This document shows, in pieces, positions 1 to 64,000 of a stretch of DNA of 64,000 nucleotides. Within the stretch, counting starts at the first letter, position 1. Each line of letters begins with the position of its first letter. A model generated the notes under the pieces. The model saw only the letters and a program-made list of their open reading frames with translations, did not search any database and had not been told where the DNA came from. The stretch comes from Paenirhodobacter ferrireducens. Lineage in GTDB: Bacteria; Pseudomonadota; Alphaproteobacteria; Rhodobacterales; Rhodobacteraceae. Location: positions 186,001-250,000 of the forward strand of contig NZ_SAVB01000001.1 in assembly GCF_004022265.1 (NCBI RefSeq). Direction: 5' to 3'. A program made the position numbers and the translations under genes.

Positions 1-131
1 CAGTCGCTCAGCGCCCGGTCGATCGCCTCGGCCATCTCGGCGTCGAGCGCATTGAGCGCCTTCGGCCGGTTGAAGGTGAGCCGCCCCGCGCGGCCCTCCT
101 TGCGCACGATCATCGTCGCCTCTTCGGTCAT
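1..131 (-). CDS. enoyl-CoA hydratase/isomerase family protein, probably 3-hydroxyisobutyryl-CoA hydrolase (N-terminal fragment)
   Basis: Only the first 43 or so codons lie in the window; the gene runs off the left edge. The N-terminus reads MTEEATMIVRKEGRAG followed by LTFNRPKALNAL, the first strand and NRP.ALNAL motif of the crotonase fold. The ATG at 131 overlaps the TGA of the upstream dehydrogenase by one base, so the two are translationally coupled. With isobutyryl-CoA dehydrogenase and mmsA upstream, the best fit is 3-hydroxyisobutyryl-CoA hydrolase of valine breakdown. A plain enoyl-CoA hydratase cannot be excluded from this fragment. Confidence 0.7.
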   Translation of the reverse strand, partial: MTEEATMIVRKEGRAGRLTFNRPKALNALDAEMAEAIDRALSD

Positions 132-1276
132 CAGTCCCGCTCCGCCAGCACTGCGCGGCTGACGATCAGCCGCATGATTTCATTCGTCCCCTCGAGGATC
201 TGGTGCACGCGCAGGTCGCGCACGATCTTCTCGATGCCGTAATCGGCAAGGTAGCCATAGCCACCATGCAGCTGCAGGCACTGGTTGGCCACCTCGAAGG
301 CGGCGTCGGTGACGTAAAGCTTTGCCATCGCGCAGAATTTCGTGGCGTCCGGGGCGCCGGCGTCAAGCTTCCATGCGGCCTGGCGCAGGAAGGTGCGGGC
401 CGATTGCAGCTTCACCTCCATCTCGGCGAGACGGAACTGCAGCGCCTGGAAGCCGTCGAGCGTGCGGCCGAAGGCCTTGCGTTCGCCCATGTAAACGAGC
501 GTCGCGTCGAAGGCCGCCTGCGCCCCGCCAAGCGCAGAAGCCGCGATATTGAGCCGCCCGCCGTCAAGCCCGGCCATGGCATAGGCGAAGCCGCGGCCTT
601 CCTCGCCGACCAGATTCTCGGCCGGAATCACGCAATCGTCGAACTGCACCTGCGCGGTCGGCTGCGCACGCCAGCCCATCTTGTCCTCGAGCGCACCGAA
701 GCTGAGCCCCGGGGTGCCCGCCTCGATCACCATGCAGGAGATGCCCTTCGGTCCGTCGCCACCGCTGCGCACCATCGTCAGATAGGCGTCGGAATAGCTG
801 CCGCCCGAGATGAACGCCTTGGTGCCGTTGAGCTTCCAGCCGCCCTCGGCGCGCTCGGCGCGGGTGCGCAGCGCCGCCGCATCCGAGCCCGAACCGGGCT
901 CGGTCAGGCAATAGGAAAAGATCGTCTCCATGCTGCACAGACCGGGCAGCCAGCGGGCCTTGGTCTCGGGCGAGCCGAACTTGTCGATCATCCCGCCGCA
1001 CATGTTGTGGATCGAGAGGAACGAGCCCACGGCCGGGCAGGCCATCGCCAGCGCCTCGAAGACCAGTGTCGCGTCAAGCCGGCTGAGCCCGGTGCCGCCG
1101 TAGTCTTCGGAAACGTAAAGCCCGCCAAGGCCGAGTTCCGCCAGCTGCGGCCAGAGTGTCTTCGGGATCGTGCCCTCGGCCTCCCAGTCCCGGGCGAAGG
1201 GCGCGATATTCTCCTGTCCGAAGGCGAAGGCCATGTCGAAGATGGCCAGCTGCTCCTCGCTCAGCGCGAAATCCAT
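131..1276 (-). CDS. acyl-CoA dehydrogenase, probably isobutyryl-CoA dehydrogenase
   Basis: A 381-residue flavin acyl-CoA dehydrogenase of normal family length. Visible signatures are YCLTEPGSGSD (FAD/substrate loop, about residue 120), KAFISGG, and near the C-terminus LHGGYGYLADYGIEK and RVHQILEGTNEIMR, where the Glu is the catalytic base position. The LHGGYGYL/RVHQILEG signature closely resembles the isobutyryl-CoA dehydrogenase (ACAD8) branch, which oxidises isobutyryl-CoA to methacrylyl-CoA in valine catabolism. The start ATG follows GGGGAGG. It sits between mmsA (200 bp upstream) and the hydrolase fragment (one-base overlap), so a valine-catabolic operon is inferred. A short-chain acyl-CoA dehydrogenase of other specificity is the alternative. 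Confidence 0.85.
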   Translation of the reverse strand: MDFALSEEQLAIFDMAFAFGQENIAPFARDWEAEGTIPKTLWPQLAELGLGGLYVSEDYGGTGLSRLDATLVFEALAMACPAVGSFLSIHNMCGGMIDKFGSPETKARWLPGLCSMETIFSYCLTEPGSGSDAAALRTRAERAEGGWKLNGTKAFISGGSYSDAYLTMVRSGGDGPKGISCMVIEAGTPGLSFGALEDKMGWRAQPTAQVQFDDCVIPAENLVGEEGRGFAYAMAGLDGGRLNIAASALGGAQAAFDATLVYMGERKAFGRTLDGFQALQFRLAEMEVKLQSARTFLRQAAWKLDAGAPDATKFCAMAKLYVTDAAFEVANQCLQLHGGYGYLADYGIEKIVRDLRVHQILEGTNEIMRLIVSRAVLAERD

Positions 1277-1343
1277 GGTTTCCTCCCCGAAACTCTGGAA
1301 ATGAATATGCGTTCAATTTTCATCCGGCGCGCGGATTTTGCAA

Positions 1344-1461
1344 GGGGGCAGGGGCGCTGCCCCCCGGCCTTCGGCCTCACCCCGGAGTATTTGGACCAGG
1401 AAAAGCGCGCGGGTCTTTTCCTGGCGCAAATACTCCCGCCGGAGGCAGCCGCGCCCCGAAG
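1344..1461. repeat. intergenic inverted repeat, copy A of a dispersed family
   Basis: A G-tract/C-tract hairpin (about 1354-1375) is followed by two 22-base arms, 1384-1405 and 1415-1436, separated by 9 bases. The right arm is the reverse complement of the left with only two mismatches; both carry GGAGTATTTG and CCAGGAAAAG. The same layout recurs at 11542-11640 and 29672-29741, with half copies at 25901-25928 and 58266-58293. All lie between genes. No transposase or other mobile gene is associated. Confidence 0.75.
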
Positions 1462-1476
1462 GGCGCGGCCGTTGTC

Positions 1477-2976
1477 TCAGTCGAGCGCCTTGAAGTTCAG
1501 GCTGGCGCCGTCCTTGATGCCCGAGAACCAGCGCGCGGTGACGGTCTTCGTCTTGGTGTAGAAGCGCAGCGCGTCGGGGCCATACTGGTTCAGGTCGCCG
1601 AAGGCCGACTTCTTCCAGCCGCCGAAGGTGTAGTAGCTCAGCGGCACCGGGATCGGGAAGTTGATGCCGACCATGCCGACGTTGACGCGGCTGGCGAAAT
1701 CGCGCGCGGTGTCGCCATCGGCGGTGAAGATCGCGGTGCCGTTGCCGTAATCGTTGTCGATCACCAGCTTCAGCGCGTCTTCATAGCTGTCCATCCGCAC
1801 CGTCGACAGCACCGGCCCGAAGATCTCCTGGCGGTAGATGTCCATCTCGGGGGTGACGTCGTCGAACAGCGTCGGGCCGACGTAGAAGCCGTTCTCGTAG
1901 CCCTGGATCTTCAGCGCGCGGCCGTCGACGACAAGGGTCGCACCCTGCTCGACGCCCGAGCCGATCAGCCCGTTGATCCGGTCCTGCGCCTGCTTGGTGA
2001 TGACCGGCCCGAAGTCGACGTCGTTGCCCGCGGTATAGGGGCCGACCTTGAGCTTTTCGATCTTCGGCACCAGCTTCTCGATCAGACGGTCGGCGGTTTC
2101 CTTGCCCACCGGAACCGCGACCGAGATCGCCATGCAGCGTTCGCCCGCCGCGCCGAAGCCCGCGCCCACCAGCGCATCGGCCGCCTTGTCGAGGTCGGCG
2201 TCGGGCATGATGATCATGTGGTTCTTCGCGCCGCCGAAGCACTGCGCACGCTTGCCGTTCGAGCAGGCACGGCCATAGATGTACTGCGCGATCGGGGTCG
2301 AGCCGACGAAGCCCACGGCCTGCACGGTCTCGTTGTCGAGGATCGCGTCCACGACTTCCTTGTCGCCGTTCACCACCTGCAGCACGCCATCGGGCAGGCC
2401 CGCTTCCTGGGCAAGCTGGGCGAGCCGGATCGAGGTCGAGGGGCAGCGCTCGGAGGGCTTCAGGATCATCGCGTTGCCGGCAACGAGGGCCGGGCCCATC
2501 TTCCACAGCGGAATCATCGCCGGGAAGTTGAAGGGCGCGATGCCGGCGACGACGCCAAGCGGCTGACGCATCGAATAAAGGTCGATGCCCGGGCCGGCGC
2601 TGTCGGTGTATTCGCCCTTGAGAAGGGCCGGCGCGCCCATGCAGACCTCGATCACCTCGAGCCCGCGCTGCACGTCGCCGCGCGCGTCTGGCAGGGTCTT
2701 GCCGTGCTCGCGCGAGACGAGCTCGGCCAGCTCGTCCATGTGCGCGTTGATCAGGTCGCCGAATTTCATCATCACCCGGGCGCGGCGCTGCGGGTTGGTC
2801 GCGGCCCAGACCGGCTGCGCGGCGGCGGCGGCGGCAACCGCCGCGTCAAGCTCCGCGGTGGTGGCAAGCGCGACGCGCGTCTGCACCTCGCCCGTCGCCG
2901 GGTTGTAGACGTCGGTGAAGCGGCCGGACGTGCCCGCCACCAGCTTGCCGTTGATCCAGTGTCCGATCTCTTGCAT
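1477..2976 (-). CDS. mmsA: methylmalonate-semialdehyde dehydrogenase (CoA-acylating)
   Basis: A 499-residue aldehyde dehydrogenase that converts (methyl)malonate semialdehyde with CoA and NAD+ to propionyl- or acetyl-CoA, the late step of valine (and inositol) breakdown. It opens with IGHWINGKLVAGTSG and contains PFNFPAMIPLW, NHMIIMPDADLDKA and the catalytic-cysteine segment FGAAGERCMAISVAV, all typical of the MmsA/IolA branch. The start at 2976 is preceded by GGGAGG at good spacing. An open frame continues far upstream of this ATG, but the family N-terminus begins here. A LysR gene diverges 105 bp away and is its likely regulator. Confidence 0.95.
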   Translation of the reverse strand: MQEIGHWINGKLVAGTSGRFTDVYNPATGEVQTRVALATTAELDAAVAAAAAAQPVWAATNPQRRARVMMKFGDLINAHMDELAELVSREHGKTLPDARGDVQRGLEVIEVCMGAPALLKGEYTDSAGPGIDLYSMRQPLGVVAGIAPFNFPAMIPLWKMGPALVAGNAMILKPSERCPSTSIRLAQLAQEAGLPDGVLQVVNGDKEVVDAILDNETVQAVGFVGSTPIAQYIYGRACSNGKRAQCFGGAKNHMIIMPDADLDKAADALVGAGFGAAGERCMAISVAVPVGKETADRLIEKLVPKIEKLKVGPYTAGNDVDFGPVITKQAQDRINGLIGSGVEQGATLVVDGRALKIQGYENGFYVGPTLFDDVTPEMDIYRQEIFGPVLSTVRMDSYEDALKLVIDNDYGNGTAIFTADGDTARDFASRVNVGMVGINFPIPVPLSYYTFGGWKKSAFGDLNQYGPDALRFYTKTKTVTARWFSGIKDGASLNFKALD

Positions 2977-3045
2977 CGAGTGCCTCCCGTGAATTGGTCG
3001 GGCAAACCTTAGCCTTGCGAAAATCACCGTAAAAGAGGAAGTCTG

Positions 3046-3061
3046 GCAAAAGGTGTTTTGC
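3046..3061. promoter_or_regulatory. inverted repeat in the mmsA/lysR divergent promoter region
   Basis: GCAAAA (3046-3051) and TTTTGC (3056-3061) form a perfect 6-bp dyad with a 4-bp spacer, within 21 bp of the LysR start codon. LysR proteins commonly bind such dyads in shared divergent promoters, so this is a candidate autoregulatory site that could also act on mmsA. Binding is inferred. Confidence 0.45.
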
Positions 3062-3081
3062 GTTTCTGCAAAGGTTGAGCG

Positions 3082-3981
3082 ATGGATTGGGACGATCTGC
3101 GGGTGTTTCTGGCGGTGGCGCGGGCGGAAAGCCTGTCGGGCGCGGGGCGGGTGCTGAAATGCGACGCTGCGACGGTCGGGCGGCGGATCGCGCGGCTCGA
3201 GGAGGGGCTGGGGGCGAAATTCTTCCTGAAATCGCCGCATGGCTACGCGCTGACCGATGCGGGGGCGCGGCTCCTGCCCCATGCCGAGGCCGCCGAGGCG
3301 GCGACGGCGGCGGCCGAGGAGGCGCTGTCGGGGGAGGCGGGGCAGCTGACCGGGCAATTGCGGATCGGGGCGCCAGATGGCTGCGCGAACTATCTTCTGC
3401 CGCAGGTCTGCGCGGCGATCTGTGATGCGCATCCGGGGCTCGAGATCCAGCTGATCGCCCTGCCGCGGCTGTTCAACCTGTCGAAACGCGAGGCGGACAT
3501 GGCGATTGCCGTGTCGCGGCCGACGGCGGGGCGGCTGACGGTGCAGAAGCTGGCCGATTATCAGCTCCATCTGGCCGCCGACCGCGATTATCTGGCGGCG
3601 CATCCGCCGATCACCAGCCGGGCCGATCTGCGCGGGCACCGGATGATCGGCTATATCCCCGACATGATCTTCGACAAGGAACTCGACTATCTCGCCGAAA
3701 CCGGGGCCGAGGCGGTGGGGCTCGCCTCGAATTCCGTGTCGGTGCAGATGCAGATGGTGCGGGCGGGGGCGGGGCTCGGCATCGTGCATGACTTCGCCAT
3801 TCCCTTCTGCCCGGGGGTGAGCCGGGTGCTGCCCGACGAGATCGGCCTTCGCCGCACCTTCTGGCTGTTGCGCCATGCCGATGACCGCCGCTCGGAACGG
3901 CTCGGGCGGCTCGCCGAGGCGCTTGGCCAGGGGCTGCGTGCGGAGATCGCGCGGCTCGAGGCCGCGGCGGCGGTGCAGTGA
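3082..3981 (+). CDS. LysR-family transcriptional regulator
   Basis: A 299-residue protein of standard LysR length. The N-terminal winged helix-turn-helix (about residues 1-60) starts MDWDDLRVFLAVARAESLSG with the recognition helix in CDAATVGRRIARLE. The effector domain follows LRIGAPDG at about residue 95. It is transcribed divergently from mmsA across a short intergenic stretch with a dyad, so control of the valine catabolic genes is inferred. The inducer cannot be read from the sequence. Confidence 0.88.
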   Translation: MDWDDLRVFLAVARAESLSGAGRVLKCDAATVGRRIARLEEGLGAKFFLKSPHGYALTDAGARLLPHAEAAEAATAAAEEALSGEAGQLTGQLRIGAPDGCANYLLPQVCAAICDAHPGLEIQLIALPRLFNLSKREADMAIAVSRPTAGRLTVQKLADYQLHLAADRDYLAAHPPITSRADLRGHRMIGYIPDMIFDKELDYLAETGAEAVGLASNSVSVQMQMVRAGAGLGIVHDFAIPFCPGVSRVLPDEIGLRRTFWLLRHADDRRSERLGRLAEALGQGLRAEIARLEAAAAVQ

Positions 3982-4056
3982 CCCCGACCTTCGCGTCACT
4001 TGACAGACGATCACGCAGTTGTGACGCTGAGATGTGGCATGCAAAGGGAGGTTGCG

Positions 4057-4491
4057 ATGCAGGTTCTGCAGATTCTGAAGTCGAAGGGGGACGACGGGGT
4101 GGTGACGGTGGTGCCGGGCACCACGGTTGCAGAGGTGGCGCGGGTGCTCTCGGCCCGCAGGATCGGCGCCTTGATCGTCTCGACCGATGGCAAGCACGTC
4201 GACGGCATCATCTCGGAACGCGACGTGGTGCGCGAGCTCGGCCGGCGCGGCCCCGCGGCACTGAGCCTGATGGTCGAGGAAGTGATGACCCGCAACGCCG
4301 TGGGCTGCACGCGGACCGACACCACCGAAGAGGTGATGGAGCAGATGAGCGCAGGCGGCTTCCGCCACATGCCGGTGATCGAGGAAGGCGAGATGGTCGG
4401 GCTGATCTCGATCCGCGATGTGATCGCCGCTCGACTGGGCGAGCTGCACCTCGAAAAGGAAGCCCTGACCGGGATGATCATGGGCAACTGA
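4057..4491 (+). CDS. CBS-domain protein
   Basis: A 144-residue protein made almost wholly of two CBS repeats: the first ends with VDGIISERDVVRELG and the second has FRHMPVIEEGEMVGLISIRDV. Tandem CBS modules bind adenine nucleotides and act as stand-alone energy sensors; no catalytic domain is attached. ATG 4057 is chosen because GGGAGG lies 6 bp before it; an in-frame ATG at 4000 has no ribosome site and would add a non-conserved tail. coaD follows 91 bp downstream on the same strand. The partner protein is unknown. Confidence 0.85.
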   Translation: MQVLQILKSKGDDGVVTVVPGTTVAEVARVLSARRIGALIVSTDGKHVDGIISERDVVRELGRRGPAALSLMVEEVMTRNAVGCTRTDTTEEVMEQMSAGGFRHMPVIEEGEMVGLISIRDVIAARLGELHLEKEALTGMIMGN

Positions 4492-4582
4492 CGCCGCGAT
4501 GCGGCATCACAAGTCTTGCAAAAGGGCGCGCAATCTTGTTGCGTGCCCTTGACCTGTGAGGAACGGCACTGAGGAGGAGCCC

Positions 4583-5080
4583 ATGCGCATCGGCCTGTAC
4601 CCCGGAACTTTCGATCCGGTGACGCTGGGGCATATCGACATCATCCAGCGCGCGATGCCGCTCGTCGACCGGCTGGTGATCGGGGTGGCGATCAACCGCG
4701 ACAAGGGGCCGCTGTTCACTCTCGAGGAACGGGTGGAGATGCTCGAGGCCGAATGCGCCGAGATCACCGCGCGCTGTGGCGGCGAGATCGTCGTGCATCC
4801 GTTCGAGAATCTGCTGATTCACTGTGCGCGCGATGTGAATGCGAATGTCATCATCCGCGGGCTGCGCGCCGTCGCCGATTTCGAATACGAGTTCCAGATG
4901 GTGGGCATGAACCGCGCCCTCGATGCCAGTGTCGAGACGGTGTTCCTGATGGCCGATGCTCGGCGTCAGGCGATCGCCTCGAAACTGGTGAAAGAGATCG
5001 CCCGGCTCGATGGCGAGGTGTCGCGCTTCGTCACCCCGGCGGTGCAGACCCGGCTTCTGGCGAAGCTCGGCAAGGGCTGA
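4583..5080 (+). CDS. coaD: phosphopantetheine adenylyltransferase
   Basis: A 165-residue enzyme joining 4'-phosphopantetheine and ATP to form dephospho-CoA, the penultimate step of CoA synthesis. The N-terminus RIGLYPGTFDPVTLGHIDI carries the nucleotidyltransferase TxGH motif, and IIRGLRAVADFEYEFQM is the conserved substrate-binding segment. Length is normal. The ATG at 4583 directly follows GAGGAGGAGC; nine further upstream codons in frame are not family sequence. Its stop is two bases from the convergent marC stop. Confidence 0.96.
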   Translation: MRIGLYPGTFDPVTLGHIDIIQRAMPLVDRLVIGVAINRDKGPLFTLEERVEMLEAECAEITARCGGEIVVHPFENLLIHCARDVNANVIIRGLRAVADFEYEFQMVGMNRALDASVETVFLMADARRQAIASKLVKEIARLDGEVSRFVTPAVQTRLLAKLGKG

Positions 5081-5082
5081 GC

Positions 5083-5715
5083 TCAGCCGCTGAATGAGGG
5101 CAGCACGCCGATCGAGACGAAGGCGCGCAGCACCGCATCGACGGCGACCGCGGCCAGCAGCATCCCCATCACCCGGCTGATCACCGCGGCGCCGGTGGTG
5201 CCGATCACCCGCAACAGCGGCGAGGCGGCCAGCATGATGCCCAGCGTCACCGCCAGCACCAGCGCCATCAGCGCCGTCGTCACCGCCTGATGGGCGATGG
5301 CGAAACGGTCGTTGTCGGTCAGGATCACCACCGTCAGCATCGCGCCCGGCGAGGCGATCGAGGGGATCGCCACCGGGAAGACCGAGGTCTGGCGCACCCG
5401 CTCGGCCTCGGCGATCTCTTCCTCGGGCTTCGAATGACCGAAGATCATCGTCAGCGCGAAGAGGAAGAGCACGATCCCGCCGGCGATCTGGAAGGCGGGC
5501 AGCGCAAGGCCGAGGGCATCAAGAACCACCTGACCGAGCACAATGAAGAGCGTCAGCACCACGAAGGACACGACCACCGCGCGGATCGCCACGGCGCGGC
5601 GCTGACCCGCGCTCATCCCCGCGGTGACAGCCAGGAACACCGGCAGCGTGCCGATCGGGTCGATCACGACCCACAGCGTGATGAATTCCTGCAGAAGCTG
5701 CGCGGGGCTGAGCAA
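5083..5715 (-). CDS. marC: MarC-family integral membrane protein
   Basis: A 210-residue, six-segment membrane protein of the MarC family (function unsettled; the old link to multiple antibiotic resistance is not supported for the family). Signatures include LWVVIDPIGTLPVFLAVT near the N-terminus and VAIPSIASPGAMLTVVIL in the middle. The reading frame begins with TTG at 5715, preceded at 7 bp by AAAGGA. It converges with coaD with two bases between the stop codons. Confidence 0.88.
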   Translation of the reverse strand: MLSPAQLLQEFITLWVVIDPIGTLPVFLAVTAGMSAGQRRAVAIRAVVVSFVVLTLFIVLGQVVLDALGLALPAFQIAGGIVLFLFALTMIFGHSKPEEEIAEAERVRQTSVFPVAIPSIASPGAMLTVVILTDNDRFAIAHQAVTTALMALVLAVTLGIMLAASPLLRVIGTTGAAVISRVMGMLLAAVAVDAVLRAFVSIGVLPSFSG

Positions 5716-5930
5716 GGGGCAATCCTTTCAAGGGGTTGCCGAACCCTAGCAGAGGGGTGCCCCCGGGGCCAAGGGGCCTGGGCGCGATACCGGGGGCCGC
5801 ACCGATCACATGCGCGCGCGTTGCGTGAAAACCACGCCCGCTGGCGATGCACTGCCTGCACCGCCCGCCTTGCAGGCGCAGCAGGCGGCTTTGCCCGGGA
5901 AGGAGGCACAGGATGCAGGGGCAATGCGAA

Positions 5931-5954
5931 AGGGGCGCCCGGCGGGGCGCCCCT
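5931..5954 (-). terminator. probable intrinsic terminator of the first gap gene
   Basis: AGGGGCGCCC pairs perfectly with GGGCGCCCCT (10 bp, 4-base loop) about 25 bp past the gap stop codon; on the minus strand it is followed by a short TTTC tail. The stem is strong but the T-tract is weak. The rest of 5716-5978 (263 bp) shows no gene. Confidence 0.6.
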
Positions 5955-5978
5955 GGCAACCGGAAGGCCAGATGTCGG

Positions 5979-6980
5979 TCAGATCAGCTTGCCCATGGCA
6001 ACGGCGGTGTCCGACATCCGGTTCGAGAAGCCCCATTCGTTGTCATACCACGACAGGATGCGCACCATGGTGCCGTCCATCACCTTGGTCTGGTCCATGT
6101 GGAAGACCGAGGAATGGCTGTCGTGGTTGAAGTCCATCGAGACATTCTTGTATTTGGTGTAGCCGAGGATGCCCTTCAGCGGCCCGTTCGCGGCGGCCTC
6201 GATCGCAGCGTTGATTTCCTCGACGGTGGTCGCGCGCTTCGCAGTGAAGACCAGATCGACGACCGAGACATTCGGCGTCGGCACCCGGATCGCCACGCCG
6301 TCGAGCTTGCCCTTGAGTTCGGGCAGCACGAGGCCCACGGCCTTCGCCGCGCCGGTCGAGGTCGGGATCATGCTCAGCGCCGCGGCGCGGGCGCGGTAGA
6401 GATCCTTGTGCAGCGTGTCGAGCGTCGGCTGGTCGCCCGTATAGCTGTGGATCGTGGTCATGAAGCCCTTCTCGATGCCGATCGCATCGTTCAGCACCTT
6501 CGCGACGGGGGAGAGGCAGTTCGTCGTGCACGAGGCATTCGAGACGATCAGGTCATCCTTGGTCAGGGTCTTGTCGTTCACGCCGAAGACGATGGTCTTG
6601 TCCGCGCCTTCGCCCGGAGCCGAGATCAGCACCCGCTTCGAGCCGTTCTCGAGATGCGGCAGACATTTCTCCTTCGAGGTGAAGATGCCGGTGCATTCGA
6701 GCACCACATCGACGCCCGCCCAGGGCAATTCCGCCGGGTTGCGCAGCGCCGTCACCTTCATCGCGCCGCGGCCGCAATCGATCCAGTCCTCGCCGGTCGT
6801 CACCTCTGCCGGAAACCGGCCATGCACCGAATCGAAGCGCAGCAGATGCGCGTTGGTCTCCACCGGGCCAAGGTCATTGATCGCCACGACCTCGATGTCG
6901 GTGCGACCCGATTCGATGATTGCGCGCAGCACATTGCGCCCGATACGGCCGAAACCGTTGATTGCCACCTTGACCGACAT
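5979..6980 (-). CDS. gap: glyceraldehyde-3-phosphate dehydrogenase, first copy
   Basis: A 333-residue type I GAPDH that interconverts glyceraldehyde-3-phosphate and 1,3-bisphosphoglycerate. Seen: the Rossmann motif [10 protein letters not shown], the active-site segment [15 protein letters not shown] with catalytic Cys, [11 protein letters not shown], and the C-terminal [12 protein letters not shown]. Residue 36 is Asp (AINDLG), the usual marker of NAD+ preference. ATG 6980 is preceded by AAGGAGA. A 47-codon gene and a second gap lie upstream on the same strand. A dyad 40 bp upstream may control it. Confidence 0.95.
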
Positions 6981-7019
6981 CCGTGTCTCCTTCGATTGCC
7001 TTCGCGACAGACCGCACAA

Positions 7020-7036
7020 CCTAGACTAGGTCTAGG
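7020..7036. promoter_or_regulatory. inverted repeat upstream of gap
   Basis: CCTAGAC and GTCTAGG form a perfect 7-bp inverted repeat with a 3-bp spacer, 40 bp upstream of the gap start codon. It lies in the only non-coding gap before this gene. Operator function is inferred from symmetry and position only. Confidence 0.45.
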
Positions 7037-7077
7037 CTGTGAAATTTCCACGAAAGGTCAATGGCAAAACGCGGGGC

Positions 7078-7221
7078 TCAGCGCCAGAACGCGACCCAGT
7101 CGATCAGATCGACGGATTTTCGGGCGAGAAAAAGTGACGCGCCCCAGCCGTTGAAGAGCGCATCCGCCAGCAGACACAGAAAGATCAGGGCGGCAAGCCC
7201 GATGGAGATGGGGGTGTTCAT
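7078..7221 (-). CDS. 47-residue single-span membrane protein between two gap genes
   Basis: A short frame beginning ATG at 7221 after GGGAG: MNTPISIGLAALIFLCLL, then ADALFNGWGASLFLARKS and VDLIDWVAFWR. Residues 5-22 form one hydrophobic helix, followed by a basic/amphipathic tail. It lies 30 bp after the second gap copy and about 100 bp before the first, same strand. Similar very small proteins next to gap genes occur in related bacteria to my recollection, but I cannot verify this here and no function is known. Coding status rests on ribosome site, hydrophobic pattern and position. Confidence 0.7.
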   Translation of the reverse strand: MNTPISIGLAALIFLCLLADALFNGWGASLFLARKSVDLIDWVAFWR

Positions 7222-7251
7222 CCGCTCCCTCGTCCCGGGCCTGCCCCGGGA

Positions 7252-8256
7252 TTACTGCAGGAGCCGTCCGATCGCACCGGCCACGTCGGCCATGCGGCAG
7301 GAGAAGCCCCATTCGTTGTCGTACCACGCCAGCACGCGCACCAGGCGCCCGCCGGTGACCTTGGTCTGGTCCGGAGCAAAGATAGACGAATAGGGCGTGT
7401 GGTTGAAGTCGATCGAGACCTTGGGCTCGGGGTCATAGGCCAGAACCTTGCCCATGTGGCCGGCGGCGGCCTCGCGCATGATCTCGTTCACCTCGTCGCG
7501 GGTGACCGACTTACCGGCGATGAAGGTCAGATCGACGGCCGAGACATTCGGCGTCGGCACGCGCAGCGAGGTGCCGTCGAGGCGGCCGGCCAGTTCCGGC
7601 AGCACCTCGCCGATCGCCTTCGCGGCGCCGGTCGAGGTCGGGATCATCGCCATCGCCGCGGCGCGGGCGCGATAGAGGTCCTTGTGGCGGCGGTCGAGCG
7701 TCGGCTGGTCGCCGGTGTAGCTGTGCACCGTGGTCATGATCCCCGACTCGATGCCGATGCTGTCGTTCAGCACCTTGGCGAGCGGCGCAAGGCAGTTCGT
7801 GGTGCACGAGCCGTTCGACACGACCAGATGCTCGGGCAGCAGTTCGCGGTGGTTCACGCCATAGACGATGGTCTTGTCGGCATTGGTGGCCGGCGCCGAG
7901 ACCAGGACGCGTTTCGCGCCGCGGCCGAGGTGGACGGCGGCCTTCTCGCGCGAGTTGAACTTGCCGGTGCATTCGAGGACGACGTCGACGCCGTCCCAGT
8001 TCAGCTCGTCGGGGTTGTAGGTCGACATCACCTCGATCGGGCCCTGGCCGAGGTCGAGCGTCTTGCCCTCGACCTTCACCGGACCGCCGAAGCGGCCGTG
8101 CACCGAGTCGTATTTCAGCAGGTGGGCGTTGGTCTCGATCGGGCCGGTGGCGTTGATCTTGACGACCTGAACGTCGTTGCGCGCGGCTTCGGCGATATGG
8201 GCCAGCGTGCAGCGGCCGATGCGGCCAAAGCCATTGATCCCGATGGTGACGGTCAT
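7252..8256 (-). CDS. gap: glyceraldehyde-3-phosphate dehydrogenase, second copy
   Basis: A 334-residue type I GAPDH with [41 protein letters not shown] and [12 protein letters not shown]. The position that selects NAD+ in classical enzymes is Ala36 (KINATG) rather than Asp, as in GapB-type, NADP-tolerant enzymes, suggesting an anabolic role different from the first copy. The start at 8256 follows CAGGAGAG. The same frame stays open for over 1 kb upstream, which is only antisense noise over fliG. A 16-base palindrome lies about 65 bp upstream. Confidence 0.93.
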   Translation of the reverse strand: MTVTIGINGFGRIGRCTLAHIAEAARNDVQVVKINATGPIETNAHLLKYDSVHGRFGGPVKVEGKTLDLGQGPIEVMSTYNPDELNWDGVDVVLECTGKFNSREKAAVHLGRGAKRVLVSAPATNADKTIVYGVNHRELLPEHLVVSNGSCTTNCLAPLAKVLNDSIGIESGIMTTVHSYTGDQPTLDRRHKDLYRARAAAMAMIPTSTGAAKAIGEVLPELAGRLDGTSLRVPTPNVSAVDLTFIAGKSVTRDEVNEIMREAAAGHMGKVLAYDPEPKVSIDFNHTPYSSIFAPDQTKVTGGRLVRVLAWYDNEWGFSCRMADVAGAIGRLLQ

Positions 8257-8320
8257 ATGCGCTCTCCTGACTGGGCGATGCGAGGGGCGATCGCGCGGAC
8301 TCGATGCAGTGTCGGCGTGC

Positions 8321-8336
8321 GCATACCATGGCATGC
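8321..8336. promoter_or_regulatory. palindrome upstream of second gap, shared with the acnA upstream region
   Basis: The 16-mer GCATACCATGGCATGC is a near-perfect palindrome (14 of 16 symmetric) 65 bp before the gap start. A related 16-mer at 19221-19236 upstream of aconitase matches it at 12 of 16 positions. The shared ATACCAT.GCA core suggests one regulator of central carbon genes. The surrounding 8257-8519 region is otherwise non-coding. Confidence 0.4.
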
Positions 8337-8519
8337 AAGACCGGAAAACCCGTCGTTTCAGCATGATAGCGGAAACATCGCGTGGTTGCGGTAACGGTAG
8401 CGGCGAAGCCGTCACCACCGGCGGAAGACCGCCGGCGGCACGGGCCGCACGGCCCGCGCGCAGGGCGGGCCGGACAGCGGAGGGGGATGGCCCGCGGCCC
8501 GGGTGAGTCGCAGGGCGGC

Positions 8520-9599
8520 TCAGCTTTGCACGGGGTCCGGCGCGTCGTCCTCGGCAAGCAGATTCAGCTCGCCCGCCGCCTCCATCTCGCGGATCACGCC
8601 AACCACCGCGGCCATCGCCGCCTCGACATCCTTCGCGCGCAGCTTGCCGAGGCTGCCCATCTCTTCGCGCAGCGAGGCCGCCATGCGTTGCGACAGGTTG
8701 GCAAGGATGAACTCGGCTGCCTTCTCGTCCTCGCCGGTGGCACCGGCCAGCGCGACGATCAGTTGCGGCTGATCGACGTTGCGCAGGATGCGCGGCACGT
8801 CGCGGGTGTCGATCCGTTGCGGGATGTTGGTGAAGGTGAAGATCGCCTTGCGCACTTTCTCGGCGAAGTCCTGGTCCTCTTCCTCGAGGCCGATCAGCAC
8901 GTCTTCGCGCGTTGCCGCGGCGGATTGATTCAGGATCGCGCCGACACGCTCGACCGCGCCGGTGTCGAAGGCGCGTGCGGGCACCGAATCGAGCTGCTGG
9001 GCGAGGGCGACGCCGATCCGCTGTACGGTCTCGGGGGCGACATTGCCGGTCAGCGATACCGCATAGGCGATGCGCCGCGCCCGCTCGCCCGGCAGTCGGC
9101 CGAGCAGCTCTGCCGCCTTCGGCACCGCAAGCTTCGACAGCAGCACCGCCGCCACCTCGACGCTTTCCTCGGTCATCACCGGCAGCAGCGTCTCGGTCGA
9201 GAGGCCGAGGATCCGCTCCCAGGGATCGGCGCCGGTACTGGCAAGCGCCAGGCGCCGCAGCCGGCTGGTCGCGGCCGAGGAGAGCTGTCCGTCCAGCAGG
9301 CTCAGCGCGCCGTCGAGCCCGTTCGGAAAGGTCAGTCCCACGGCTTCGAGCGCCTCGCAGAATTCCGCCACCACCGCGTGCAGCGTATCGCGATCGACAA
9401 GCTTCATCGCGCCGATCTGCGCCGTCAGCTCGGTCTGCTGGTCCTCGCTCAGCTCGGCAAGCGGCAACCGCATCCCCTCCGACGACAGCAGCCGGACGAT
9501 GATCGCCGCCTTCTGCTGCGGCGAGAGCGCGACCACCGCCGTTGCGGTCACAGGCTTCGCCCCGGCCTGGGGGCCGGGGGGGATCCGGGCAAGTTCCAC
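8520..9599 (-). CDS. fliG: FliG-like flagellar motor switch protein
   Basis: About 359 residues from a GTG at 9599 that follows GGAGG by 5 bp; a GTG at 9641 would add 14 codons without a ribosome site. The C-terminal third matches the torque-generating FliG domain: FTFTNIPQRIDTRDVPRIL, LIVALAGATGED, FILANLSQRMAASLREEMG and the DVEAAMAAVVGVIREMEAAG pattern. An N-terminal FliG fold is suggested by LSPQQKAAIIVRLLSSEG. FliG sits in the C-ring of the motor. No other flagellar gene is in the window, so it is an orphan here. Confidence 0.85.
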   Translation of the reverse strand: MELARIPPGPQAGAKPVTATAVVALSPQQKAAIIVRLLSSEGMRLPLAELSEDQQTELTAQIGAMKLVDRDTLHAVVAEFCEALEAVGLTFPNGLDGALSLLDGQLSSAATSRLRRLALASTGADPWERILGLSTETLLPVMTEESVEVAAVLLSKLAVPKAAELLGRLPGERARRIAYAVSLTGNVAPETVQRIGVALAQQLDSVPARAFDTGAVERVGAILNQSAAATREDVLIGLEEEDQDFAEKVRKAIFTFTNIPQRIDTRDVPRILRNVDQPQLIVALAGATGEDEKAAEFILANLSQRMAASLREEMGSLGKLRAKDVEAAMAAVVGVIREMEAAGELNLLAEDDAPDPVQS

Positions 9600-9696
9600 A
9601 TCCGCCTCCGTTGCGGGTTGCACTGCGGCGCAACCTGCCACGGGAGGGTTAAGGGCCGGTTAGCCGCCGCCCCCGAAGGCGCGGCGGCAGGTCGGG

Positions 9697-11004
9697 TCAG
9701 ACGTCGCCGAAGACGCGGGCGAAGATCGTGTCGACATGCTTGGTGTGATAGCCGAGGTCGAATTTCTCCTCGATCTCGGCCGGGCTCAGCGCCGCGGTGA
9801 CCTCGGGGTCGGCGAGCAGCTCGGTCTTGAAGTCGGCGCCATGCTCCCAGACCTTCATCGCGTTGCGCTGCACCAGACGATAGGCATCCTCGCGGCTGAC
9901 ACCGGCCTGGGTCAGCGCCAGAAGCACCCGCTGCGACATCACCAGCCCTTTGAACTTGTTGAGGTTGTTCAGCATGTTCTCGGGGTAGATCACGAGGTTC
10001 TCGATCAGACCCGCGAGCCGGTTCAGCGCGAAGTCGAGCGTTACCGTGGTGTCCGGGCCGATGCCGCGCTCGACCGAGCTGTGCGAGATGTCGCGCTCGT
10101 GCCAGAGCGCGACGTTCTCCATCGCCGGCACCACCGCCATGCGGACAAGGCGGGCAAGGCCGGTGAGGTTCTCGCTCAGCACCGGGTTGCGCTTGTGCGG
10201 CATCGCCGACGAGCCCTTCTGCCCCTTCGAGAAGAATTCCTCGGCCTCGAGCACCTCGGTGCGCTGCATGTGGCGGACCTCGATCGCGACGTTCTCGATC
10301 GAGGAGGCGATCACGCCAAGGGTGGCGAAGAACATCGCGTGACGGTCGCGCGGGATCACCTGGGTCGAGATCGGCTCGGGGCGCAGCCCCATCATCTTGC
10401 ACACGTGTTCCTCGACGCGCGGGTCGATGTTGGCGAAGGTGCCGACCGCGCCCGAGATCGCGCCGGTGGCCACTTCCGCGCGCGCCGCCGCCAGACGGGC
10501 CCTGTTGCGGTCCATCTCGGCGTAGAAGCGCGCGAAGGTCAGGCCCATCGTGGTGGGCTCGGCGTGGATGCCGTGCGAGCGGCCGATGCGGACGGTGTCC
10601 TTGTGCTCGAAGGCGCGCTTCTTCAGCGCGGCCAGGACGCGGTCCATGTCCTTCAGCAAGATGTCCGCGGCGCGCGTCAGCTGCACGTTCAGCGTGGTGT
10701 CGAGCACGTCCGAGGAGGTCATGCCCTGGTGCACGAAGCGCGCCTCGGTCGAGCCGATATGTTCGGCCAGATGCGTCAGGAAGGCGATCACGTCATGCTT
10801 GGTGACGGCTTCGATCTCGTCGATGCGGGCGACGTCGAACTCGACATCCTTCGCCTTCCAGACGGCGGCGGCGCTTTCCTTCGGGATCACGCCGAGTTCT
10901 GCCTGGGCGTCGCAGGCATGCGCCTCGATCTCGTACCAGATCTTGAACTTGGTGGCGGGTTCCCAGATGTCGACCATCTCTTTGCGGGAATAACGCGGGA
11001 TCAT
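9697..11004 (-). CDS. purB: adenylosuccinate lyase
   Basis: A 435-residue fumarase/aspartase-superfamily lyase acting twice in purine synthesis (SAICAR to AICAR, and adenylosuccinate to AMP). The superfamily signature GSSAMPHKRNP is present, along with the catalytic region RSHGIHAEPTTMG and QGMTSSDVLDTTLNVQ. Length and the N-terminus MIPRYSRKEMVDIW are typical. Start ATG 11004 follows GAGAGG. The fliG-like gene lies 97 bp downstream on the same strand with no obvious functional link. Confidence 0.96.
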   Translation of the reverse strand: MIPRYSRKEMVDIWEPATKFKIWYEIEAHACDAQAELGVIPKESAAAVWKAKDVEFDVARIDEIEAVTKHDVIAFLTHLAEHIGSTEARFVHQGMTSSDVLDTTLNVQLTRAADILLKDMDRVLAALKKRAFEHKDTVRIGRSHGIHAEPTTMGLTFARFYAEMDRNRARLAAARAEVATGAISGAVGTFANIDPRVEEHVCKMMGLRPEPISTQVIPRDRHAMFFATLGVIASSIENVAIEVRHMQRTEVLEAEEFFSKGQKGSSAMPHKRNPVLSENLTGLARLVRMAVVPAMENVALWHERDISHSSVERGIGPDTTVTLDFALNRLAGLIENLVIYPENMLNNLNKFKGLVMSQRVLLALTQAGVSREDAYRLVQRNAMKVWEHGADFKTELLADPEVTAALSPAEIEEKFDLGYHTKHVDTIFARVFGDV

Positions 11005-11081
11005 GGCGGGCCTCTCGGTTGTGGCAGCGTTGCCGGGCTTCTAGACTGCGCGGCACCTTCGGGCAAGGCAAAGGGACGGCA

Positions 11082-11489
11082 ATGCGGCTGCGGCTGAGCG
11101 ATTTTGCAGGGGAATGGACGCTCGCGCGCGAGATCGCTCAGCCGGGCACGGGCCTCGCGCGCTTCGAGGGGCGCGTGTGCTTCACCCCGGACGGCACGGG
11201 GCTCGCCTATCACGAGACGGGCACACTCACCCTTCCGGGCGCCGCCCCGATGCGGGCCGAACGCGCGTATCTGTGGCGCGAGGAGGGGGCGGAGATCGTC
11301 GTGCTCTTCTCCGACGGCCGGCCCTTCCACCGCTTCGACCCGGCGATGCCGGCGGCGCATCACTGGTGCGACCCCGACGATTACCGTGTGCGCTACGATT
11401 TCGCCGCCTGGCCCGACTGGCGCGCCGAGTGGAGGGTGACGGGGCCGCGCAAGGACTATGTGATGCGCTCGCGCTACCGGCGCGGCTGA
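11082..11489 (+). CDS. DUF6314-type protein
   Basis: A 135-residue protein starting MRLRLSDFAGEWTLAREI after AAGGGA. Conserved-looking blocks are RFEGRVCFTPDGTGLAYHE, RAYLWREEG, FSDGRPFHRFD and the C-terminal GPRKDYVMRSRYRR. These match my memory of the small DUF6314 family, a lipocalin-like beta-rich domain of unknown function. It diverges from purB 77 bp away. No catalytic motif is evident and the ligand is unknown. Confidence 0.75.
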   Translation: MRLRLSDFAGEWTLAREIAQPGTGLARFEGRVCFTPDGTGLAYHETGTLTLPGAAPMRAERAYLWREEGAEIVVLFSDGRPFHRFDPAMPAAHHWCDPDDYRVRYDFAAWPDWRAEWRVTGPRKDYVMRSRYRRG

Positions 11490-11541
11490 GGCGGGCAGGG
11501 CGGAAGGGGGGGGGCTGCCCACCGTCCTGCGGACACCCCTC

Positions 11542-11640
11542 GGGATATTTTCGGCAATTGGAAGCGGGAGAGGGCCTGTCCGCTTCGATCCGCCGGGATT
11601 TCGCAGCCGCCCCCTGCTTCTAATTGCTGAAAAAATCCTC
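11542..11640. repeat. intergenic inverted repeat, copy B
   Basis: Left arm 11542-11568 (GGGATATTTTCGGCAATTGG then AAGCGGG) and right arm 11611-11640 are inverted relatives; the right arm reads on the opposite strand GAGGATTTTTTCAGCAATTA then GAAGCAGGGG. It fills most of the 244-bp gap between the DUF6314 and DUF3445 genes. It belongs to the same family as copies at 1384-1436 and 29672-29741. Confidence 0.65.
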
Positions 11641-11733
11641 GGCGGTGAGGCGCATATGCGCCGAGGGGGCGGAAAGCCCGCTTTCGACATCTGCCCCCTT
11701 GCGCGGGCGCGGATTCGGCGCTCCTCTGCCGTC

Positions 11734-12519
11734 ATGAGCGAGATCCGACAGAGCCGACTTCCCTTCGCCCCCTGGGCCGACGCGCGCACCCGCCGCCTGC
11801 CGGGGATTTTGCCAATCCCCATGGAGGAGTGGCTCGAGGTCGATGACGCCTATGGGGCCCAGATGGCCGAGCGGGAGCGGTTGATTGCCAGCTGTCCAGA
11901 GGCCGTTCTGGCGCTTGCCCCCGAGGCGCAGGCGGCGGCCGACGAGCTTTACGCCATGGTGCTTGATCTGCTGCCGGCGCTTGGCTTCGTGCCGGTCGCG
12001 GGCGGGCTGCGCCGGCCCGACGGGGTCGAGGTGGCGCTCGATCCCGATGCGCCGCTCGCCACCCTCGGCCGGCTGGTGCAGGAGGATCTGTGCCTGATGC
12101 GCGAGGGGCCGGATGGACATGTGCTTGCCGGTGCCGTGCTGTGTTTCCCGGCCGGCTGGATGCTGGCCGAGAAATTCGGCCGGCCGATGATGGGCATTCA
12201 CCGCCCCGTCGCGAAATACACCGAGGATGTCGGCGCGCGGGTACAACGGCTGATGGACGGGGTGCAGCCGGGCCGGGTGCTGATGCGCGGCACCGCACAT
12301 CACTCGAACGCCGCCCTGCACAACCCGCGCCGCGAGGCGCAGGGCCGCGCCCCCGAGGGCGATCTGCCCTTCATCCGGGTCGAGCGTCAGGGCCTCGTGC
12401 GTCTGCCTGAAACCCGCTACGTCTCCTTCTCGATCCACACCTATGTGGTCGAGCCTGCGGCCCTCAGCCCCGAACAGGCGGCGCTGCTGGCCGAGTTCCC
12501 GATCCGCGAGGCGGCCTGA
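11734..12519 (+). CDS. DUF3445, heme-dependent oxidative N-demethylase-like protein
   Basis: A 261-residue protein of the DUF3445 family, some members of which are heme-dependent oxidative N-demethylases. Seen: LQ-type N-terminus SEIRQSRLPFAPW, ILPIPMEEWLEVDDAYGAQM, VQEDLCLMRE, CFPAGWMLAEKFGRPMMGIH and ETRYVSFSIHTYV. The conserved His and Cys of the last-named segments are plausible heme ligands. ATG 11734 is chosen because family sequence begins here; 26 in-frame codons upstream overlap the intergenic repeat. Substrate unknown. Confidence 0.8.
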   Translation: MSEIRQSRLPFAPWADARTRRLPGILPIPMEEWLEVDDAYGAQMAERERLIASCPEAVLALAPEAQAAADELYAMVLDLLPALGFVPVAGGLRRPDGVEVALDPDAPLATLGRLVQEDLCLMREGPDGHVLAGAVLCFPAGWMLAEKFGRPMMGIHRPVAKYTEDVGARVQRLMDGVQPGRVLMRGTAHHSNAALHNPRREAQGRAPEGDLPFIRVERQGLVRLPETRYVSFSIHTYVVEPAALSPEQAALLAEFPIREAA

Positions 12520-12630
12520 GAGGCGCGACGTGACGCCCTGCCTGCCCATGCGCTCTTGTCTTGCGCGGCAATTCCTGCAACTCAGGGGGCAGGAAGACGA
12601 CCGGGGGGATTGCATGACCGAGGGGCCGAG

Positions 12631-15231
12631 ATGACGGAGCCGGTGACGGCATCCGCGCGGCGGGCACGGCTGCGCCACCTCGCGCCGGTGCTGGTCGGGC
12701 TTGGCCTTTTCGCGCTTGGAATCTGGGCGCTGCACCACCTGCTGCAGCCGATCCATGCCGCCGACATCATCGCGCAGATGCGCTCGATGCCGCTGCATGT
12801 GCTGGCGGTGGCGCTTGGCGCGACGACGCTCGGCTATTGCGCGCTGATCGGCTATGACTTCTGGGCGCTGAAATACCTCGAGAAGAAGCTGCCTCTGCGG
12901 GTGGTCGCCCTGGGCGGCTTCCTCGGCTATGCCTTCGGCAACACCATCGGCATCTCGGTGCTGTCCGGCGGCGCGGTCCGCTACCGGATCTATTCCGCCT
13001 TCGGGCTCAACGCCTTCGAGGTGGCGGCGCTGGCCTCCTATATCGCGATCGCGATGGGCACGGGGCTGAGCCTTGTGGGCGTCTTCGCGCTGGCACTGCA
13101 CCCCGCCGCGCTGACCGGGTTGCTGCCGCTTTCCGAAACGGCGATCCGAACGCTCGCCCTTCTGGGCGGTGGCGGCACGCTCGGCCTGCTCTATGCACTC
13201 GCCTTCTCGGGCCGCTCGCTGCGCATCCGCAATTTCGAGCTTGCGATGCCGAGCCCGCGGATCCTGACCGGGCAGATGATCGTCGCGCTGTTCGATTCCG
13301 GCATGGCCTCGCTCACGCTTTACGTGCTGCTGCCCGAGGGCGCGCCCGATTACGTCACCTTCCTCGCGATCTATGCGACGGCGACGATGGTCGGGGTGAT
13401 GAGCCACGTGCCGGGCGGGGTGGGCGTGTTCGAGACCGTGGTGATGGCGGCGATGCCGGCGGGAACGGCGGCGGGCGATGTCGCCGCGGCGCTGCTGCTG
13501 TTCCGCATCATCTACTATCTGCTGCCCTTCACCATCGCCTTCGTCATCGTCTCGCTGAACGAGGCGCGGCTTGCCGGTGGCTGGGCGGTACGGCTCTTCG
13601 GCGAGATCTCCGAGCCGATGCGGCCGGCCTTCAACGCGCTTGCCGGCATCGTGCCCTGGCTGGTCGGGGCCTGGGCCTTCGGGCTTGGCGCCTACATGCT
13701 GGCCGTGGCGCTCAGCCCCTCGGTGCGGGCCTCGGCAGTCGATGACAACGACCTTGTCGGCGCGATCCTGCTCGAGGGGGGCACGCTCACCTCCTCGGTG
13801 ATGGGGATCGTGCTGCTGATCCTGTCACACGGGCTGATCCGGCGCGTTTCGGGCGCGTTCTGGCTGACCCTTGCGGCGATCGCGGGGGGCGCCGTCGCCT
13901 CGCTCCTGAACGATTTCGATTACGAGAGTGCGGCGCTTCTTGCCCTTGGCGGCCTCGTCCTGCTGCCGTTCCGGCACGAGTTCTATCGCCGCGCGAAGAT
14001 CACCGAGGGGGTGCTCGGCCCGGCCTGGTTCGGGCTGGTCGCCGCGGTGATCCTGGCCGCCGCGACCTTTTTCTTCTTCGTGCACGCGGCGACGCCCTAT
14101 TCGCTCGACCTCTGGATCGACTTCGCCCGCTCGGCCAACACGCCCCGTTCGCTGCGGGCGGGACTTGCTGCCTCGGCGGTGCTGTTCTTCTACACCGTCT
14201 TCCTGGCGCTGCAGCCGGTGCGCCGTCCGCGCGTCGAGCCCTGCGAAAGCGTGATCGACCATGCTGCGCGCATAGTGAGCGCGCAGGACGACCCGCAGGC
14301 TTGCCTGGCGCTCACCGGCGACAAGGAGCTGCGCTTCTCGGCCGACGGGCGGGCCTTCATCATGTATGGCCGGCGCCGCGCCGACTGGATCGCCTATGGC
14401 GACCCGGTGGGGGCCGAGGAGGCGATTCCGACGCTGGGCTGGGATTTCGTCGAGGAGGCGCAGAAGGCGAATTGCCGGCCGGTCTTCTACGAGATCTCCG
14501 AACGCCATCTGCCGCTGATGATCGAGATGGGGCTGGCACTGCACAAGGTCGGCGAAGAGGCTGTCGTGCGCCTGCCCGAGTTCTCGCTTGCGGGCGCCAA
14601 GTTCAAGACCATGCGCGCGGCCTATAACAAGCGGCTGCGCGAGGGGCTGGCGGTCGAGGTTCTGGCGCCGCCCCATGCGCCGGCACTGGTCGAGGAGCTG
14701 CGCGCCGTCTCGGACGCGTGGCTCGGCGACAAGGTCGGGCGCGAGAAGGGCTTCTCCGTCGGCCGCTTCGACCCGGCCTGGCTCGACCGCACGGCCGTGG
14801 CCGTGGTGCGCCGCGAGGGCCGGGTTCTGGCCTTCGCCAGCATCCTCGCCCCGGGCAGCGGCCGGCGCGTCGCGGTCGACCTGATGCGCTATCTGCCCGA
14901 GGAGGCCTCGGGGATGATCGAGTTCCTCTTCCTCGCGCTGATCGAGCATTACCGCGCCGCCGGGGCCGAGGAATTCTCGCTCGGCATGGCGCCGCTTGCG
15001 GGGCTGTCGGACCGGCGCACGGCGCAGCTGTGGCACCGCTTCGGTGCGCTGATGTTCCGCCACGGCGGGGCGTTCTACAACTTCGAGGGGCTGCGCGCCT
15101 TCAAGCAGAAGTTCCAGCCCGACTGGCGGCCGCGCTACATCGCGCTGCCGGTGGGGGTGTCGCCGATGATGGCGATGGCCGATGTCGCGCTCTTGATCGC
15201 CGGCGGGCCGCGCGGGCTGATCGGCAAGTAG
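12631..15231 (+). CDS. mprF: bifunctional phosphatidylglycerol lysyltransferase/flippase, MprF type
   Basis: An 866-residue membrane enzyme. The N-terminal half (about residues 1-500) is a polytopic flippase with the family segments YAFGNTIGISVLSGGAVRYR and SHVPGGVGVFETVV. The C-terminal half (about 540-866) is the soluble DUF2156 aminoacyl-transferase with RADWIAYGDPVGAEE, WLGDKVGREKGFSVGRFD and EFSLGMAPLAGL. It would transfer an amino acid, usually lysine, from tRNA to phosphatidylglycerol and flip the product, lowering surface charge. Start ATG follows GAGGGG. The amino acid used cannot be told from sequence. Confidence 0.93.
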   Translation: MTEPVTASARRARLRHLAPVLVGLGLFALGIWALHHLLQPIHAADIIAQMRSMPLHVLAVALGATTLGYCALIGYDFWALKYLEKKLPLRVVALGGFLGYAFGNTIGISVLSGGAVRYRIYSAFGLNAFEVAALASYIAIAMGTGLSLVGVFALALHPAALTGLLPLSETAIRTLALLGGGGTLGLLYALAFSGRSLRIRNFELAMPSPRILTGQMIVALFDSGMASLTLYVLLPEGAPDYVTFLAIYATATMVGVMSHVPGGVGVFETVVMAAMPAGTAAGDVAAALLLFRIIYYLLPFTIAFVIVSLNEARLAGGWAVRLFGEISEPMRPAFNALAGIVPWLVGAWAFGLGAYMLAVALSPSVRASAVDDNDLVGAILLEGGTLTSSVMGIVLLILSHGLIRRVSGAFWLTLAAIAGGAVASLLNDFDYESAALLALGGLVLLPFRHEFYRRAKITEGVLGPAWFGLVAAVILAAATFFFFVHAATPYSLDLWIDFARSANTPRSLRAGLAASAVLFFYTVFLALQPVRRPRVEPCESVIDHAARIVSAQDDPQACLALTGDKELRFSADGRAFIMYGRRRADWIAYGDPVGAEEAIPTLGWDFVEEAQKANCRPVFYEISERHLPLMIEMGLALHKVGEEAVVRLPEFSLAGAKFKTMRAAYNKRLREGLAVEVLAPPHAPALVEELRAVSDAWLGDKVGREKGFSVGRFDPAWLDRTAVAVVRREGRVLAFASILAPGSGRRVAVDLMRYLPEEASGMIEFLFLALIEHYRAAGAEEFSLGMAPLAGLSDRRTAQLWHRFGALMFRHGGAFYNFEGLRAFKQKFQPDWRPRYIALPVGVSPMMAMADVALLIAGGPRGLIGK

Positions 15232-15237
15232 GCTCGA

Positions 15238-15549
15238 TCAGACCTCGCGCCCGGTGCGCAGCCGCCAGCGCATCTCGGCAGTGTCCGAGGCGATCATCGA
15301 CGGGATCAGGAAGGCGTCCAGCAGCCACCACAGCCCGACGAGGCCAAGCGGCAGATAGCCCACCAGCACCGGCGCCAGCAGCGTGCCGAGGCCGAAGAGG
15401 GCGAGCATGAACAGCCCCGAGACCCAGCGACCGAGATAGAAGCGGTGCGCGCCGAAGAAGCCGAGGAAGAACCACAGCAGATAGGCCGCCGCCGCCGATT
15501 TGCGGTCATTGGCGATGCGCTGTTCGATCCAGAGATCGCGGTCTGTCAT
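15238..15549 (-). CDS. TM2-domain membrane protein
   Basis: A 103-residue protein with the TM2 domain: a first helix AAAYLLWFFLGFFGAHRFYL, then GRWVSGLFMLALFG and LVGLWWLLDAFLIPSM. GAHRFYLGR and the D in WWLLDAFLIP are hallmarks. ATG 15549 follows CGGAGG. It converges with mprF (6 bp apart). Function of the family in bacteria is not defined. Confidence 0.85.
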   Translation of the reverse strand: MTDRDLWIEQRIANDRKSAAAAYLLWFFLGFFGAHRFYLGRWVSGLFMLALFGLGTLLAPVLVGYLPLGLVGLWWLLDAFLIPSMIASDTAEMRWRLRTGREV

Positions 15550-15615
15550 GTAAACCTCCGTAACATGTGCGGAGGATATGGGGAGGGCGTGGGCGCTGTG
15601 CAAGGGCGCAGCGCG

Positions 15616-16209
15616 TCAGTGCCCCTTCGTCGCGTAGACGGCCGTCCAGAACGTCGCGGTGCCATCGGCGGCGACCGCATGGCCGATGCCGAAGTCCTGC
15701 ATCTGCGCGATGGTGATGTTCGCCCGATGCTTGGGCGAGAGGGCCCATTGCTCGAGCGTGCCCGTCAGGGTGAACCGTCCCGGGGCGCCGGCGGCGATGT
15801 TCTCGGAAATCACCCGCGGCCGGTATCCTTCCTGCTTGGCGCGGGCGAGCGGCCCGGTCGTCGAGGTGCCGGCATGGGTCATCAGACCGCGGCGCGCCAT
15901 GTCGCAGGCGTGTTTTTCCGCCACGCGCTGAAGCACCGGGTTCGCGGTGAGCGGGGCAAGACCGGCCTCGCGGCGCACGGCATTTGTCCGGGCCAGCGCC
16001 GCGCTGACCTCGGCTGTGCTGGTCGTCGGACAGGCCGCCGCCCCGGCCGTGGTAACGGCAAGATCGCCATGTCCGTCGGTCCAGATCACCTTGCCGGGCA
16101 GGGCGGGGGCTGCCGCGACCTCGGGCGCCGGGGCGGGCGGCGCGGCACAGCCCGCAACAAGCGCAAGAGCAAGGATGGTGGGCAGGGTCGGGGGCAGGGA
16201 GCGGGACAT
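15616..16209 (-). CDS. CAP/SCP-domain lipoprotein
   Basis: A 197-residue protein with a lipoprotein signal peptide (lipobox LVAGC, Cys21) followed by a low-complexity Pro/Ala linker and a CAP (SCP/PR-1) domain: TNAVRREAGLAPLTANPVLQ, AEKHACDMARRGLMTHAG, ISENIAAG, and HRANITIAQMQDFGIGHA. His residues of the CAP cavity (THAG, KHRANI) and the Glu of SENIA are present. Predicted to be anchored on the periplasmic side. Substrate and role are unknown. Confidence 0.85.
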   Translation of the reverse strand: MSRSLPPTLPTILALALVAGCAAPPAPAPEVAAAPALPGKVIWTDGHGDLAVTTAGAAACPTTSTAEVSAALARTNAVRREAGLAPLTANPVLQRVAEKHACDMARRGLMTHAGTSTTGPLARAKQEGYRPRVISENIAAGAPGRFTLTGTLEQWALSPKHRANITIAQMQDFGIGHAVAADGTATFWTAVYATKGH

Positions 16210-16314
16210 GGAACGGGAACCTGTGGCAGACGATGGGACGGCGAAGCGTGCCGCCAGAGTGGCGGCGAGCCCTTAACGCACGGATAAGATCGCGGTTTCG
16301 GGGGCGGGCGGAAA

Positions 16315-16344
16315 TGAAAAAAGGCCCCGCAAGTGCGGGGCCTT
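16315..16344 (-). terminator. intrinsic terminator of acnA
   Basis: AAGGCCCCGC (16321-16330) and GCGGGGCCTT (16335-16344) pair fully around a 4-base loop, and the minus strand continues into a run of six Ts. It lies 22 bp past the aconitase stop codon. Confidence 0.92.
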
Positions 16345-16365
16345 TCCTGTTTCCGAGCCGGAAGA

Positions 16366-19119
16366 TCAGGCCTTGGCGAGGTTGCGCAGCACGTAGTGCA
16401 GCACGCCGCCGTTCTTCAGGTACTCGATCTCGACCTCGGTATCGATCCGGGCCTTGAGCTGGATCGTCTTCACCGAGCCGTCCTTGAAGGTGATGGTGCA
16501 GGGCACCAGCGAGAGCGGCTTGATGTCGCCTTCGAGGCCCTCGATCGTCACCACCTCGTCGCCGGTCAGGCCGAGCGTCTTGCGGGTGTCGCCGCCGGTG
16601 AACTCGAACGGGATGACGCCCATGCCGATCAGGTTCGAGCGGTGGATCCGCTCGAAGCTTTCCGCGATCACCGCCTTGACGCCGAGCAGGTTGGTGCCCT
16701 TCGCCGCCCAGTCACGCGACGAGCCCGCGCCGTATTCGATGCCGCCGAAGATCACCAGCGGGATGCCCGCCGCCTGATATTCCATCGAGGCGTCGAAGAT
16801 CGTCGTCTGTTCGCCGTTCGGGCCCTTGGTGTAGCCGCCCTCGACGCCATCCAGCATCTCGTTCTTGATGCGGATATTGGCGAAGGTGCCGCGCATCATG
16901 ACTTCGTGGTTGCCGCGGCGCGAGCCGTAGCTGTTGAAGTCCTTCGGCGCGACGCCGCGCTCGGTCAGGTACTTGCCGGCCGGGGTGGTCGGCTTGAACG
17001 AGCCCGCGGGCGAGATGTGGTCGGTGGTGATCATGTCGCCGAGCACCGCGAGAACGCGGGCGTTGGTGACGTTCGAGATCACGCCCGGTTCCTTCGCCAT
17101 GCCCTGGAAGTAGGGCGGGTTCTGGATGTAGGTCGACTCGGCCGGCCAGTCGTAGGTCTCACCCTCGGTGGTCTTCACGCCCTGCCAGTTGGTGTCGCCC
17201 TTGAACACGTCGGCGTATTTCGCAAGGAAGGCCTCGCGGGTCACGCATTTCTCGACGAGTTCGGCGATCTCGGCGTCGGTCGGCCAGATGTCCTTGAGAT
17301 AGACCGGCTTGCCGTCCTTCGAGGTGGCGATCGGCTCGCTCGACAGGTCGATGTTCATGTCGCCGGCGATCGCATAGGCGACCACGAGCGGTGGCGAGGC
17401 GAGGAAGTTCGCGCGCACGTCGGGCGAGATGCGGCCTTCGAAGTTGCGGTTGCCCGAGAGCACGGCCGCGGCGACGAGGTCGTTGTCGTTGATCGCCTTC
17501 GAGATCGCCGGATCGCCGAGCGGGCCCGAGTTGCCGATGCAGGTGGTGCAGCCGAAGCCGACGATGTTGAAGCCGAGCGCGTCAAGATCGTCCTGCAGAT
17601 CGGCGGCCTTCAGGTATTCCTGCACGACCTGCGACCCGGGGGCGAGCGAGGTCTTCACCCAGGGCTTCGCGGTCAGGCCGAGTGCGCGCGCCTTGCGGGC
17701 GACGAGACCGGCACCGATCAGCACATAGGGGTTCGAGGTGTTGGTGCACGAGGTGATCGAGGCGATGACCACGGAGCCGTCACCGACCTTGTAGTCCTTG
17801 CCCTCGACGGCGACCGACTTGCAGACGTTGACCGGCTTCGTCGTGGTGTCGCCTTCCGAGGCCATCGCCGCGGCCTCGGCCGAGACGTCGATGCCGCGGT
17901 AGGAGGCGACGACCTTCGAGAAGGTCGATTTCGCGTCGGTCAGCGGCAGGTAGTCCTGCGGACGCTTCGGACCCGAGATCGCCGGGACGATCGAGCCCAT
18001 GTCGAGCTCGAGGGTCGACGAATAGACCGGCGCATAATCCGCACCGCGCCAGAAGCCGTTTTCCTTCGCATAGGCCTCGACCAGGGCGATGCGCTCTTCC
18101 GAGCGGCCGGTCTGCTTGAGGTAGCGCAGGGTTTCCGCATCGATCGGGAAGAAGCCGCAGGTCGCGCCGTATTCGGGCGCCATGTTGGCGATGGTGGCGC
18201 GCTGCGCCAGCGGCAGCTTGTCGAGGCCTTCGCCGTAGAATTCGACGAACTTGCCGACCACGCCGTGCTTGCGCAGCATCTGCACGACCTTCAGCACGAG
18301 GTCGGTGCCGGTGGTGCCTTCGACCATCGCGCCGGTCAGCTTGAAGCCGACGACTTCCGGGATCAGCATCGACACGGGCTGGCCGAGCATCGCGGCCTCG
18401 GCCTCGATGCCGCCCACGCCCCAGCCGAGAACGGCGGCGCCGTTCACCATCGTGGTGTGGCTGTCGGTGCCGACGAGGGTGTCGGGATAGGCCACGAGCT
18501 CGCCGTTCTGGTCGGTGTCGGTCCAGACGGTCTGGGCGAGGTATTCAAGGTTCACCTGGTGGCAGATGCCGGTGCCCGGGGGAACGACGCGGAAGTTCTC
18601 GAACGCGCCCTGGCCCCATTTCAGGAACTGATAGCGCTCCATGTTGCGCTCGTATTCCAGTTCCACGTTGCGCTGGAAGGCGCGCGGGTTGCCGAACTCG
18701 TCAATCATCACCGAGTGGTCGATGACCAGGTCGACGGGGACGAGCGGGTTGATCTTCTGCGCGTCGCCGCCCAGACCCTTGATGCCGTCGCGCATCGCGG
18801 CGAGGTCGACCACGGCCGGAACGCCGGTGAAGTCCTGCATCAGCACGCGGGCCGGACGGTAGGCGATTTCGCGCGGGTTCTTGCCGCCCATCTTCGCCCA
18901 GTCACCGAAGGCCTTGATGTCCTCGACCGAGACCGAGAAGCCGCCGTCCTCGAACCGCAGCAGGTTCTCGAGCACGACCTTCAGCGAAGCGGGCAGCTTC
19001 GAGAAGTCGCCGAGCCCCGCCTCTTGCGCGGCCGGGATCGAGTAATAGGAATAGGACGTTCCGCCGACGGCGAGCGTGCGGCGCGTCTTGGCAGTGTCTT
19101 TGCCGGTGACGACGGTCAT
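16366..19119 (-). CDS. acnA: aconitate hydratase A
   Basis: A 917-residue aconitase (citrate/isocitrate isomerase, TCA cycle) of the AcnA/IRP type. Two parts of the [4Fe-4S] ligand set are visible: [13 protein letters not shown] and [14 protein letters not shown]. The swivel domain ends with [14 protein letters not shown] ahead of [14 protein letters not shown] and [18 protein letters not shown]. Start ATG 19119 is preceded by GGGAGG; 39 upstream in-frame codons are not family sequence. A strong terminator follows it and a candidate operator lies about 100 bp upstream. Confidence 0.97.
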
Positions 19120-19220
19120 GGGGACTGGCCTCCCTTGCAGTGATCGGATTGAGATCAGGGTTTCGCTGCGGCCGTTCTGCCCCAACGGGGGGAGTCGATC
19201 AAGGGGGATGCGGCATTTTT

Positions 19221-19236
19221 GTATACCATTGCACAC
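19221..19236. promoter_or_regulatory. 16-base motif upstream of acnA related to the one before gap
   Basis: GTATACCATTGCACAC lies about 100 bp before the aconitase start and matches the gap-upstream palindrome at 8321-8336 at 12 of 16 positions, including a continuous ATACCAT. Function is inferred. The remainder of 19120-19394 shows no other gene. Confidence 0.35.
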
Positions 19237-19394
19237 TGATTTTCACGCCGCTCGCGGAAGAGCGCCGACAGCGGTCGCGGGCGTTCGCGCTATCAGTGGC
19301 CAGTGGCCGGCTGACGCAGGGGAAATCGCAAAACCTTGATTGGCAAAGGCCATGCCCTCAGCTTAGGAAGAGACCTGCAAGGGAAAGGGGCGCC

Positions 19395-20411
19395 ATGGCA
19401 CTGGCACGCGCGATCATCGGCACCGCCGCCGGAGGCTGGCTGGCACTGACCTTCGCCGCGGTCTGCGGCGCCCAGGCCTTCGCGGATGGCGTGGATCTGG
19501 GGCATGGTCCCGGTCCGGGCGCCGGGCTGCTTGGCGATTCCGCCGCGATGGTTCTTGCCGATGCCGGCACGGCAGCCGGAAACGGCGGCGGAAATGGTGG
19601 CGGAAATGGTGGCGGCGGCGCGGCACCCGCCCCCGGCACGCTTTCCGGCCCGTCGCTGATCGAGAATCTGAACCAGGCGCTCGAGAATGCGCTCGGGAAG
19701 GCCGGGGTGTCCGATGCGATGTCGCTGATGGCGCGCACCGCCGGCGCGGAGCCTGCGCGCGGCCCGGTGGTGGTCGAGCTCTTCACCTCGCAGGGCTGTT
19801 CGGCCTGCCCGCCGGCAGACGAGCTTCTGGCGAAGATTGCCGATCGTGCCGATGTGATCGCGCTGTCGCTGCACGTCGATTACTGGGATTACCTCGGCTG
19901 GGAGGACCCCTTCGCCCAGCCCGCCTTCACCGCCCGGCAAAAGGCCTATGCCCGCGCCGCGCGCAGCCGCACCATCTTCACCCCGCAGATGATCGTCGAG
20001 GGCGAGCAGTCGCTCGTCGCGCCGAGCGAGACAGAGCTTGAGCAGATGATCGCGCGCGAATACGAGGCCCCCGATGCCGTGGCGCTCAGTGTCTCGGGCA
20101 CGAAGGGCAATTATCAGATCGAGCTGCGCGCCGATCCGCCGCTGACCCAGAATGCGGTGGTGCAGATCGTGCGCTTCGCGCCGCAGGCGCGGGTCGAAAT
20201 CCTGCGCGGCGAGAACGCGGGGATGGTGCTCGATTACGCCAATGTCGTCACCGCCTGGCATGCCGTGGCCGATTGGGACGGCCGCACGCCGACCCGGCTC
20301 ACCGCGAAGATCGACGGCGACGAACCGGCGGTGGTGATCGTGCAAAGCGCGACGCCCGGCAAGTCGGCGCCGCTGCCGGGGCCGATCCTCGCCGCCGCCC
20401 GGCTGAACTGA
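19395..20411 (+). CDS. DUF1223 thioredoxin-like secreted protein with extended N-terminus
   Basis: A 338-residue protein. Residues 1-33 look like a signal peptide (ALARAIIGTAAGGWLALTF...AFADG). Residues 34-115 form a low-complexity region with a glycine run (GNGGGNGGGNGGGG). The DUF1223 domain starts at about 120: VVVELFTSQGCSACPPADEL, then LHVDYWDYLGWEDPFAQPAF and FTPQMIVEG. The CSACPP motif resembles a thioredoxin CxxC site. The domain alone is normally about 230-250 residues, so the N-terminal extension is unusual. ATG 19395 fits the signal peptide. Redox partner unknown. Confidence 0.82.
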   Translation: MALARAIIGTAAGGWLALTFAAVCGAQAFADGVDLGHGPGPGAGLLGDSAAMVLADAGTAAGNGGGNGGGNGGGGAAPAPGTLSGPSLIENLNQALENALGKAGVSDAMSLMARTAGAEPARGPVVVELFTSQGCSACPPADELLAKIADRADVIALSLHVDYWDYLGWEDPFAQPAFTARQKAYARAARSRTIFTPQMIVEGEQSLVAPSETELEQMIAREYEAPDAVALSVSGTKGNYQIELRADPPLTQNAVVQIVRFAPQARVEILRGENAGMVLDYANVVTAWHAVADWDGRTPTRLTAKIDGDEPAVVIVQSATPGKSAPLPGPILAAARLN

Positions 20412-20459
20412 TCCCGTATCGCCGGCCCGTCTCGGGACGCGCCGCGTCAGGCCGTCGGC

Positions 20460-21353
20460 TCAGGCCTGCGGCGTTTTCGGCCGGCGGTCCTTCCAGCGCC
20501 GGTGCACCCAGAGCCATTGCTCCATATGGGCCCGGATCTGCCGCTCCAGCGCGTCGTTCAGCGCCTGGGTCATCGTCTCGGCATCGCTGTGCGGCACCGG
20601 CGCCTCGACCAGGATGCGGAAGCTCAGCCCGTCGGGCTGGCGGATCGCATAGATCGGGATCAGGTCGGCCTTCAGCTTCAGCGCCAGCTCGGCCGCCGAA
20701 GTGGGGGTTTGCGCCGGACGTCCGAAGAAGGTCAGATGTGCGCCCTGGCGGAAGAACTGGTCAAAGCCGAAGGCCACCATGCCGCCCGAGCGCAGGAAGC
20801 GCAGCATCGCCTTCAGATCGTGGTCGCGGGCGAAGAGCGGCGTCGCGATGGCCGAGATCGCACGCAGGTAATGGCGGTTGAACAGCGCGTTGCCCATCGG
20901 CCGGTAGATCGCGCCGATGCGGTAGCCGCGCCCGGCCAGCGCGCCGCGCCAGGCGTCGTAATTGCCGAAATGCCCGGCTGCGACGATCACCGGCCGGCCC
21001 TCGTCATGGGCGGCCTGCAGCGCGGCGGCCCCCGGACCTTCAAGCGGCAGGTTGCGCACCCGGGCGAGGAATTCCTCGCCGGAATAGATCTCGGCGAGCG
21101 AGCGGCCGACATTGTCGGGCACCGCACGCACCAGCCGCTCGACCTCGGCCGTCGGCAGCTCGGGGCAGGTCAGGGCAAGATTCGCGCGGATCCGCCGGCG
21201 CCAGCCCGCGACCGGCGCCACCAGATGCGTCACCGCCCAGCCCATCATCGGCACCCGCCGCTCGTAGGGGAGGCTGCGCGCAAGCGCCATCAGGCCACGG
21301 AATACCGTGTCGGACAGGCGGTCGGACAGGCTGGGATGCGGGATCTCGGTCAT
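20460..21353 (-). CDS. lysophospholipid/lipid A acyltransferase, LpxL/HtrB family
   Basis: A 297-residue membrane-associated acyltransferase. The HX4D catalytic motif is visible as GHFGNYDAWRG (about residue 127), with IYRPMGNALFNRHY and FFGRPAQTPTSAAELALKL downstream. The C-terminus QWLWVHRRWKDR is typical of LpxL-type late lipid A acyltransferases. It probably adds a secondary acyl chain to lipid A or acts on another lipid. It follows the EamA gene by 3 bp, so the pair is cotranscribed. Confidence 0.87.
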   Translation of the reverse strand: MTEIPHPSLSDRLSDTVFRGLMALARSLPYERRVPMMGWAVTHLVAPVAGWRRRIRANLALTCPELPTAEVERLVRAVPDNVGRSLAEIYSGEEFLARVRNLPLEGPGAAALQAAHDEGRPVIVAAGHFGNYDAWRGALAGRGYRIGAIYRPMGNALFNRHYLRAISAIATPLFARDHDLKAMLRFLRSGGMVAFGFDQFFRQGAHLTFFGRPAQTPTSAAELALKLKADLIPIYAIRQPDGLSFRILVEAPVPHSDAETMTQALNDALERQIRAHMEQWLWVHRRWKDRRPKTPQA

Positions 21354-21356
21354 CGC

Positions 21357-22289
21357 TCACTCTGCGGACTTGCGTTCGCGATACCAGACATAGAGACCCG
21401 CCCCGACGATCACAAGCGCACCGGCCACCGTCCAGGCGTCGGGCAGCTGACCGAAGAAGACAAAGCCCCACAGGCTCGCGAAGATCAGGCTGAAATAGCC
21501 GAAGGGAGCAAGTGTCGAGGCCTCGCTCAGGCTGAAGGCACGCACGACGAGTGCCTGACCGGCGCTGCCCAGAACGCCAAGCGCCAGGAAGATCGGGAAA
21601 TCGGCCATCGCCACTTCCTTCCAGACGAAGGGCAGGGCGATCGAGCTGAGCACTGTGCCGACCAGCGCCGACCAGATCAGCGAGGTGGCGAGCGGGTCGG
21701 TGCGCACGACGCGGGTGAGCAGGTTGCCCGCGGCATAGCTGAAGGCCGAGGCGAAGGCGAGGGCGGCCGCGGGCTCGAAGGCGCCGACGCCCGGGCGCAG
21801 GATCACCAGCGCGCCGAGGAAGGCGATGACGATGCCGGCGATGCGGCGCGGCCCGATCCGCTCGCCCAGGAACAGCGCCGCGCCGAGCGTGATGAGGATC
21901 GGGTTGATGTCGAAGAGCGCATCCGCCTCGGCCAGACCGATGTGACGGATGGCGACGAAGAAGAGCACGATGGTAATCACCTGCATCACCCCGCGCGCCG
22001 CCTGCGCGAGCGGCTGGCGGGTGCGCAGGCGCGGAAGGAACGCGCCGCGATAGACCAGTGCCACCAGTGCGAGATTGATCGCGAAGCGCGCCCAGATCAC
22101 CTGCGCCGGATGGTAGCGGGTGACGAGATACTTCGCCACCGCGTCCATCAGCGTGAAGGTCGCGAGCGAGCCAAGCAGGAACAGCACGCCCAGCCCGGCC
22201 GCGCGCCGCCGGGCCGCTGCCGCCTGGTCAACGGCAGAGGGGGCCGCTTGCGGCCCCCCCGGTTCAGTCTGGATCTGGGTCGGGCTCAA
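21357..22289 (-). CDS. EamA/DMT-family exporter
   Basis: A 310-residue protein with about ten hydrophobic segments in two EamA repeats ([20 protein letters not shown] first, [16 protein letters not shown] at the join). The frame starts at a TTG (22289) overlapping the tkt stop as TTGA, implying translational coupling. A perfect 9-bp hairpin lies in the first codons, which could damp expression or mean a later start, but a later start would delete the first helix. Substrate unknown; metabolite or nucleotide-sugar exporters are typical. Confidence 0.82.
22239..22258. promoter_or_regulatory. perfect hairpin after tkt, within the EamA leader codons
   Basis: GGGGGCCGC and GCGGCCCCC pair completely around TT, about 30 bp past the tkt stop and inside the EamA 5' coding region. 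No T-run follows on the minus strand, so it is not a standard terminator; it may reduce read-through or stabilise the tkt mRNA end. Confidence 0.45.
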
Positions 22290-24304
22290 AGCAGGCTTTT
22301 CACCTTTTCGGCCACCGCCTCGGCGGTGATGCCGAATTCCTGATAAAGCCGATCGGCCGGGGCCGAGGCGCCAAAGCCGGTCATGCCGACGAAGCCCGCC
22401 TTCTTTTCCGAACCGCGCTCGCCCAGGAGCCAGCGGTCCCAGGGCTGACGCACCGCGGCCTCGACGGCCACACGCACCGCGCCCGGCGGCAGGATCTTGC
22501 GGCGGTAGGCCTCGTCCTGCGCCGCGAAGAGCTCCATGCAGGGCATCGACACGACGCGGGTGCCGATCGCCTGCGCCTGCAGGATCTCGCGGGCCTTCAG
22601 CGCGATCTCGACTTCCGAGCCGGTCGCCATGATGACGGCCTGACGCTTGCCCGCCGCTTCCTCGAGCACATAGGCACCCTTCGCGGTCAGGTTCGCGCCC
22701 GAGTGCTTGGTGCGCAGGGTGGGCAGGTTCTGCCGGCTCAGCGCCAGCACCGAGGGGGTCTTTTCCGAGCTGAGCGCCAGTTCCCAGGCCTCGGCCGTCT
22801 CGATCACGTCGGCGGGGCGGAAGGTCCAGGTGTTCGGCGTGGCGCGGCAGATCGCCAGATGCTCGACCGGCTGGTGGGTCGGGCCGTCTTCGCCCAGGCC
22901 GATACTGTCATGGGTCATCACATAGACCGCCGGAACGCCCATCAGCGCCGACAGGCGCATCGCGCCGCGGGCATAGTCGGTGAAGCAGAAGAAGGTGCCG
23001 CCATAGGGGCGCACGCCGCCATGCAGGTAGAGCCCGTTCATCGCCGCCGCCATGCCGTGTTCGCGGATGCCGTAGCGGATGTAGCGGCCCTTGCGGTTGT
23101 CGGGCATGAAGTCGCCGAGCCCCGGGGTCAGCGTCAGGTTCGAGCCGGTGAGGTCGGCCGAGCCGCCGATGGTTTCCGGAATGACCGGGTTCACCGCGGC
23201 GAGCACCATTTCCGAGGCCTTGCGGGTCGCGACCTTGGGCGCGGCTTCCGACTGCGCCTTCTTGAAGGCGCGGATCGCCGAGGCGAGCTTCTTCGACACG
23301 CCGCGGCTCATCTGCCGCTCGAACTCGGCCTTCTTCGCGGGCGAGAGCGCATTCAGACGCTCTTCCCACTCGGCGCGGGCGGTGGCGCCCTTCGCACCGA
23401 TCGCTTCCCATTCGGCCTTGATCTCGGCCGGGATCTCGAACGGGCCATAGGGCCAGCCGTAGATCTCCTTGGTCGCGGCCAGTTCCTTGTCGCCCAGCGG
23501 CGAGCCATGCACCGAATAGCTGTCCGACTTGGTCGGCGCACCGAAGCCGATGATCGTCTTGCAGTCGACGAGCACCGGACGCTTGGCCTTCTTCGCCTCG
23601 GTCAGCGCGCGGTCGATGTCGGCCGGGTCATGGCCGTCGCAGGCAAGCACCTGCCAGCCCGAGGCCTCGAAGCGCTTGTGCTGGTCGGTGATGTCCGACA
23701 CCGTCACGCGGCCGTCGATGGTGATGTTGTTGTTGTCCCAAAGGACGATCAGGTTGTCGAGTTCCTGCTTGCCGGCAAGGCCGATCGCTTCCTGGCTGAT
23801 GCCTTCCATCAGGCAGCCGTCGCCGGCGATCACCCAGATCTTGTGATCGACGACCTTCTTGCCGAAGCGCGCGGCCATCGACTTCTCGGCGATCGCCATG
23901 CCGACCGCTGTCGAGATCCCCTGGCCGAGCGGGCCGGTGGTGGTCTCGACGCCCTCGAGATGGCCGTATTCCGGGTGACCCGCCATGCGCGAGCCCCACT
24001 GCCGGAACGACTTCACCTGATCGAGCGTCGCCTGTTCATAGCCGGTGAGGTAGAGCAGCGAATAGAGCAGCATCGAGGCATGCCCGGCCGAGAGCACGAA
24101 GCGGTCGCGGTCTGCCCAGCCCGGCGCCTTGGCGTCGAACTTCAGGTGGTTGCTGTAAAGCACCGTCGCGACATCGGCAAGGCCCATCGGCGCGCCGGGG
24201 TGGCCGGAATTGGCGGCCTGAACCGCATCCATGGCGAGAGCGCGGATCGCGGTCGCAAGTTTCCAGTGGTCGGGGTGAGTGGCACGGAGCGTGGCGATGT
24301 CCAA
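22286..24304 (-). CDS. tkt: transketolase
   Basis: A 672-residue thiamine-diphosphate enzyme of the pentose phosphate and Calvin pathways, of full family length. Seen: the transketolase N-terminal pattern [20 protein letters not shown], the ThDP-binding region [18 protein letters not shown] with [11 protein letters not shown], and the second-domain segment [20 protein letters not shown]. The start is TTG (24304), well placed after AAAGGAG. Nothing in the window ties it to a cbb cluster, so pathway assignment stays general. Confidence 0.96.
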
Positions 24305-24507
24305 GAGCCTCTCCTTTCGATGCGATGTTGGCGTTAACTTGCGCCCCTGATAGCAGGGATCGGGGCAAGTTCAAGCGCAAGCCCCAAGTGCTTGATGCAA
24401 AAGGGTGGGCTGGCCCCTGTCCAGAGGATAGACTGGGCCGCGCGGCGGCGCAGGCGGCGATTCGCTGTGCCGCGTCGTTGCCGCCCAGTTGCTGCCCAGG
24501 GGAACAG

Positions 24508-25110
24508 ATGACCGAGATCGCCGAATACGAACGCCGGATCTCCTTCGCGCTCGACCGGATCGGGCGCGGGGTCGAGGCCCTGCTGGCGCGGCCGGTGGCA
24601 GAGCCGCCGGTGCCCGAACCCGAGCCCGATGTCGGGACCGAGGCGCCCGCCGCGCTGCCGGTTGCCGAGCCCGTCGCGGAAGCCCCGGCGCCGGCCGGCG
24701 CCGACCCGGCAGAGCTTGCCCGCCTGCATGAGGCGCTCGACAGCGAGCGGGAGGCGAATGCCCAGCTCTCCGAGCGTGTGCGGGCGATCCGTGAAAAGCA
24801 GGAAACCACGCTCTCGGCGATGGAGAAGCGCCTCGCCACGGCGACGAAGGCGCTCGAGACCGCACAATCCGAGGTGAACCGGCTCAAGCGCGCGAACCTC
24901 GATCTGGCCGAGGCGAACCAGGCGCTGATCGAGGCCGGCAACGACCCTGCACCGCATCTGATCAACCGCGCGATGCAGGCCGAGCTCGAGGCGCTGCGCG
25001 CCGCACGGGCCGGGGAGGCGGCGGAACTGGCCGAGATCCTCGGCACGCTCGCACCGATCTTCGCCACATCGGCCGAGGAGACGCAACCGGGGGAGGGCGA
25101 AGATGCCTGA
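24508..25110 (+). CDS. coiled-coil protein upstream of zapA
   Basis: A 200-residue protein I cannot assign to a named family. Residues 1-25 (TEIAEYERRISFALDRIGRG) are helical, 30-70 are Pro/Ala-rich and probably disordered, and about 70-165 have the heptad-like Leu/Ala and Glu/Lys pattern of a long coiled coil (LHEALDSEREANAQLSERV, LSAMEKRLATATKALETAQ). ATG 24508 follows GGAACAG. It overlaps zapA by 8 bp, so a division- or envelope-related role is inferred from context only. Confidence 0.75.
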   Translation: MTEIAEYERRISFALDRIGRGVEALLARPVAEPPVPEPEPDVGTEAPAALPVAEPVAEAPAPAGADPAELARLHEALDSEREANAQLSERVRAIREKQETTLSAMEKRLATATKALETAQSEVNRLKRANLDLAEANQALIEAGNDPAPHLINRAMQAELEALRAARAGEAAELAEILGTLAPIFATSAEETQPGEGEDA

Positions 25111-25501
25111 GCTGAAGATCACCATTGGTGAGCGCGACTTCGCCGTCGCCTGCGCCCAGGGCGAGGAACATTTCCTGCAGGCCGCATCGGCGCTTCTTGA
25201 TGCCGAGGCGGCAGTGCTGCTCGGTCAGATCGGGCGGATGCCCGAGACGCGGATGCTGCTGATGGCGGGGCTGATGGTGGCCGACAAGGCAGCCGGCACC
25301 GGCGACCGTCTGCGCCGGCTGCAGGCCGAGCTCGAGGCCGCGCAGGGCCAGATCGCCGCACTCGAGGCCGCGCTCGCCGACGCCCGGGCGCATCCGGTCG
25401 AGGTCGAGGTGCCGGTGGTCCCGCACGAGGTTTTCGACACTCTCGCCGAGATTGCGGCGCGGGCCGAGGCGATGGCCGACGCGATCGAGGAGAACGCCTG
25501 A
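25103..25501 (+). CDS. zapA: cell division protein ZapA
   Basis: A 132-residue ZapA-family protein that in other bacteria cross-links FtsZ filaments. The N-terminus has the family start ELKITIGERDFAVACAQGEE, and the central segment MLLMAGLMVADKAAG is the conserved helix region; the C-terminal half is coiled-coil (RLQAELEAAQGQIAALEAAL). It overlaps the preceding gene by 8 bp and the next by one base (TGATG). Confidence 0.86.
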   Translation: MPELKITIGERDFAVACAQGEEHFLQAASALLDAEAAVLLGQIGRMPETRMLLMAGLMVADKAAGTGDRLRRLQAELEAAQGQIAALEAALADARAHPVEVEVPVVPHEVFDTLAEIAARAEAMADAIEENA

Positions 25502-25839
25502 TGCGCCTTGCCGCAGCCGCTCTCCTGCTCGCCGCCCCGGCAGCCGCGCAGGAGCTGGAGGCCCTGCCGATGCACTATGGCTGCGACCGCGGCGCGCGGA
25601 TCGAGGCGGTCTATGTGAACGGCGGCATGCCGGCGCTTGCGATCCTGACGCTCGAAGGGCGGATGGTCGTGCTTTCCAACGTGCCCTCGGGCTCGGGGGC
25701 CTTCTATGCCGAGGCGCCGGAGGGCCGGGCGGGCTATTTCTGGCGCACGAAGGGCGAGGAGGCCACGCTGAGCTGGCGCGCGGCCGACGGGTCGGAAACC
25801 GATCTGCTTGACGGCTGCACGGCGCTGCCGCAGGACTGA
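25501..25839 (+). CDS. MliC-like (lysozyme-inhibitor fold) periplasmic protein
   Basis: A 112-residue protein with a cleavable signal peptide (MRLAAAALLLAAPAAAQ). The mature part matches the MliC pattern: MHYGCDRGARIEAVYVNGG, SGSGAFYAEAPEGRAGYFW, RTKGEEATLSW and a final DGCTALPQ whose Cys can pair with the YGC cysteine. MliC proteins inhibit C-type lysozymes in the periplasm. It starts within the zapA stop codon, so it is the third gene of this operon. Inhibitory activity is not proven by sequence. Confidence 0.75.
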   Translation: MRLAAAALLLAAPAAAQELEALPMHYGCDRGARIEAVYVNGGMPALAILTLEGRMVVLSNVPSGSGAFYAEAPEGRAGYFWRTKGEEATLSWRAADGSETDLLDGCTALPQD

Positions 25840-25867
25840 CCACCGTTTCCCGCCGATCCGGCCCGAT

Positions 25868-25890
25868 GAAGACCGGGCCCCCCGGTCTTC
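25868..25890 (+). terminator. hairpin after the zapA operon
   Basis: GAAGACCGGG and CCCGGTCTTC pair perfectly around CCC, 29 bp past the mliC-like stop. No T-tract follows, so termination efficiency is uncertain. Confidence 0.5.
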
Positions 25891-25900
25891 CGCGTCTCAT

Positions 25901-25960
25901 CTTCCAATCGCGTCAAGCATCCCGGGGGTGGGCCCCCGAAGGCCGAGGGGCAACGCCCCC
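25901..25960. repeat. intergenic repeat, half copy C with C/G tract
   Basis: Bases 25901-25928 match the right arm of the family (CTTCCAATCG then CATCCCGGGGG) and are followed by a GGGGC/GCCCC tract. Only one arm is recognisable. It occupies the gap between the convergent mliC-like and purF genes. Confidence 0.5.
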
Positions 25961-25991
25961 TTCCTTGGCGGCGTCGCGCCGGCGGGCGGCC

Positions 25992-27473
25992 TTACTCGGC
26001 CGCCTCCTGCGTCTTCATCTCGAAGCCCTTCTCGATCTGGTCAGAGGGCACCACCGGATACTCACCCGAGAAGCAGGCGTCGCAATACTGCGGGCAGGCG
26101 TTGTTGCGGCCATTGGCCTCGCCCGCCGCCCGATACAGCCCGTCGAGCGAGATGAACTTCAGGCTGTCGACGCCGATCCAGTCGCGCATCTCGTCCTCGG
26201 TCATCTTCGCGGCGAGCAGCTTGTTGCGGTCCGGCGTGTCGACGCCATAGAAGCACGGCCAGGCGGTCGGCGGCGAGGCGATGCGGAAATGCACCTCGGC
26301 CGCGCCCGCATCGAGGATCATCTCCTTGATCTTGCGCGAGGTGGTGCCGCGCACGACCGAGTCGTCGACGAGGATCACCCGCTTGCCCTTCACCAGCGAC
26401 TTGTTGACGTTCAGCTTCAGCCGCACGCCCATGTTGCGGATCTGCTCGGTCGGCTCGATGAAGGTCCGGCCCATGTACTGGTTGCGGGTGATGCCCAGGG
26501 CGAAGGGGATGCCCGATTCCTGGCTGAAGCCGATCGCCGCGGGCGTGCCCGAATCCGGCACCGGGCAGACGAGATCGGCCTCGACCGGCGCCTCACGGGC
26601 AAGCTCCACCCCGATCTGGCGCCGGGTCTCATAGACCGAGCGGCCGCCGATGATGCTGTCGGGGCGCGAGAAATAGACATGCTCGAAGATGCAAAAGCGC
26701 GGCGTCGCCTGATGGAACGGGCGCGCGCTCTCGATCTTGCCGTCCTGGATCACCACCATCTCGCCCGGCTCGATCTCGCGCACGAAATGCGCGCCGATGA
26801 TGTCGAGGCCGCAGGTCTCGGACGACAGCACATAGCCGTTGTCGCCGATCCGGCCGAGCACCAGCGGCCGCACGCCGAGCGGATCGCGCACGCCGATCAG
26901 TTTGGTGCGGGTCATCGCGACGACCGAGAAGGCACCCTCGCAGCGGCGCAGCGCATCGGCGATGCGGTCGGCATGGGTCTTCTGGAACGAGCGCGCCATC
27001 AGGTGGATGATGCATTCCGAATCCGAGCCCGACTGGAAGATCGCGCCGTGCTCGATCAGCTCGCGGCGCAGGGCCTCGGCATTGGTCAGGTTGCCGTTAT
27101 GCGCGATCGCCGCGCCGCCCATCGAGAACTCGCCGAAGAAGGGCTGGATGTCGCGGATCACCGCGGCCTTCTTGCCGGCGGTCGAATAGCGCACATGGCC
27201 GATGGCGAGGGGACCGGGCAGGGTCTCCATCAGCGAGGCCTTGGTGAAGTTGTCGCGCACATAGCCGAAGCGATGCGCCGAGTTGAAGCCCTTCTCGGGG
27301 TCATGGGCGACGATGCCGCCCGCCTCCTGGCCACGGTGCTGCAGCGCGTGCAGACCAAGGGCGACGAAGTTCGCCGCATCGGTCACGCCGATCACGCCGA
27401 AGATGCCGCATTCCTCCTTCAGCTTGTCGTCGTCAAACGGGTGCGACAGGAAATGCGGTTCCGGTTGGGTCAT
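25992..27473 (-). CDS. purF: amidophosphoribosyltransferase
   Basis: A 493-residue enzyme starting purine synthesis from PRPP and glutamine. The glutaminase Cys is in DDDKLKEECGIFGVIG after a short propeptide that is removed in this class; the PRPP-binding loop is VILVDDSVVRGTTSRKIKE. Cysteines near the C-terminus (CPQYCDACFSGEYPV) and GVDTPDRNKLLA suggest the Fe-S-containing Bacillus-type enzyme. Start ATG 27473 follows GGAG. It is the last gene of the cvpA-purF pair. Confidence 0.96.
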   Translation of the reverse strand: MTQPEPHFLSHPFDDDKLKEECGIFGVIGVTDAANFVALGLHALQHRGQEAGGIVAHDPEKGFNSAHRFGYVRDNFTKASLMETLPGPLAIGHVRYSTAGKKAAVIRDIQPFFGEFSMGGAAIAHNGNLTNAEALRRELIEHGAIFQSGSDSECIIHLMARSFQKTHADRIADALRRCEGAFSVVAMTRTKLIGVRDPLGVRPLVLGRIGDNGYVLSSETCGLDIIGAHFVREIEPGEMVVIQDGKIESARPFHQATPRFCIFEHVYFSRPDSIIGGRSVYETRRQIGVELAREAPVEADLVCPVPDSGTPAAIGFSQESGIPFALGITRNQYMGRTFIEPTEQIRNMGVRLKLNVNKSLVKGKRVILVDDSVVRGTTSRKIKEMILDAGAAEVHFRIASPPTAWPCFYGVDTPDRNKLLAAKMTEDEMRDWIGVDSLKFISLDGLYRAAGEANGRNNACPQYCDACFSGEYPVVPSDQIEKGFEMKTQEAAE

Positions 27474-27531
27474 GGGGGGTCTCCGAGTCCGGCTTGCGAT
27501 GGGGGCTTGCGCGGCGACATGTAATGCGAAA

Positions 27532-27555
27532 CGGGAGGGGTGTTAAGCCCTCCCG
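27532..27555 (-). terminator. probable terminator after cvpA
   Basis: CGGGAGGG (27532-27539) and CCCTCCCG (27548-27555) pair over an 8-base loop, followed on the minus strand by TTTC. It lies about 40 bp past the cvpA stop and about 60 bp before purF, so it may attenuate cvpA-purF read-through. Confidence 0.5.
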
Positions 27556-27594
27556 CTGCGAAATCCGTCATCAGCGCGTCACGTTTGCGACGTT

Positions 27595-28200
27595 TCAGTT
27601 CGCCGTTGCGGCGGGAGCGGTCTCCGTCGCGGCCGGCGCGGCCGTGGGCGCGGGGCATTTCGACACCAGCTGCTCGTAGCGCGCCACGATCCAGCCCGGC
27701 GCATCCGAGGGCATGGTCTCGTCGAGATTGCCGCTGAGCTGGGCAAAGACCTTGGCCGAGCGCGAGGCGTCGACGACCGGGATCGCCTCCTCGGCGACGA
27801 CGCGGTCGTAGACGACGAAGGCCACGGCCACCAGCACCACGCCGCGCAGGACGCCGAAGAGGAAGCCGAGCGCCTGGTCGAGCCCGCCGATCGCCGAACG
27901 CTGCACCACCGAGGCGAAAAGCGGAGTGATGATCGAGAAGACAACGAGGGCGAGCGCGAAGACCGCGGCAAAGCCGCCGATCGTCGCGAGTTCACAGCTG
28001 TCGCCGAGGAACTTGTTGATCACCGGCAGCTGCGCGATCAGCGGCCGCGCCGCATCGGCGAACATATAGGCCACGACCGCGGCGGCGATCCAGCCGACGA
28101 TCGCCAGCCCCTCGCGCACGAAGCCCCGGCTGTAGGCGAGGATCGCCGACAGGATGATGACGACCGCCACGATGGCGTCAACGATGGTAAAACCTTCCAT
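27595..28200 (-). CDS. cvpA: CvpA-family membrane protein
   Basis: A 201-residue protein with four hydrophobic segments: FTIVDAIVAVVIILSAILAY, GLAIVGWIAAAVVAYMF, GGFAAVFALALVVFSII and FGVLRGVVLVAVAFVVY. This and its place before purF match CvpA (colicin V production family). The C-terminal 30 residues are Ala/Thr/Pro-rich. ATG 28200 with GGGG just upstream is preferred over a GTG three codons earlier. Molecular function is not established for the family. Confidence 0.88.
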   Translation of the reverse strand: MEGFTIVDAIVAVVIILSAILAYSRGFVREGLAIVGWIAAAVVAYMFADAARPLIAQLPVINKFLGDSCELATIGGFAAVFALALVVFSIITPLFASVVQRSAIGGLDQALGFLFGVLRGVVLVAVAFVVYDRVVAEEAIPVVDASRSAKVFAQLSGNLDETMPSDAPGWIVARYEQLVSKCPAPTAAPAATETAPAATAN

Positions 28201-28225
28201 GGTCCCCACATTTGCCTGCAGCGCC

Positions 28226-29593
28226 TCAGCCGGCGCCGAACATGTCCCCGACGAATGTCACGAGGTCGGGCAGCTTGCGCACCCGCATCCCCGCGCCGCC
28301 CTCGACCTTGGTCCCCTGCGGCAGGATTGCCTGTGTGAAACCAAGTTTCTCCGCCTCTTTCAACCTGTTTTCCACCTGACCCACGGGGCGCAGCGCTGCC
28401 GAAAGAGAGATTTCGCCGAAAATCACCAGGTCTGGCGGCAATGCCACATCTTCGCGCGCGCTCAGCAGCGCGGCAGCCAGCGCGAGGTCCGCGGCGGGTT
28501 CGCTCACCTTCATCCCGCCGGCGACGTTCAGGAACACGTCGAGCCCGGTGAAGGGAATGCCGCAGCGGCTTTCGAGCACCGCAAGGATGGTCGAGACGCG
28601 CCCTGAATCGAGGCCCACCACCGTGCGCCGCGGGCTGGCGAGCGACGAGGGGGCGACGAGCGCCTGGATCTCGGTCAGCACCGGGCGCGTGCCCTCGATG
28701 CCGGCAAAGACCGCCGAACCGGGCGCCGGCTGGCCGCGCTCGCTCAGAAACAGCGCCGAGGGGTTCGCGACCTCGGCGAGGCCGCCGCCGGTCATCTCGA
28801 AGACGCCGATCTCCGAGGCCGGGCCGAAGCGGTTCTTCACCGCGCGCAGGATGCGGAACTGGTGCCCGCGCTCGCCCTCGAAATAAAGGACCGTGTCGAC
28901 CATGTGCTCGACCACGCGCGGGCCGGCGATCTGGCCTTCCTTGGTGACATGGCCGACGAGGATCACCGAGACGCCGCGGGTCTTGGCGAAGGTCACCAGC
29001 TCATGCGCGGCCGAACGCACCTGACTGACCGAGCCGGGCGCCGCCTCGACCGTGTCGGCCCACATCGTCTGGATCGAGTCGATGATGACCAGGTCGGGAC
29101 GCTCGGCCTCGAGCGTGGTCAGGATGTCGCGCAGGTTGGTCTCGGCGCCAAGGTCCACCGGGGCGTCGGCCAGCCCCAGCCGCTGCGCCCGCATCCGCAC
29201 CTGCGCCGCCGCCTCTTCGCCCGAGATGTAGAGGCATTTCAGCCCCTTGCGGGCAAAGGCCGAGACCGCTTGCAGAAGCAGCGTCGATTTCCCGATGCCC
29301 GGATCGCCGCCCACGAGGATCGCCGAGGCGGGCACGAGGCCACCGCCCAGCACCCGGTCGAATTCCGCCATGCCGCTCAGCGTGCGCGGCGGCGGCGCCT
29401 CTTCGGTCGCCAGCGTGCTCAGCGCGATCCGTCGTCCCTTCGTGCCGCCCAGCGTGCGCGAGGCGGGGCCCGCCGACAGCGGCGCCTCCTCGGCGATGGT
29501 GTTCCACGCGCCGCAGGCCTCGCAGCGGCCGGCCCATTTCTTGTGGACGGCGCCGCAGGCGGTGCAGGTGAACTGGGGGGATGCCTTGGCCAT
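28226..29593 (-). CDS. radA: DNA repair protein RadA/Sms
   Basis: A 455-residue RecA-like branch-migration ATPase. An N-terminal zinc finger has CTACGAVHKKWAGRCEACG; Walker A is GGDPGIGKSTLL; the RadA-specific KNRFG motif appears in RAVKNRFGPASE; the C-terminal Lon-like domain includes VGLDSGRVSTILAVLE and FLNVAGGMKVSEPAADLA. Length is normal. It lies 25 bp before cvpA on the same strand, an order typical of this family of bacteria. Confidence 0.96.
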   Translation of the reverse strand: MAKASPQFTCTACGAVHKKWAGRCEACGAWNTIAEEAPLSAGPASRTLGGTKGRRIALSTLATEEAPPPRTLSGMAEFDRVLGGGLVPASAILVGGDPGIGKSTLLLQAVSAFARKGLKCLYISGEEAAAQVRMRAQRLGLADAPVDLGAETNLRDILTTLEAERPDLVIIDSIQTMWADTVEAAPGSVSQVRSAAHELVTFAKTRGVSVILVGHVTKEGQIAGPRVVEHMVDTVLYFEGERGHQFRILRAVKNRFGPASEIGVFEMTGGGLAEVANPSALFLSERGQPAPGSAVFAGIEGTRPVLTEIQALVAPSSLASPRRTVVGLDSGRVSTILAVLESRCGIPFTGLDVFLNVAGGMKVSEPAADLALAAALLSAREDVALPPDLVIFGEISLSAALRPVGQVENRLKEAEKLGFTQAILPQGTKVEGGAGMRVRKLPDLVTFVGDMFGAG

Positions 29594-29631
29594 GCCCCCC
29601 TTGTGCCAGAGGGGCGCGCCGGCGGCAAGCC

Positions 29632-29776
29632 GGGGAAGGGGGCGCGGCCCCCTCGCGGCCGGGGCCGCTCACCCCCGAGGTCTTTCAGGCAAGGAAAAAG
29701 CAGGGGCCCCTGGCTTCCAATTGCTTCAAATATCCCGGGGGAGGCGAAGCCGGGGGGCGGCGCCCCCCTCCGCACG
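29632..29776. repeat. intergenic inverted repeat, copy D
   Basis: The pair spans 29672-29741. The left arm runs CCCCCGAGGTCTTTCAGGCA then AGGAAAAAG; a 12-base palindrome CAGGGGCCCCTG forms the centre; the right arm ends ATATCCCGGGGG. GC-tract hairpins flank both sides. It fills the 184-bp gap between radA and the next gene. Confidence 0.7.
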
Positions 29777-29777
29777 C

Positions 29778-30236
29778 TTAGCCGCGGTGCGGCGGAACAT
29801 GGGAGAGCGCGAGCGAGGCGAGGACGCAGCCGGTGAGCAGGTAAAGCCCCCAGCCGGTCTCGATCCGGCCGACGCCCACGCCCTTCGCCACCACGATATA
29901 GAGCGCGATCAGGAAGATGTCGGCCATCGCCAGCCGGCCGAGCGCGTGCAGCGGCCCGAGCCAGCGCTGCGGCGCAAGGCCGGCATCGACCGCGGCGCGG
30001 CCCGCGAGCTTGGCGAGCGGTGCGACAATGGCAAAGAGGGCGACGAGTGCCGCCAGCAACGGATCGCTCCTGGCGAGCGTGGCAAGTCCCGAGACGACCG
30101 AAATCTCGTCAAGCCCGAAGACGGGCAGCAGCCCGGCGCGCAGAAGCGGCGCGCTCCAGGCGACGGGGAAGAGGATCAGCAGCAACAGGTTCGCGAGCCG
30201 GGCAAGCCGGGCGGGGGCGCGCGGGCCGCGCTGCAT
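29778..30236 (-). CDS. paraquat-inducible protein A-like membrane protein
   Basis: A 152-residue protein with four hydrophobic stretches (LANLLLLILFPVAWSAPLL, LLAALVALFAIVAPLAK, MADIFLIALYIVVAKGVG, GLYLLTGCVLASLAL). RWLGPLHALGRLAMADIFL is close to the PqiA-domain WSMLDVF region. It is half the size of a full PqiA, so one domain only. Its ATG overlaps the mlaF stop by one base; the operon context (lipid transport) fits PqiA-type involvement in membrane lipid traffic. Confidence 0.75.
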   Translation of the reverse strand: MQRGPRAPARLARLANLLLLILFPVAWSAPLLRAGLLPVFGLDEISVVSGLATLARSDPLLAALVALFAIVAPLAKLAGRAAVDAGLAPQRWLGPLHALGRLAMADIFLIALYIVVAKGVGVGRIETGWGLYLLTGCVLASLALSHVPPHRG

Positions 30237-30982
30237 CAGCGCAGCGCGGTGATCGGGCCCTCGGCCCGGCCGTGGATGAACTGCTGGACGTAAGGGTCTG
30301 GTGTATCGTCCATTTCCTGGACGCTGCCCTGCCAGCGCAGAACCCCTTCGTGCAGCATCGCGACACTATCGGCGATGGCGCGAACCGAGGACATGTCATG
30401 GGTGATGGTGATCGCGGTGGCGCCCATTTCGCTGACGATCGAGCGGATCAGGTCGTTGATCACGCCGGCCATGATCGGGTCGAGCCCGGTCGTCGGCTCG
30501 TCGAAGAAGATCACCTGCGGGTCGGCGGCGATGGCGCGGGCGAGGCCCACGCGTTTCTGCATGCCGCCCGAGAGCTCGGCGGGGTAGAGGTCGGCCACTT
30601 CCGGGCCGAGGCCGACGCGCTTGAGCTTGTCGATGGCGATCGCCCGCGCCTCGGCCTTGGGGCGTTTCGCCGGGCCGCGCAGCAGCCGGAAGGCGACGTT
30701 CTGCCAGACCGAGAGGCTGTCGAACAGCGCCGCGCCCTGGAACAGCATGCCGAAGCGGGCGAGGAAATCCTCGCGCGTGGCCTCGGTCACCGGCTGGCCG
30801 TCGAGCCGGATCTTGCCTGCGTCGGGGGGGACGAGGCCGAGGATGCATTTCAGCAGCACCGACTTGCCGGTGCCCGAGCCGCCGATCACCACAAGGCTTT
30901 CGCCGCGCTTCACGGTCAGGTTCACATCGCGCAGCACCTGCTTGCTGCCAAAGGATTTTCGCAGGCCCTCGATCTCGATCAT
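30236..30982 (-). CDS. mlaF: lipid-transport ABC ATPase, MlaF type
   Basis: A 248-residue ABC ATPase. Walker A is VIGGSGTGKSVLLK, the signature is LSGGMQKRVGLARAI, Walker B is VIFFDEPTTGLDP, and the H-loop is ITHDMSSVRAIAD. The TTGLDPIMAGVINDLI stretch is typical of MlaF/Ttg2A proteins, which drive phospholipid transport between the membranes. It overlaps mlaE by 4 bp (ATGA) and the PqiA-like gene by one. MlaD and MlaC are not in the window, so the substrate-binding parts are elsewhere or absent. Confidence 0.92.
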   Translation of the reverse strand: MIEIEGLRKSFGSKQVLRDVNLTVKRGESLVVIGGSGTGKSVLLKCILGLVPPDAGKIRLDGQPVTEATREDFLARFGMLFQGAALFDSLSVWQNVAFRLLRGPAKRPKAEARAIAIDKLKRVGLGPEVADLYPAELSGGMQKRVGLARAIAADPQVIFFDEPTTGLDPIMAGVINDLIRSIVSEMGATAITITHDMSSVRAIADSVAMLHEGVLRWQGSVQEMDDTPDPYVQQFIHGRAEGPITALR

Positions 30983-31758
30983 GCGGAGAAGAAAACCTCG
31001 GTCAGCGTGTAGTTGGCGGCGAGGATCAGGATCGAGGCGGCGACCACGGCAGATTTCGTGGCGGCGCCCACGCCCTGCGCGCCGCGGCCCGAGTTCATGC
31101 CGTAAAAGCAGCCCATCAGCGCCACGATGAAGCCGAAGGCCGCGCCCTTCACAAGGCCCGAGCCGACGTCCCAGAACTCGAGGTATTCCCAGGTGTTCTT
31201 GATGTAGGTGGCCGAGTTGAAGCCGAGCCGGCCGGTGCCGACCATCCAGCCGCCCATGATGCCGATCACGTCGCCGATGCCCACCAGCAGCGGCACGCTC
31301 AGCGTCGCGGCCAGCACGCGCGGTGCGGCCAGGTATTTCAGCGGGTCGGTCGACAGGGTGACGAGGGCGTCGATCTGCTCGGTCACCTTCATCGTGCCGA
31401 TCTCGGCGGCGATCGAGGAGGCGACGCGGGCCGCCACCATCAGCCCACCGAGCACCGGGCCGAGCTCACGTACCATGCCGATCGCGGTGATCGAGGGCAC
31501 GACGGATTCGGCCGAGAAGCGCGCGCCGCCGGCATAGATCTGCAGTGCCAGCGCCGCGCCGGTGAAGAGTGCGGTCATGCCCACGACCGGCAGCGAGAGC
31601 CAGCCGATCTGCATCAGCGCATGCAGGAATTCGCGGCCATAGAACGGCGGGCGCAGCAGGTGCGAGACCACGGTCAGCGCGTAAAGCGCCACCCGGCCCG
31701 CGCCGGCAAGCCCGTCGAGCACGACACGGCCAAGCGAGGCAAGTCCGCGCTCGATCAC
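30979..31758 (-). CDS. mlaE: lipid-transport ABC permease, MlaE type
   Basis: A 259-residue permease of the MlaE family: [37 protein letters not shown] with [17 protein letters not shown], and [19 protein letters not shown]. Start is GTG (31758), forming GTGA with the alr stop. Adjacent mlaF supplies the ATPase. Together with alr, mlaE-mlaF-pqiA form a tightly overlapping operon. Confidence 0.92.
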
Positions 31759-32804
31759 ACCGAGCCCCCGACGTAATGGCGGGTATAGCGGTTGCCGAGC
31801 GAGGTCAGAATCTCGTAGCCGATGGTGCCGGCGACGTCGGCGAGGTCGTCGACGGTCTGGTGCGGCCCGAGGATGTCGAGCGACTTCGGCACTTCGCCCA
31901 GATGGCTGATGTCGACGGTGATCAGGTCCATCGAGATCCGGCCGACGAGCGGGCAGGGCACGTTGCCATGCCACAGCGTCGCCTTCGAGCTGAGCGTGCG
32001 CATCAGCCCGTCGGCATAGCCGCCCGAGACGGTGGCGATGCGCGCGTCTTCCTCGGCGGTCCAGGTGTTCGAATAGCCCACGGTCTCGCCGGCCTGCACG
32101 TCGCGCACCTGGATCACCGGCAGCGACAGGGTGACGACGCGCTGCGCCGCCTCGAAGGGCATGCCGCCGTACAGCGCGATGCCCGGGCGGGTGACGTCGA
32201 AGTGATAGTCGCGGCCAAGGAGGATGCCACCGGTGGCCGAGAGCGAACGCGGCACGTTCATGCCGTTGGTCATCTTGCGGAAGGTGTCGAGCTGATAGCG
32301 GTTCATCTCGTGCGCGGGTTCGTCCGAGCAGGCGAGGTGGCTCATGATCAGCTTCGGATGCGAGCCGAGCACGATCGGCGCGACGGCCTGCCATTCGGCG
32401 GGCTCGAAGCCGAGCCGGTTCATCCCGGTGTCAAGCTGGATGCCGAAGGGGGCGCCGGGCAGCGACTCGAAATGCCGGGTCACCTGATCGAGCGAATTCA
32501 GCATCGGCGTCAGGCCGAGGTCACCGATCATCTCGGTGTCGCCCGCCATGTGGCCGGAGAAGATGAAGATCTCGGGGCCTTCGCCCAGAGCCTGACGCAC
32601 GGCGGCGCCTTCCTCGGTGCAGGCGACGAAGAACTTGCGGCATCCCGCCCGCGCCAGCATCCGCGCGATGCGCGCGGCGCCGAGGCCGTAGCTGTCTGCC
32701 TTGACCACGGCGCCCGTCTCGGTCGTCGTGCCCGTGAGCGCGTCCATCGCGCGCCAGTTCGAAAGGATGGCATCGAGGTCGATGCGAAGGGATGCGGTAG
32801 CCAT
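31755..32804 (-). CDS. alr: alanine racemase
   Basis: A 349-residue PLP enzyme giving D-alanine for peptidoglycan. The PLP lysine is in [13 protein letters not shown] and the second-domain segment is [15 protein letters not shown] after [26 protein letters not shown] is also typical. Start ATG 32804 has only a weak ribosome site. It overlaps mlaE by 3-4 bp downstream. Upstream lies the arsenic island, which separates it from dnaB. Confidence 0.95.
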
Positions 32805-32893
32805 GGGGGTTTTCTTGAACCATGGGCCGCGAAGGTCAAGGGCAATCGCACCCGCATCCCGCGCGATGACGGAACTGTGGCCGGCGGGGCCGC

Positions 32894-34132
32894 TCAGGCG
32901 GCGTCGATCCGCGCAAGCGGGCGCATCGCAAGGGCGCTCGCCAGCGCCATCAGCCCGGCGGTGGCAAGGCACAGCGGCAGCCCGCCCGCCTGATAGCTGA
33001 GCCCAGAGAGCAGCGTGCCCAGCAGCCGGCCCGCGGCATTCGCGCTGTAGTAAAAGCCCACGTCCATCGTCACCCGGCCCGCGCCTGCGAAGGCGAGGAT
33101 CAGCCAGGAATGGAGCGAGGAGTTGAGCGCGAAGACGACACCGAAGAGAAGCAGCCCGGCGACCAGCACCACGGTGAGCCAGGGCGCGGGGCTGCCCGCG
33201 GCAAGGGCGGCCGCCGCGAGCGCAAAGGGGATCGGCACCAGCGCGCCGGTCCAGCGGGCGGCGGCGCGCGGGCCGTCGGCTGCGGCGCCGCGCAGGATCT
33301 TCGGCGCCAGCGCCTGCACCAGGCCATAGCCGATGATCCAGGCCGCCATGAAGCCGCCGATCAGGAAGAAGGCGGCGCGGTTGCCCGCGGGCGTGCCATC
33401 GGACAGCACGGCGTCGAAATAGACCGGGATGCCGACGACGAACCAGACGTCGCGCGCGCCGAAGAGGAACATGCGCGCCAGCGACAGCCGGTTCACCCGC
33501 GGATCGCGCGACCAGACGGCGGCGAATTTCGTGCCCTTCTTGCCTGCGGGCAGACCGGGCGGCAGGAAGGCCGCGACGGCGATCAGGATCAGTGTCAGCA
33601 CCGCCGCCATCCCCCAGACCGCGGCGCCGAACCCCGCCAGCGCCAGCAGCGCCGCGCCGAGGAAGAAGCCCACGCCCTTCACCGCGTTCTTCGAGCCGGT
33701 GAGCGCCGCGACCCAGCGGAAGAGCGCGCCCTCGCCCTTGGGGGCGAGCAGCTTCACCGCCGATTTCGCCGACATCTTCGCCAGATCCTTGGCGACGCCG
33801 CTCACGCCCTGCACCGCCATCACGAAGACGACCGAGGCGGTGAGGCTCCAGCCGGGATCGAGATTGGCGAGCGCGACGAGGGCCGCGATCTGCAGCGCCA
33901 GCCCGCCATAGAGGGTCGAGGCCAGCCCGAAGCGCGCCGCGATCCAGCCCGCGGCAAGGTTGGTGACGATCCCCGCGATCTCGTAGAGCAGGAACAGCCA
34001 CGCCAGCGCCACCGGCGAGAAGCCGAGCGCGTTGAAATGCAGCAGCACCAGCATCCGCAGCGCGCCGTCCGACAGCATGAAGGCCCAATAGGCCGCGGTC
34101 ACCGCCGCATAGGCGCGCAAGGGGCGGTCCAT
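32894..34132 (-). CDS. arsJ: ArsJ, MFS exporter of 1-arseno-3-phosphoglycerate
   Basis: A 412-residue, 12-helix major facilitator. The N-terminus [20 protein letters not shown] and [20 protein letters not shown], with [20 protein letters not shown], are those of ArsJ. ArsJ exports the arsenate analogue of 1,3-bisphosphoglycerate made by a partner GAPDH, which lies directly upstream and overlaps by one base (TGATG). This gives arsenate resistance without reduction to arsenite. Substrate assignment rests on family and neighbour. Confidence 0.9.
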
Positions 34133-35154
34133 CACAGCGCCCCCGCGACAAGGCCCAGCACATCGGCCAGCCGGCAGGCATAGCCCCATTCGTTGTCATA
34201 CCAGGCGAAGACCTTCACCTGCGTGCCGCCGGTGACCATCGTCGCCCCGGCATCGACGATCGACGAGCGCGGGTCGTTGACGTAATCCGAGGAGACGAGC
34301 GGCCGCGTCTCGAAGCCGAGGATACCGGCAAGCGGCCCCGCGGCCGCGGCGGCGAGAAGCGCGTTCACCTCGGCCACGGTGGTCGGCCGCTCGACCTCGA
34401 AGACGCAATCGGTGAGCGAGGCATTGAGCAGGGGCACCCGCACCGCGTGGCCATCGAGCCGGCCGGCGAGATCCGGGAAGATCAGGCCGATGGCGCTGGC
34501 CGAGCCGGTGGTCGTCGGGATCAGGTTGGTCAGCGCCGAGCGGGCGCGGCGCATGTCCTTCGCCGGGCGGTCGACGATGGTCTGGGTGTTGGTCACGTCA
34601 TGCAGCGTGGTGATCGCGCCATGGCGGATGCCCAGCCCCTCGTGGATCACCTTCACCACCGGGGCGAGGCAATTGGTGGTGCAGCTTGCCGCGGTGACGA
34701 TGCGGTGGCGCGCGGGCTCATAGGCCGCGTGGTTCACGCCATAGACAAGGTTCAGCGCGTCGCCGCCCTTCACCGGGGCCGAGACCACGACCTTGCGCAC
34801 GCCGGCGTCCCAGCAGGGCGCGAAATCGGCGGCCTTGCGGAAGGCGCCCGAACAGTCGAGCACGATGTCGATGCCCATCTCGGCGAGCGGCAGGTCCTGA
34901 AACCGGCGCTCCGCGGTCAGACGCAGGTGCTGGCCGTTCACCGTCAGGCTGTCGGCATCCTGAGTGATCTGCGCCGGCCAGCGGCCATGCACGCTGTCGA
35001 ATTCCAGCAAAAGCGCGTGCTGCTCGGCGCTGCCCAAGGGCTCGTTCAGCAGGACAAGGCCCTCGGCCGCGCCGGTCTCGATCAGGCGGCGCAGGACAAG
35101 CTTGCCGATCCGGCCAAGGCCGTTCAGCGCGATGCGCGGGGAGGTGCGGGTCAT
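34132..35154 (-). CDS. arsenic-associated glyceraldehyde-3-phosphate dehydrogenase
   Basis: A 340-residue GAPDH with [28 protein letters not shown] (catalytic Cys) and [12 protein letters not shown]. It differs from the two housekeeping copies by [18 protein letters not shown] in place of [11 protein letters not shown], and by Glu38 at the cofactor-selecting position. With arsenate instead of phosphate it would make 1-arseno-3-phosphoglycerate for ArsJ. It starts 12 bp after the arsR-arsC fusion and overlaps arsJ by one base, so the three form one operon. Confidence 0.92.
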
Positions 35155-35166
35155 CGGAGGGCTCCG

Positions 35167-35997
35167 TCAGAGGTCATCAAGGCCGATCCGGTCGAGCTGT
35201 TGCTGCAGCGCGAGGCGGTCGAGCGTATCGAAGGGCAGGGCGGCGAAGGCGGCGATGCGGCGGTGCAGCTCGCTGAAGGCGCGGGCGAAGGCAAGGCCGC
35301 GCTCGGCCTCGGTACCCTCGGCCTGCACCGGGTCGGCAACGCCCCAATGCGCGGTGAGCGGCGCGCCGGGCCAGGGGGCGCATTCCTCCGACGCCGCCGC
35401 ATCGCAGACGGTGAAGACGAAATCCATCCGCGGCGCGCCGGGCAGCTCGAACTCGGCGATATGCTTGGCGCGCAGGCCCTCGACGGGCAGCCCGTTGCGG
35501 CGCAGCAGATCGACCGCGATCGGGTTCAGCGCCGATCCGGGCCGGGTGCCGGCCGAGAAGGCGCGGAAGCGGTCGCCGCCAAGATCGCGCAGGATCGCCT
35601 CGGCAAAGATCGAGCGCGCCGAGTTGCCCGAGCAGATGAAGAGCACGTTCAGCGGCCGGCTGCGCGGCACGGGGCGCGCGCCCTGCGCGATCAGCGCGGC
35701 CGACAGCTCGGGCCGGCCACGGCCGCAATCGGCGACGAGATAGCCCACCAGTGCGGTCAGGTTCTCGAGCGCGACCGAATAGAGGATCGCGCGGCCCTGC
35801 CGTTCCGAGCGGATCAGCCCCGCCGCCTCGAGATCGGCGAGGTGGTGCGAGAGGGTGTTGGGCTTCACCCCGGTGAGGCGGGCGATCTCTCCGGGCCGCG
35901 TCGCCTGGGGCACGCGGCGCATCAGCAGGCGGAAGACGGCGAGCCGGCCGGGGTGGCCAAGCGCGGTGAAGGCGAGGGGGGCGTCAATCTGTTCCAT
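35167..35997 (-). CDS. ArsR regulator fused to low-molecular-weight phosphatase-type arsenate reductase
   Basis: A 276-residue two-domain protein. Residues 1-95 are an ArsR winged helix (TALGHPGRLAVFRLLMRRV, KPNTLSHHLADLEAAGLI, RQGRAILYSVALEN). Residues about 115-276 are an LMW-PTP/ArsC domain with the CX5R loop in VLFICSGNSARSIFAEAIL and the Asp-bearing WGVADPVQ. Such fusions are known in ars loci. The ELCVC metal motif is missing from this ArsR half, so sensing differs from the second ArsR. The start codon lies inside a dyad, suggesting autorepression. Confidence 0.9.
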   Translation of the reverse strand: MEQIDAPLAFTALGHPGRLAVFRLLMRRVPQATRPGEIARLTGVKPNTLSHHLADLEAAGLIRSERQGRAILYSVALENLTALVGYLVADCGRGRPELSAALIAQGARPVPRSRPLNVLFICSGNSARSIFAEAILRDLGGDRFRAFSAGTRPGSALNPIAVDLLRRNGLPVEGLRAKHIAEFELPGAPRMDFVFTVCDAAASEECAPWPGAPLTAHWGVADPVQAEGTEAERGLAFARAFSELHRRIAAFAALPFDTLDRLALQQQLDRIGLDDL

Positions 35998-36015
35998 ATT
36001 TCTTGAATAATGGAA
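35992..36015. promoter_or_regulatory. candidate ArsR operator over the fusion-gene start codon
   Basis: TTCCATATTT (35992-36001) and AATAATGGAA (36006-36015) form an interrupted dyad (8 of 10 arm positions pair, 4-bp spacer). The arsR-arsC start codon lies inside the left arm, so binding would block translation initiation or early elongation as well as transcription. Inferred from symmetry and location. Confidence 0.45.
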
Positions 36016-36119
36016 TCAATTGGGCGTGCCAAGTGACGTTTCGATGACGGACAAGCGACAGCCGCGCTGCTGCATTCCGTCGCACCCCCTGCGCCACGCT
36101 TGCCCGGTGCCCGGCGCGG

Positions 36120-36148
36120 GCGCATAAATGCGCCATAACGCATATGCG
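36120..36148. promoter_or_regulatory. two GCGCAT-type dyads upstream of the second arsR
   Basis: GCGCAT-AA-ATGCGC (36120-36133) and the perfect CGCATATGCG (36139-36148) share the same half-site and end 12 bp before the arsR start. Two tandem related dyads next to an ArsR gene are good operator candidates. The sequence differs completely from the dyad of the other ArsR, in line with two separate regulators. Confidence 0.5.
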
Positions 36149-36159
36149 CGAGTCCGGAA

Positions 36160-36447
36160 ATGCCACTGACCATTCTCACCGCCCTTGCCGAACCCACCCG
36201 CCTTGCCGCGATCCGGCTGCTGGCGGACGGGGGCGAACATTGCGTGTGCGAGCTGATGGCGCGGCTCGATGCCACGCAAAGCCGGATGTCGCGGCACATG
36301 CAGACCCTGAAACAGGCGGGCCTCGTCACCGATCGGCGCGATGCGCAATGGGTGCGCTACCGGCTGAACCCGGAGATGCCGGCCGAGATCCGCGTCCTCC
36401 TTGACGCGGTTCTGGCGGCCGAGGCCGCAGAAAGGAGCGCCGCATGA
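36160..36447 (+). CDS. arsR: ArsR-family regulator with CxC metal site
   Basis: A 95-residue stand-alone ArsR. HTH region: GGEHCVCELMARLDATQSRM then SRHMQTLKQAGLVTDRR and QWVRYRLNPE. The CVC pair in the first recognition-helix region is the classical As(III)/Sb(III) sensor site. It diverges from the fusion gene and overlaps the permease gene by 4 bp (ATGA), so it heads its own operon. Confidence 0.92.
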   Translation: MPLTILTALAEPTRLAAIRLLADGGEHCVCELMARLDATQSRMSRHMQTLKQAGLVTDRRDAQWVRYRLNPEMPAEIRVLLDAVLAAEAAERSAA

Positions 36448-37502
36448 GCGCCGAAGTCGAAGCCCCCCGCCCGTCGCATCCCGCGCCCTGGCCGCATCTG
36501 GCGGTGCTCGCGGCGGTGGCCGCCTGGTTCTGGCTTTACGGCCGGCTGCCGGCGATTTCCGAGGCGCTGACCGCACTGATCCCGGTCGAACGGCACAGCC
36601 ACACCGGCGAGGCGCTTGCCTTCTTCTTCTACGACGTGCCGAAGGTGCTGATGCTGCTCGCGCTCATCGTCTTCGCGATGGGAGTGGTGCGCAGCTTCTT
36701 CAGCCCCGAGCGCACGCGCGCGCTTCTGGCCGGGCGGCGCGAGGGGGTGGGCAATGTGCTGGCCGCGCTTCTGGGCGTGGTGACGCCGTTCTGCTCCTGC
36801 TCGGCGGTGCCGCTCTTCATCGGGCTCGTCTCGGCCGGGGTGCCGCTCGGCGTGACCTTCTCCTTCCTGATCGCCGCGCCGATGGTGAACGAGGTGGCGC
36901 TGGTGATGCTGTTCGGCCTGGTCGGGCCGGTGGTGGCGCTGACCTATTTCAGCTTCGGCCTCGCCGTCGCGATCCTCGCCGGCTGGGTGATCGGACGGCT
37001 GCATCTCGAGGGCTGGCTGCAGGACTGGGTGCGCGACATCGCGACCGGCGCCTCCGCCCCCGAGGAGGCGGGCGGCGCGCCGCTGAGCATGGTCGAGCGC
37101 TATCGCCTCGGCGTTGAGGCCCTGCGCGAGATCATGGGGCGGGTCTGGCTCTGGATCCTGCTCGGCATCGCGATGGGCGCGCTGATCCACGGCTATGTGC
37201 CCGAGGATCTGATGGTGCGGATCATGGGCGCCGATGCTTGGTGGAGCGTGCCGGCGGCGGTGGTGCTGGGCATCCCGATGTACACCAATGCGGCCGGCGT
37301 GATCCCGATCGTCGAGGCGCTTCTGGGCAAGGGCGCGGCGCTCGGCACGGTGCTTGCCTTCATGATGAGCGTGATCGCGCTGAGCCTGCCCGAGATGATC
37401 ATCCTGCGTCAGGTCCTGACGCTGCGGCTGATCGCCGTCTTCATCGGCGTCGTCGGCAGCGGCATCCTGGCTGTGGGGTTCCTGTTCAACCTTCTGTTCT
37501 GA
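36444..37502 (+). CDS. ArsP-like permease (PF03773 type)
   Basis: A 352-residue membrane protein with eight or more helices. The signature VVTPFCSCSAVPLFIGLVSA (about residue 113) with VTFSFLIAAPMVNEVAL, and the second half GIPMYTNAAGVIPIVEAL, identify the ArsP/DUF318 permease family; some members export trivalent organoarsenicals. The CSC motif may bind the metalloid. Coupled to arsR by ATGA overlap and followed 13 bp later by a CxxC protein. True substrate is inferred from context. Confidence 0.85.
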   Translation: MSAEVEAPRPSHPAPWPHLAVLAAVAAWFWLYGRLPAISEALTALIPVERHSHTGEALAFFFYDVPKVLMLLALIVFAMGVVRSFFSPERTRALLAGRREGVGNVLAALLGVVTPFCSCSAVPLFIGLVSAGVPLGVTFSFLIAAPMVNEVALVMLFGLVGPVVALTYFSFGLAVAILAGWVIGRLHLEGWLQDWVRDIATGASAPEEAGGAPLSMVERYRLGVEALREIMGRVWLWILLGIAMGALIHGYVPEDLMVRIMGADAWWSVPAAVVLGIPMYTNAAGVIPIVEALLGKGAALGTVLAFMMSVIALSLPEMIILRQVLTLRLIAVFIGVVGSGILAVGFLFNLLF

Positions 37503-37515
37503 AAAGGGGTTTTCG

Positions 37516-37746
37516 ATGGAGATCAAGGTTCTTGGCACCGGCTGCGCGAAATGCCGCGCGACCGTCGAGCTGATCGAGCGCGTGGCGCGCGAGGCGGGGC
37601 GCGAGGTCTCGGTCGTCAAGATCGAGGATCTGCGCCGCATCGCGGGCTATGGGGTGATGTCCACCCCCGCCGTGGTGGTGGGCGAGAAGGTGGTCCACAA
37701 GGGCTCGGTGCCCGCGCCGGACGAGGTTCTGGGCTGGCTGGCCTGA
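37516..37746 (+). CDS. thioredoxin-fold redox-active disulfide protein
   Basis: A 76-residue protein of the small thioredoxin-like family: MEIKVLGTGCAKCRATVELI with a CAKC active site and the cis-Pro loop YGVMSTPAVVVGEKVVHKG. Such proteins often follow permeases of the ArsP/DUF318 type. It might keep the permease cysteines reduced or pass metalloid. AAGGGG precedes the ATG. Confidence 0.88.
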   Translation: MEIKVLGTGCAKCRATVELIERVAREAGREVSVVKIEDLRRIAGYGVMSTPAVVVGEKVVHKGSVPAPDEVLGWLA

Positions 37747-37756
37747 GGAGGGGATG

Positions 37757-38164
37757 ATGAGCGACACCATGGTGAAGGATCTGCCCGAGGTGCGCGTGGC
37801 CTGTCCGACCACGAGCCACAGGATGCTCGGCGAGGGCGCGCTGCTGATTGACCTGCGCGTGCCCGAGGCGGTGGCGAAACTCGGCTTCGGCGGCTGTGAT
37901 CTGCGCGCCATCCCCTTTGCCGAGGTCGAAGATCGCTGGACCGAGATCCCGCGCGACCGGGCGCTGATCCTGGTCGACGACAGCGGCACGCAGGCGCGCA
38001 AGGCCGCCTATTTCCTGATGTTTCAGGGATTCGAGGCCGTTGCGGTGATGGAGCCGGGGCTCGAGCGCTGGATCGCGCGCGGCTTCCCGGTGACCGGCGA
38101 TCCGGCGGCGCTGGCCGAGGCGAGCGCGGCAAGCTGTTCCGGGGCGGGGGGCTGCTGCGGCTGA
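37757..38164 (+). CDS. rhodanese-like protein lacking the catalytic cysteine, with Cys-rich tail
   Basis: A 135-residue protein. LLIDLRVPEAVAKLGFGG, IPFAEVEDRWTEIPRDRAL and AAYFLMFQGFEAVAVMEPGL with WIARGFPV follow the rhodanese fold. At the active-site loop, where rhodaneses have CxxGxR, it reads LVDDSGTQARKA, so the Cys is Asp. The C-terminus is CSGAGGCCG, three cysteines that could bind a soft metal or persulfide. ATG 37757 is 6 bp after AGGAGG; another ATG is three bases earlier. Last gene of the arsenic operon, before a terminator. Confidence 0.8.
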   Translation: MSDTMVKDLPEVRVACPTTSHRMLGEGALLIDLRVPEAVAKLGFGGCDLRAIPFAEVEDRWTEIPRDRALILVDDSGTQARKAAYFLMFQGFEAVAVMEPGLERWIARGFPVTGDPAALAEASAASCSGAGGCCG

Positions 38165-38171
38165 GCGCGGC

Positions 38172-38196
38172 AGGGGGGCGCTGCCCCCCTCTTTTC
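38172..38196 (+). terminator. intrinsic terminator of the arsR-permease operon
   Basis: AGGGGGGC pairs with GCCCCCCT around GCT, then CTTTTC; it begins 8 bp past the rhodanese-like stop. The same kind of G/C-tract hairpin flanks the dispersed repeats. Confidence 0.65.
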
Positions 38197-38233
38197 GCGC
38201 TCGACGCCCACGGATCGCTTTCCGGGGCGGGGC

Positions 38234-39730
38234 TCAGTAGCCCTCGCCGCCCTCGCCCTGCCATTGCCGCGCAAGGTCCGAGAACCGGGTGAACCGGCTC
38301 TCGAAGGCGACCTCGACGGTGCCGATCGGACCATGGCGCTGCTTGCCGAGAATGACTTCGGCCTTGCCGTGCACGCGCTCGGCCTTCTGCAGCCATTCGG
38401 CGAATTTCGGGTCGTCTTCCGGCGGCTTCATGCGTTCGTGGTAATATTCGTCGCGATAGACGAACATCACCACGTCGGCGTCCTGTTCGATCGAGCCGGA
38501 TTCGCGAAGGTCGCTCAGCTGCGGGCGCTTGTCCTCGCGGCTTTCGACGGTTCGGCTGAGCTGCGACAGCGCGACCACCGGGATGTTCAGCTCCTTCGCG
38601 ATCGCCTTCAGGCCCATCGAGATCTCGCCGATTTCCTGCACGCGGTTGTCGGTGCGGCCGGTGCCGCGCAGCAGTTGCAGGTAGTCGACGAAGACCACGT
38701 CGAGCCCGTGCGTGCGCTTCAGTCGCCGGCAGCGCGCCGCGACCTGGCTGATCGGCAGGGCAGGCGTGTCGTCGATGTAGAGCGGGCAGGTCTCGAGTGC
38801 CTTCGCCGCCTCGACGAAGCGGCGGAACTCGCCCTCGGTCATGTCGCCGCGGCGGATCTGTTCCGAGGGCACTTCCGAGGCTTCCGAGAGCACGCGCGCG
38901 GCAAGCTGCTCGGCCGACATTTCGAGCGAGAAGAAGCCCACCACGCCGCCCTCGACCGCGCCCTCGGTGCCGTCGTGGCGCTGGCCGCGCTTGTAGGCCT
39001 TGGCGATGTTGAAGGCGATGTTGGTGGCGAGCGAGGTCTTGCCCATCGAGGGACGGCCGGCGAGGATCAGAAGGTCGGAGGGGTGCAGCCCGCCGAGCTT
39101 CTTGTCGAGATCGGTCAGCCCGGTCGAGACGCCGGCGAGGCCGCCGTCGCGCTGATAGGCGGCGTTCGCCGATTGCACGGCCTCGGTCACCGCCTTGAGG
39201 AAGCTGACGAAGCCCTTCTCTGCGGTGCCGGTCTCGGCCAGCTTGTAGAGCGCGCCTTCGGTCTTCACGATCAGCTCGTCGGGCTCGATGCCGATGTCGA
39301 CCTTCGAGGCCGAGGCGCTGAGATCCTTGCCAAGGCGGATCAGCTCGCGGCGCAGCGCGAGGTCATGGATCATCTGCGCATAATCGCGCGCGGCATAGGA
39401 GGAGATCGCCGCGCCCGCGAGCCGGGCGAGATAGGTCGCACCGCCAAGCGCCTGCAACCCCTGATCGTCCTCGAGATAGGCCTTGATCGTCACCGGCGAG
39501 GCGAGCGCGTTCTTCTGGATCCGCGCGATCGCGGTCTCGTAGATCGTGCGGTGCACCGGCTCGAAGAAATGCTCGGGCTTCACCACCGAGGCGATGCGGT
39601 CGAAGATGTCGTTGTTGGTCAGGATCGCGCCGAGCAGCTGCTGCTCGGCCTCGATGTTGTGCGGCAGCGCCTCTTCCGGCACCTCGGCGGGGGCGGCGGT
39701 GTCGTTGCGGATCGCGGTGGTCTCGTTCAT
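38234..39730 (-). CDS. dnaB: replicative DNA helicase DnaB
   Basis: A 498-residue hexameric helicase. N-terminal domain: LPHNIEAEQQLLGAILTNND. RecA-like domain: Walker A LAGRPSMGKTSLATNIAFN, FFSLEMSAEQLAARVLSE, Walker B VDVVF-type DVVFVDYLQLLRG and the C-terminal SRTVESREDKRPQLSDLRES with GSIEQDADVVMFVYRDEYY. No intein is present. ATG 39730 follows GAGGCAGAG; the upstream in-frame stretch is not family sequence. In related genomes dnaB is usually followed directly by alr; here the arsenic island lies between. Confidence 0.97.
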   Translation of the reverse strand: MNETTAIRNDTAAPAEVPEEALPHNIEAEQQLLGAILTNNDIFDRIASVVKPEHFFEPVHRTIYETAIARIQKNALASPVTIKAYLEDDQGLQALGGATYLARLAGAAISSYAARDYAQMIHDLALRRELIRLGKDLSASASKVDIGIEPDELIVKTEGALYKLAETGTAEKGFVSFLKAVTEAVQSANAAYQRDGGLAGVSTGLTDLDKKLGGLHPSDLLILAGRPSMGKTSLATNIAFNIAKAYKRGQRHDGTEGAVEGGVVGFFSLEMSAEQLAARVLSEASEVPSEQIRRGDMTEGEFRRFVEAAKALETCPLYIDDTPALPISQVAARCRRLKRTHGLDVVFVDYLQLLRGTGRTDNRVQEIGEISMGLKAIAKELNIPVVALSQLSRTVESREDKRPQLSDLRESGSIEQDADVVMFVYRDEYYHERMKPPEDDPKFAEWLQKAERVHGKAEVILGKQRHGPIGTVEVAFESRFTRFSDLARQWQGEGGEGY

Positions 39731-39951
39731 CTCTGCCTCATGGCCCGGAGCCCGTCGCATAGCCGATCGGGGGCGGGCCGCGCCATCTGGAAATCTCTGT
39801 GGATAACCGGCCGCGGGAACGGCCACTTGCGGCGTTTGTTGTGGATCTTGCTGCGCAGCCTACCACGGATGGTGGAATCGCGCGAGGGGGAAGCGAGTCG
39901 GGGGCAGACTGTCCACAGCCTGCCCCCGAAACTGTCCACAGGTTTTTCGCC

Positions 39952-40632
39952 TCAGCCCTTCTGGCGGGCGTCCTGCCAGGCGCGCGGCGCCTTCAGAAAG
40001 GCCTCGACCTCGTCGAGGGTCTTCGCATCGAAGGCGCCCTGGGCGCGGGCCTCGGCCAGCACATCCCACCAGGTGCACAGGTAGTGCAGCGCCACGCCGT
40101 GATCGGCGAGCTTGCCGACCGTCTCGGGGAAGATGCCGTAGTAGAAGATCACCGCGGTGTGGGCGCAGGTCGCGCCGGTGTCGCGGATCGCATCGACGAA
40201 GCTCAGCTTCGAGCCGCCGTCGGTGGTCAGATCCTCGACCAGAAGGACGCGCTGGCCCTCGCTCATCGCGCCCTCGATGCGGGCGTTGCGGCCATAGCCC
40301 TTGGGCTTCTTGCGCACATAGGTCATCGGCAGCGCGAGCCGCTCGGCCACCATCGCGGCGAAGGGGATGCCCGCGGTCTCGCCGCCGGCGATGTTGTCGA
40401 AGGCCTCGAAGCCCGCGTTGCGCAGCACGGTGACCGACAGGAAGTCCATCAGCGTCGAGCGGATGCGCGGGAAGGAGATCAGCTTGCGGCAGTCGATATA
40501 GGTCGGGCTGGGCAGGCCGGAGGCGAGGGTGAAGGGCTCCTCGGCATTGAAATGCACGGCCTTGATCTCGAGCAGCATCCGCGCGGTGAGGCGGGCGATT
40601 TCGTCTTGGGTCGGGTAGGAGGAGGGGATCAT
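39952..40632 (-). CDS. pyrE: orotate phosphoribosyltransferase
   Basis: A 226-residue enzyme of UMP synthesis. The PRPP-binding loop is [20 protein letters not shown]; other blocks are [20 protein letters not shown] and [23 protein letters not shown] 40632 follows AAGGAT at good distance. It follows pyrC on the same strand with an 85-bp gap holding a GC-rich hairpin. Confidence 0.95.
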
Positions 40633-40667
40633 GTCGCTAATCCTTCTGAAGGGGCATCCGGGGCTGC

Positions 40668-40700
40668 CCCCCGTCGGGCGCCGCCGGCGCTCCTTGGGGG
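40668..40700. other. nested hairpin between pyrC and pyrE
   Basis: Outer CCCCC/GGGGG (40668-40672 and 40696-40700) encloses GCGCC/GGCGC (40678-40682 and 40686-40690). It may terminate or attenuate pyrC transcription before pyrE, but lacks a T-run on either strand. Confidence 0.4.
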
Positions 40701-40717
40701 ACGGTTCCAGGGAAAGG

Positions 40718-41758
40718 TCAGGGTTTCACATGCCAGTAGACCGGGAAACCCGGGTCGAAGACGGTGACGGGGCCGGCGCCGCCGAAGATCTTCGCGGGCC
40801 ATTGCGCCGCGGTGTCGGTCTTTTCCAGCGTCAGCATCTCGTCGTTCACCGGCAGCCGGTAGAAGGCCGGGCCGTTGCGCGCGGCGAAGGCCTCGAGGTT
40901 GGCAAGCCGGCCCTCGGCCTCGAAGACATGCGCGAGCAGCGGCATCGTGTTTGTCGCGGTGAAGCAGCCGGCGCAGCCGCAGGGGCTTTCCTTGGCCGGG
41001 TCGGCGTGCGGCGCGGAATCGGTGCCGAGGAAGAAGCGCGCCTCGCCCGAGGTCGCGGCTTCGACCAGGGCGAGGCGATGGCTCTCGCGCTTGGCGACCG
41101 GCAGGCAATAGTAATGCGGCTTGATCCCGCCCACCAGGATGTGGTTGCGGTTGATGATCAGGTGATGCGTGGTGATCGTCGCGCCGAGGTCGTCGCTCTG
41201 GCTGCGCACATAGTCCACACCATCCTTCGTGGTGATGTGCTCCATCACCACGCGCAGCCCCGGGGTGGCGCGGCGCACCGGGTCGAGCACGCGGTCGATG
41301 AACACCGCCTCGCGGTCGAAGATGTCGACGGCCGGGTCGGTGACCTCGCCATGCACGCACAGCGGCAGGCCGATCTCGGCCATCTTTTCGAGCACGCCGC
41401 GCACCTTGTCGAAGTCGCGCACGCCCGAGGCCGAGTTGGTGGTCGCCCCGGCCGGATAGAGCTTGACTGCGGTGACGATGCCCGCGGCCGCGGCGGCGGC
41501 GACATCGGCGGGGTCGGTCTCTTCGGTCAGGTAGAGCGTCATCAGCGGGGTGAAGCGCATGCCCGCGGGCAGGGCCGCAAGGATGCGCTCGCGATAGGCC
41601 GCGGCCTGCGCGCCGGTCACCACCGGCGGCACCAGGTTCGGCATGATGATCGCGCGGGCGAAATGGCGCGCGCTCTCGGGCAGAACGGCCTCCAGCATCG
41701 CGCCGTCGCGCAGGTGCAGGTGCCAGTCGTCGGGGCGGGGGAGCGTGATCTGGGTCAT
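40718..41758 (-). CDS. pyrC: dihydroorotase, class II
   Basis: A 346-residue zinc amidohydrolase of pyrimidine synthesis. The N-terminal metal-binding motif is [15 protein letters not shown]; the carboxylated lysine is in [25 protein letters not shown] and [17 protein letters not shown] carry further metal ligands; [16 protein letters not shown] has the catalytic Asp. Start ATG 41758 fits the family start. Heads the pyrC-pyrE pair. Confidence 0.96.
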
Positions 41759-41902
41759 GGCTTTCCGACTACACCGGGTGCGGGTCCGAATCCAGTGGCA
41801 GCTTCGCGCCGATGTGACGCGGCGGGGGCCGGGAGGGGGATTGCCGCGGCGCGCGCGCCGGTGCAGCATGGCGCCGCCTTCAGGCCAACGAGGAGCGCAG
41901 TA

Positions 41903-42208
41903 ATGAAGACCCTTTCCGCCCTTGCCGGTGCCCTGCTGGTGCTGGCCGCCTGCAACGATCCCGGTTTCCGCGGCGTCACGGGCGTGCGCACCGCCGAGGC
42001 AAGCGAGGTGGGAAGCTGCCGGTTCGTTTCGACGATCACCATGAAGCCCGGGGTCTATGGCCCGGTGCTGGGCGATCAGGGGATCAAATACGCCCGCAAC
42101 AAGGTGCTCGACAGCGCCCGCGAAAGCGGCGCGAACACCGTCGTCTTCGACCGGGTCGAGCCCGGCGCGGCGGTCTATCTGGTCAGCGCGCGGGCATTTT
42201 CCTGCTGA
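41903..42208 (+). CDS. small lipoprotein, DUF4156-like
   Basis: A 101-residue protein with a lipoprotein signal ([17 protein letters not shown], lipobox LAAC). The mature part has [20 protein letters not shown] and [20 protein letters not shown], ending ARAFSC. The 'A...C.f...', 'n.l...A...GaN.v' spacing resembles DUF4156 lipoproteins; that link is tentative. It diverges from pyrC. Confidence 0.72.
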
Positions 42209-42339
42209 GACCGGGCCCGGCGGGCCTGCGCATGGCTTGCCATCCAGCCATGCGCGCTGCGCAATAGTTATGGCAGCGATTCTGACGTATCCTTGATGTC
42301 ATGGGAGGAACAGACTGACCCGAGATCAGGAGGTTTCCA

Positions 42340-42561
42340 ATGGCATACGTCTTCACGGCAAGTCCGCGCGGCGTCCGCGCGTCCAAGGCCCACCCCCTGC
42401 TGGCGTCGCTTGCGGCGGCGCTTGCCTCCCACACCGAACGACAGGCGCGTCTGGCCGAGATCGACGCGCTTGCCGCACTGGGCGATGACGAGCTTCGGCG
42501 CCGGGGGCTGACCCGGTCGGGGCTTGCCTCGCATGTGCTGAGTGACCGGTTCTGCTACTGA
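42340..42561 (+). CDS. DUF1127 small protein
   Basis: A 73-residue protein with the DUF1127 helical motif TERQARLAEIDALAALGDDE followed by LRRRGLTRSGLASHVLSDRF. The ribosome site AGGAGG precedes ATG 42340. Small DUF1127 proteins in related bacteria are often stress-induced and can bind RNA. The 131-bp gap before it shows no clear promoter to me. Confidence 0.82.
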   Translation: MAYVFTASPRGVRASKAHPLLASLAAALASHTERQARLAEIDALAALGDDELRRRGLTRSGLASHVLSDRFCY

Positions 42562-42701
42562 CCTCGGGCGGGCGCCTGGCCGGGGCGCGCATCTTGCCGC
42601 AGCTTCGGTCGTTCTCCCCAGGCCCCCTTGCGCATCGGCGCCGCGCGGCGGATAGTCGCCGGGGCCGGCCGGACGCGCCGGGCGACGCAGGAGGGGACCG
42701 G

Positions 42702-43046
42702 ATGCCTGAGACATCGACGATGCAGACGCTGACCGAGGTGCGGGGCGATCTGGTGCTTGCTGCGCTCTGCGTGGGCCAGTTCCGTGCGCCGTGCCAGATC
42801 GACAGCGACCGGCTGCTGGTGCAGGCGGACGAGGCACTGGGGCAGGCGCTGCACGCGCTCGGCCTCGAATTGCGGATGACCTCCGAGCCGTTCACCCCCG
42901 CGCCGCTTTTCGCGCCGGAGCAGACGATCCTCGGCCAGGTCGCGCATGGCAGCGTGGCGCGGCGCGCCTCGGTGCATGTGCACGGTTCGCATGACCACGA
43001 CGCCGATGCCCCCGAAGAGCCCGCGGGCCGCGGCTCGAACGCCTGA
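42702..43046 (+). CDS. hypothetical protein with His/Asp-rich tail
   Basis: A 114-residue protein I do not recognise. GGAGGGG lies 7 bp before the ATG, and codon use has the GC3 bias of real genes here. Residues 5-75 look like a compact alpha/beta domain (LVLAALCVGQFRAPCQIDSD, EALGQALHALGLELRMTSEP); the tail HVHGSHDHDADAPEEPAG could bind a metal. Antisense frames exist but lack start signals. Confidence 0.6.
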   Translation: MPETSTMQTLTEVRGDLVLAALCVGQFRAPCQIDSDRLLVQADEALGQALHALGLELRMTSEPFTPAPLFAPEQTILGQVAHGSVARRASVHVHGSHDHDADAPEEPAGRGSNA

Positions 43047-43079
43047 GGCCACGCCCGCCCGATCTCCCGCGTCGCGGGC

Positions 43080-44051
43080 TCAGATCTCGCGGGGCAGGGG
43101 CAGCGGTCCGGGCAGGGGCGTGCCCTTTGCAGCAAGCGTCTCCTCAAGCGGGCCGAGACGCGCGCGGAAACGTGGCGCGTTCATTCGCCGCAGCGCGTTG
43201 CGGCACAGCATTGCCGCCAGATAGGTCCGCCCGGCGCCCTCGAGATGGGCAAGCCGGTGGCGCAAGTAGCGCCCCGAGGTGCGCCGTGTGCGGTAGAGCC
43301 GCCAGAATGACATCGCGTCGAAGCTGCCGGCACAGGCCTGGGTCAGCATCGTTTCCAGCACGTCGAGATCGGTCAGCATGCGCTCGACCGTCGAGCCGGC
43401 GCCGAAGCAGGCGAGCAGCTCGACCCAGGGCCGCGCCATCAGCGCCGCATGCATCGCGTCGAGCGTCACCGCCGGATCGAACAGCACATAGGCCCGGCCT
43501 ACGCCCTCGAGCATGTCGGGGGCAAAGCCGTAACGATCGGTGAAGCACAGCCGCCGCATCTCGGTGAACCGGTCGTCCCAGCCGGTCAGCCGCGGCTCGA
43601 GCGTGGCCTGCGGCTGGATCGCGATCACCGTGGCGCCGGGGGCGACCACCGAGAAGGCCGCGGCGGCATAACCGCAGGGCCCGACACCGTAGAAGACGAC
43701 GCGGTCGAAATCCTCGAAGAAACCGTCATCGACCAGCCGGTCGAAGAAGGCATAGACCGCCGGGTCGCGAAACCAGGTGTCGCGGTCCGAGATCAGCGTG
43801 AGGCTCGAATGATCGGCGGTCTCGGCCACGGCATAGCCAAGCGGCATCTGCCCCTCGCCGCGGCTGCGGATCGCGCCACGGCTCTCGAAACTGACCAGCA
43901 GCACCGGCCCGCGATCGGCGAAAAGCGCACCATGGGCCGGGCCGAGCGGCTCGTAATAGCCCTCTTCCTCGCCCAGTTCCGCGATCTGCCGCTTCCATTC
44001 GCTGTCGCTCATTTCCCGCATCGGTTTTCGGGGTTCCAGAATGCTGTCCAT
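43080..44051 (-). CDS. alpha/beta-hydrolase-like protein without nucleophile serine (glycan cluster)
   Basis: A 323-residue protein. The middle (about residues 105-190) closely matches the protein at 49606-50979: DRVVFYGVGPCGYAAAAFS here versus DRVVFYGASMGGYAACAFS there. The nucleophile-elbow Ser is Gly124 here, so hydrolase activity is unlikely. The N-terminal 50 residues are charged; the C-terminal 70 are Arg-rich. Related proteins are often mis-annotated as PAPS reductases; no such motif is seen. It ends the minus-strand arm of the glycosyltransferase cluster. Function unknown. Confidence 0.72.
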   Translation of the reverse strand: MDSILEPRKPMREMSDSEWKRQIAELGEEEGYYEPLGPAHGALFADRGPVLLVSFESRGAIRSRGEGQMPLGYAVAETADHSSLTLISDRDTWFRDPAVYAFFDRLVDDGFFEDFDRVVFYGVGPCGYAAAAFSVVAPGATVIAIQPQATLEPRLTGWDDRFTEMRRLCFTDRYGFAPDMLEGVGRAYVLFDPAVTLDAMHAALMARPWVELLACFGAGSTVERMLTDLDVLETMLTQACAGSFDAMSFWRLYRTRRTSGRYLRHRLAHLEGAGRTYLAAMLCRNALRRMNAPRFRARLGPLEETLAAKGTPLPGPLPLPREI

Positions 44052-44184
44052 GACCTCCTCCGTTGTCCTCGGAAAGGTGCGCTTCGAAATATTAACCTAG
44101 CATTGCCGAATTCAGGCGAAAATCAGAGAAATTAAGGAATTTCAATGAACTGTCCGCCATTTCGCGGAAATGATCCGAATCCGG

Positions 44185-45237
44185 TCAGACTGTTTCTCCG
44201 CGCGCCTTCTGGGCCCGGAGGGCAAGCGCCATCATCCGCGCGGCAAAGGCCGGAGGCAGCGGGCGCGAGGGCGGCGTCAGCAGCAGCCGGCCAAAAAGCG
44301 CGCGGAACGGCTCCTCGAGCAGCAGCTCGGCAATCCGCCTGCGCCGCCAGGCGACCGCGGCGGCATGCAGGCGCGCCAGCGCGGCATCGGCCATCAATTC
44401 AGCCATCTCTGCCGCCAGTGCCGGGGCGTGGCGGGAAATGCTGGTGTCTTCCTCGGACGAGAAATTGCGCTCGACCCAATAGCTCATGTCGAAGGTCGAG
44501 GCCTCGCGATTCGCCCGGCCGCGGTCGCATTTCAGCACATAGCTTTCCATCGCGCCGAGGGCGTAGTGGTTGAGCTGCACAAGGCCGTAGTGCGGCTCGC
44601 CCGGCGGCGAGAACAGACGCGAGCGGTGGTAGAGCGGCGGCAGTTCGACGCCCGAACCGTCGAACCAGCGCTGCGCCGCCATCCGCGCTGGATCGGGGCT
44701 GCGCGGGCGGTGCACGCCGAGCTTGCGATAGCTGCCGTCATTGCGGAAGAGCGTCTTGAACAGCAGAGCGCGCCAGGGCCAGACCATCGCATCGGGGGCG
44801 GCGTGGGTGAATTGCGCGGTGACCGGCGCGTCGGTGTAATCGACCACGCCCGCGTTGCCGAAGAGCCGCCAGGTCAGCGGGATCGCCGTTGCCTCGGGCA
44901 GGGCGGTCAGCAGCGCCGCAACGGTGCCGTCGCCCGCATGGATGTTGACGAATTCGTCGATGTCGAGGAACAGCACCCAATCGGCCGCGGCCTTGAGCGG
45001 GTGCCGGTCGGCGGTCTTCAGTGCCGCCCATTGCGGCCCCTCGGGCCAGGGCCCTGGGTTCGGCACATGGGTCACAAGCCCCATCGCCGCCAGCCGGTCG
45101 AGCATCGCATCGGTGCCGTCGCTGCAATCGTTCGAGAAGACGAGGAAATCGGTGAAACCGATGGCGCGGTGATGGGCCAGCCATTCCAGCAGGAAGGCGC
45201 CTTCGTTCTTCACCGTCAGGATCGCCAGCGCCCGCAT
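44185..45237 (-). CDS. GT2-type glycosyltransferase (first of three paralogues)
   Basis: A 350-residue transferase of the Glyco_tranf_2_4 type. N-terminal ILTVKNEGAFLLEWLAHHRA, the donor/metal site WVLFLDIDEFVNIHAGDGT, and the C-terminal VLKCDRGRANREAST align with its two neighbours. The ATG overlaps the upstream gene's TGA by one base; a GTG three bases earlier would give GTGA overlap. Probably transfers a sugar from a nucleotide sugar in surface glycan synthesis; acceptor unknown. Confidence 0.83.
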   Translation of the reverse strand: MRALAILTVKNEGAFLLEWLAHHRAIGFTDFLVFSNDCSDGTDAMLDRLAAMGLVTHVPNPGPWPEGPQWAALKTADRHPLKAAADWVLFLDIDEFVNIHAGDGTVAALLTALPEATAIPLTWRLFGNAGVVDYTDAPVTAQFTHAAPDAMVWPWRALLFKTLFRNDGSYRKLGVHRPRSPDPARMAAQRWFDGSGVELPPLYHRSRLFSPPGEPHYGLVQLNHYALGAMESYVLKCDRGRANREASTFDMSYWVERNFSSEEDTSISRHAPALAAEMAELMADAALARLHAAAVAWRRRRIAELLLEEPFRALFGRLLLTPPSRPLPPAFAARMMALALRAQKARGETV

Positions 45238-46184
45238 CACATCGCCCCCGCGGCAAGATGCGCCGAGAATTGCGCCCAGTCGGGGCGGGCGTGCAGCGCG
45301 GCGATGCGGGCACGGTGCCAGTCGCGCGCGGCGGTCTCGAGCCGCGCAAGCTCGGGGTCCGCCCGCAGCGCGGCCAGTTCCACAGTGACCGCCGCGTCAT
45401 AGCGGGCAATCGCGTGGTCCTCGGCCTCGTTGCGCTCGAACCGCGCCCAGTAGTCGGCGCCCATGTCCTCGCCCGCGTGGTTCACCCTGCCGCGGTCGCG
45501 CTTCACCAGAAAGCTGTCGCGCGCCCGCAGCGCATAGTGATTGACCTGCGCGACGCGATAATCGGCCCGCAGGATCAGCCCGCCGCGGCCCTTGCGCCAG
45601 GGCGCGCCGCCGGCGATGGCACGGGTGAGCTCGACCCCCTCGCGCGGGTGCGGCATGTGCACGCCGATCCGCGCCATCTCGGGCAACCGGCGGAACAGCG
45701 ATTTCACATAGGCCATGCGCGGCGGCGCCTCGCAGCGGGTGAATTGCCGGGTGACGGGGGCGGGGTCATAGGTGGTGATCCCGGCCGAGCCAAACTGCAG
45801 CCAGTTCACCCCGATCACGTCGACGCCGGGCGTCGCCTCGATCAGCGCGGCGAAACTGCCATCGCCCGTCTTCACCACCAGAAACTCGTCGGCATCGCAA
45901 ACCCAGATCCACTCGGCCTGTGTCACCTCCTCATACCAGCGCGCCTGCCGCAGCGCCGCGCGCTGGATGCCGCCATGTTCGGTCGCCCGCGTCGCATGTG
46001 CCCGCACAAGGCCCATCTCGGCCAGACGGGCGAGCATTTCGGGCTGACCATCCTCGCAGTCGTTATGGGCGACATAGAAGGACGTCGCGCCCAGCACCCG
46101 GTAATGGGCGAGCCATTCGAGCAGGAAGGCGCCCTCGTTCTTCATCGTTGTGACCACGGCGACGCACGGGGACGACGCTGTCAT
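45237..46184 (-). CDS. GT2-type glycosyltransferase (second paralogue)
   Basis: A 315-residue transferase: VVTTMKNEGAFLLEWLAHYR, WIWVCDADEFLVVKTGDGS with the DxD-like DADEF, and LVKRDRGRVNHAGEDMG. It begins at ATG 46184, 52 bp downstream of the large third paralogue, and overlaps the first paralogue by one base. The three are about equally similar by eye, which suggests tandem duplication. Specificity cannot be predicted. Confidence 0.85.
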   Translation of the reverse strand: MTASSPCVAVVTTMKNEGAFLLEWLAHYRVLGATSFYVAHNDCEDGQPEMLARLAEMGLVRAHATRATEHGGIQRAALRQARWYEEVTQAEWIWVCDADEFLVVKTGDGSFAALIEATPGVDVIGVNWLQFGSAGITTYDPAPVTRQFTRCEAPPRMAYVKSLFRRLPEMARIGVHMPHPREGVELTRAIAGGAPWRKGRGGLILRADYRVAQVNHYALRARDSFLVKRDRGRVNHAGEDMGADYWARFERNEAEDHAIARYDAAVTVELAALRADPELARLETAARDWHRARIAALHARPDWAQFSAHLAAGAM

Positions 46185-46236
46185 CGCCGCCCCCTGCTGA
46201 GGGCGCCGCAGGTCCGGTCGGGCAGGGCGCGCGCGC

Positions 46237-48588
46237 TCAATGCTCGGCCTCCCCCACATGCTCGACGGTGAAGAGGAAATCGGGCGGCAGGTCCTTCTCG
46301 TGCAGGTCGGGCGGGATCACGCCGGGGCCGGCGTTGAACACGCTCGAGCCGAAGACATGCAGGATGCGGGAATATTTCTCGAAGCGCGGCGAGCACAGCT
46401 CGCCATAGAATTTCTCGTAATTCTCGGTGGCGCGCAGCTCGGCGATCTTCTCGCGGTGCTTGCCGACGGAATAGTCATGCGCCGCGCGGATCTCGGGGTC
46501 GGCCATCAGCCGGTCCCATTCCGCCTGAAGCGCCGGGATCATCCGCTGGATCGAGCGGTCCTCGACGGCGTTGTGGTTCATCCGGAACCAGTAGCTGAGC
46601 CCCTGGTCGCGGTCGACGTGGTTCACCCGGCCGCGGTCGCGCTTCACAAGGAAGCTTTCGGCCGAGCGCACGGCGTAATGGTTCAGCTGCACCCAGTCGT
46701 AACCATAGGTCTCGGTAGTCGAACGCCAGCCGTTGCGGAACATCTCCTTCGGCATCGGGCGGCCCGAGCCGTTGAGCCATTTCACCTGGTCCCAGAGGTC
46801 GGGGATCAGCCCCTTCGGCCGGTGCACGCCCAGCTTCTTGTAGATGTCGATGGTGCGGAACAGGGTCTTGAAACCCCAGGCCTGATGCGGCTTGCGCACC
46901 ACCTCGGGGGCGCAGGTTGTGAACTGGTCGAGCAGGAAGCGGTCTTCGTAGCCATGCACGTCGCAATTGCCAAACAGCCGCCAGGTCAGCGAGATCATGT
47001 TCGCCTCGCCCATGGCGGTGTAGAGCGCGCGCAGCGTGCCGTCGCCGATCTTGATGTCGATGAACTCGTCGACATCCATGCAGATCGCCCAGCCGGCGTT
47101 CTGCATCATCGGCTCGCTTTCGGCGGCCTGCAGCGCGGCGTGCTGGGGTTTCAGAGCCATCGTGCGGAACGGGTTGTCGCGATGCGCGCAGATCCCCTTG
47201 CGCTCGAGCAGGTCGAGCATCTCGTCGGTGCCGTCGCTACAGTCGTTGGTGTAGATCAGGAAGTCGTCGACCCCGATCGCCCGGTGATAGGCGATCCATT
47301 CCATGATGAAGGGGCCCTCGTTCTTCATCGTGGTGACGATGCAGGTGCGCCCGCCCTCGACCGCGCGTTTCGGCGCGGTTTTCGGCTTCGACACCGGCGG
47401 CCGGATCGGCTTGTGGCCCCAGACCTGGGTGGCAAGCTCCAGCAGCTGCGCGTCCTCGATCAGCGAGGTCTTGGGTGCAAGCTCGGAGGCCGCCCGGCCC
47501 GGCACGCGCAGCCCCATGGCGCGCCAGAACGGGAAGGTGGTGTTCGGGTCGGGTTTCGCATAGGCCACGCGGATCGCGCGCCAGGTGGCATCGAGCCCGG
47601 CACGCGCGGGCGCGACACCCCAGCGGGCAATGCCGCGGCGGGCATCGAACTGGCGGCAGATGTGGTCGGCAAAGCGCGTGGGCGCGCCCTGCCGCACCCG
47701 CCACGGATAGATCCGCCGCCCGACCAGCAACACCACGCCCGAGCGCGCGGTGGTGCAGGCGTCGAAGGCCGAAGGCGCACCCGCCGCCCGCGGCGCGAGC
47801 AGGTCGGTGACGTCAAGCGTCAGCATCGCCCGCGCCTCGGCAAGGAAGCGCCATTTGGCGATCTCGTAGATCAGCGCCTGACCGAGCGGGGAACGCCAGG
47901 GGTCGGCCGCAGGCACCTCCATGCGGTCCTTGCCGGGCGCGTCGGGGGCGAGGAACGGGTGGCTTTCCGGGCCGAGATCGGGCTTGCCGAGCGGGATCGC
48001 GCTTTCGACGATCGCCACTGCCATCTCGAGTTCGCGCGCCTTCAGGCCGCGGCGCAGGGCCGTAGCGAAGTCCTCGGCGCTGCCCGCCGCACTGTCGGGC
48101 GGCGCGCGGTTCACGATCACCGCGCCGGTCGCGCCGTGATAGTCGTGATGCCAGCTCAGCCAGTCGACCACGGTCTCGGCGCTTTCCTCGAGGCGTTGGC
48201 CGAAGAGGCTGTCGCGGCCGGCAAACAGCCGGGTATCGGGTGCCGCGGCGGCGATCTCGTGCACGATCACCGGCGCGGCGGGGGCCGCGGCCTCGGGGCC
48301 CGGGCGCGGCGCTTCGGGGCTCAGCGCGATGCGCAGCGGCCCTTCGGCCGGGGCGCGCGCCACCACCATCACGCCCCCCGAGATCTCGCGCCGTTCGAGC
48401 ACCTCGACGCAGCCCTCGGGCTGCTCGGGCGGCACCTGCCCGGCATGCGACGGCGTGGCGAGGAACAGATGCAGGGTGCGCACCGGCGCGCCGTCGCGCT
48501 GATCGGGCCAGACCACCGCATCGAGCACCGTCAGGCCCCCGAGCGCCATGATCCCAAGCTGCCGGCGGATCACCCCTGCCTCACTCAT
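46237..48588 (-). CDS. two-domain glycosyltransferase: degenerate N-terminal GT plus active GT2 domain
   Basis: A 783-residue protein. Residues about 412-720 are a full GT2 domain: CIVTTMKNEGPFIMEWIAYH, AICMDVDEFIDIKIGDGT (DVDEF at 505-509) and LVKRDRGRVNHVDRDQG. The first 400 residues are not a named family, but VDWLSWHHDYHGATGAVIVN (142-160) and ARAMLTLDVTDLLAP (252-266) sit at the same spacing and look like a worn copy of the GT motifs with DVDEF changed to DVTDL. The start follows AGAGG. Same strand as the two smaller paralogues. Confidence 0.82.
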   Translation of the reverse strand: MSEAGVIRRQLGIMALGGLTVLDAVVWPDQRDGAPVRTLHLFLATPSHAGQVPPEQPEGCVEVLERREISGGVMVVARAPAEGPLRIALSPEAPRPGPEAAAPAAPVIVHEIAAAAPDTRLFAGRDSLFGQRLEESAETVVDWLSWHHDYHGATGAVIVNRAPPDSAAGSAEDFATALRRGLKARELEMAVAIVESAIPLGKPDLGPESHPFLAPDAPGKDRMEVPAADPWRSPLGQALIYEIAKWRFLAEARAMLTLDVTDLLAPRAAGAPSAFDACTTARSGVVLLVGRRIYPWRVRQGAPTRFADHICRQFDARRGIARWGVAPARAGLDATWRAIRVAYAKPDPNTTFPFWRAMGLRVPGRAASELAPKTSLIEDAQLLELATQVWGHKPIRPPVSKPKTAPKRAVEGGRTCIVTTMKNEGPFIMEWIAYHRAIGVDDFLIYTNDCSDGTDEMLDLLERKGICAHRDNPFRTMALKPQHAALQAAESEPMMQNAGWAICMDVDEFIDIKIGDGTLRALYTAMGEANMISLTWRLFGNCDVHGYEDRFLLDQFTTCAPEVVRKPHQAWGFKTLFRTIDIYKKLGVHRPKGLIPDLWDQVKWLNGSGRPMPKEMFRNGWRSTTETYGYDWVQLNHYAVRSAESFLVKRDRGRVNHVDRDQGLSYWFRMNHNAVEDRSIQRMIPALQAEWDRLMADPEIRAAHDYSVGKHREKIAELRATENYEKFYGELCSPRFEKYSRILHVFGSSVFNAGPGVIPPDLHEKDLPPDFLFTVEHVGEAEH

Positions 48589-48669
48589 CTGCACACCTCT
48601 TGCCTTTGGCCCTTCCTAGCACAGCCCCCGGGGCCCGCAAACCGCACCCAGCCCCGGAACGAATTAACG

Positions 48670-48698
48670 TTGGCAATCCGGGGGGATTTGGCGATTAT
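48670..48698 (+). promoter_or_regulatory. sigma70-type promoter for the plus-strand glycan genes
   Basis: -35 TTGGCA (48670-48675) and -10 GATTAT (48693-48698) are 17 bp apart, 43 bp before the start codon at 48742. It lies in the only AT-richer part of the 153-bp divergent region. Confidence 0.55.
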
Positions 48699-48741
48699 GC
48701 CGGCAGGCAAGGCCGGAAAAAGACAAAAGGGCAGTGTATTC

Positions 48742-49602
48742 ATGTCAAAAGATTACCAGGTTGCGGCGCTCTGGATCGGAGGGTCGCTGAGCTATCTCGA
48801 ACAGCTTTGTCTGAAATCCTTCGTCGATGCCGGCCAGCACGTGAAGCTTTACTCCTACGAGCCGATCGACAACGCCCCCGAGGGCATCGAGATGGCCGAT
48901 GCGAACGAGGTGCTGTCGCAGGAGAACTTCCTGCGCCACGGCCGCACCAACAGCCCGGCGCTGCATTCGGACCTGTTCCGCTATCACTTGCTGGCGCAGA
49001 ACGACCGCACGATCTGGGCCGATACCGACGCCTATTGCGTGAAGCCCTTCGAGACGCCGAACGGCCATTTCTATTCCTGGGAAAGCGCCGACGGCATCAA
49101 CGGCGGCGTGCTTGGCCTGCCGCGCGACAGCGAGGCGCTTGGCCAGCTGCTCGAATTCACCACCGACGAATATGCGATCCCGGAATGGTATGGCGAGGCC
49201 TACCGCCGCGAGCTGGAAGAGAAGAAGGCCGCGGGCACGCCAGTGCATGCGGGCGAGCAGCCCTGGGGCGTGTGGGGACCGCATGCGCTGACCCATTTCC
49301 TGAAGAAGACCGGCGAGTCACGTTATGCGATGCCGATCTGGGGGCTGTACCCTTTCGAGTACAGCGAGCGCGCGTTGATGCTGCGGCCGGGCTATGACTG
49401 GCAAAGCCACATCAAGGACGATACCTATTCGATCCATTTCTATGGCCGGCGGATGCGGGCGCGGCTCCTGGACAAGTTCGACGGCGTGCCGAAGCCGCGC
49501 AGCCTGATCGGGCAGCTCGTCAAGAAGCATGGCATCGACCCGGCCGCCGCGCCGCTGCGCCGCCATGGCAAGCCCGAGGCCGACACCGACGCGGATGACT
49601 GA
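48742..49602 (+). CDS. DXD-motif glycosyltransferase
   Basis: A 286-residue protein starting MSKDYQVAALWIGGSLSYLE. The segment NSPALHSDLFRYHLLAQND and TIWADTDAYCVKPF (DTD motif about residue 95) is the DXD region of the GT32/Och1-like 'sugar-binding region' family; NGGVLGLPRDSEALGQLLEF follows. A frame open for 2.5 kb upstream is only antisense to the neighbouring transferase. It is followed 3 bp later by the next gene. Acceptor unknown. Confidence 0.85.
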   Translation: MSKDYQVAALWIGGSLSYLEQLCLKSFVDAGQHVKLYSYEPIDNAPEGIEMADANEVLSQENFLRHGRTNSPALHSDLFRYHLLAQNDRTIWADTDAYCVKPFETPNGHFYSWESADGINGGVLGLPRDSEALGQLLEFTTDEYAIPEWYGEAYRRELEEKKAAGTPVHAGEQPWGVWGPHALTHFLKKTGESRYAMPIWGLYPFEYSERALMLRPGYDWQSHIKDDTYSIHFYGRRMRARLLDKFDGVPKPRSLIGQLVKKHGIDPAAAPLRRHGKPEADTDADD

Positions 49603-49605
49603 GCG

Positions 49606-50979
49606 ATGGGCGGGGCACAGGACGGGCTGTTTGCGGCGACCGGGCTGACGCAGGTGGCCTCGGTCGCCGATCTCGGCGGCGGGGCGCTGGCGCAGGTGAT
49701 CGCGGCGCATGACCGCTGGGATTGCGACATCACCTTGATCGACATGGGCGCGAATGGCAGCTGGAGCGGGCTGCGCTCGGACTGGGTTGCGCCCTATCTT
49801 GCCGCGCTTGAGGCGGCGGGGGTGGACCCGGGCCGGGTGCGCGTGGTCACGGCCAGCGCCGAGCTGCGCGCCGTCGATCTGCTGCTGAACCTTGCGGGCT
49901 GGGGCGACCGGCACAAGATCAAGCATCTGAACGAGGTGCTCGAGACGGCGCTCCATGCCGACAGCCGGATGGTTCTCGACATCCGCCACGGCACCGGCAG
50001 CTTCCCGTTCCTCAAGGACTTCGGCGAGACCGAGATCGTGGCCGAGCTGTCACCCCGCGACGGCAAGTCGGTGCGGCGGGTGGTGTTCACGCCGAACGCG
50101 CCGGCGCCCGTGGCCGATGACGGCTGGGCCGCGATCGCGCAGGGGCTTGCGGGCCCCGACGGGTTCTATCGCGAGAACGAGGGCCACAGCTTCCTTTATA
50201 TCCCGCGCTCGAAGAAGGTGCTGGTCGTCACCTTCGACAATCTCGACATCGCGATGAACAAGCGCGACGACCGTCGACCCTGGGGCTTTGCCTTCATCGA
50301 GAAGCAGGGCTGGTCGATGCTGGGCGTGATGGCGGGCGGCTGGACCTGGTATCGCACCCCCTGGGTCGCGACCGAGTTCGACCGGCTGGCGGCCGAGGGC
50401 TTCTTCGCGCAGTTCGACCGGGTGGTGTTCTACGGCGCCTCGATGGGCGGCTATGCGGCTTGCGCCTTCTCGGGAGCCTGCCCGGGGGCGGATGTGGTGG
50501 CGATCTCGCCGCAATCGACGGTCGACAAGACCGTTGTGCCCTGGGAAACGCGCTACAAGACGGTCTGGGGCGCGGATTTCAGCGGCAAATACGGCGATGC
50601 GGCACAGGTGAGCGGGGCCGCGCGGCGCATCGCGCTGCTCTACGACCCCTATGAACCGCTCGACGCGCAGCATGCCGCGCGGTTTCAGGGCGCGAATGTG
50701 ATGAAGCTGCGCGCCCCGCTTCTGGGCCACCGGCTCGGCTCCTCGCTCAGCCAGATGGGGATCCTGAGCCCGATCATCCTGGGAGCGCTTGACGGCACCC
50801 TGACCGAGGCCACGTTCTATCGCCGGCTGCGCGCGCGCAAGGATTTCGCGCGCTATCAGCGCGAGTTGTTCGAGCGGGCGGTGGCGAAGGGGCACAAGCG
50901 GCTGGCGCGGCGGCTGGGCGAATGGGTGCTGAAGCGCGGCGACAACCGGGCGATCCGGCAGGGGCTCGCAAAGCTCTAA
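49606..50979 (+). CDS. two-domain protein: Rossmann-like N-terminus plus alpha/beta-hydrolase-like C-terminus
   Basis: A 457-residue protein with no recognised full-length family. Residues 1-165 look Rossmann-like (DITLIDMGANGSWSGLRSDW, SRMVLDIRHGTGSFPFLKDF). Residues about 190-420 match the serine-less protein at 43080-44051, but here the elbow is VVFYGASMGGYAACAFS with Ser279 (GxSxGG), and AISPQSTVDK and LLYDPYEP follow. It could esterify or de-esterify a glycan. Second gene of the plus-strand arm; the FNR-linked RNA region follows. Confidence 0.7.
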   Translation: MGGAQDGLFAATGLTQVASVADLGGGALAQVIAAHDRWDCDITLIDMGANGSWSGLRSDWVAPYLAALEAAGVDPGRVRVVTASAELRAVDLLLNLAGWGDRHKIKHLNEVLETALHADSRMVLDIRHGTGSFPFLKDFGETEIVAELSPRDGKSVRRVVFTPNAPAPVADDGWAAIAQGLAGPDGFYRENEGHSFLYIPRSKKVLVVTFDNLDIAMNKRDDRRPWGFAFIEKQGWSMLGVMAGGWTWYRTPWVATEFDRLAAEGFFAQFDRVVFYGASMGGYAACAFSGACPGADVVAISPQSTVDKTVVPWETRYKTVWGADFSGKYGDAAQVSGAARRIALLYDPYEPLDAQHAARFQGANVMKLRAPLLGHRLGSSLSQMGILSPIILGALDGTLTEATFYRRLRARKDFARYQRELFERAVAKGHKRLARRLGEWVLKRGDNRAIRQGLAKL

Positions 50980-51025
50980 TCCCTGTGTGGGCCGTCAAAA
51001 TGTCGCAGCCCGCGCCCCGGCGATC

Positions 51026-51039
51026 TTGATCTGGATCAA
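51026..51039 (+). promoter_or_regulatory. FNR/FnrL-type binding site
   Basis: TTGAT-CTGG-ATCAA is a perfect match to the FNR-family consensus TTGAT-N4-ATCAA. Its centre is at 51032.5. A -10-like TAGAAC lies at 51062-51067, predicting a start at about 51074, exactly 41.5 bp from the box centre, the class II activator geometry. No gene starts within the next 140 bp on the plus strand. Confidence 0.75.
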
Positions 51040-51073
51040 CGTTGCCCGCCGCACTGCCGCGTAGAACAGGGGC

Positions 51074-51197
51074 ATCAGGTTCCTGATCTCCCTGAAACAC
51101 GGCGCAAGCCGGCGGAACCTGACAGAACCAAGGACGTTCTCCCTCGTCTGGTTCAACAATGCGCTGCGGGCCTCCCTCCCGCAGCGCTTTATTTTTT
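51074..51197 (+). ncRNA. candidate oxygen-regulated small RNA with three CUCCCU loops
   Basis: An RNA of about 124 nt is predicted between the FNR-linked start and an intrinsic terminator. Stem 1: TCAGGTTCC (51075-51083) with GGAACCTGA (51114-51122), enclosing a CGGC-GCAA-GCCG mini-hairpin. Stem 2: GAACCA (51125-51130) and GACG (51133-51136) with CGTC-TGGTTC (51145-51154). Stem 3 is the terminator. CTCCCT occurs at 51088-51093, 51139-51144 and 51172-51177, each time in predicted unpaired sequence. This motif can pair with Shine-Dalgarno sequences. No frame longer than a few codons fits the interval. Confidence 0.62.
51161..51196 (+). terminator. intrinsic terminator of the candidate sRNA (or of the glycan operon)
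   Basis: GCGCTGCGGG and CCCGCAGCGC pair over 10 bp around the loop CCTCCCT, followed by TTTATTTTTT. It is the strongest terminator in the window and sits just before the convergent L,D-transpeptidase stop. Confidence 0.93.
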
Positions 51198-51216
51198 GGC
51201 CGATGCCAAGGGGATG

Positions 51217-51810
51217 TCAGATCAGCTTCACCTGCGTGCCGATCGGGCACAGGCCGTAGAGTTCCTCGATCTGCTCGTTGAACAGCCCGATGCAGCCCGA
51301 CGAGCTCTTGCGCCCGATCTTGCGGGTGTCGTGGGTGCCGTGGATGATGTAGGCGGGCCAGCTCAGATACATCGCATGGGTGCCGAGCGGATTGTCCGGC
51401 CCGGGCGGCATCGCATGCAGCGACGGGTCCGCGGCGATCATCGAGGCGGTGGGCGTCCAGCTCGGCCCGATCTTCTTGCGCACGATCTCGGTATAGCCGG
51501 TCTTCGTCAGCTCGGGGCTTTTCGGCACCGAGGTCGGGTATAGCCGGTAATCGGCGCCATCGACGGCCCAGTAGTGCAGCGCCTTCGACACCGTGTCGGC
51601 GATCAGCGTCACCCGGTCAAGCCGGTCGAAATGGTCGCGCCAGTCGATCTCGCGGAAGGATGAGATATTCGCGCGCATCTGCGGAGCGACGATCGCCGGC
51701 TGATCGGCCATCGGGATATCCTGCGTGCCGGCGCGTGCCAGCGCCGGGGTGAAAAGCGATGCGGCCCCCGCAGCGAGCGCCGCGCGGCGGCTGAGAATAA
51801 TCCGTGCCAT
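51217..51810 (-). CDS. L,D-transpeptidase (YkuD domain), exported
   Basis: A 197-residue protein. The N-terminus ARIILSRRAALAAGAASLF looks like a twin-arginine or Sec signal ending before TQDIPMADQ. The catalytic YkuD motif is HGTHDTRKIGRKSSSGCIGL with the Cys nucleophile and His; AMPPGPDNPLGTHAMYLSW precedes it. It would form 3-3 cross-links or attach proteins to peptidoglycan. ATG 51810 with AGGAAC upstream is preferred over an ATG six codons earlier because the signal peptide starts here. Confidence 0.88.
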   Translation of the reverse strand: MARIILSRRAALAAGAASLFTPALARAGTQDIPMADQPAIVAPQMRANISSFREIDWRDHFDRLDRVTLIADTVSKALHYWAVDGADYRLYPTSVPKSPELTKTGYTEIVRKKIGPSWTPTASMIAADPSLHAMPPGPDNPLGTHAMYLSWPAYIIHGTHDTRKIGRKSSSGCIGLFNEQIEELYGLCPIGTQVKLI

Positions 51811-51921
51811 GTCTGTTCCTGTCCTCATATTCTGATTGCCGAATGGTCCCATTTCGTGCCGGCAGGGGCAAATCACGCCGCCTCACGAAAGGGCGAGTCT
51901 GGCCGCGGGCGGGTCTCAACG

Positions 51922-51948
51922 AAAAAGCCCTCCCGCGGGGGGAGGGCT
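51922..51948 (-). terminator. intrinsic terminator of infC
   Basis: AGCCCTCCC (51926-51934) and GGGAGGGCT (51940-51948) pair, followed on the minus strand by TTTTTC. It lies about 30 bp past the infC stop. Confidence 0.88.
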
Positions 51949-51976
51949 CGCGATGCCTGCGCCGGGGCGCGGGGGA

Positions 51977-52516
<540 letters not shown>

Positions 52517-52713
52517 GGCTGTGATCCTTCTGCGGCCAAGTCGAATGGCGCGCAAAATAGGACCCACGGCCGCGGCTTTCAACCGGAATCAGCGGTTTTC
52601 CGCCCGATCGGCCCGGTAAGGGGAAAGGAGAGCGCCCTTAAGCCTTTGCCTCGCCGTCGTGGGTGTCCATATAGCAGGCGTCGAATTCGTTTCCGAACCG
52701 AAGGGAGAGAAAC

Positions 52714-53430
52714 ATGAAGAAGGTTCTTGGCCTTGTCGTGGTCGTCGCCGCGATTGCCGCAGGGGCGTGGTATTTTACCCGTTCGCCCGAAGGGCAGAAG
52801 GCTGCGACCGAGGCGGTGAACGACGCCAAGGATGCGGCTCAGGCCGTGACCGGGGCGGTCGAGTCGGGCGCTTCCGACAGCGCCACCGCCGCTCAGGATG
52901 CCGCGCAGACCGCGGCGCAGGCAGCGGCCGAGGCGACGAAGGCCGCCGGCGATGCCGCAACGGCCGCGACCGAGGCTGCGGGTGCTGCGGTCGACGCTGC
53001 GAAGGACGTGGCCACCGATGCCGCCACCCAGGCTGCCGGGGCGGCGTCTGACGCCGCCACCGCCGCCACCGAAGCCGCCAGCGCTGCTGCCGATGCCGCC
53101 AAGAATGCGGCTTCGGACGTGACCGGCGCGGCCGGCGATGCCGCCACCCAGGCGGCGCAGTCGGCCGCGGCGGCCAGCTCGGCTGCCGCGCAGGCGGTAA
53201 GCGATGCGGCAAACGCCGCGACCAATGCCGCCGCGGCCGGTGCCGGTGCCGATGCCTCGGCGCTGACCGTCGAGGGCTTCGATGCCGCCAAGGTCGGCGC
53301 GATGATCGACGCCTCGTCGCTCTCGGCCGAAACCAAGACCACGCTTAAGGCTGCGGTCGAGGCGGCGAAGACGAACCCCGCCCTCGTTGCGGCGACCGTC
53401 GCCCAGGTGAAGGTCGCGCTTGGCCTCTGA
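52714..53430 (+). CDS. alanine-rich repeat protein with N-terminal membrane anchor
   Basis: A 238-residue protein. Residues 1-22 (MKKVLGLVVVVAAIAAGAWYF) are an uncleaved anchor or signal. Residues about 30-170 repeat an 11-residue-like amphipathic pattern built from DAA, EAA and TAA units (e.g. AAQAAAEATKAAGDAATAA), as in LEA/apolipoprotein-type helices. Residues 185-238 (ALTVEGFDAAKVGAMIDAS) form a small helical domain. AAGGGAG precedes the ATG and a terminator follows the stop. Role unknown; a periplasmic spacer or desiccation-type protein is possible. Confidence 0.75.
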   Translation: MKKVLGLVVVVAAIAAGAWYFTRSPEGQKAATEAVNDAKDAAQAVTGAVESGASDSATAAQDAAQTAAQAAAEATKAAGDAATAATEAAGAAVDAAKDVATDAATQAAGAASDAATAATEAASAAADAAKNAASDVTGAAGDAATQAAQSAAAASSAAAQAVSDAANAATNAAAAGAGADASALTVEGFDAAKVGAMIDASSLSAETKTTLKAAVEAAKTNPALVAATVAQVKVALGL

Positions 53431-53456
53431 GGCCGCGACGCAGCCCGCAAAACCGA

Positions 53457-53484
53457 AACGCCGCCCCGAGGGGCGGCGTTTTTC
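53457..53484 (+). terminator. intrinsic terminator of the alanine-rich protein gene
   Basis: AACGCCGCCC and GGGCGGCGTT pair over 10 bp around CGAG, followed by TTTC, 27 bp past the stop. Confidence 0.88.
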
Positions 53485-53564
53485 ATTGGCGGAAGCCACA
53501 AGCCGGAATCGGACAGGCCGCGGGGGGACGCACCCGCGGCCTGTCGCGGACCGCCGGGCCGTGC

Positions 53565-54386
53565 TCAGATGCCGTCGCCGACGAAGGCTTTCTCGACGAC
53601 ATATTCGCGCGGCTCGGAATTCGCGCCCTCGCGCAGCCCGTAATGTTCGAGCACCGCCATCACGTCCTTGTTGAAGGCAAGGCTGCCGCAGACCATGGCG
53701 CGGTCATGCTCGGCATCCATCGGCGCGATGCCGAGATCCTCGAAGACCTTGCCGCTCATCAGGTTGTCGGTGATGCGGCCGCGGTGGTGGAACTCTTCGC
53801 GGGTGGCGGTGGGATAGTATTTCAGCTTGTCGCCGACGAGCTCGCCGATCAGCGGGTCGTCCTTCAGGCTTTCGACCAGCTCCTTGCCATATTCGAGTTC
53901 GGCGACGGTGCGGCAGGTGTGCATCATCACCACTTCCTCGAACTTCTCGTAGGTCTCGGGCTCGCGCATCAGCGAGGCGAAGGGCGCGATGCCGGTGCCG
54001 GTGGCGAGGAACCACACCCGCTTGCCCGGAAGCAGCGCGTCGATCACCAGCGTGCCGACGGGCTTCGGGCGCAAGATAATCTCGTCGCCCACCCCGATGT
54101 GCTGCAGCTTCGAGGTCAGCGGGCCGTCCGGCACCTTGATCGAGTAGAATTCAAGCTCCTCGTCCCAGGCCGGCGAGGCGATCGAATAGGCGCGCAGCAG
54201 CGGTTTGCCGTTGTCGCCCATCAGCCCGATCATCACGAATTCGCCCGAGCGGAAGCGCAGCGACTGCGGCCGCGTCACGCGGAAGGAGAACAGCCGGTCG
54301 GTCCAGTGCTTCACGTCGGTCACGGTCTGGGCGTCGGGCAGGTGCTTCACGGGCGGAATCGTCGCAGTCTGGGTCACGTCTGGCAT
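53565..54386 (-). CDS. fpr: ferredoxin--NADP reductase
   Basis: A 273-residue FAD flavoprotein. FAD-binding: LLRAYSIASPAWDEELEFYS; NADP-binding: VWFLATGTGIAPFASLMREP; C-terminal AMVCGSLAFNKDVMAVLEHY and YVVEKAFVG, with the ending typical of the bacterial Fpr subclass. It shuttles electrons between NADPH and ferredoxin or flavodoxin. It follows the sulfur cluster on the same strand after 131 bp, so it may feed sulfite reductase; that is inference. Confidence 0.93.
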   Translation of the reverse strand: MPDVTQTATIPPVKHLPDAQTVTDVKHWTDRLFSFRVTRPQSLRFRSGEFVMIGLMGDNGKPLLRAYSIASPAWDEELEFYSIKVPDGPLTSKLQHIGVGDEIILRPKPVGTLVIDALLPGKRVWFLATGTGIAPFASLMREPETYEKFEEVVMMHTCRTVAELEYGKELVESLKDDPLIGELVGDKLKYYPTATREEFHHRGRITDNLMSGKVFEDLGIAPMDAEHDRAMVCGSLAFNKDVMAVLEHYGLREGANSEPREYVVEKAFVGDGI

Positions 54387-54517
54387 CTCGTTCGGTTGGG
54401 CCCGGGGAGGAGGACCCGGGGCGCGAAAAACATGAACCGCAGATATCTCAATCCTCTGCGGCCGGCCTTGATCTAAGGCAAATTGCCGGGCTGCGGCGAT
54501 CTGTCAACCCGCGCGGG

Positions 54518-54889
54518 TCAGCGCTGCAGCCGGGCGCGGTAATCATGCGCGCGCCAGTCGGCCCGGGCAAGCCATTGTTCCGCGCCCTGACGTTCGGCCA
54601 GCGTCTCGGAGATTTCCACCTCGTCAAAGCCCGAGCGGCGCGCCATCGCATATTGGTCGGCGATCACGTGGCCCGCCGCGCGCAGCCGCCCGGTATAGCC
54701 CGCCGCCCGCAGCCGCCGCGCCAGCGTGAAGCCGCGCCCGTCGGCAAAGGACGGGAAGGCGATACGCACGAGCGCCGCGCCCGAGGCACGCTGGATCAGC
54801 TCCTCGGACGGGGTGTCGGGGGCGATCTCGACTGCCTCGCCGGTGAAGTCATCGGCATGGAAGCCGTCGTCGCGCACGATCACGCTCAT
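54518..54889 (-). CDS. DUF934 protein of the sulfite-reduction operon
   Basis: A 123-residue protein: VRIAFPSFADGRGFTLARRL then AAGYTGRLRAAGHVIADQYA and MARRSGFDEVEI, the hallmark segments of DUF934, which is regularly next to sulfite reductase. Its ATG overlaps the cysH stop by 4 bp. Function is not established; a role in sulfite reductase assembly or electron transfer is suggested only by context. Confidence 0.88.
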   Translation of the reverse strand: MSVIVRDDGFHADDFTGEAVEIAPDTPSEELIQRASGAALVRIAFPSFADGRGFTLARRLRAAGYTGRLRAAGHVIADQYAMARRSGFDEVEISETLAERQGAEQWLARADWRAHDYRARLQR

Positions 54890-55659
54890 GCAACTTTCTC
54901 CTTGTTGTCGGGCTCTTGCATGCCATTCTTGACGCGCACGGCCTTGCCGCCGATGAAATGGATGCCGCATTCCGTCTTTTGCGAACCGCGCCAGCGGCCC
55001 GCCCGCGGATCCTCGCCCGGGGCGACCTTCGAGGTGCAGGGCGCGCAGCCGATCGAGGGATAGCCCTGTGCCACCAGCGGGTGCCGCGGCAGCCGGTTCT
55101 GCACCATGTATTCCTCGAGATCCTCGCGGCCCCAATGCGCAAGCGGGTTGATCTTCATCCGCGTGGGGGTCTCGACCTCGAAGAAATCGATCGTCGCCCG
55201 GGTCGCGGCCTGAAAGCGCTTGCGGCCGGTAATCCAGGCATCGAACCCCGACAGTGCCTTTTCAAGAGGCACCGTCTTGCGCAGCGCGCAGCAGGCGTCG
55301 GTGTTGAACTGGTGCAGCGTGTTGTCCGGGTCCTCGAGATCGAGCATCGCCTGCGCGGCGGTGATCGTGCGCACGTCGGTCAGGCCAAGCTGGCGCGAGA
55401 CCTCGCGCTGATAGTCGAGCGTCTCGCGAAACAGCATCAGCGTGTCGACGAAGATCACCGGCGTGCCCGGGGCGATCAGCGAGACCATGTGCAGAAGCAC
55501 CACCGATTCCGCTCCGAAGGAGCTGACCAGTGCCACCTCCCCGGTGTCGGGGTCCTTCAGCGCCTTCTCCATGACCGCGACCGCCGCGTGGTGGCGATAG
55601 CGGTCATTGAGGGCGGCGACCCGTGTCGCGATGTCAGGCAGCATCTCGTGCCTCGCCAT
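54886..55659 (-). CDS. cysH: adenylyl-sulfate reductase, thioredoxin-dependent
   Basis: A 257-residue CysH. VALVSSFGAESVVLLHMV, then TGRKRFQAATRA in the substrate site. Two cysteine pairs, CCALRK and GCAPCT, mark the [4Fe-4S]-bearing APS-reducing type rather than the PAPS-only enzyme; ECGIHF holds the catalytic Cys. ATG 55659 is 6 bp after AAGGAGG and gives a 26-bp overlap with cysI; an ATG at 55644 is the alternative. Reduces APS to sulfite for cysteine synthesis. Confidence 0.92.
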   Translation of the reverse strand: MARHEMLPDIATRVAALNDRYRHHAAVAVMEKALKDPDTGEVALVSSFGAESVVLLHMVSLIAPGTPVIFVDTLMLFRETLDYQREVSRQLGLTDVRTITAAQAMLDLEDPDNTLHQFNTDACCALRKTVPLEKALSGFDAWITGRKRFQAATRATIDFFEVETPTRMKINPLAHWGREDLEEYMVQNRLPRHPLVAQGYPSIGCAPCTSKVAPGEDPRAGRWRGSQKTECGIHFIGGKAVRVKNGMQEPDNKEKVA

Positions 55660-57295
55660 AAAGCGCCTCCTTGAACGGCGCGGGGCCGAGGCGGCGGAAC
55701 GCCTCGATGAAGCTTTCGGCGCGGTCGGCCCGCAGCGCCAGATAGGCGCGCAGGATCCGCTCGATCGCCGGAACGACCTCGTCATAGGCAAAGCCGGGGC
55801 CTGCCCGCTCGCCGATCGTGGTCGCGGGGCCGGCGTCGCCGCCGAGGGTGATCTGGTAGTTCTCCACCCCGGCGCGGTCGAGGCCGAGAATGCCGATATG
55901 GCCGACGTGGTGATGGCCGCAGGCGTTGATGCAGCCCGAGATCTTGATCTTCAGCGCACCGATTTCCTCTTCGAGGCCGATCTTGCGGAAATGCGTGGCG
56001 AGCTCCTGCGCGACCGGGATCGAGCGGGCGGTGGCCAGCGCGCAGTAATCCATGCCGGGGCAGGCGATGATGTCGGACAGCAGCCCGACATTCGCCGTGG
56101 CGAGCCCGGCGCGCAGCAGCTGCGCATGGACCGCCGGCAGGTCGGCCTTGCGCAGATGCGGCAGCACGACGTTCTGCTCGTGGCTGATGCGCAGCTCGCC
56201 ATAGCCATAGCGCTCGGCGATCTCGGCCAGAACCCGCATCTGCTCGGCCGAGGCGTCGCCGGGGGTCTCGCCATGCGCCTTCAGCGAGACGGTGACGATC
56301 GCATGATCGGCGCGGCGATGCGCGGTCAGGTTCTGGCTCGCCCAGGACCGGAACAGGGGGTCGACCTCGAGCGCACGCTCGTAGAACTCGACGGGCGCTG
56401 CCTCGAAGTCGGGCAGGGCGAACTGCGCCTCGATCTCGCGCAGCATCGCCTGATCGACGCCTTCGAAGCTCGGCCGGATCCGGGCGAATTCCTCTTCGGT
56501 CGCGGCGCGGAAGGCGTCGATGCCGTTCTCGAAGACGGTGATCTTGATCCGCGCCTTGTACTTGTTGTCGCGCCGGCCCATCAGGTTGTAGGTCGAGACG
56601 ATTGCCTCGAGATAGGGCAGCAGGTCAGCCTTCGGCAGGAAAGCGCGCAGCTCCTGGCCCACCATCGGCGTGCGGCCGAGACCGCCACCGACGAAGACGC
56701 GAAAGCCCGTCTCGCCATCCTTCTCGACGATCTGCAGCCCGACGTCATGGGCCCGGATCACCGCGCGGTCATCGGCCGAGCCGGTGATCGCGATCTTGAA
56801 CTTGCGCGGCAGGAACTGGAATTCGGCATGGTCGGTCGACCATTGCCGGATCAGCTCGGCCACCGGGCGCGGATCGGCGATCTCGTCGGCGGCGGCACCG
56901 GCGAAGGCGTCGGTCGTGACGTTGCGGATGGTGTTGCCCGAGGTCTGGATCGCGTGCATCTGCACATCGGCGAGCGCGTCGATGATGTCGGGCACGTCGG
57001 TCAGCTTCGGCCAGTTGAACTGGATGTTCTGGCGCGTGGTGAAATGGCCATAGCCTTTGTCCCAGGTCTCGGCGATATGGGCGAGCTGGCGCATCTGGTC
57101 GGCGCGCAGCGTGCCATAGGGAATGGCGACGCGCAGCATGTAGGCATGCAGCTGCAGGTAGAGCCCGTTCATCAGCCGCAGCGGACGGAACTCGTCCTCG
57201 GTCAGCGCACCCGAAAGGCGTCGCTCGACCTGGCCGCGGAACTGCGCGGCGCGTTCGCGCACGAAGGCTTCGTCGAAGTCGGAATACTTATACAT
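55634..57295 (-). CDS. cysI: nitrite/sulfite reductase (siroheme, [4Fe-4S])
   Basis: A 553-residue hemoprotein. N-terminal ferredoxin-like repeat: RLMNGLYLQLHAYMLRVAIP and HFTTRQNIQFNWPKL; central QTSGNTIRNVTTDAFAGAA. The siroheme/Fe-S cysteines are in CPGMDYCALATARS and ISGCINACGHHHVGHIG. Given cysH next to it, sulfite reduction to sulfide is the likely task. ATG 57295 follows AGGAGG and overlaps DUF2849 by 8 bp. No siroheme synthase gene lies in the window. Confidence 0.94.
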   Translation of the reverse strand: MYKYSDFDEAFVRERAAQFRGQVERRLSGALTEDEFRPLRLMNGLYLQLHAYMLRVAIPYGTLRADQMRQLAHIAETWDKGYGHFTTRQNIQFNWPKLTDVPDIIDALADVQMHAIQTSGNTIRNVTTDAFAGAAADEIADPRPVAELIRQWSTDHAEFQFLPRKFKIAITGSADDRAVIRAHDVGLQIVEKDGETGFRVFVGGGLGRTPMVGQELRAFLPKADLLPYLEAIVSTYNLMGRRDNKYKARIKITVFENGIDAFRAATEEEFARIRPSFEGVDQAMLREIEAQFALPDFEAAPVEFYERALEVDPLFRSWASQNLTAHRRADHAIVTVSLKAHGETPGDASAEQMRVLAEIAERYGYGELRISHEQNVVLPHLRKADLPAVHAQLLRAGLATANVGLLSDIIACPGMDYCALATARSIPVAQELATHFRKIGLEEEIGALKIKISGCINACGHHHVGHIGILGLDRAGVENYQITLGGDAGPATTIGERAGPGFAYDEVVPAIERILRAYLALRADRAESFIEAFRRLGPAPFKEALYGEARDAA

Positions 57296-57593
57296 GGGCC
57301 GCCTCCTGCTTGCCGTGCGGATAGTTCGAGGGGCCGCGGGTGCGGAACACCTCGCGGAAATGGACGGGTTCGGGGCCGTTCGCCCCGGCGCGGGCCTCGG
57401 CCAGATAGGGGCCGACGACGACACCGGGCTGGCCGAGCGCCGCCAGCAGCCGCAGCTCGCCATGCGCCTCGTCCTCGATCAGCTCGGCCTCGGCATGGTC
57501 GCGCGTCCAGCTGCCTGCCGCGGTCATGTAGACCACGTCGCCCATGCGCAGATCATTGGCGGTGACGACTTTCGGGGTGAACTTGCGGCTCAT
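57288..57593 (-). CDS. DUF2849 protein
   Basis: A 101-residue protein: KVVTANDLRMGDVVYMTAAG, WTRDHAEAELIEDEAHGELR and VVVGPYLAEA. These fit DUF2849, a small family usually found just before sulfite reductase. It heads the operon and overlaps cysI by 8 bp. Function unknown. Confidence 0.85.
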   Translation of the reverse strand: MSRKFTPKVVTANDLRMGDVVYMTAAGSWTRDHAEAELIEDEAHGELRLLAALGQPGVVVGPYLAEARAGANGPEPVHFREVFRTRGPSNYPHGKQEAAHV

Positions 57594-57613
57594 GGCGGCC
57601 TCCGGGGACGTGT

Positions 57614-57642
57614 TTTCCTGTCTGGAATATAGGAAATTTTCC
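57614..57642. promoter_or_regulatory. candidate operator between the cys operon and the Lrp gene
   Basis: TTTCCT (57614-57619) and AGGAAA (57631-57636) form a perfect inverted repeat with 11 bp between, and GGAAA-T-TTTCC (57632-57642) adds an overlapping dyad, giving three half-sites. It is 21 bp upstream of the DUF2849 start. Lrp/AsnC regulators bind such phased half-sites, so control by the divergent Lrp protein is inferred. Confidence 0.5.
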
Positions 57643-57735
57643 CGGTATCCTGCCAGTCACCCGCGCAGATAAGGACACCTGTTCCGCATCCTGCGCCGCG
57701 GGGCATCAATTTCCCGACCGAAGGAGAAAAGCGGA

Positions 57736-58197
57736 ATGGCTGTCCGGATCGACGAGATGGATCGGAAAATCCTCTCCCAGCTGCAGGAGGACGCAAGCCA
57801 GTCGCTCGACGAGATCGCGCGCAAGGTCGGCTCCTCGAAGACGCCGGTGTGGAACCGGATTCGGCGGATGAAGGAGCAGGGCGTGATCGGCCGGCAGACG
57901 GTGATCCTCGACCCCGAGGCGCTCGGCCTCGAGGCCTGCTTCTTCGTGCTGATCCGCACCTCGGAGCACGAGGCGGAGTGGCAGCAGAAATTCCTGCGCA
58001 CCCTGCGCGAGCGCCCCGAGGTGCTCGAGGCGCACCGGCTGGCGGGCGACATCGATTACATCCTGAAGGTGCGGGTGCAGAACGCGCGCGCCTATGACGC
58101 CTTCTATCAGGCGCTGATCTCCGAGGTGAAGATCTACAATGTCACCGCGCTGCTGAGCATGGAAGAGATCAAGTCGACGACGTTGCTGCCGCTGTGA
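57736..58197 (+). CDS. Lrp/AsnC-family regulator
   Basis: A 153-residue regulator. HTH: RIDEMDRKILSQLQEDASQS then LDEIARKVGSSKTPVWNRIR; ligand-binding RAM domain about residues 65-150 with RLAGDIDYILKVRVQNARAY and a terminal KSTTLLPL. AAGGAG precedes the ATG. It diverges from the sulfite-reduction operon over 142 bp containing a candidate operator, so it probably senses an amino acid, such as cysteine, and controls that operon. Confidence 0.9.
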   Translation: MAVRIDEMDRKILSQLQEDASQSLDEIARKVGSSKTPVWNRIRRMKEQGVIGRQTVILDPEALGLEACFFVLIRTSEHEAEWQQKFLRTLRERPEVLEAHRLAGDIDYILKVRVQNARAYDAFYQALISEVKIYNVTALLSMEEIKSTTLLPL

Positions 58198-58333
58198 GCG
58201 CGACAGGGGCGCGGGCTTGCCCCCGAGAGAGTGGCCGCAACCGGAGGAGGACGCCCCTTCGCGCTTTCTCCTTGCCTGAAATACCTCGGGGGTGAATTGG
58301 CGCAGCCAAGAGGGGGCAGCGCCCCCTTCCTTT
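58198..58333. repeat. intergenic repeat, half copy E, with terminal hairpin
   Basis: Bases 58266-58293 match the family right arm (CTCCTTGCCTGAAATACCTC then GGGGGTG). AGGGGGC (58310-58316) pairs with GCCCCCT (58320-58326) and is followed by TCCTTTTC, a likely terminator for the Lrp gene. It fills the gap between the convergent Lrp and tpiA genes. Confidence 0.6.
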
Positions 58334-59080
58334 TCAGGCCTCGTCGAGGGCGGCGAGGATCGCGCCGAAATCCGCGGCCTTCAGGCTGGCCCCGCCAACG
58401 AGCGCGCCATCGACGTTCGAGGTCGCGAAGATCTCCTTCGCGTTCGAGGGCTTGACCGAGCCGCCGTAGAGCAGGCGGATCTTGCCGGCCTCGGCGGCGC
58501 CGAAGCGGCCGGAAAGCTCCGAGCGCATGAAATCATGCACCTCGGCGATCTGTTCGAGTGTCGGGGTGCGGCCGGTGCCGATTGCCCAGACCGGCTCGTA
58601 GGCGATCACCGTATTCGCGCCGGTGGCGCCGTCGGGGGTCGAATCGTAAAGCTGCCGGCCGATCACCTCGAGCGTCGATCCCGCGTCGCGTTCGGCCTCG
58701 GTCTCGCCGACGCAGATCACCGCGACCAGATCCGCCTCGCGCGCGGTTGCGGCCTTGGCGCGCACCATCGCATTCGTCTCGGCGTGATCGGCGCGGCGCT
58801 CGGAATGGCCGAGGATGACATGGCTCGCGCCCGCGTCCTTCAGCATCGCGGCGGCGATGTCGCCGGTATGCGCGCCCGCGGCCTTCATGTGGCAATCCTG
58901 CCCGCCGACCGCGATGCGGCCCACAGCGAGTGCCGCCATCTGCCCGACCAGCGTCGCGGGCGGGCACAGCAGCACCTCGGAGCGCGGCGTCGGATGGGCC
59001 GCGATCAGCGCCTCGACCTCGGCGAGGCTCGCCGTGACGCCGTTCATCTTCCAGTTGCCTGCCGCGAGTTTTCTGCGCAT
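58334..59080 (-). CDS. tpiA: triosephosphate isomerase
   Basis: A 248-residue TIM barrel. AAGNWKMNG carries the substrate Lys, [16 protein letters not shown] the catalytic His95-type residue, and [18 protein letters not shown] the catalytic Glu; [18 protein letters not shown] and [15 protein letters not shown] are the phosphate loops. ATG 59080 follows GGAGGGG; an ATG four codons earlier is less likely. Length is normal. Confidence 0.96.
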
Positions 59081-59177
59081 CCGCCCCTCCATGTTTGCGC
59101 CAGATTAGGGCAGGGGCCGGGACTGGGGAAGGCGCAAAGCGCCGCGCCCGCGGATGATAACGCCAACAGTCGGAACG

Positions 59178-59537
59178 TCAGTCGGCGTCCGCCTCGCGGA
59201 ACTTGATCGACTCGCCGCAGCCGCAGGTCTCGACCACATTCGGGTTGCGGAACTTGAAGCCCGATTCCAGCAGGCCGGTCTCGTAGTCGATCTCGGTGCC
59301 GATCATGAACATCTGCGCCATCGGCGCGATCAGCACGCGGGCAGAGCCGTCCTCGACCACGATGTCCATCGGGCCGGCCTCCTGCGCGATCTCCATGGTG
59401 TATTCCATGCCGGCGCAGCCGCCCTTCTTCACCCCGATGCGAAAGCCTGCGGCCTGTTCACGCTCCATCAGCCGGGCGATCTGCGCGGCGGCGGCAGGGG
59501 TGAGGGTGACGGGCGGTTTTCCGGGAATGGCGAACAT
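59178..59537 (-). CDS. A-type iron-sulfur cluster carrier (HesB/IscA family)
   Basis: A 119-residue A-type carrier. The three conserved cysteines are in KKGGCAGMEYTMEI and ETCGCGESI; AAAAQIARLMEREQ opens the domain. It would accept or deliver [Fe-S] clusters. Which subgroup (IscA, SufA, ErpA) cannot be fixed by eye. Same strand as the SufT-like gene two genes upstream. Confidence 0.9.
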   Translation of the reverse strand: MFAIPGKPPVTLTPAAAAQIARLMEREQAAGFRIGVKKGGCAGMEYTMEIAQEAGPMDIVVEDGSARVLIAPMAQMFMIGTEIDYETGLLESGFKFRNPNVVETCGCGESIKFREADAD

Positions 59538-59573
59538 CGGGACGGCTCCTGTGATGGGCCCAAGATAGGGCGC

Positions 59574-59600
59574 GCGGGGCGGGCGGACAACCCGCCCCGC
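59574..59600 (-). terminator. strong hairpin after the old yellow enzyme gene
   Basis: GCGGGGCGGG and CCCGCCCCGC pair over 10 bp around a 7-base loop, 10 bp past the stop; no T-run follows, so termination is uncertain. Confidence 0.4.
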
Positions 59601-59609
59601 GGCGGTGGA

Positions 59610-60683
59610 TCAGCCGAGGGCGGGATAGTCGGTGTAGCCCTCCGCGCCGCCGCCATAGAGCAGGGCCGGGCGCAGCGGGTTCAGCGGTGCGTCGGCAGCC
59701 AGCCGGGCGGGCAGGTCGGGGTTGGCGATGAAGGGCCGGCCGAAGGCCACGGCATAGGCCGTGCCCGAGGCGACGGCGGCGAGTGCCGTTGCCCGCGTAT
59801 AGCCGTTGTTCGCGATATAGGGGGCGGTCAGGGCAGCGCGGAAGGCGGCCAGCTCGGCCTCGGGGTAATCGCGCGGCCCGCCGGTCTGGCCCTCGACGAC
59901 ATGGACGAAGGCGAGCGGATGGGCGTTCAGCACCTCGGCCACCGCGGCGAAGAGCGCCGGCGTGTCGCTGTCGAGGCCGACATTGTTCGCATTCGACCAG
60001 GGCGAGAGCCGGATGCCGGTGCGGCCGGCGCCGAGCACGCCCACCACCGCCTCGAGCACGCCCGCGAGGAAGCGCACACGGTTCGCGATCGGCCCGCCCC
60101 AGTCGTCGGTGCGATGGTTCGAGGTGTCGCGCAGGAACTGGTCGATCAGATAGCCGTTCGCGGCGTGGATCTCGACCCCGTCAAAGCCCGCCTCGTCGGC
60201 GCAGCGCGCGGCATGGGCGTATTCGGCGAAGATCGCGGGGATCTCGTCGGCCTCGAGGGCGCGCGGCGTCACCGTCTCGACGAAGCCGGTGCCGTCGAAG
60301 GTCTTGGAATGGGCCGAGAGCGCCGAGGGCGCGACGGGCAGGGCGCCGTTCAGCAGCGAGGGATGCGAGATCCGGCCGACATGCCACAGCTGCGCGACGA
60401 TCTTGCCGCCCGCGGCATGCACCGCATCGGTGACCTTGCGCCAGCCGTCGACCTGTTCGGGGGAATAGATGCCCGGCGTCCAGGCATAGCCCTGACCCAT
60501 CGGCGAGATCTGCGTGCCCTCGGAGACGATCAGCCCGGCGCTGGCGCGCTGGCGGTAATACTCGACGGTGAGCTCGGTCGGCACCAGATCCGGCGCACGG
60601 TTGCGGGTGAGCGGCGCCATCACCAGGCGATTGGCGATCTCGATCTGGCCAAGCTGGCCCGGCGAAAACAGTGTGTCGGTCAT
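59610..60683 (-). CDS. old yellow enzyme-family alkene reductase
   Basis: A 357-residue FMN barrel. Start: SPGQLGQIEIANRLVMAPLT then RNRAPDLVPTEL. Active-site region GVEIHAANGYLIDQFL and SNHRTDDWGGPIANRVRF are typical; phosphate-binding NPDLPARLAADAPLN lies near the end. It reduces activated C=C bonds or nitro groups with NAD(P)H. It is placed between two Fe-S assembly genes without an obvious link. Confidence 0.9.
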   Translation of the reverse strand: MTDTLFSPGQLGQIEIANRLVMAPLTRNRAPDLVPTELTVEYYRQRASAGLIVSEGTQISPMGQGYAWTPGIYSPEQVDGWRKVTDAVHAAGGKIVAQLWHVGRISHPSLLNGALPVAPSALSAHSKTFDGTGFVETVTPRALEADEIPAIFAEYAHAARCADEAGFDGVEIHAANGYLIDQFLRDTSNHRTDDWGGPIANRVRFLAGVLEAVVGVLGAGRTGIRLSPWSNANNVGLDSDTPALFAAVAEVLNAHPLAFVHVVEGQTGGPRDYPEAELAAFRAALTAPYIANNGYTRATALAAVASGTAYAVAFGRPFIANPDLPARLAADAPLNPLRPALLYGGGAEGYTDYPALG

Positions 60684-60809
60684 CGGAAAGACTGTCCCTT
60701 GTGCGGCGCGACCTGCGCGCCAGAGTGAACGAATGAGTTCAATTTTGGCGCGCGCGGCGCGGCCGACAAGGGGGAGGCGCGGAATTTCTGCCCCGATTTC
60801 TGCCCCGGC

Positions 60810-61175
60810 TCACATGAAGCCGAGTTCGAGCCGTGCCTCGTCCGACATCATGTCCATGCCCCATTGCGGCTGGAAGGTCATCTCGACATTCACCGCCTGC
60901 ACGCCCGGCACCGACTCGACCGCGTTCTGCACCCATTCGGGCATCTCGCCCGCCACTGGGCAGCCCGGCGCGGTCAGGGTCATCACGATCTCGACCTCGT
61001 TCGCGTCGTTGATCTCGATCGTGTAGACGAGGCCCAGATCGTAGATATTCACAGGGATTTCAGGGTCGAAGACCGTGCGGCAGGCCTCCACCACGGCGTC
61101 GAACAGCGGATGGTCGGTGGTCGAGGGCTTGATCAGCGGCGTGCCCTCGAGGGGCGTCTGGTCTTCGATGGTCAT
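60810..61175 (-). CDS. SUF-system Fe-S assembly protein (MIP18/SufT-like)
   Basis: A 121-residue DUF59 protein: VVEACRTVFDPEIPVNIYDL then GLVYTIEIND and MTLTAPGCPVAGEMPEWVQ with the conserved Cys. Length and start fit SufT-like Fe-S maturation factors. It diverges from prfA over 105 bp. Confidence 0.9.
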   Translation of the reverse strand: MTIEDQTPLEGTPLIKPSTTDHPLFDAVVEACRTVFDPEIPVNIYDLGLVYTIEINDANEVEIVMTLTAPGCPVAGEMPEWVQNAVESVPGVQAVNVEMTFQPQWGMDMMSDEARLELGFM

Positions 61176-61280
61176 GGCAAACCCGCATCTGCGAAAGTCG
61201 AGCGTTTATATAGGGAATGCCCGGCAAAGGTAAAGAGCGCGGGGCTTGACCCGGAGAGATGAAAACGTCACATCCGCGGC

Positions 61281-62336
61281 ATGGTCCCGCTCGAGAAACT
61301 TGCCCAGATCACGCAGCGCTTCGACTTTGTCGGGGCGAAGCTGAACGTCGCCACCGCGCCTGCCGAGATCGCTGCGCTGTCGCGCGAATATTCCGAGCTG
61401 CGCCCGGTGGTCGAGGAAATCGCCGCCTATCGCCAGGCGCTCGAGGACGTGACCGAGGCCGAAGGCTGGCTTGCCGACCCCGAGATGAAGGCGCTGGCCG
61501 AGGAGGAGCTGCCGCGGCTGCGCGCCCGCATCCCCGAGATGGAGCAGGCACTGCGTCTGGCGCTGCTGCCGAAGGACGCGGCCGATGCCCGCCCGGCGAT
61601 CCTCGAGATCCGCCCGGGCACCGGTGGCGACGAGGCGGCGCTGTTCGCGGGCGACCTTCTGCGCATGTATCAGCGCTATGCCGAGACGAAGGGCTGGCGC
61701 TTTGAGCTGATGGAGCTGACCCCCTCCGAGCTTGGCGGGGTCAAGGAAGCCACGGCGCGGATCGAGGGCGAGGGGGTCTTTGCCCGGATGAAATACGAAA
61801 GTGGCGTGCACCGGGTGCAGCGCGTGCCCGAGACCGAGGCGGGCGGGCGCATCCACACCTCGGCCGCGACCGTCGCCGTGCTGCCCGAGGCCGAGGAGGT
61901 CGACATCGACATTCCGGCGGGCGACATCCGCATCGACACGATGCGCAGCTCGGGCGCGGGCGGGCAGCATGTGAACACCACCGACTCGGCGGTGCGCATC
62001 ACCCACCTGCCCACCGGCATCGTCGTCACGTCGTCGGAGAAGTCACAGCACCAGAACCGCGCCAATGCGATGGCGGTGCTGCGCGCGCGGCTTTACGAGA
62101 TGGAGCGCGAGCGGCTGGCCTCTGAACGTTCGGCCGACCGGCGCGCGCAGGTCGGCTCGGGCGACCGGTCGGAGCGTATCCGCACCTACAACTTCCCGCA
62201 GGGGCGGATGACCGATCACCGCATCAACCTGACGCTCTATTCCCTGACGCAGATCCTGAACGGCGATCTCGACACGGTGATCGACGCGCTGATTGCCGAC
62301 GATCAGGCGGCGCGGCTGGCGGAGATGGAGGGATGA
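61281..62336 (+). CDS. prfA: peptide chain release factor 1
   Basis: A 351-residue RF-1. The GGQ motif is in [20 protein letters not shown]; the stop-codon-recognition region is [18 protein letters not shown]. The RF-1 tripeptide (PxT) cannot be read with confidence, but the tail [20 protein letters not shown] is RF-1 type. ATG 61281 has a weak ribosome site. Overlaps prmC by 4 bp. Confidence 0.95.
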
Positions 62337-63190
62337 GGGCGCAGGAGTCCCTCGTGCTTGGCACCCGGGCGCTCAATGCCGCCGGGATCGACGGCGCGGC
62401 GGGCGATGCGCGCCGGCTGATGGCGCATGCGCTTGGCGTCGCGCCCGAGCGGCTGACGATGGCCTTGGGCGACGAGATCACTGCCGATCAGCAGGCGGCC
62501 TTCGATGCGGCGCTTGCCGCGCGCGCGGCGCATCAGCCGGTCGCACAGATCACCGGCCGGCGCCGGTTCTGGCGGCACGAATTCCGCGTCACCCGCGACA
62601 CGCTCGACCCGCGCCCCGAGACCGAGCTGCTGGTCGCCGCGGCGCTCGAGGAGCCCTTCGCGCGGGTGATCGACCTTGGCACCGGCACCGGCTGCATTCT
62701 GCTCAGCCTGCTGGCGGACATGCCCTTCGCCACCGGCACCGGCACCGATCTTTCCGAGGCAGCACTTGCGGTTGCGGGCGAGAATGCCGCGGCGCTCGGG
62801 TTGACCTCCCGTCTGCGCCTGATCCCCTCGGACTGGTTTGCGCAGGTGGATGGTGTCTTCGACCTGATCGTCTCGAACCCGCCCTATATCGCCGAGGCGG
62901 AGATGGCGGGCCTTGCCCCCGAGGTGCGCGACTGGGAACCCCACGGCGCGCTGACCCCGGGCGGCGACGGGCTTGACGCCTATCGCGCGCTGGCGCGTGG
63001 CGCCGGGGCGCGGTTGCTGCCGGGCGGGCGGGTGCTGTTCGAGATCGGCCCGACGCAGGGCGCCGCGGTCTCGGAGCTGCTCGCCGCGCAGGGCTTCGAA
63101 CGGATCGAGATCCGCCGTGACCTCGATGGCCGTGACCGCGTGGTGATCGGCCGCAAGCCGGCGCAAGAGGGCGGCTGCGGCTGCGCCTGA
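62333..63190 (+). CDS. prmC: release factor glutamine methyltransferase
   Basis: A 285-residue SAM-dependent enzyme that methylates the Gln of the RF GGQ motif. Motif I is [16 protein letters not shown]; the catalytic NPPY is in [35 protein letters not shown] is the family segment. It starts in the prfA stop (ATGA), so enzyme and substrate are coupled. A Cys-rich end GGCGCA is unusual. Confidence 0.95.
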
Positions 63191-63447
63191 GGTCGGTTTC
63201 GGCGCTTTTCCTGCGCGAAACGGCGCCGTTCCGCAATTTCCGGCTTGCACGGGCGCGCATGAAGTGCTTAGTCATTCCCGTGCGGGATGGAAATTCGATC
63301 CCCTGCACGGCTCAGCTCTCCACTGCGGGTCAGACGGTTCACGGGCATCGCCCGGGCAGACCGGCCGCACCCCTGGCGGGCCCGATCCTGCAATCCGATC
63401 GCGGCCCGGACTTCAGCGCCCCCGAGGGGCTCAACAGACGAAGGCCC

Positions 63448-64000
63448 ATGAGATCTTCCAAATCCCGTTCGCGCAACAAGTCGAACCGTCAGCGCTCGAT
63501 CGGCAACATCATCAATCGGGTGTTCGACAGCTCCGGCCCCGAGGGCAAGGTGCGCGGCACGCCGCAGCAGATCATCGAAAAGTATCTCGCGCTGGCGCGG
63601 GATGCGCAGCTTGGCAATGACCGTGTTGCCGAGCAGAACTTCTTGCAGCACGCCGAGCATTACACCCGCATGCTCGGCGAGGCGCAGCGCGAAATGGCGC
63701 GCGAGCAGGAGGAGCGGCAACGCTCCTTCCCGCAGCAGGGCGGCAATGGTGGCCAGAACAATGGTCAGCCCGGAGGCCAGAGCGGCAACCGCGAGCGGGC
63801 GGAACGCCCCGAGCGCGAGCCGCGGTCCGAGGAAGGCGCGGCGATGCCCGAGGCCTTTGCGACCGAGGATGACGGCCCGGGCCTCGTCGTGACGCCCGAG
63901 ATGCAGGCCGAAGCCGCCCCGGCGCCGGCCGCACCGGCCCTGCCGGTCGCGGAAACCGCCGAAGCGGGCGCGGAACCCGCGCCGAAGAAGTCGTCGCGCA
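63448..64000 (+). CDS. DUF4167 protein (5' part)
   Basis: The first 184 codons lie in the window. N-terminus: RSSKSRSRNKSNRQRSIGNI then INRVFDSSGPEGKVRGTPQQ and IIEKYLALARDAQLGNDRVA, matching DUF4167. From about residue 95 it is a low-complexity region rich in Gln, Gly, Asn, then acidic/Pro-Ala, as is typical. Likely RNA- or nucleic-acid-binding; function unknown. The 257-bp gap after prmC shows no other gene to me. Confidence 0.85.
   Translation, partial: MRSSKSRSRNKSNRQRSIGNIINRVFDSSGPEGKVRGTPQQIIEKYLALARDAQLGNDRVAEQNFLQHAEHYTRMLGEAQREMAREQEERQRSFPQQGGNGGQNNGQPGGQSGNRERAERPEREPRSEEGAAMPEAFATEDDGPGLVVTPEMQAEAAPAPAAPALPVAETAEAGAEPAPKKSSR

Follow-up and report, generated by a model that had tools for sequence, protein, structure and literature searches.

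A conserved candidate FNR-driven small RNA with three CUCCCU loops in Paenirhodobacter ferrireducens and related Rhodobacteraceae

The 64,000-nucleotide stretch of the Paenirhodobacter ferrireducens genome analyzed here (the window) holds a short interval between an upstream gene (49606-50979), for which no Pfam match was found, and a minus-strand gene (51217-51876) whose domain, PF03734, bears out its initial annotation as an L,D-transpeptidase gene; infC lies at 51977-52582. FnrL is a main low-oxygen switch of photosynthetic alphaproteobacteria, and the interval had been read as a small RNA (sRNA) gene driven by FNR from its own class II promoter and closed by its own terminator. The locus raises the question of whether such a stand-alone gene exists here, how far it extends among relatives, and what its RNA would do. 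The identification as an FNR-linked sRNA was supported, but the initial annotation had missed an upstream TGTCGCA element, the CUCCCU motif in all three loops, and how widely the family occurs. Judged from sequence, the locus is probably a stand-alone gene for an FnrL-activated, likely RegA/PrrA-assisted, base-pairing sRNA that would repress translation at low oxygen. Its parts are as follows.

51001..51007, + strand: upstream element TGTCGCA (reverse complement TGCGACA), centered near -70; candidate RegA/PrrA half-site
51026..51039, + strand: FNR/FnrL box TTGATCTGGATCAA at -41.5; TTGAYN4RTCAA in 31/31 homologues
51062..51067, + strand: -10-like hexamer TAGAAC; a TA-starting element is here in most, not all, of 31 homologues
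51074..51197, + strand: predicted sRNA, 124 nt (fold z score of -5.72, covariance model R1, pair counts)
51075..51122, + strand: stem-loop 1; it includes a small inner hairpin, and its CUCCCU lies in an inner loop that is mostly open
51125..51154, + strand: stem-loop 2, loop UUCUCCCU (fold, alignment, pair counts)
51161..51187, + strand: terminator stem-loop 3, loop CCUCCCU; the loop is the same in 17/17 homologues, CUCCCU in 31/31
51188..51197, + strand: terminator T-run TTTATTTTTT (sequence)

The promoter and terminator parts described initially were all recovered. The box, centered at 51032.5, is the sole zero-mismatch FNR site in the window, and the start predicted at 51074 lies 41.5 nt from its center, which is the class II position. 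The predicted fold of 51074-51197 contains the three stem-loops, the last of which comprises 10 pairs (9 G-C), a loop of 7, and then the T-run; only on the plus strand does this T-run follow the stem. The claim that the interval is non-coding also held, as no conserved coding frame was seen across 51040-51200. Three plus-strand ORFs of at least 20 amino acids touch this range (25, 40, and 115 amino acids): the 25-amino-acid ORF stops before the predicted start, the 115-amino-acid ORF begins within the terminator T-run, and the 40-amino-acid ORF begins at an ATG just 5′ of the terminator stem that is absent in 10 of the 17 aligned relatives.

Consensus FNR boxes are scarce in the 4,066,781-base genome: the exact palindrome TTGATN4ATCAA and the variant TTGACN4GTCAA occur at 5 sites each, and the combined pattern TTGAYN4RTCAA occurs at 18 sites, versus 1 for the reversed control pattern. 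Because such sites are so few genome-wide, the placement of one at precisely -41.5 relative to a structured RNA is no casual match. A sigma-70 scan did not list this promoter, as expected for an activator-dependent promoter that lacks a -35 element, and terminator-like sites as a class were no commoner than in shuffled sequence (4 found versus 3.6 expected). These would be weak points if taken alone; the parts are convincing because they are conserved.

The RNA folds at -53.8 kcal/mol, compared to -34.1 ± 3.5 kcal/mol for 200 shuffled sequences, none of which folded as well. Covariation was estimated from a plain MAFFT alignment of the 17 blastn homologues, which was not fitted to structure, and from an alignment of 31 loci fitted to the promoter-free covariance model R1, which matched all 31 loci supplied. 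Of 32 distinct strong homologues, these loci include all but L005, from a second Rhodobacter capsulatus strain, which also carries an FNR box; second record copies were left out as well. In the unfitted alignment, 91.9% of the cells pair, both sides have changed in 11/31 pairs, and covariation scores 0.183 versus 0.110 in shuffles (0/500 as high; best slid control, 0.115), while one of five measures, the number of further pair types, was not above the shuffles (19 versus 19.3; 371/500 as high). In the 31-locus alignment, which leans toward the structure to which it was fitted, the corresponding values are 95.4% of the cells, 17/31 pairs, and 0.305 versus 0.135 (0/500 as high; best slid control, 0.093). 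Two-sided changes are seen in 8/9 outer pairs of stem 1 (30 distinct sequences) and in each of the five lower pairs of stem 2; 8/10 pairs of the terminator never vary. The comparison with related genomes and the covariance analysis proposed at the outset thus yielded homologues whose compensatory changes support the predicted stems.

Loops 1, 2, and 3 retain the motif CUCCCU in 31/31, 30/31, and 31/31 loci, respectively; nine of these loci had come from a loop pattern that itself demands most of CUCCCU and six from the R1 model search. Among the 17 homologues found by blastn, the loops GATCTCCCTGA, TCTCCCT, and CCTCCCT are invariant. In the predicted fold, the first C of the CUCCCU in stem-loop 1 sits in a 2-pair helix. 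As predicted, the RNA has the structure of a trans-acting base-pairing sRNA, being structured and apparently non-coding, with a conserved unpaired seed and a rho-independent terminator.

The promoter is kept together with the RNA. In all 31 homologues, a TTGAYN4RTCAA box starts 48 (2 loci), 49 (23 loci), or 50 (6 loci) nt before the model start, and TGTCGCA starts 25 nt (29 loci) or 24 nt (2 loci) before the FNR box. TGTCGCA was outside every query used to find the homologues; the blastn query contained the FNR box, whereas the R1 model and loop-pattern searches did not. Among 11 distant relatives, TGTCGCA was found at the same place in just one. The reverse complement TGCGACA fits YGCGRCR, which we take to be the RegA/PrrA half-site consensus, and the second regulator would most likely be RegA/PrrA. 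The genome encodes an FnrL with the cysteines CGDC and CARC, 82% identical to what we take to be R. sphaeroides FnrL, and a RegA-type helix-turn-helix with 98% identity to what we take to be the RegA peptide. The near-constant box spacing, the paired changes in the fold, and the FnrL with its cysteine cluster all argue for an sRNA that is driven by FNR from a class II promoter of its own and ends at its own terminator. A box at an activating position and an encoded FNR-type regulator with a cysteine cluster are the sequence hallmarks of an FNR-dependent sRNA, and from them we infer that the RNA is transcribed under FNR control.

The published R. capsulatus FnrL motif, (T/C/A)TGA-N6-TCAA, as given in the available text of PMC4634722, matches every homologue box. 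The R. capsulatus box itself, TTGACCTATGTCAA, is absent from the main text and Table 1 of that report (PMC4634722). Elsewhere in the P. ferrireducens genome, four consensus FNR boxes lie within 6 kb (G000:C58:95127-101022), the first just before fnrL, an arrangement that suggests self-control of fnrL and a low-oxygen gene cluster.

The distribution of the RNA was examined at three depths. In a blastn search of 61 genomes, homologues were found in 15/18 genomes of the genus (its own included) and 2/19 genomes of other genera in the family; the one match in another family spans 23 bases and was taken as chance. The relative L002 is 95% identical over the blastn query, and all 17 aligned homologues keep the FNR box at a nearly equal distance. 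A gapped DNA pattern derived from the loops returned 29 records, which include R. capsulatus (two), R. viridis, R. aestuarii, R. maris, Sinirhodobacter hankyongi, Thioclava (five), Defluviimonas nitratireducens, Phaeovulum, Frigidibacter, Sedimentimonas, and Pseudothioclava. Finally, R1 was searched against 394 family genomes, nearly one per genus, under strict filters (E ≤ 0.01), which gave 30 matches, 10 strong and 20 weak, with approximately 4 expected by chance at this threshold, the E-values being rough.

All 10 strong matches have a consensus FNR box no more than 150 nt upstream, as do 10/20 weak matches (9 within 120 nt and one at 148 nt). The other ten weak matches comprise one whose box is 469 nt away and nine that lack a consensus box in the 120 nt upstream, although a near-consensus site is present in one of the nine. 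Across 19 wider loci (7 strong and 12 weak; 184,033 bases), 17 of the 21 boxes present are within 150 nt upstream of an R1 match, and infC is located within 3.5 kb of the match in 5/7 strong and 5/12 weak loci. Many of the weak matches are therefore not due to chance, given the boxes and infC nearby. The number of hairpins varies: approximately six, five of them with C-rich loops, follow the FNR box in L059, and approximately eight with C-rich loops, in two groups, lie within 542 bases after the box in L053 (box at 2504, reversed locus). It is conceivable, though somewhat more doubtful than not, that these loci belong to a modular class of FNR-driven RNAs across the Rhodobacteraceae, in which a variable number of CUCCCU/CCUCCC hairpins provides a tunable low-oxygen brake on translation, and which R. 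sphaeroides, the relative studied most thoroughly, has seemingly lost or never had. The R1 match has another consensus FNR box at or just past its end in two further loci, L057 (5138) and L058 (5106), as if two boxes flank the gene. A weak relative with an FNR box in another genus (L060) lies approximately 3 kb from a hemA-like gene (5-aminolevulinate synthase; named by eye).

How the RNA would act can be proposed from its parts. Under falling oxygen, FnrL with an intact Fe-S cluster would bind 51026-51039 at -41.5 and activate RNA polymerase, while TGTCGCA near -70 would be bound by another regulator, for which the redox response regulator RegA/PrrA is the most likely candidate. The 124-nt RNA would be made up to its own terminator, and each of its three stem-loops would expose CUCCCU for pairing with the AGGGAG-type ribosome-binding sites of several mRNAs. 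Pairing would block translation and thereby reduce, when oxygen is low, the output of a set of proteins. Lowering the translation of a set of mRNAs under these conditions is the most likely job of the RNA, as far as sequence can indicate. No pufL match was found in the P. ferrireducens genome at 1e-100, nor any first-look candidate, so the role of the RNA cannot be confined to photosynthesis.

The sequence complementary to the loops is in use as a ribosome-binding site. AGGGAGA occurs 4-9 nt before an ATG 66 times in the P. ferrireducens genome, where the reversed control gives 1. Three relatives have 52-72 such sites each, and the controls give 0-2 per strand; being frequent before ATG and rare in controls, it is a real ribosome-binding form. 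The number of such sites is no evidence of targeting, because AGGGAGA is simply a common Shine-Dalgarno form. Target candidates were compared between P. ferrireducens and R. capsulatus using 116 sites, of which 9 without a reading frame of 40 amino acids were dropped, leaving 60/65 and 47/51 genes, respectively. The two sets share 7 BLAST pairs, 6 of them orthologous, with no one clear pathway among them. The six orthologs, named from sequence reading, are rpoH-like, ribosomal protein S8-like, Mur-ligase-like, MFS, ABC-type, and thioesterase-like; all of them, including the rpoH-like sigma factor, are candidates rather than proven targets. Pairing beyond the seed reached a maximum of 13 contiguous pairs among the best 25 and did not single out any one target. 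Within the window, the start site at 52702-52716, AGGGAGAGAAACATG, belongs to the gene of a 238-amino-acid alanine-rich protein without a Pfam match, a possible target close to the sRNA gene.

Two other accounts of the locus concern its independence and its mode of action. The RNA could be no more than the 3′ UTR of the upstream gene, with or without processing, just as SorX of R. sphaeroides, which also has C-rich loops, is released by cleavage of an mRNA according to the portions available of PMC6238624 and PMC3320616. The upstream gene is on the same strand and ends 46 nt before the box, and no terminator was found between them. However, the spacing from promoter to RNA is near-fixed in 31/31 homologues, and box, TGTCGCA, and RNA occur together without a relative of the upstream gene in R. 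capsulatus (L003, L092), R. viridis (L006), and R. aestuarii (L009, L086), where tblastn found no such relative beside the RNA in the stretches examined. Likewise, tblastn found no L,D-transpeptidase relative beside the RNA in the examined Thioclava and Phaeovulum stretches. Since the RNA persists without either neighbor, it is part of neither gene, and we regard a 3′-end origin as improbable. The three like loops, together with the additional hairpins of this kind in distant relatives, have the look of repeated binding sites, and the RNA might serve mainly as a sponge for ribosomes or for a C-rich-binding protein such as a CcaF1-like small protein, rather than by pairing with chosen mRNAs; CcaF1 binds RNAs that include the sRNA PcrZ in R. 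sphaeroides, as stated in the accessible part of PMC10253847. Against this, CUCCCU is complementary to AGGGAG, a ribosome-binding form in actual use in the genome, which makes a sponge unlikely, if slightly less so than a 3′ end.

The RNA might alternatively be orthologous to PcrZ, an R. sphaeroides sRNA linked to FnrL and PrrA, as the same inputs are suspected, PrrA and FnrL ("indirect?") being listed for PcrZ in the available text of PMC8139620. The R. sphaeroides genome used here (G091) was taken as strain 2.4.1; SorX is at its published position. The PufL of G091 is 100% identical to what we take to be R. sphaeroides PufL. R1 found nothing significant in this genome (best E, 0.36), and no FNR box was found in its infC region (15,001 bases). 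It contains 33 consensus FNR boxes, and among the 27 scanned downstream none is followed by repeated CUCCCU and six by one hairpin whose loop is of the CUCC or UUCCC type; the box beside PcrZ was inspected separately as a 28th. In the P. ferrireducens genome, 8/18 boxes were scanned likewise, and C-rich hairpins follow the box of this sRNA only. The published PcrZ position, moreover, has no CUCCCU, a different fold, and no box at -41.5, and ChIP tables seen in PMC4263372 place cytochrome b561 there. With sequence, fold, locus, and the R1 search all at variance, PcrZ orthology was rejected as very nearly inconceivable. A perfect FNR box (L073:5187-5200) does lie 186 nt downstream of the 5′ end reported for PcrZ; it is followed by a reading frame and may explain the CrpK/FnrL peak assigned to cytochrome b561 in the tables of PMC4263372. 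Orthology to SorX (RSs2461) was rejected as well, since the SorX model (RF02784), which does recover SorX at its known R. sphaeroides place, has no match to the window RNA up to E 10 (cutoff, 46.6). FnrL ChIP sites were reported in the putative promoter regions of the R. sphaeroides sRNAs RSs0019 and RSs2461, where an effect of FnrL could not be shown, according to the text available of PMC4263372; both were rejected as the present RNA because they are at other loci.

The base-pairing sRNA proposed here also resembles several known sRNAs without belonging to their families. It passes no Rfam cutoff, and its scores for the nearest families, ar14 (RF02344; 25.3 bits versus a gathering cutoff of 58.8) and ar7 (RF02342; 22.0 bits versus 60), are far below the cutoffs and were not counted as membership. 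Like the ar14, ar7, and cuckoo RNAs, it has several hairpins with C-rich, anti-Shine-Dalgarno-like loops, the terminator included, and because this plan is common to both, it may work like ar14 and ar7, which does not imply membership. We know of no FNR promoter or infC-side locus in the ar14, ar7, and cuckoo RNAs. The enterobacterial FnrS has no Rfam similarity to the window RNA up to E 10, and to our knowledge three like CUCCCU loops are not an FnrS feature. FnrS is a stand-alone sRNA switched on by FNR at low oxygen that represses many mRNAs, as summarized in the available text of PMC8139620, and the same would be expected here. SorX and SorY (RF02651), neither of whose models matches up to E 10, are likewise short and come from a related genus. 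The loops of SorX are C-rich, but it differs in being cut from an ompR-type mRNA, in its RpoHI/HII promoter, and in its induction by singlet oxygen and superoxide, as far as the accessible literature describes it. RsaE/RoxS of the Firmicutes is a redox-controlled sRNA that directs C-rich loops against ribosome-binding sites. Its model matches the window RNA at chance level and on the other strand (14.4 bits versus a cutoff of 79), and it is under the control of ResDE (PMC8139620), not FNR. PcrZ is linked to low oxygen, PrrA, and FnrL (PMC8139620) but differs in locus, sequence, and fold.

In searches of the open-licence literature, no title or opening of an abstract among the papers listed describes this RNA, although it may have been detected earlier by RNA-seq in R. 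capsulatus, and no FnrL-driven sRNA shown for R. capsulatus was found in the same body of work. The tractable model R. capsulatus carries the sRNA gene, so the whole claim is testable there at once. FnrL ChIP in this species gave 34 further peaks without a changed neighbor gene, according to the portion available of PMC4634722, and the sRNA possibly explains one of them. Some of the indirect FnrL regulon could likewise be due to such an sRNA, and the second element at its near-fixed spacing would make the locus a compact case of two redox regulators acting at one sRNA promoter.
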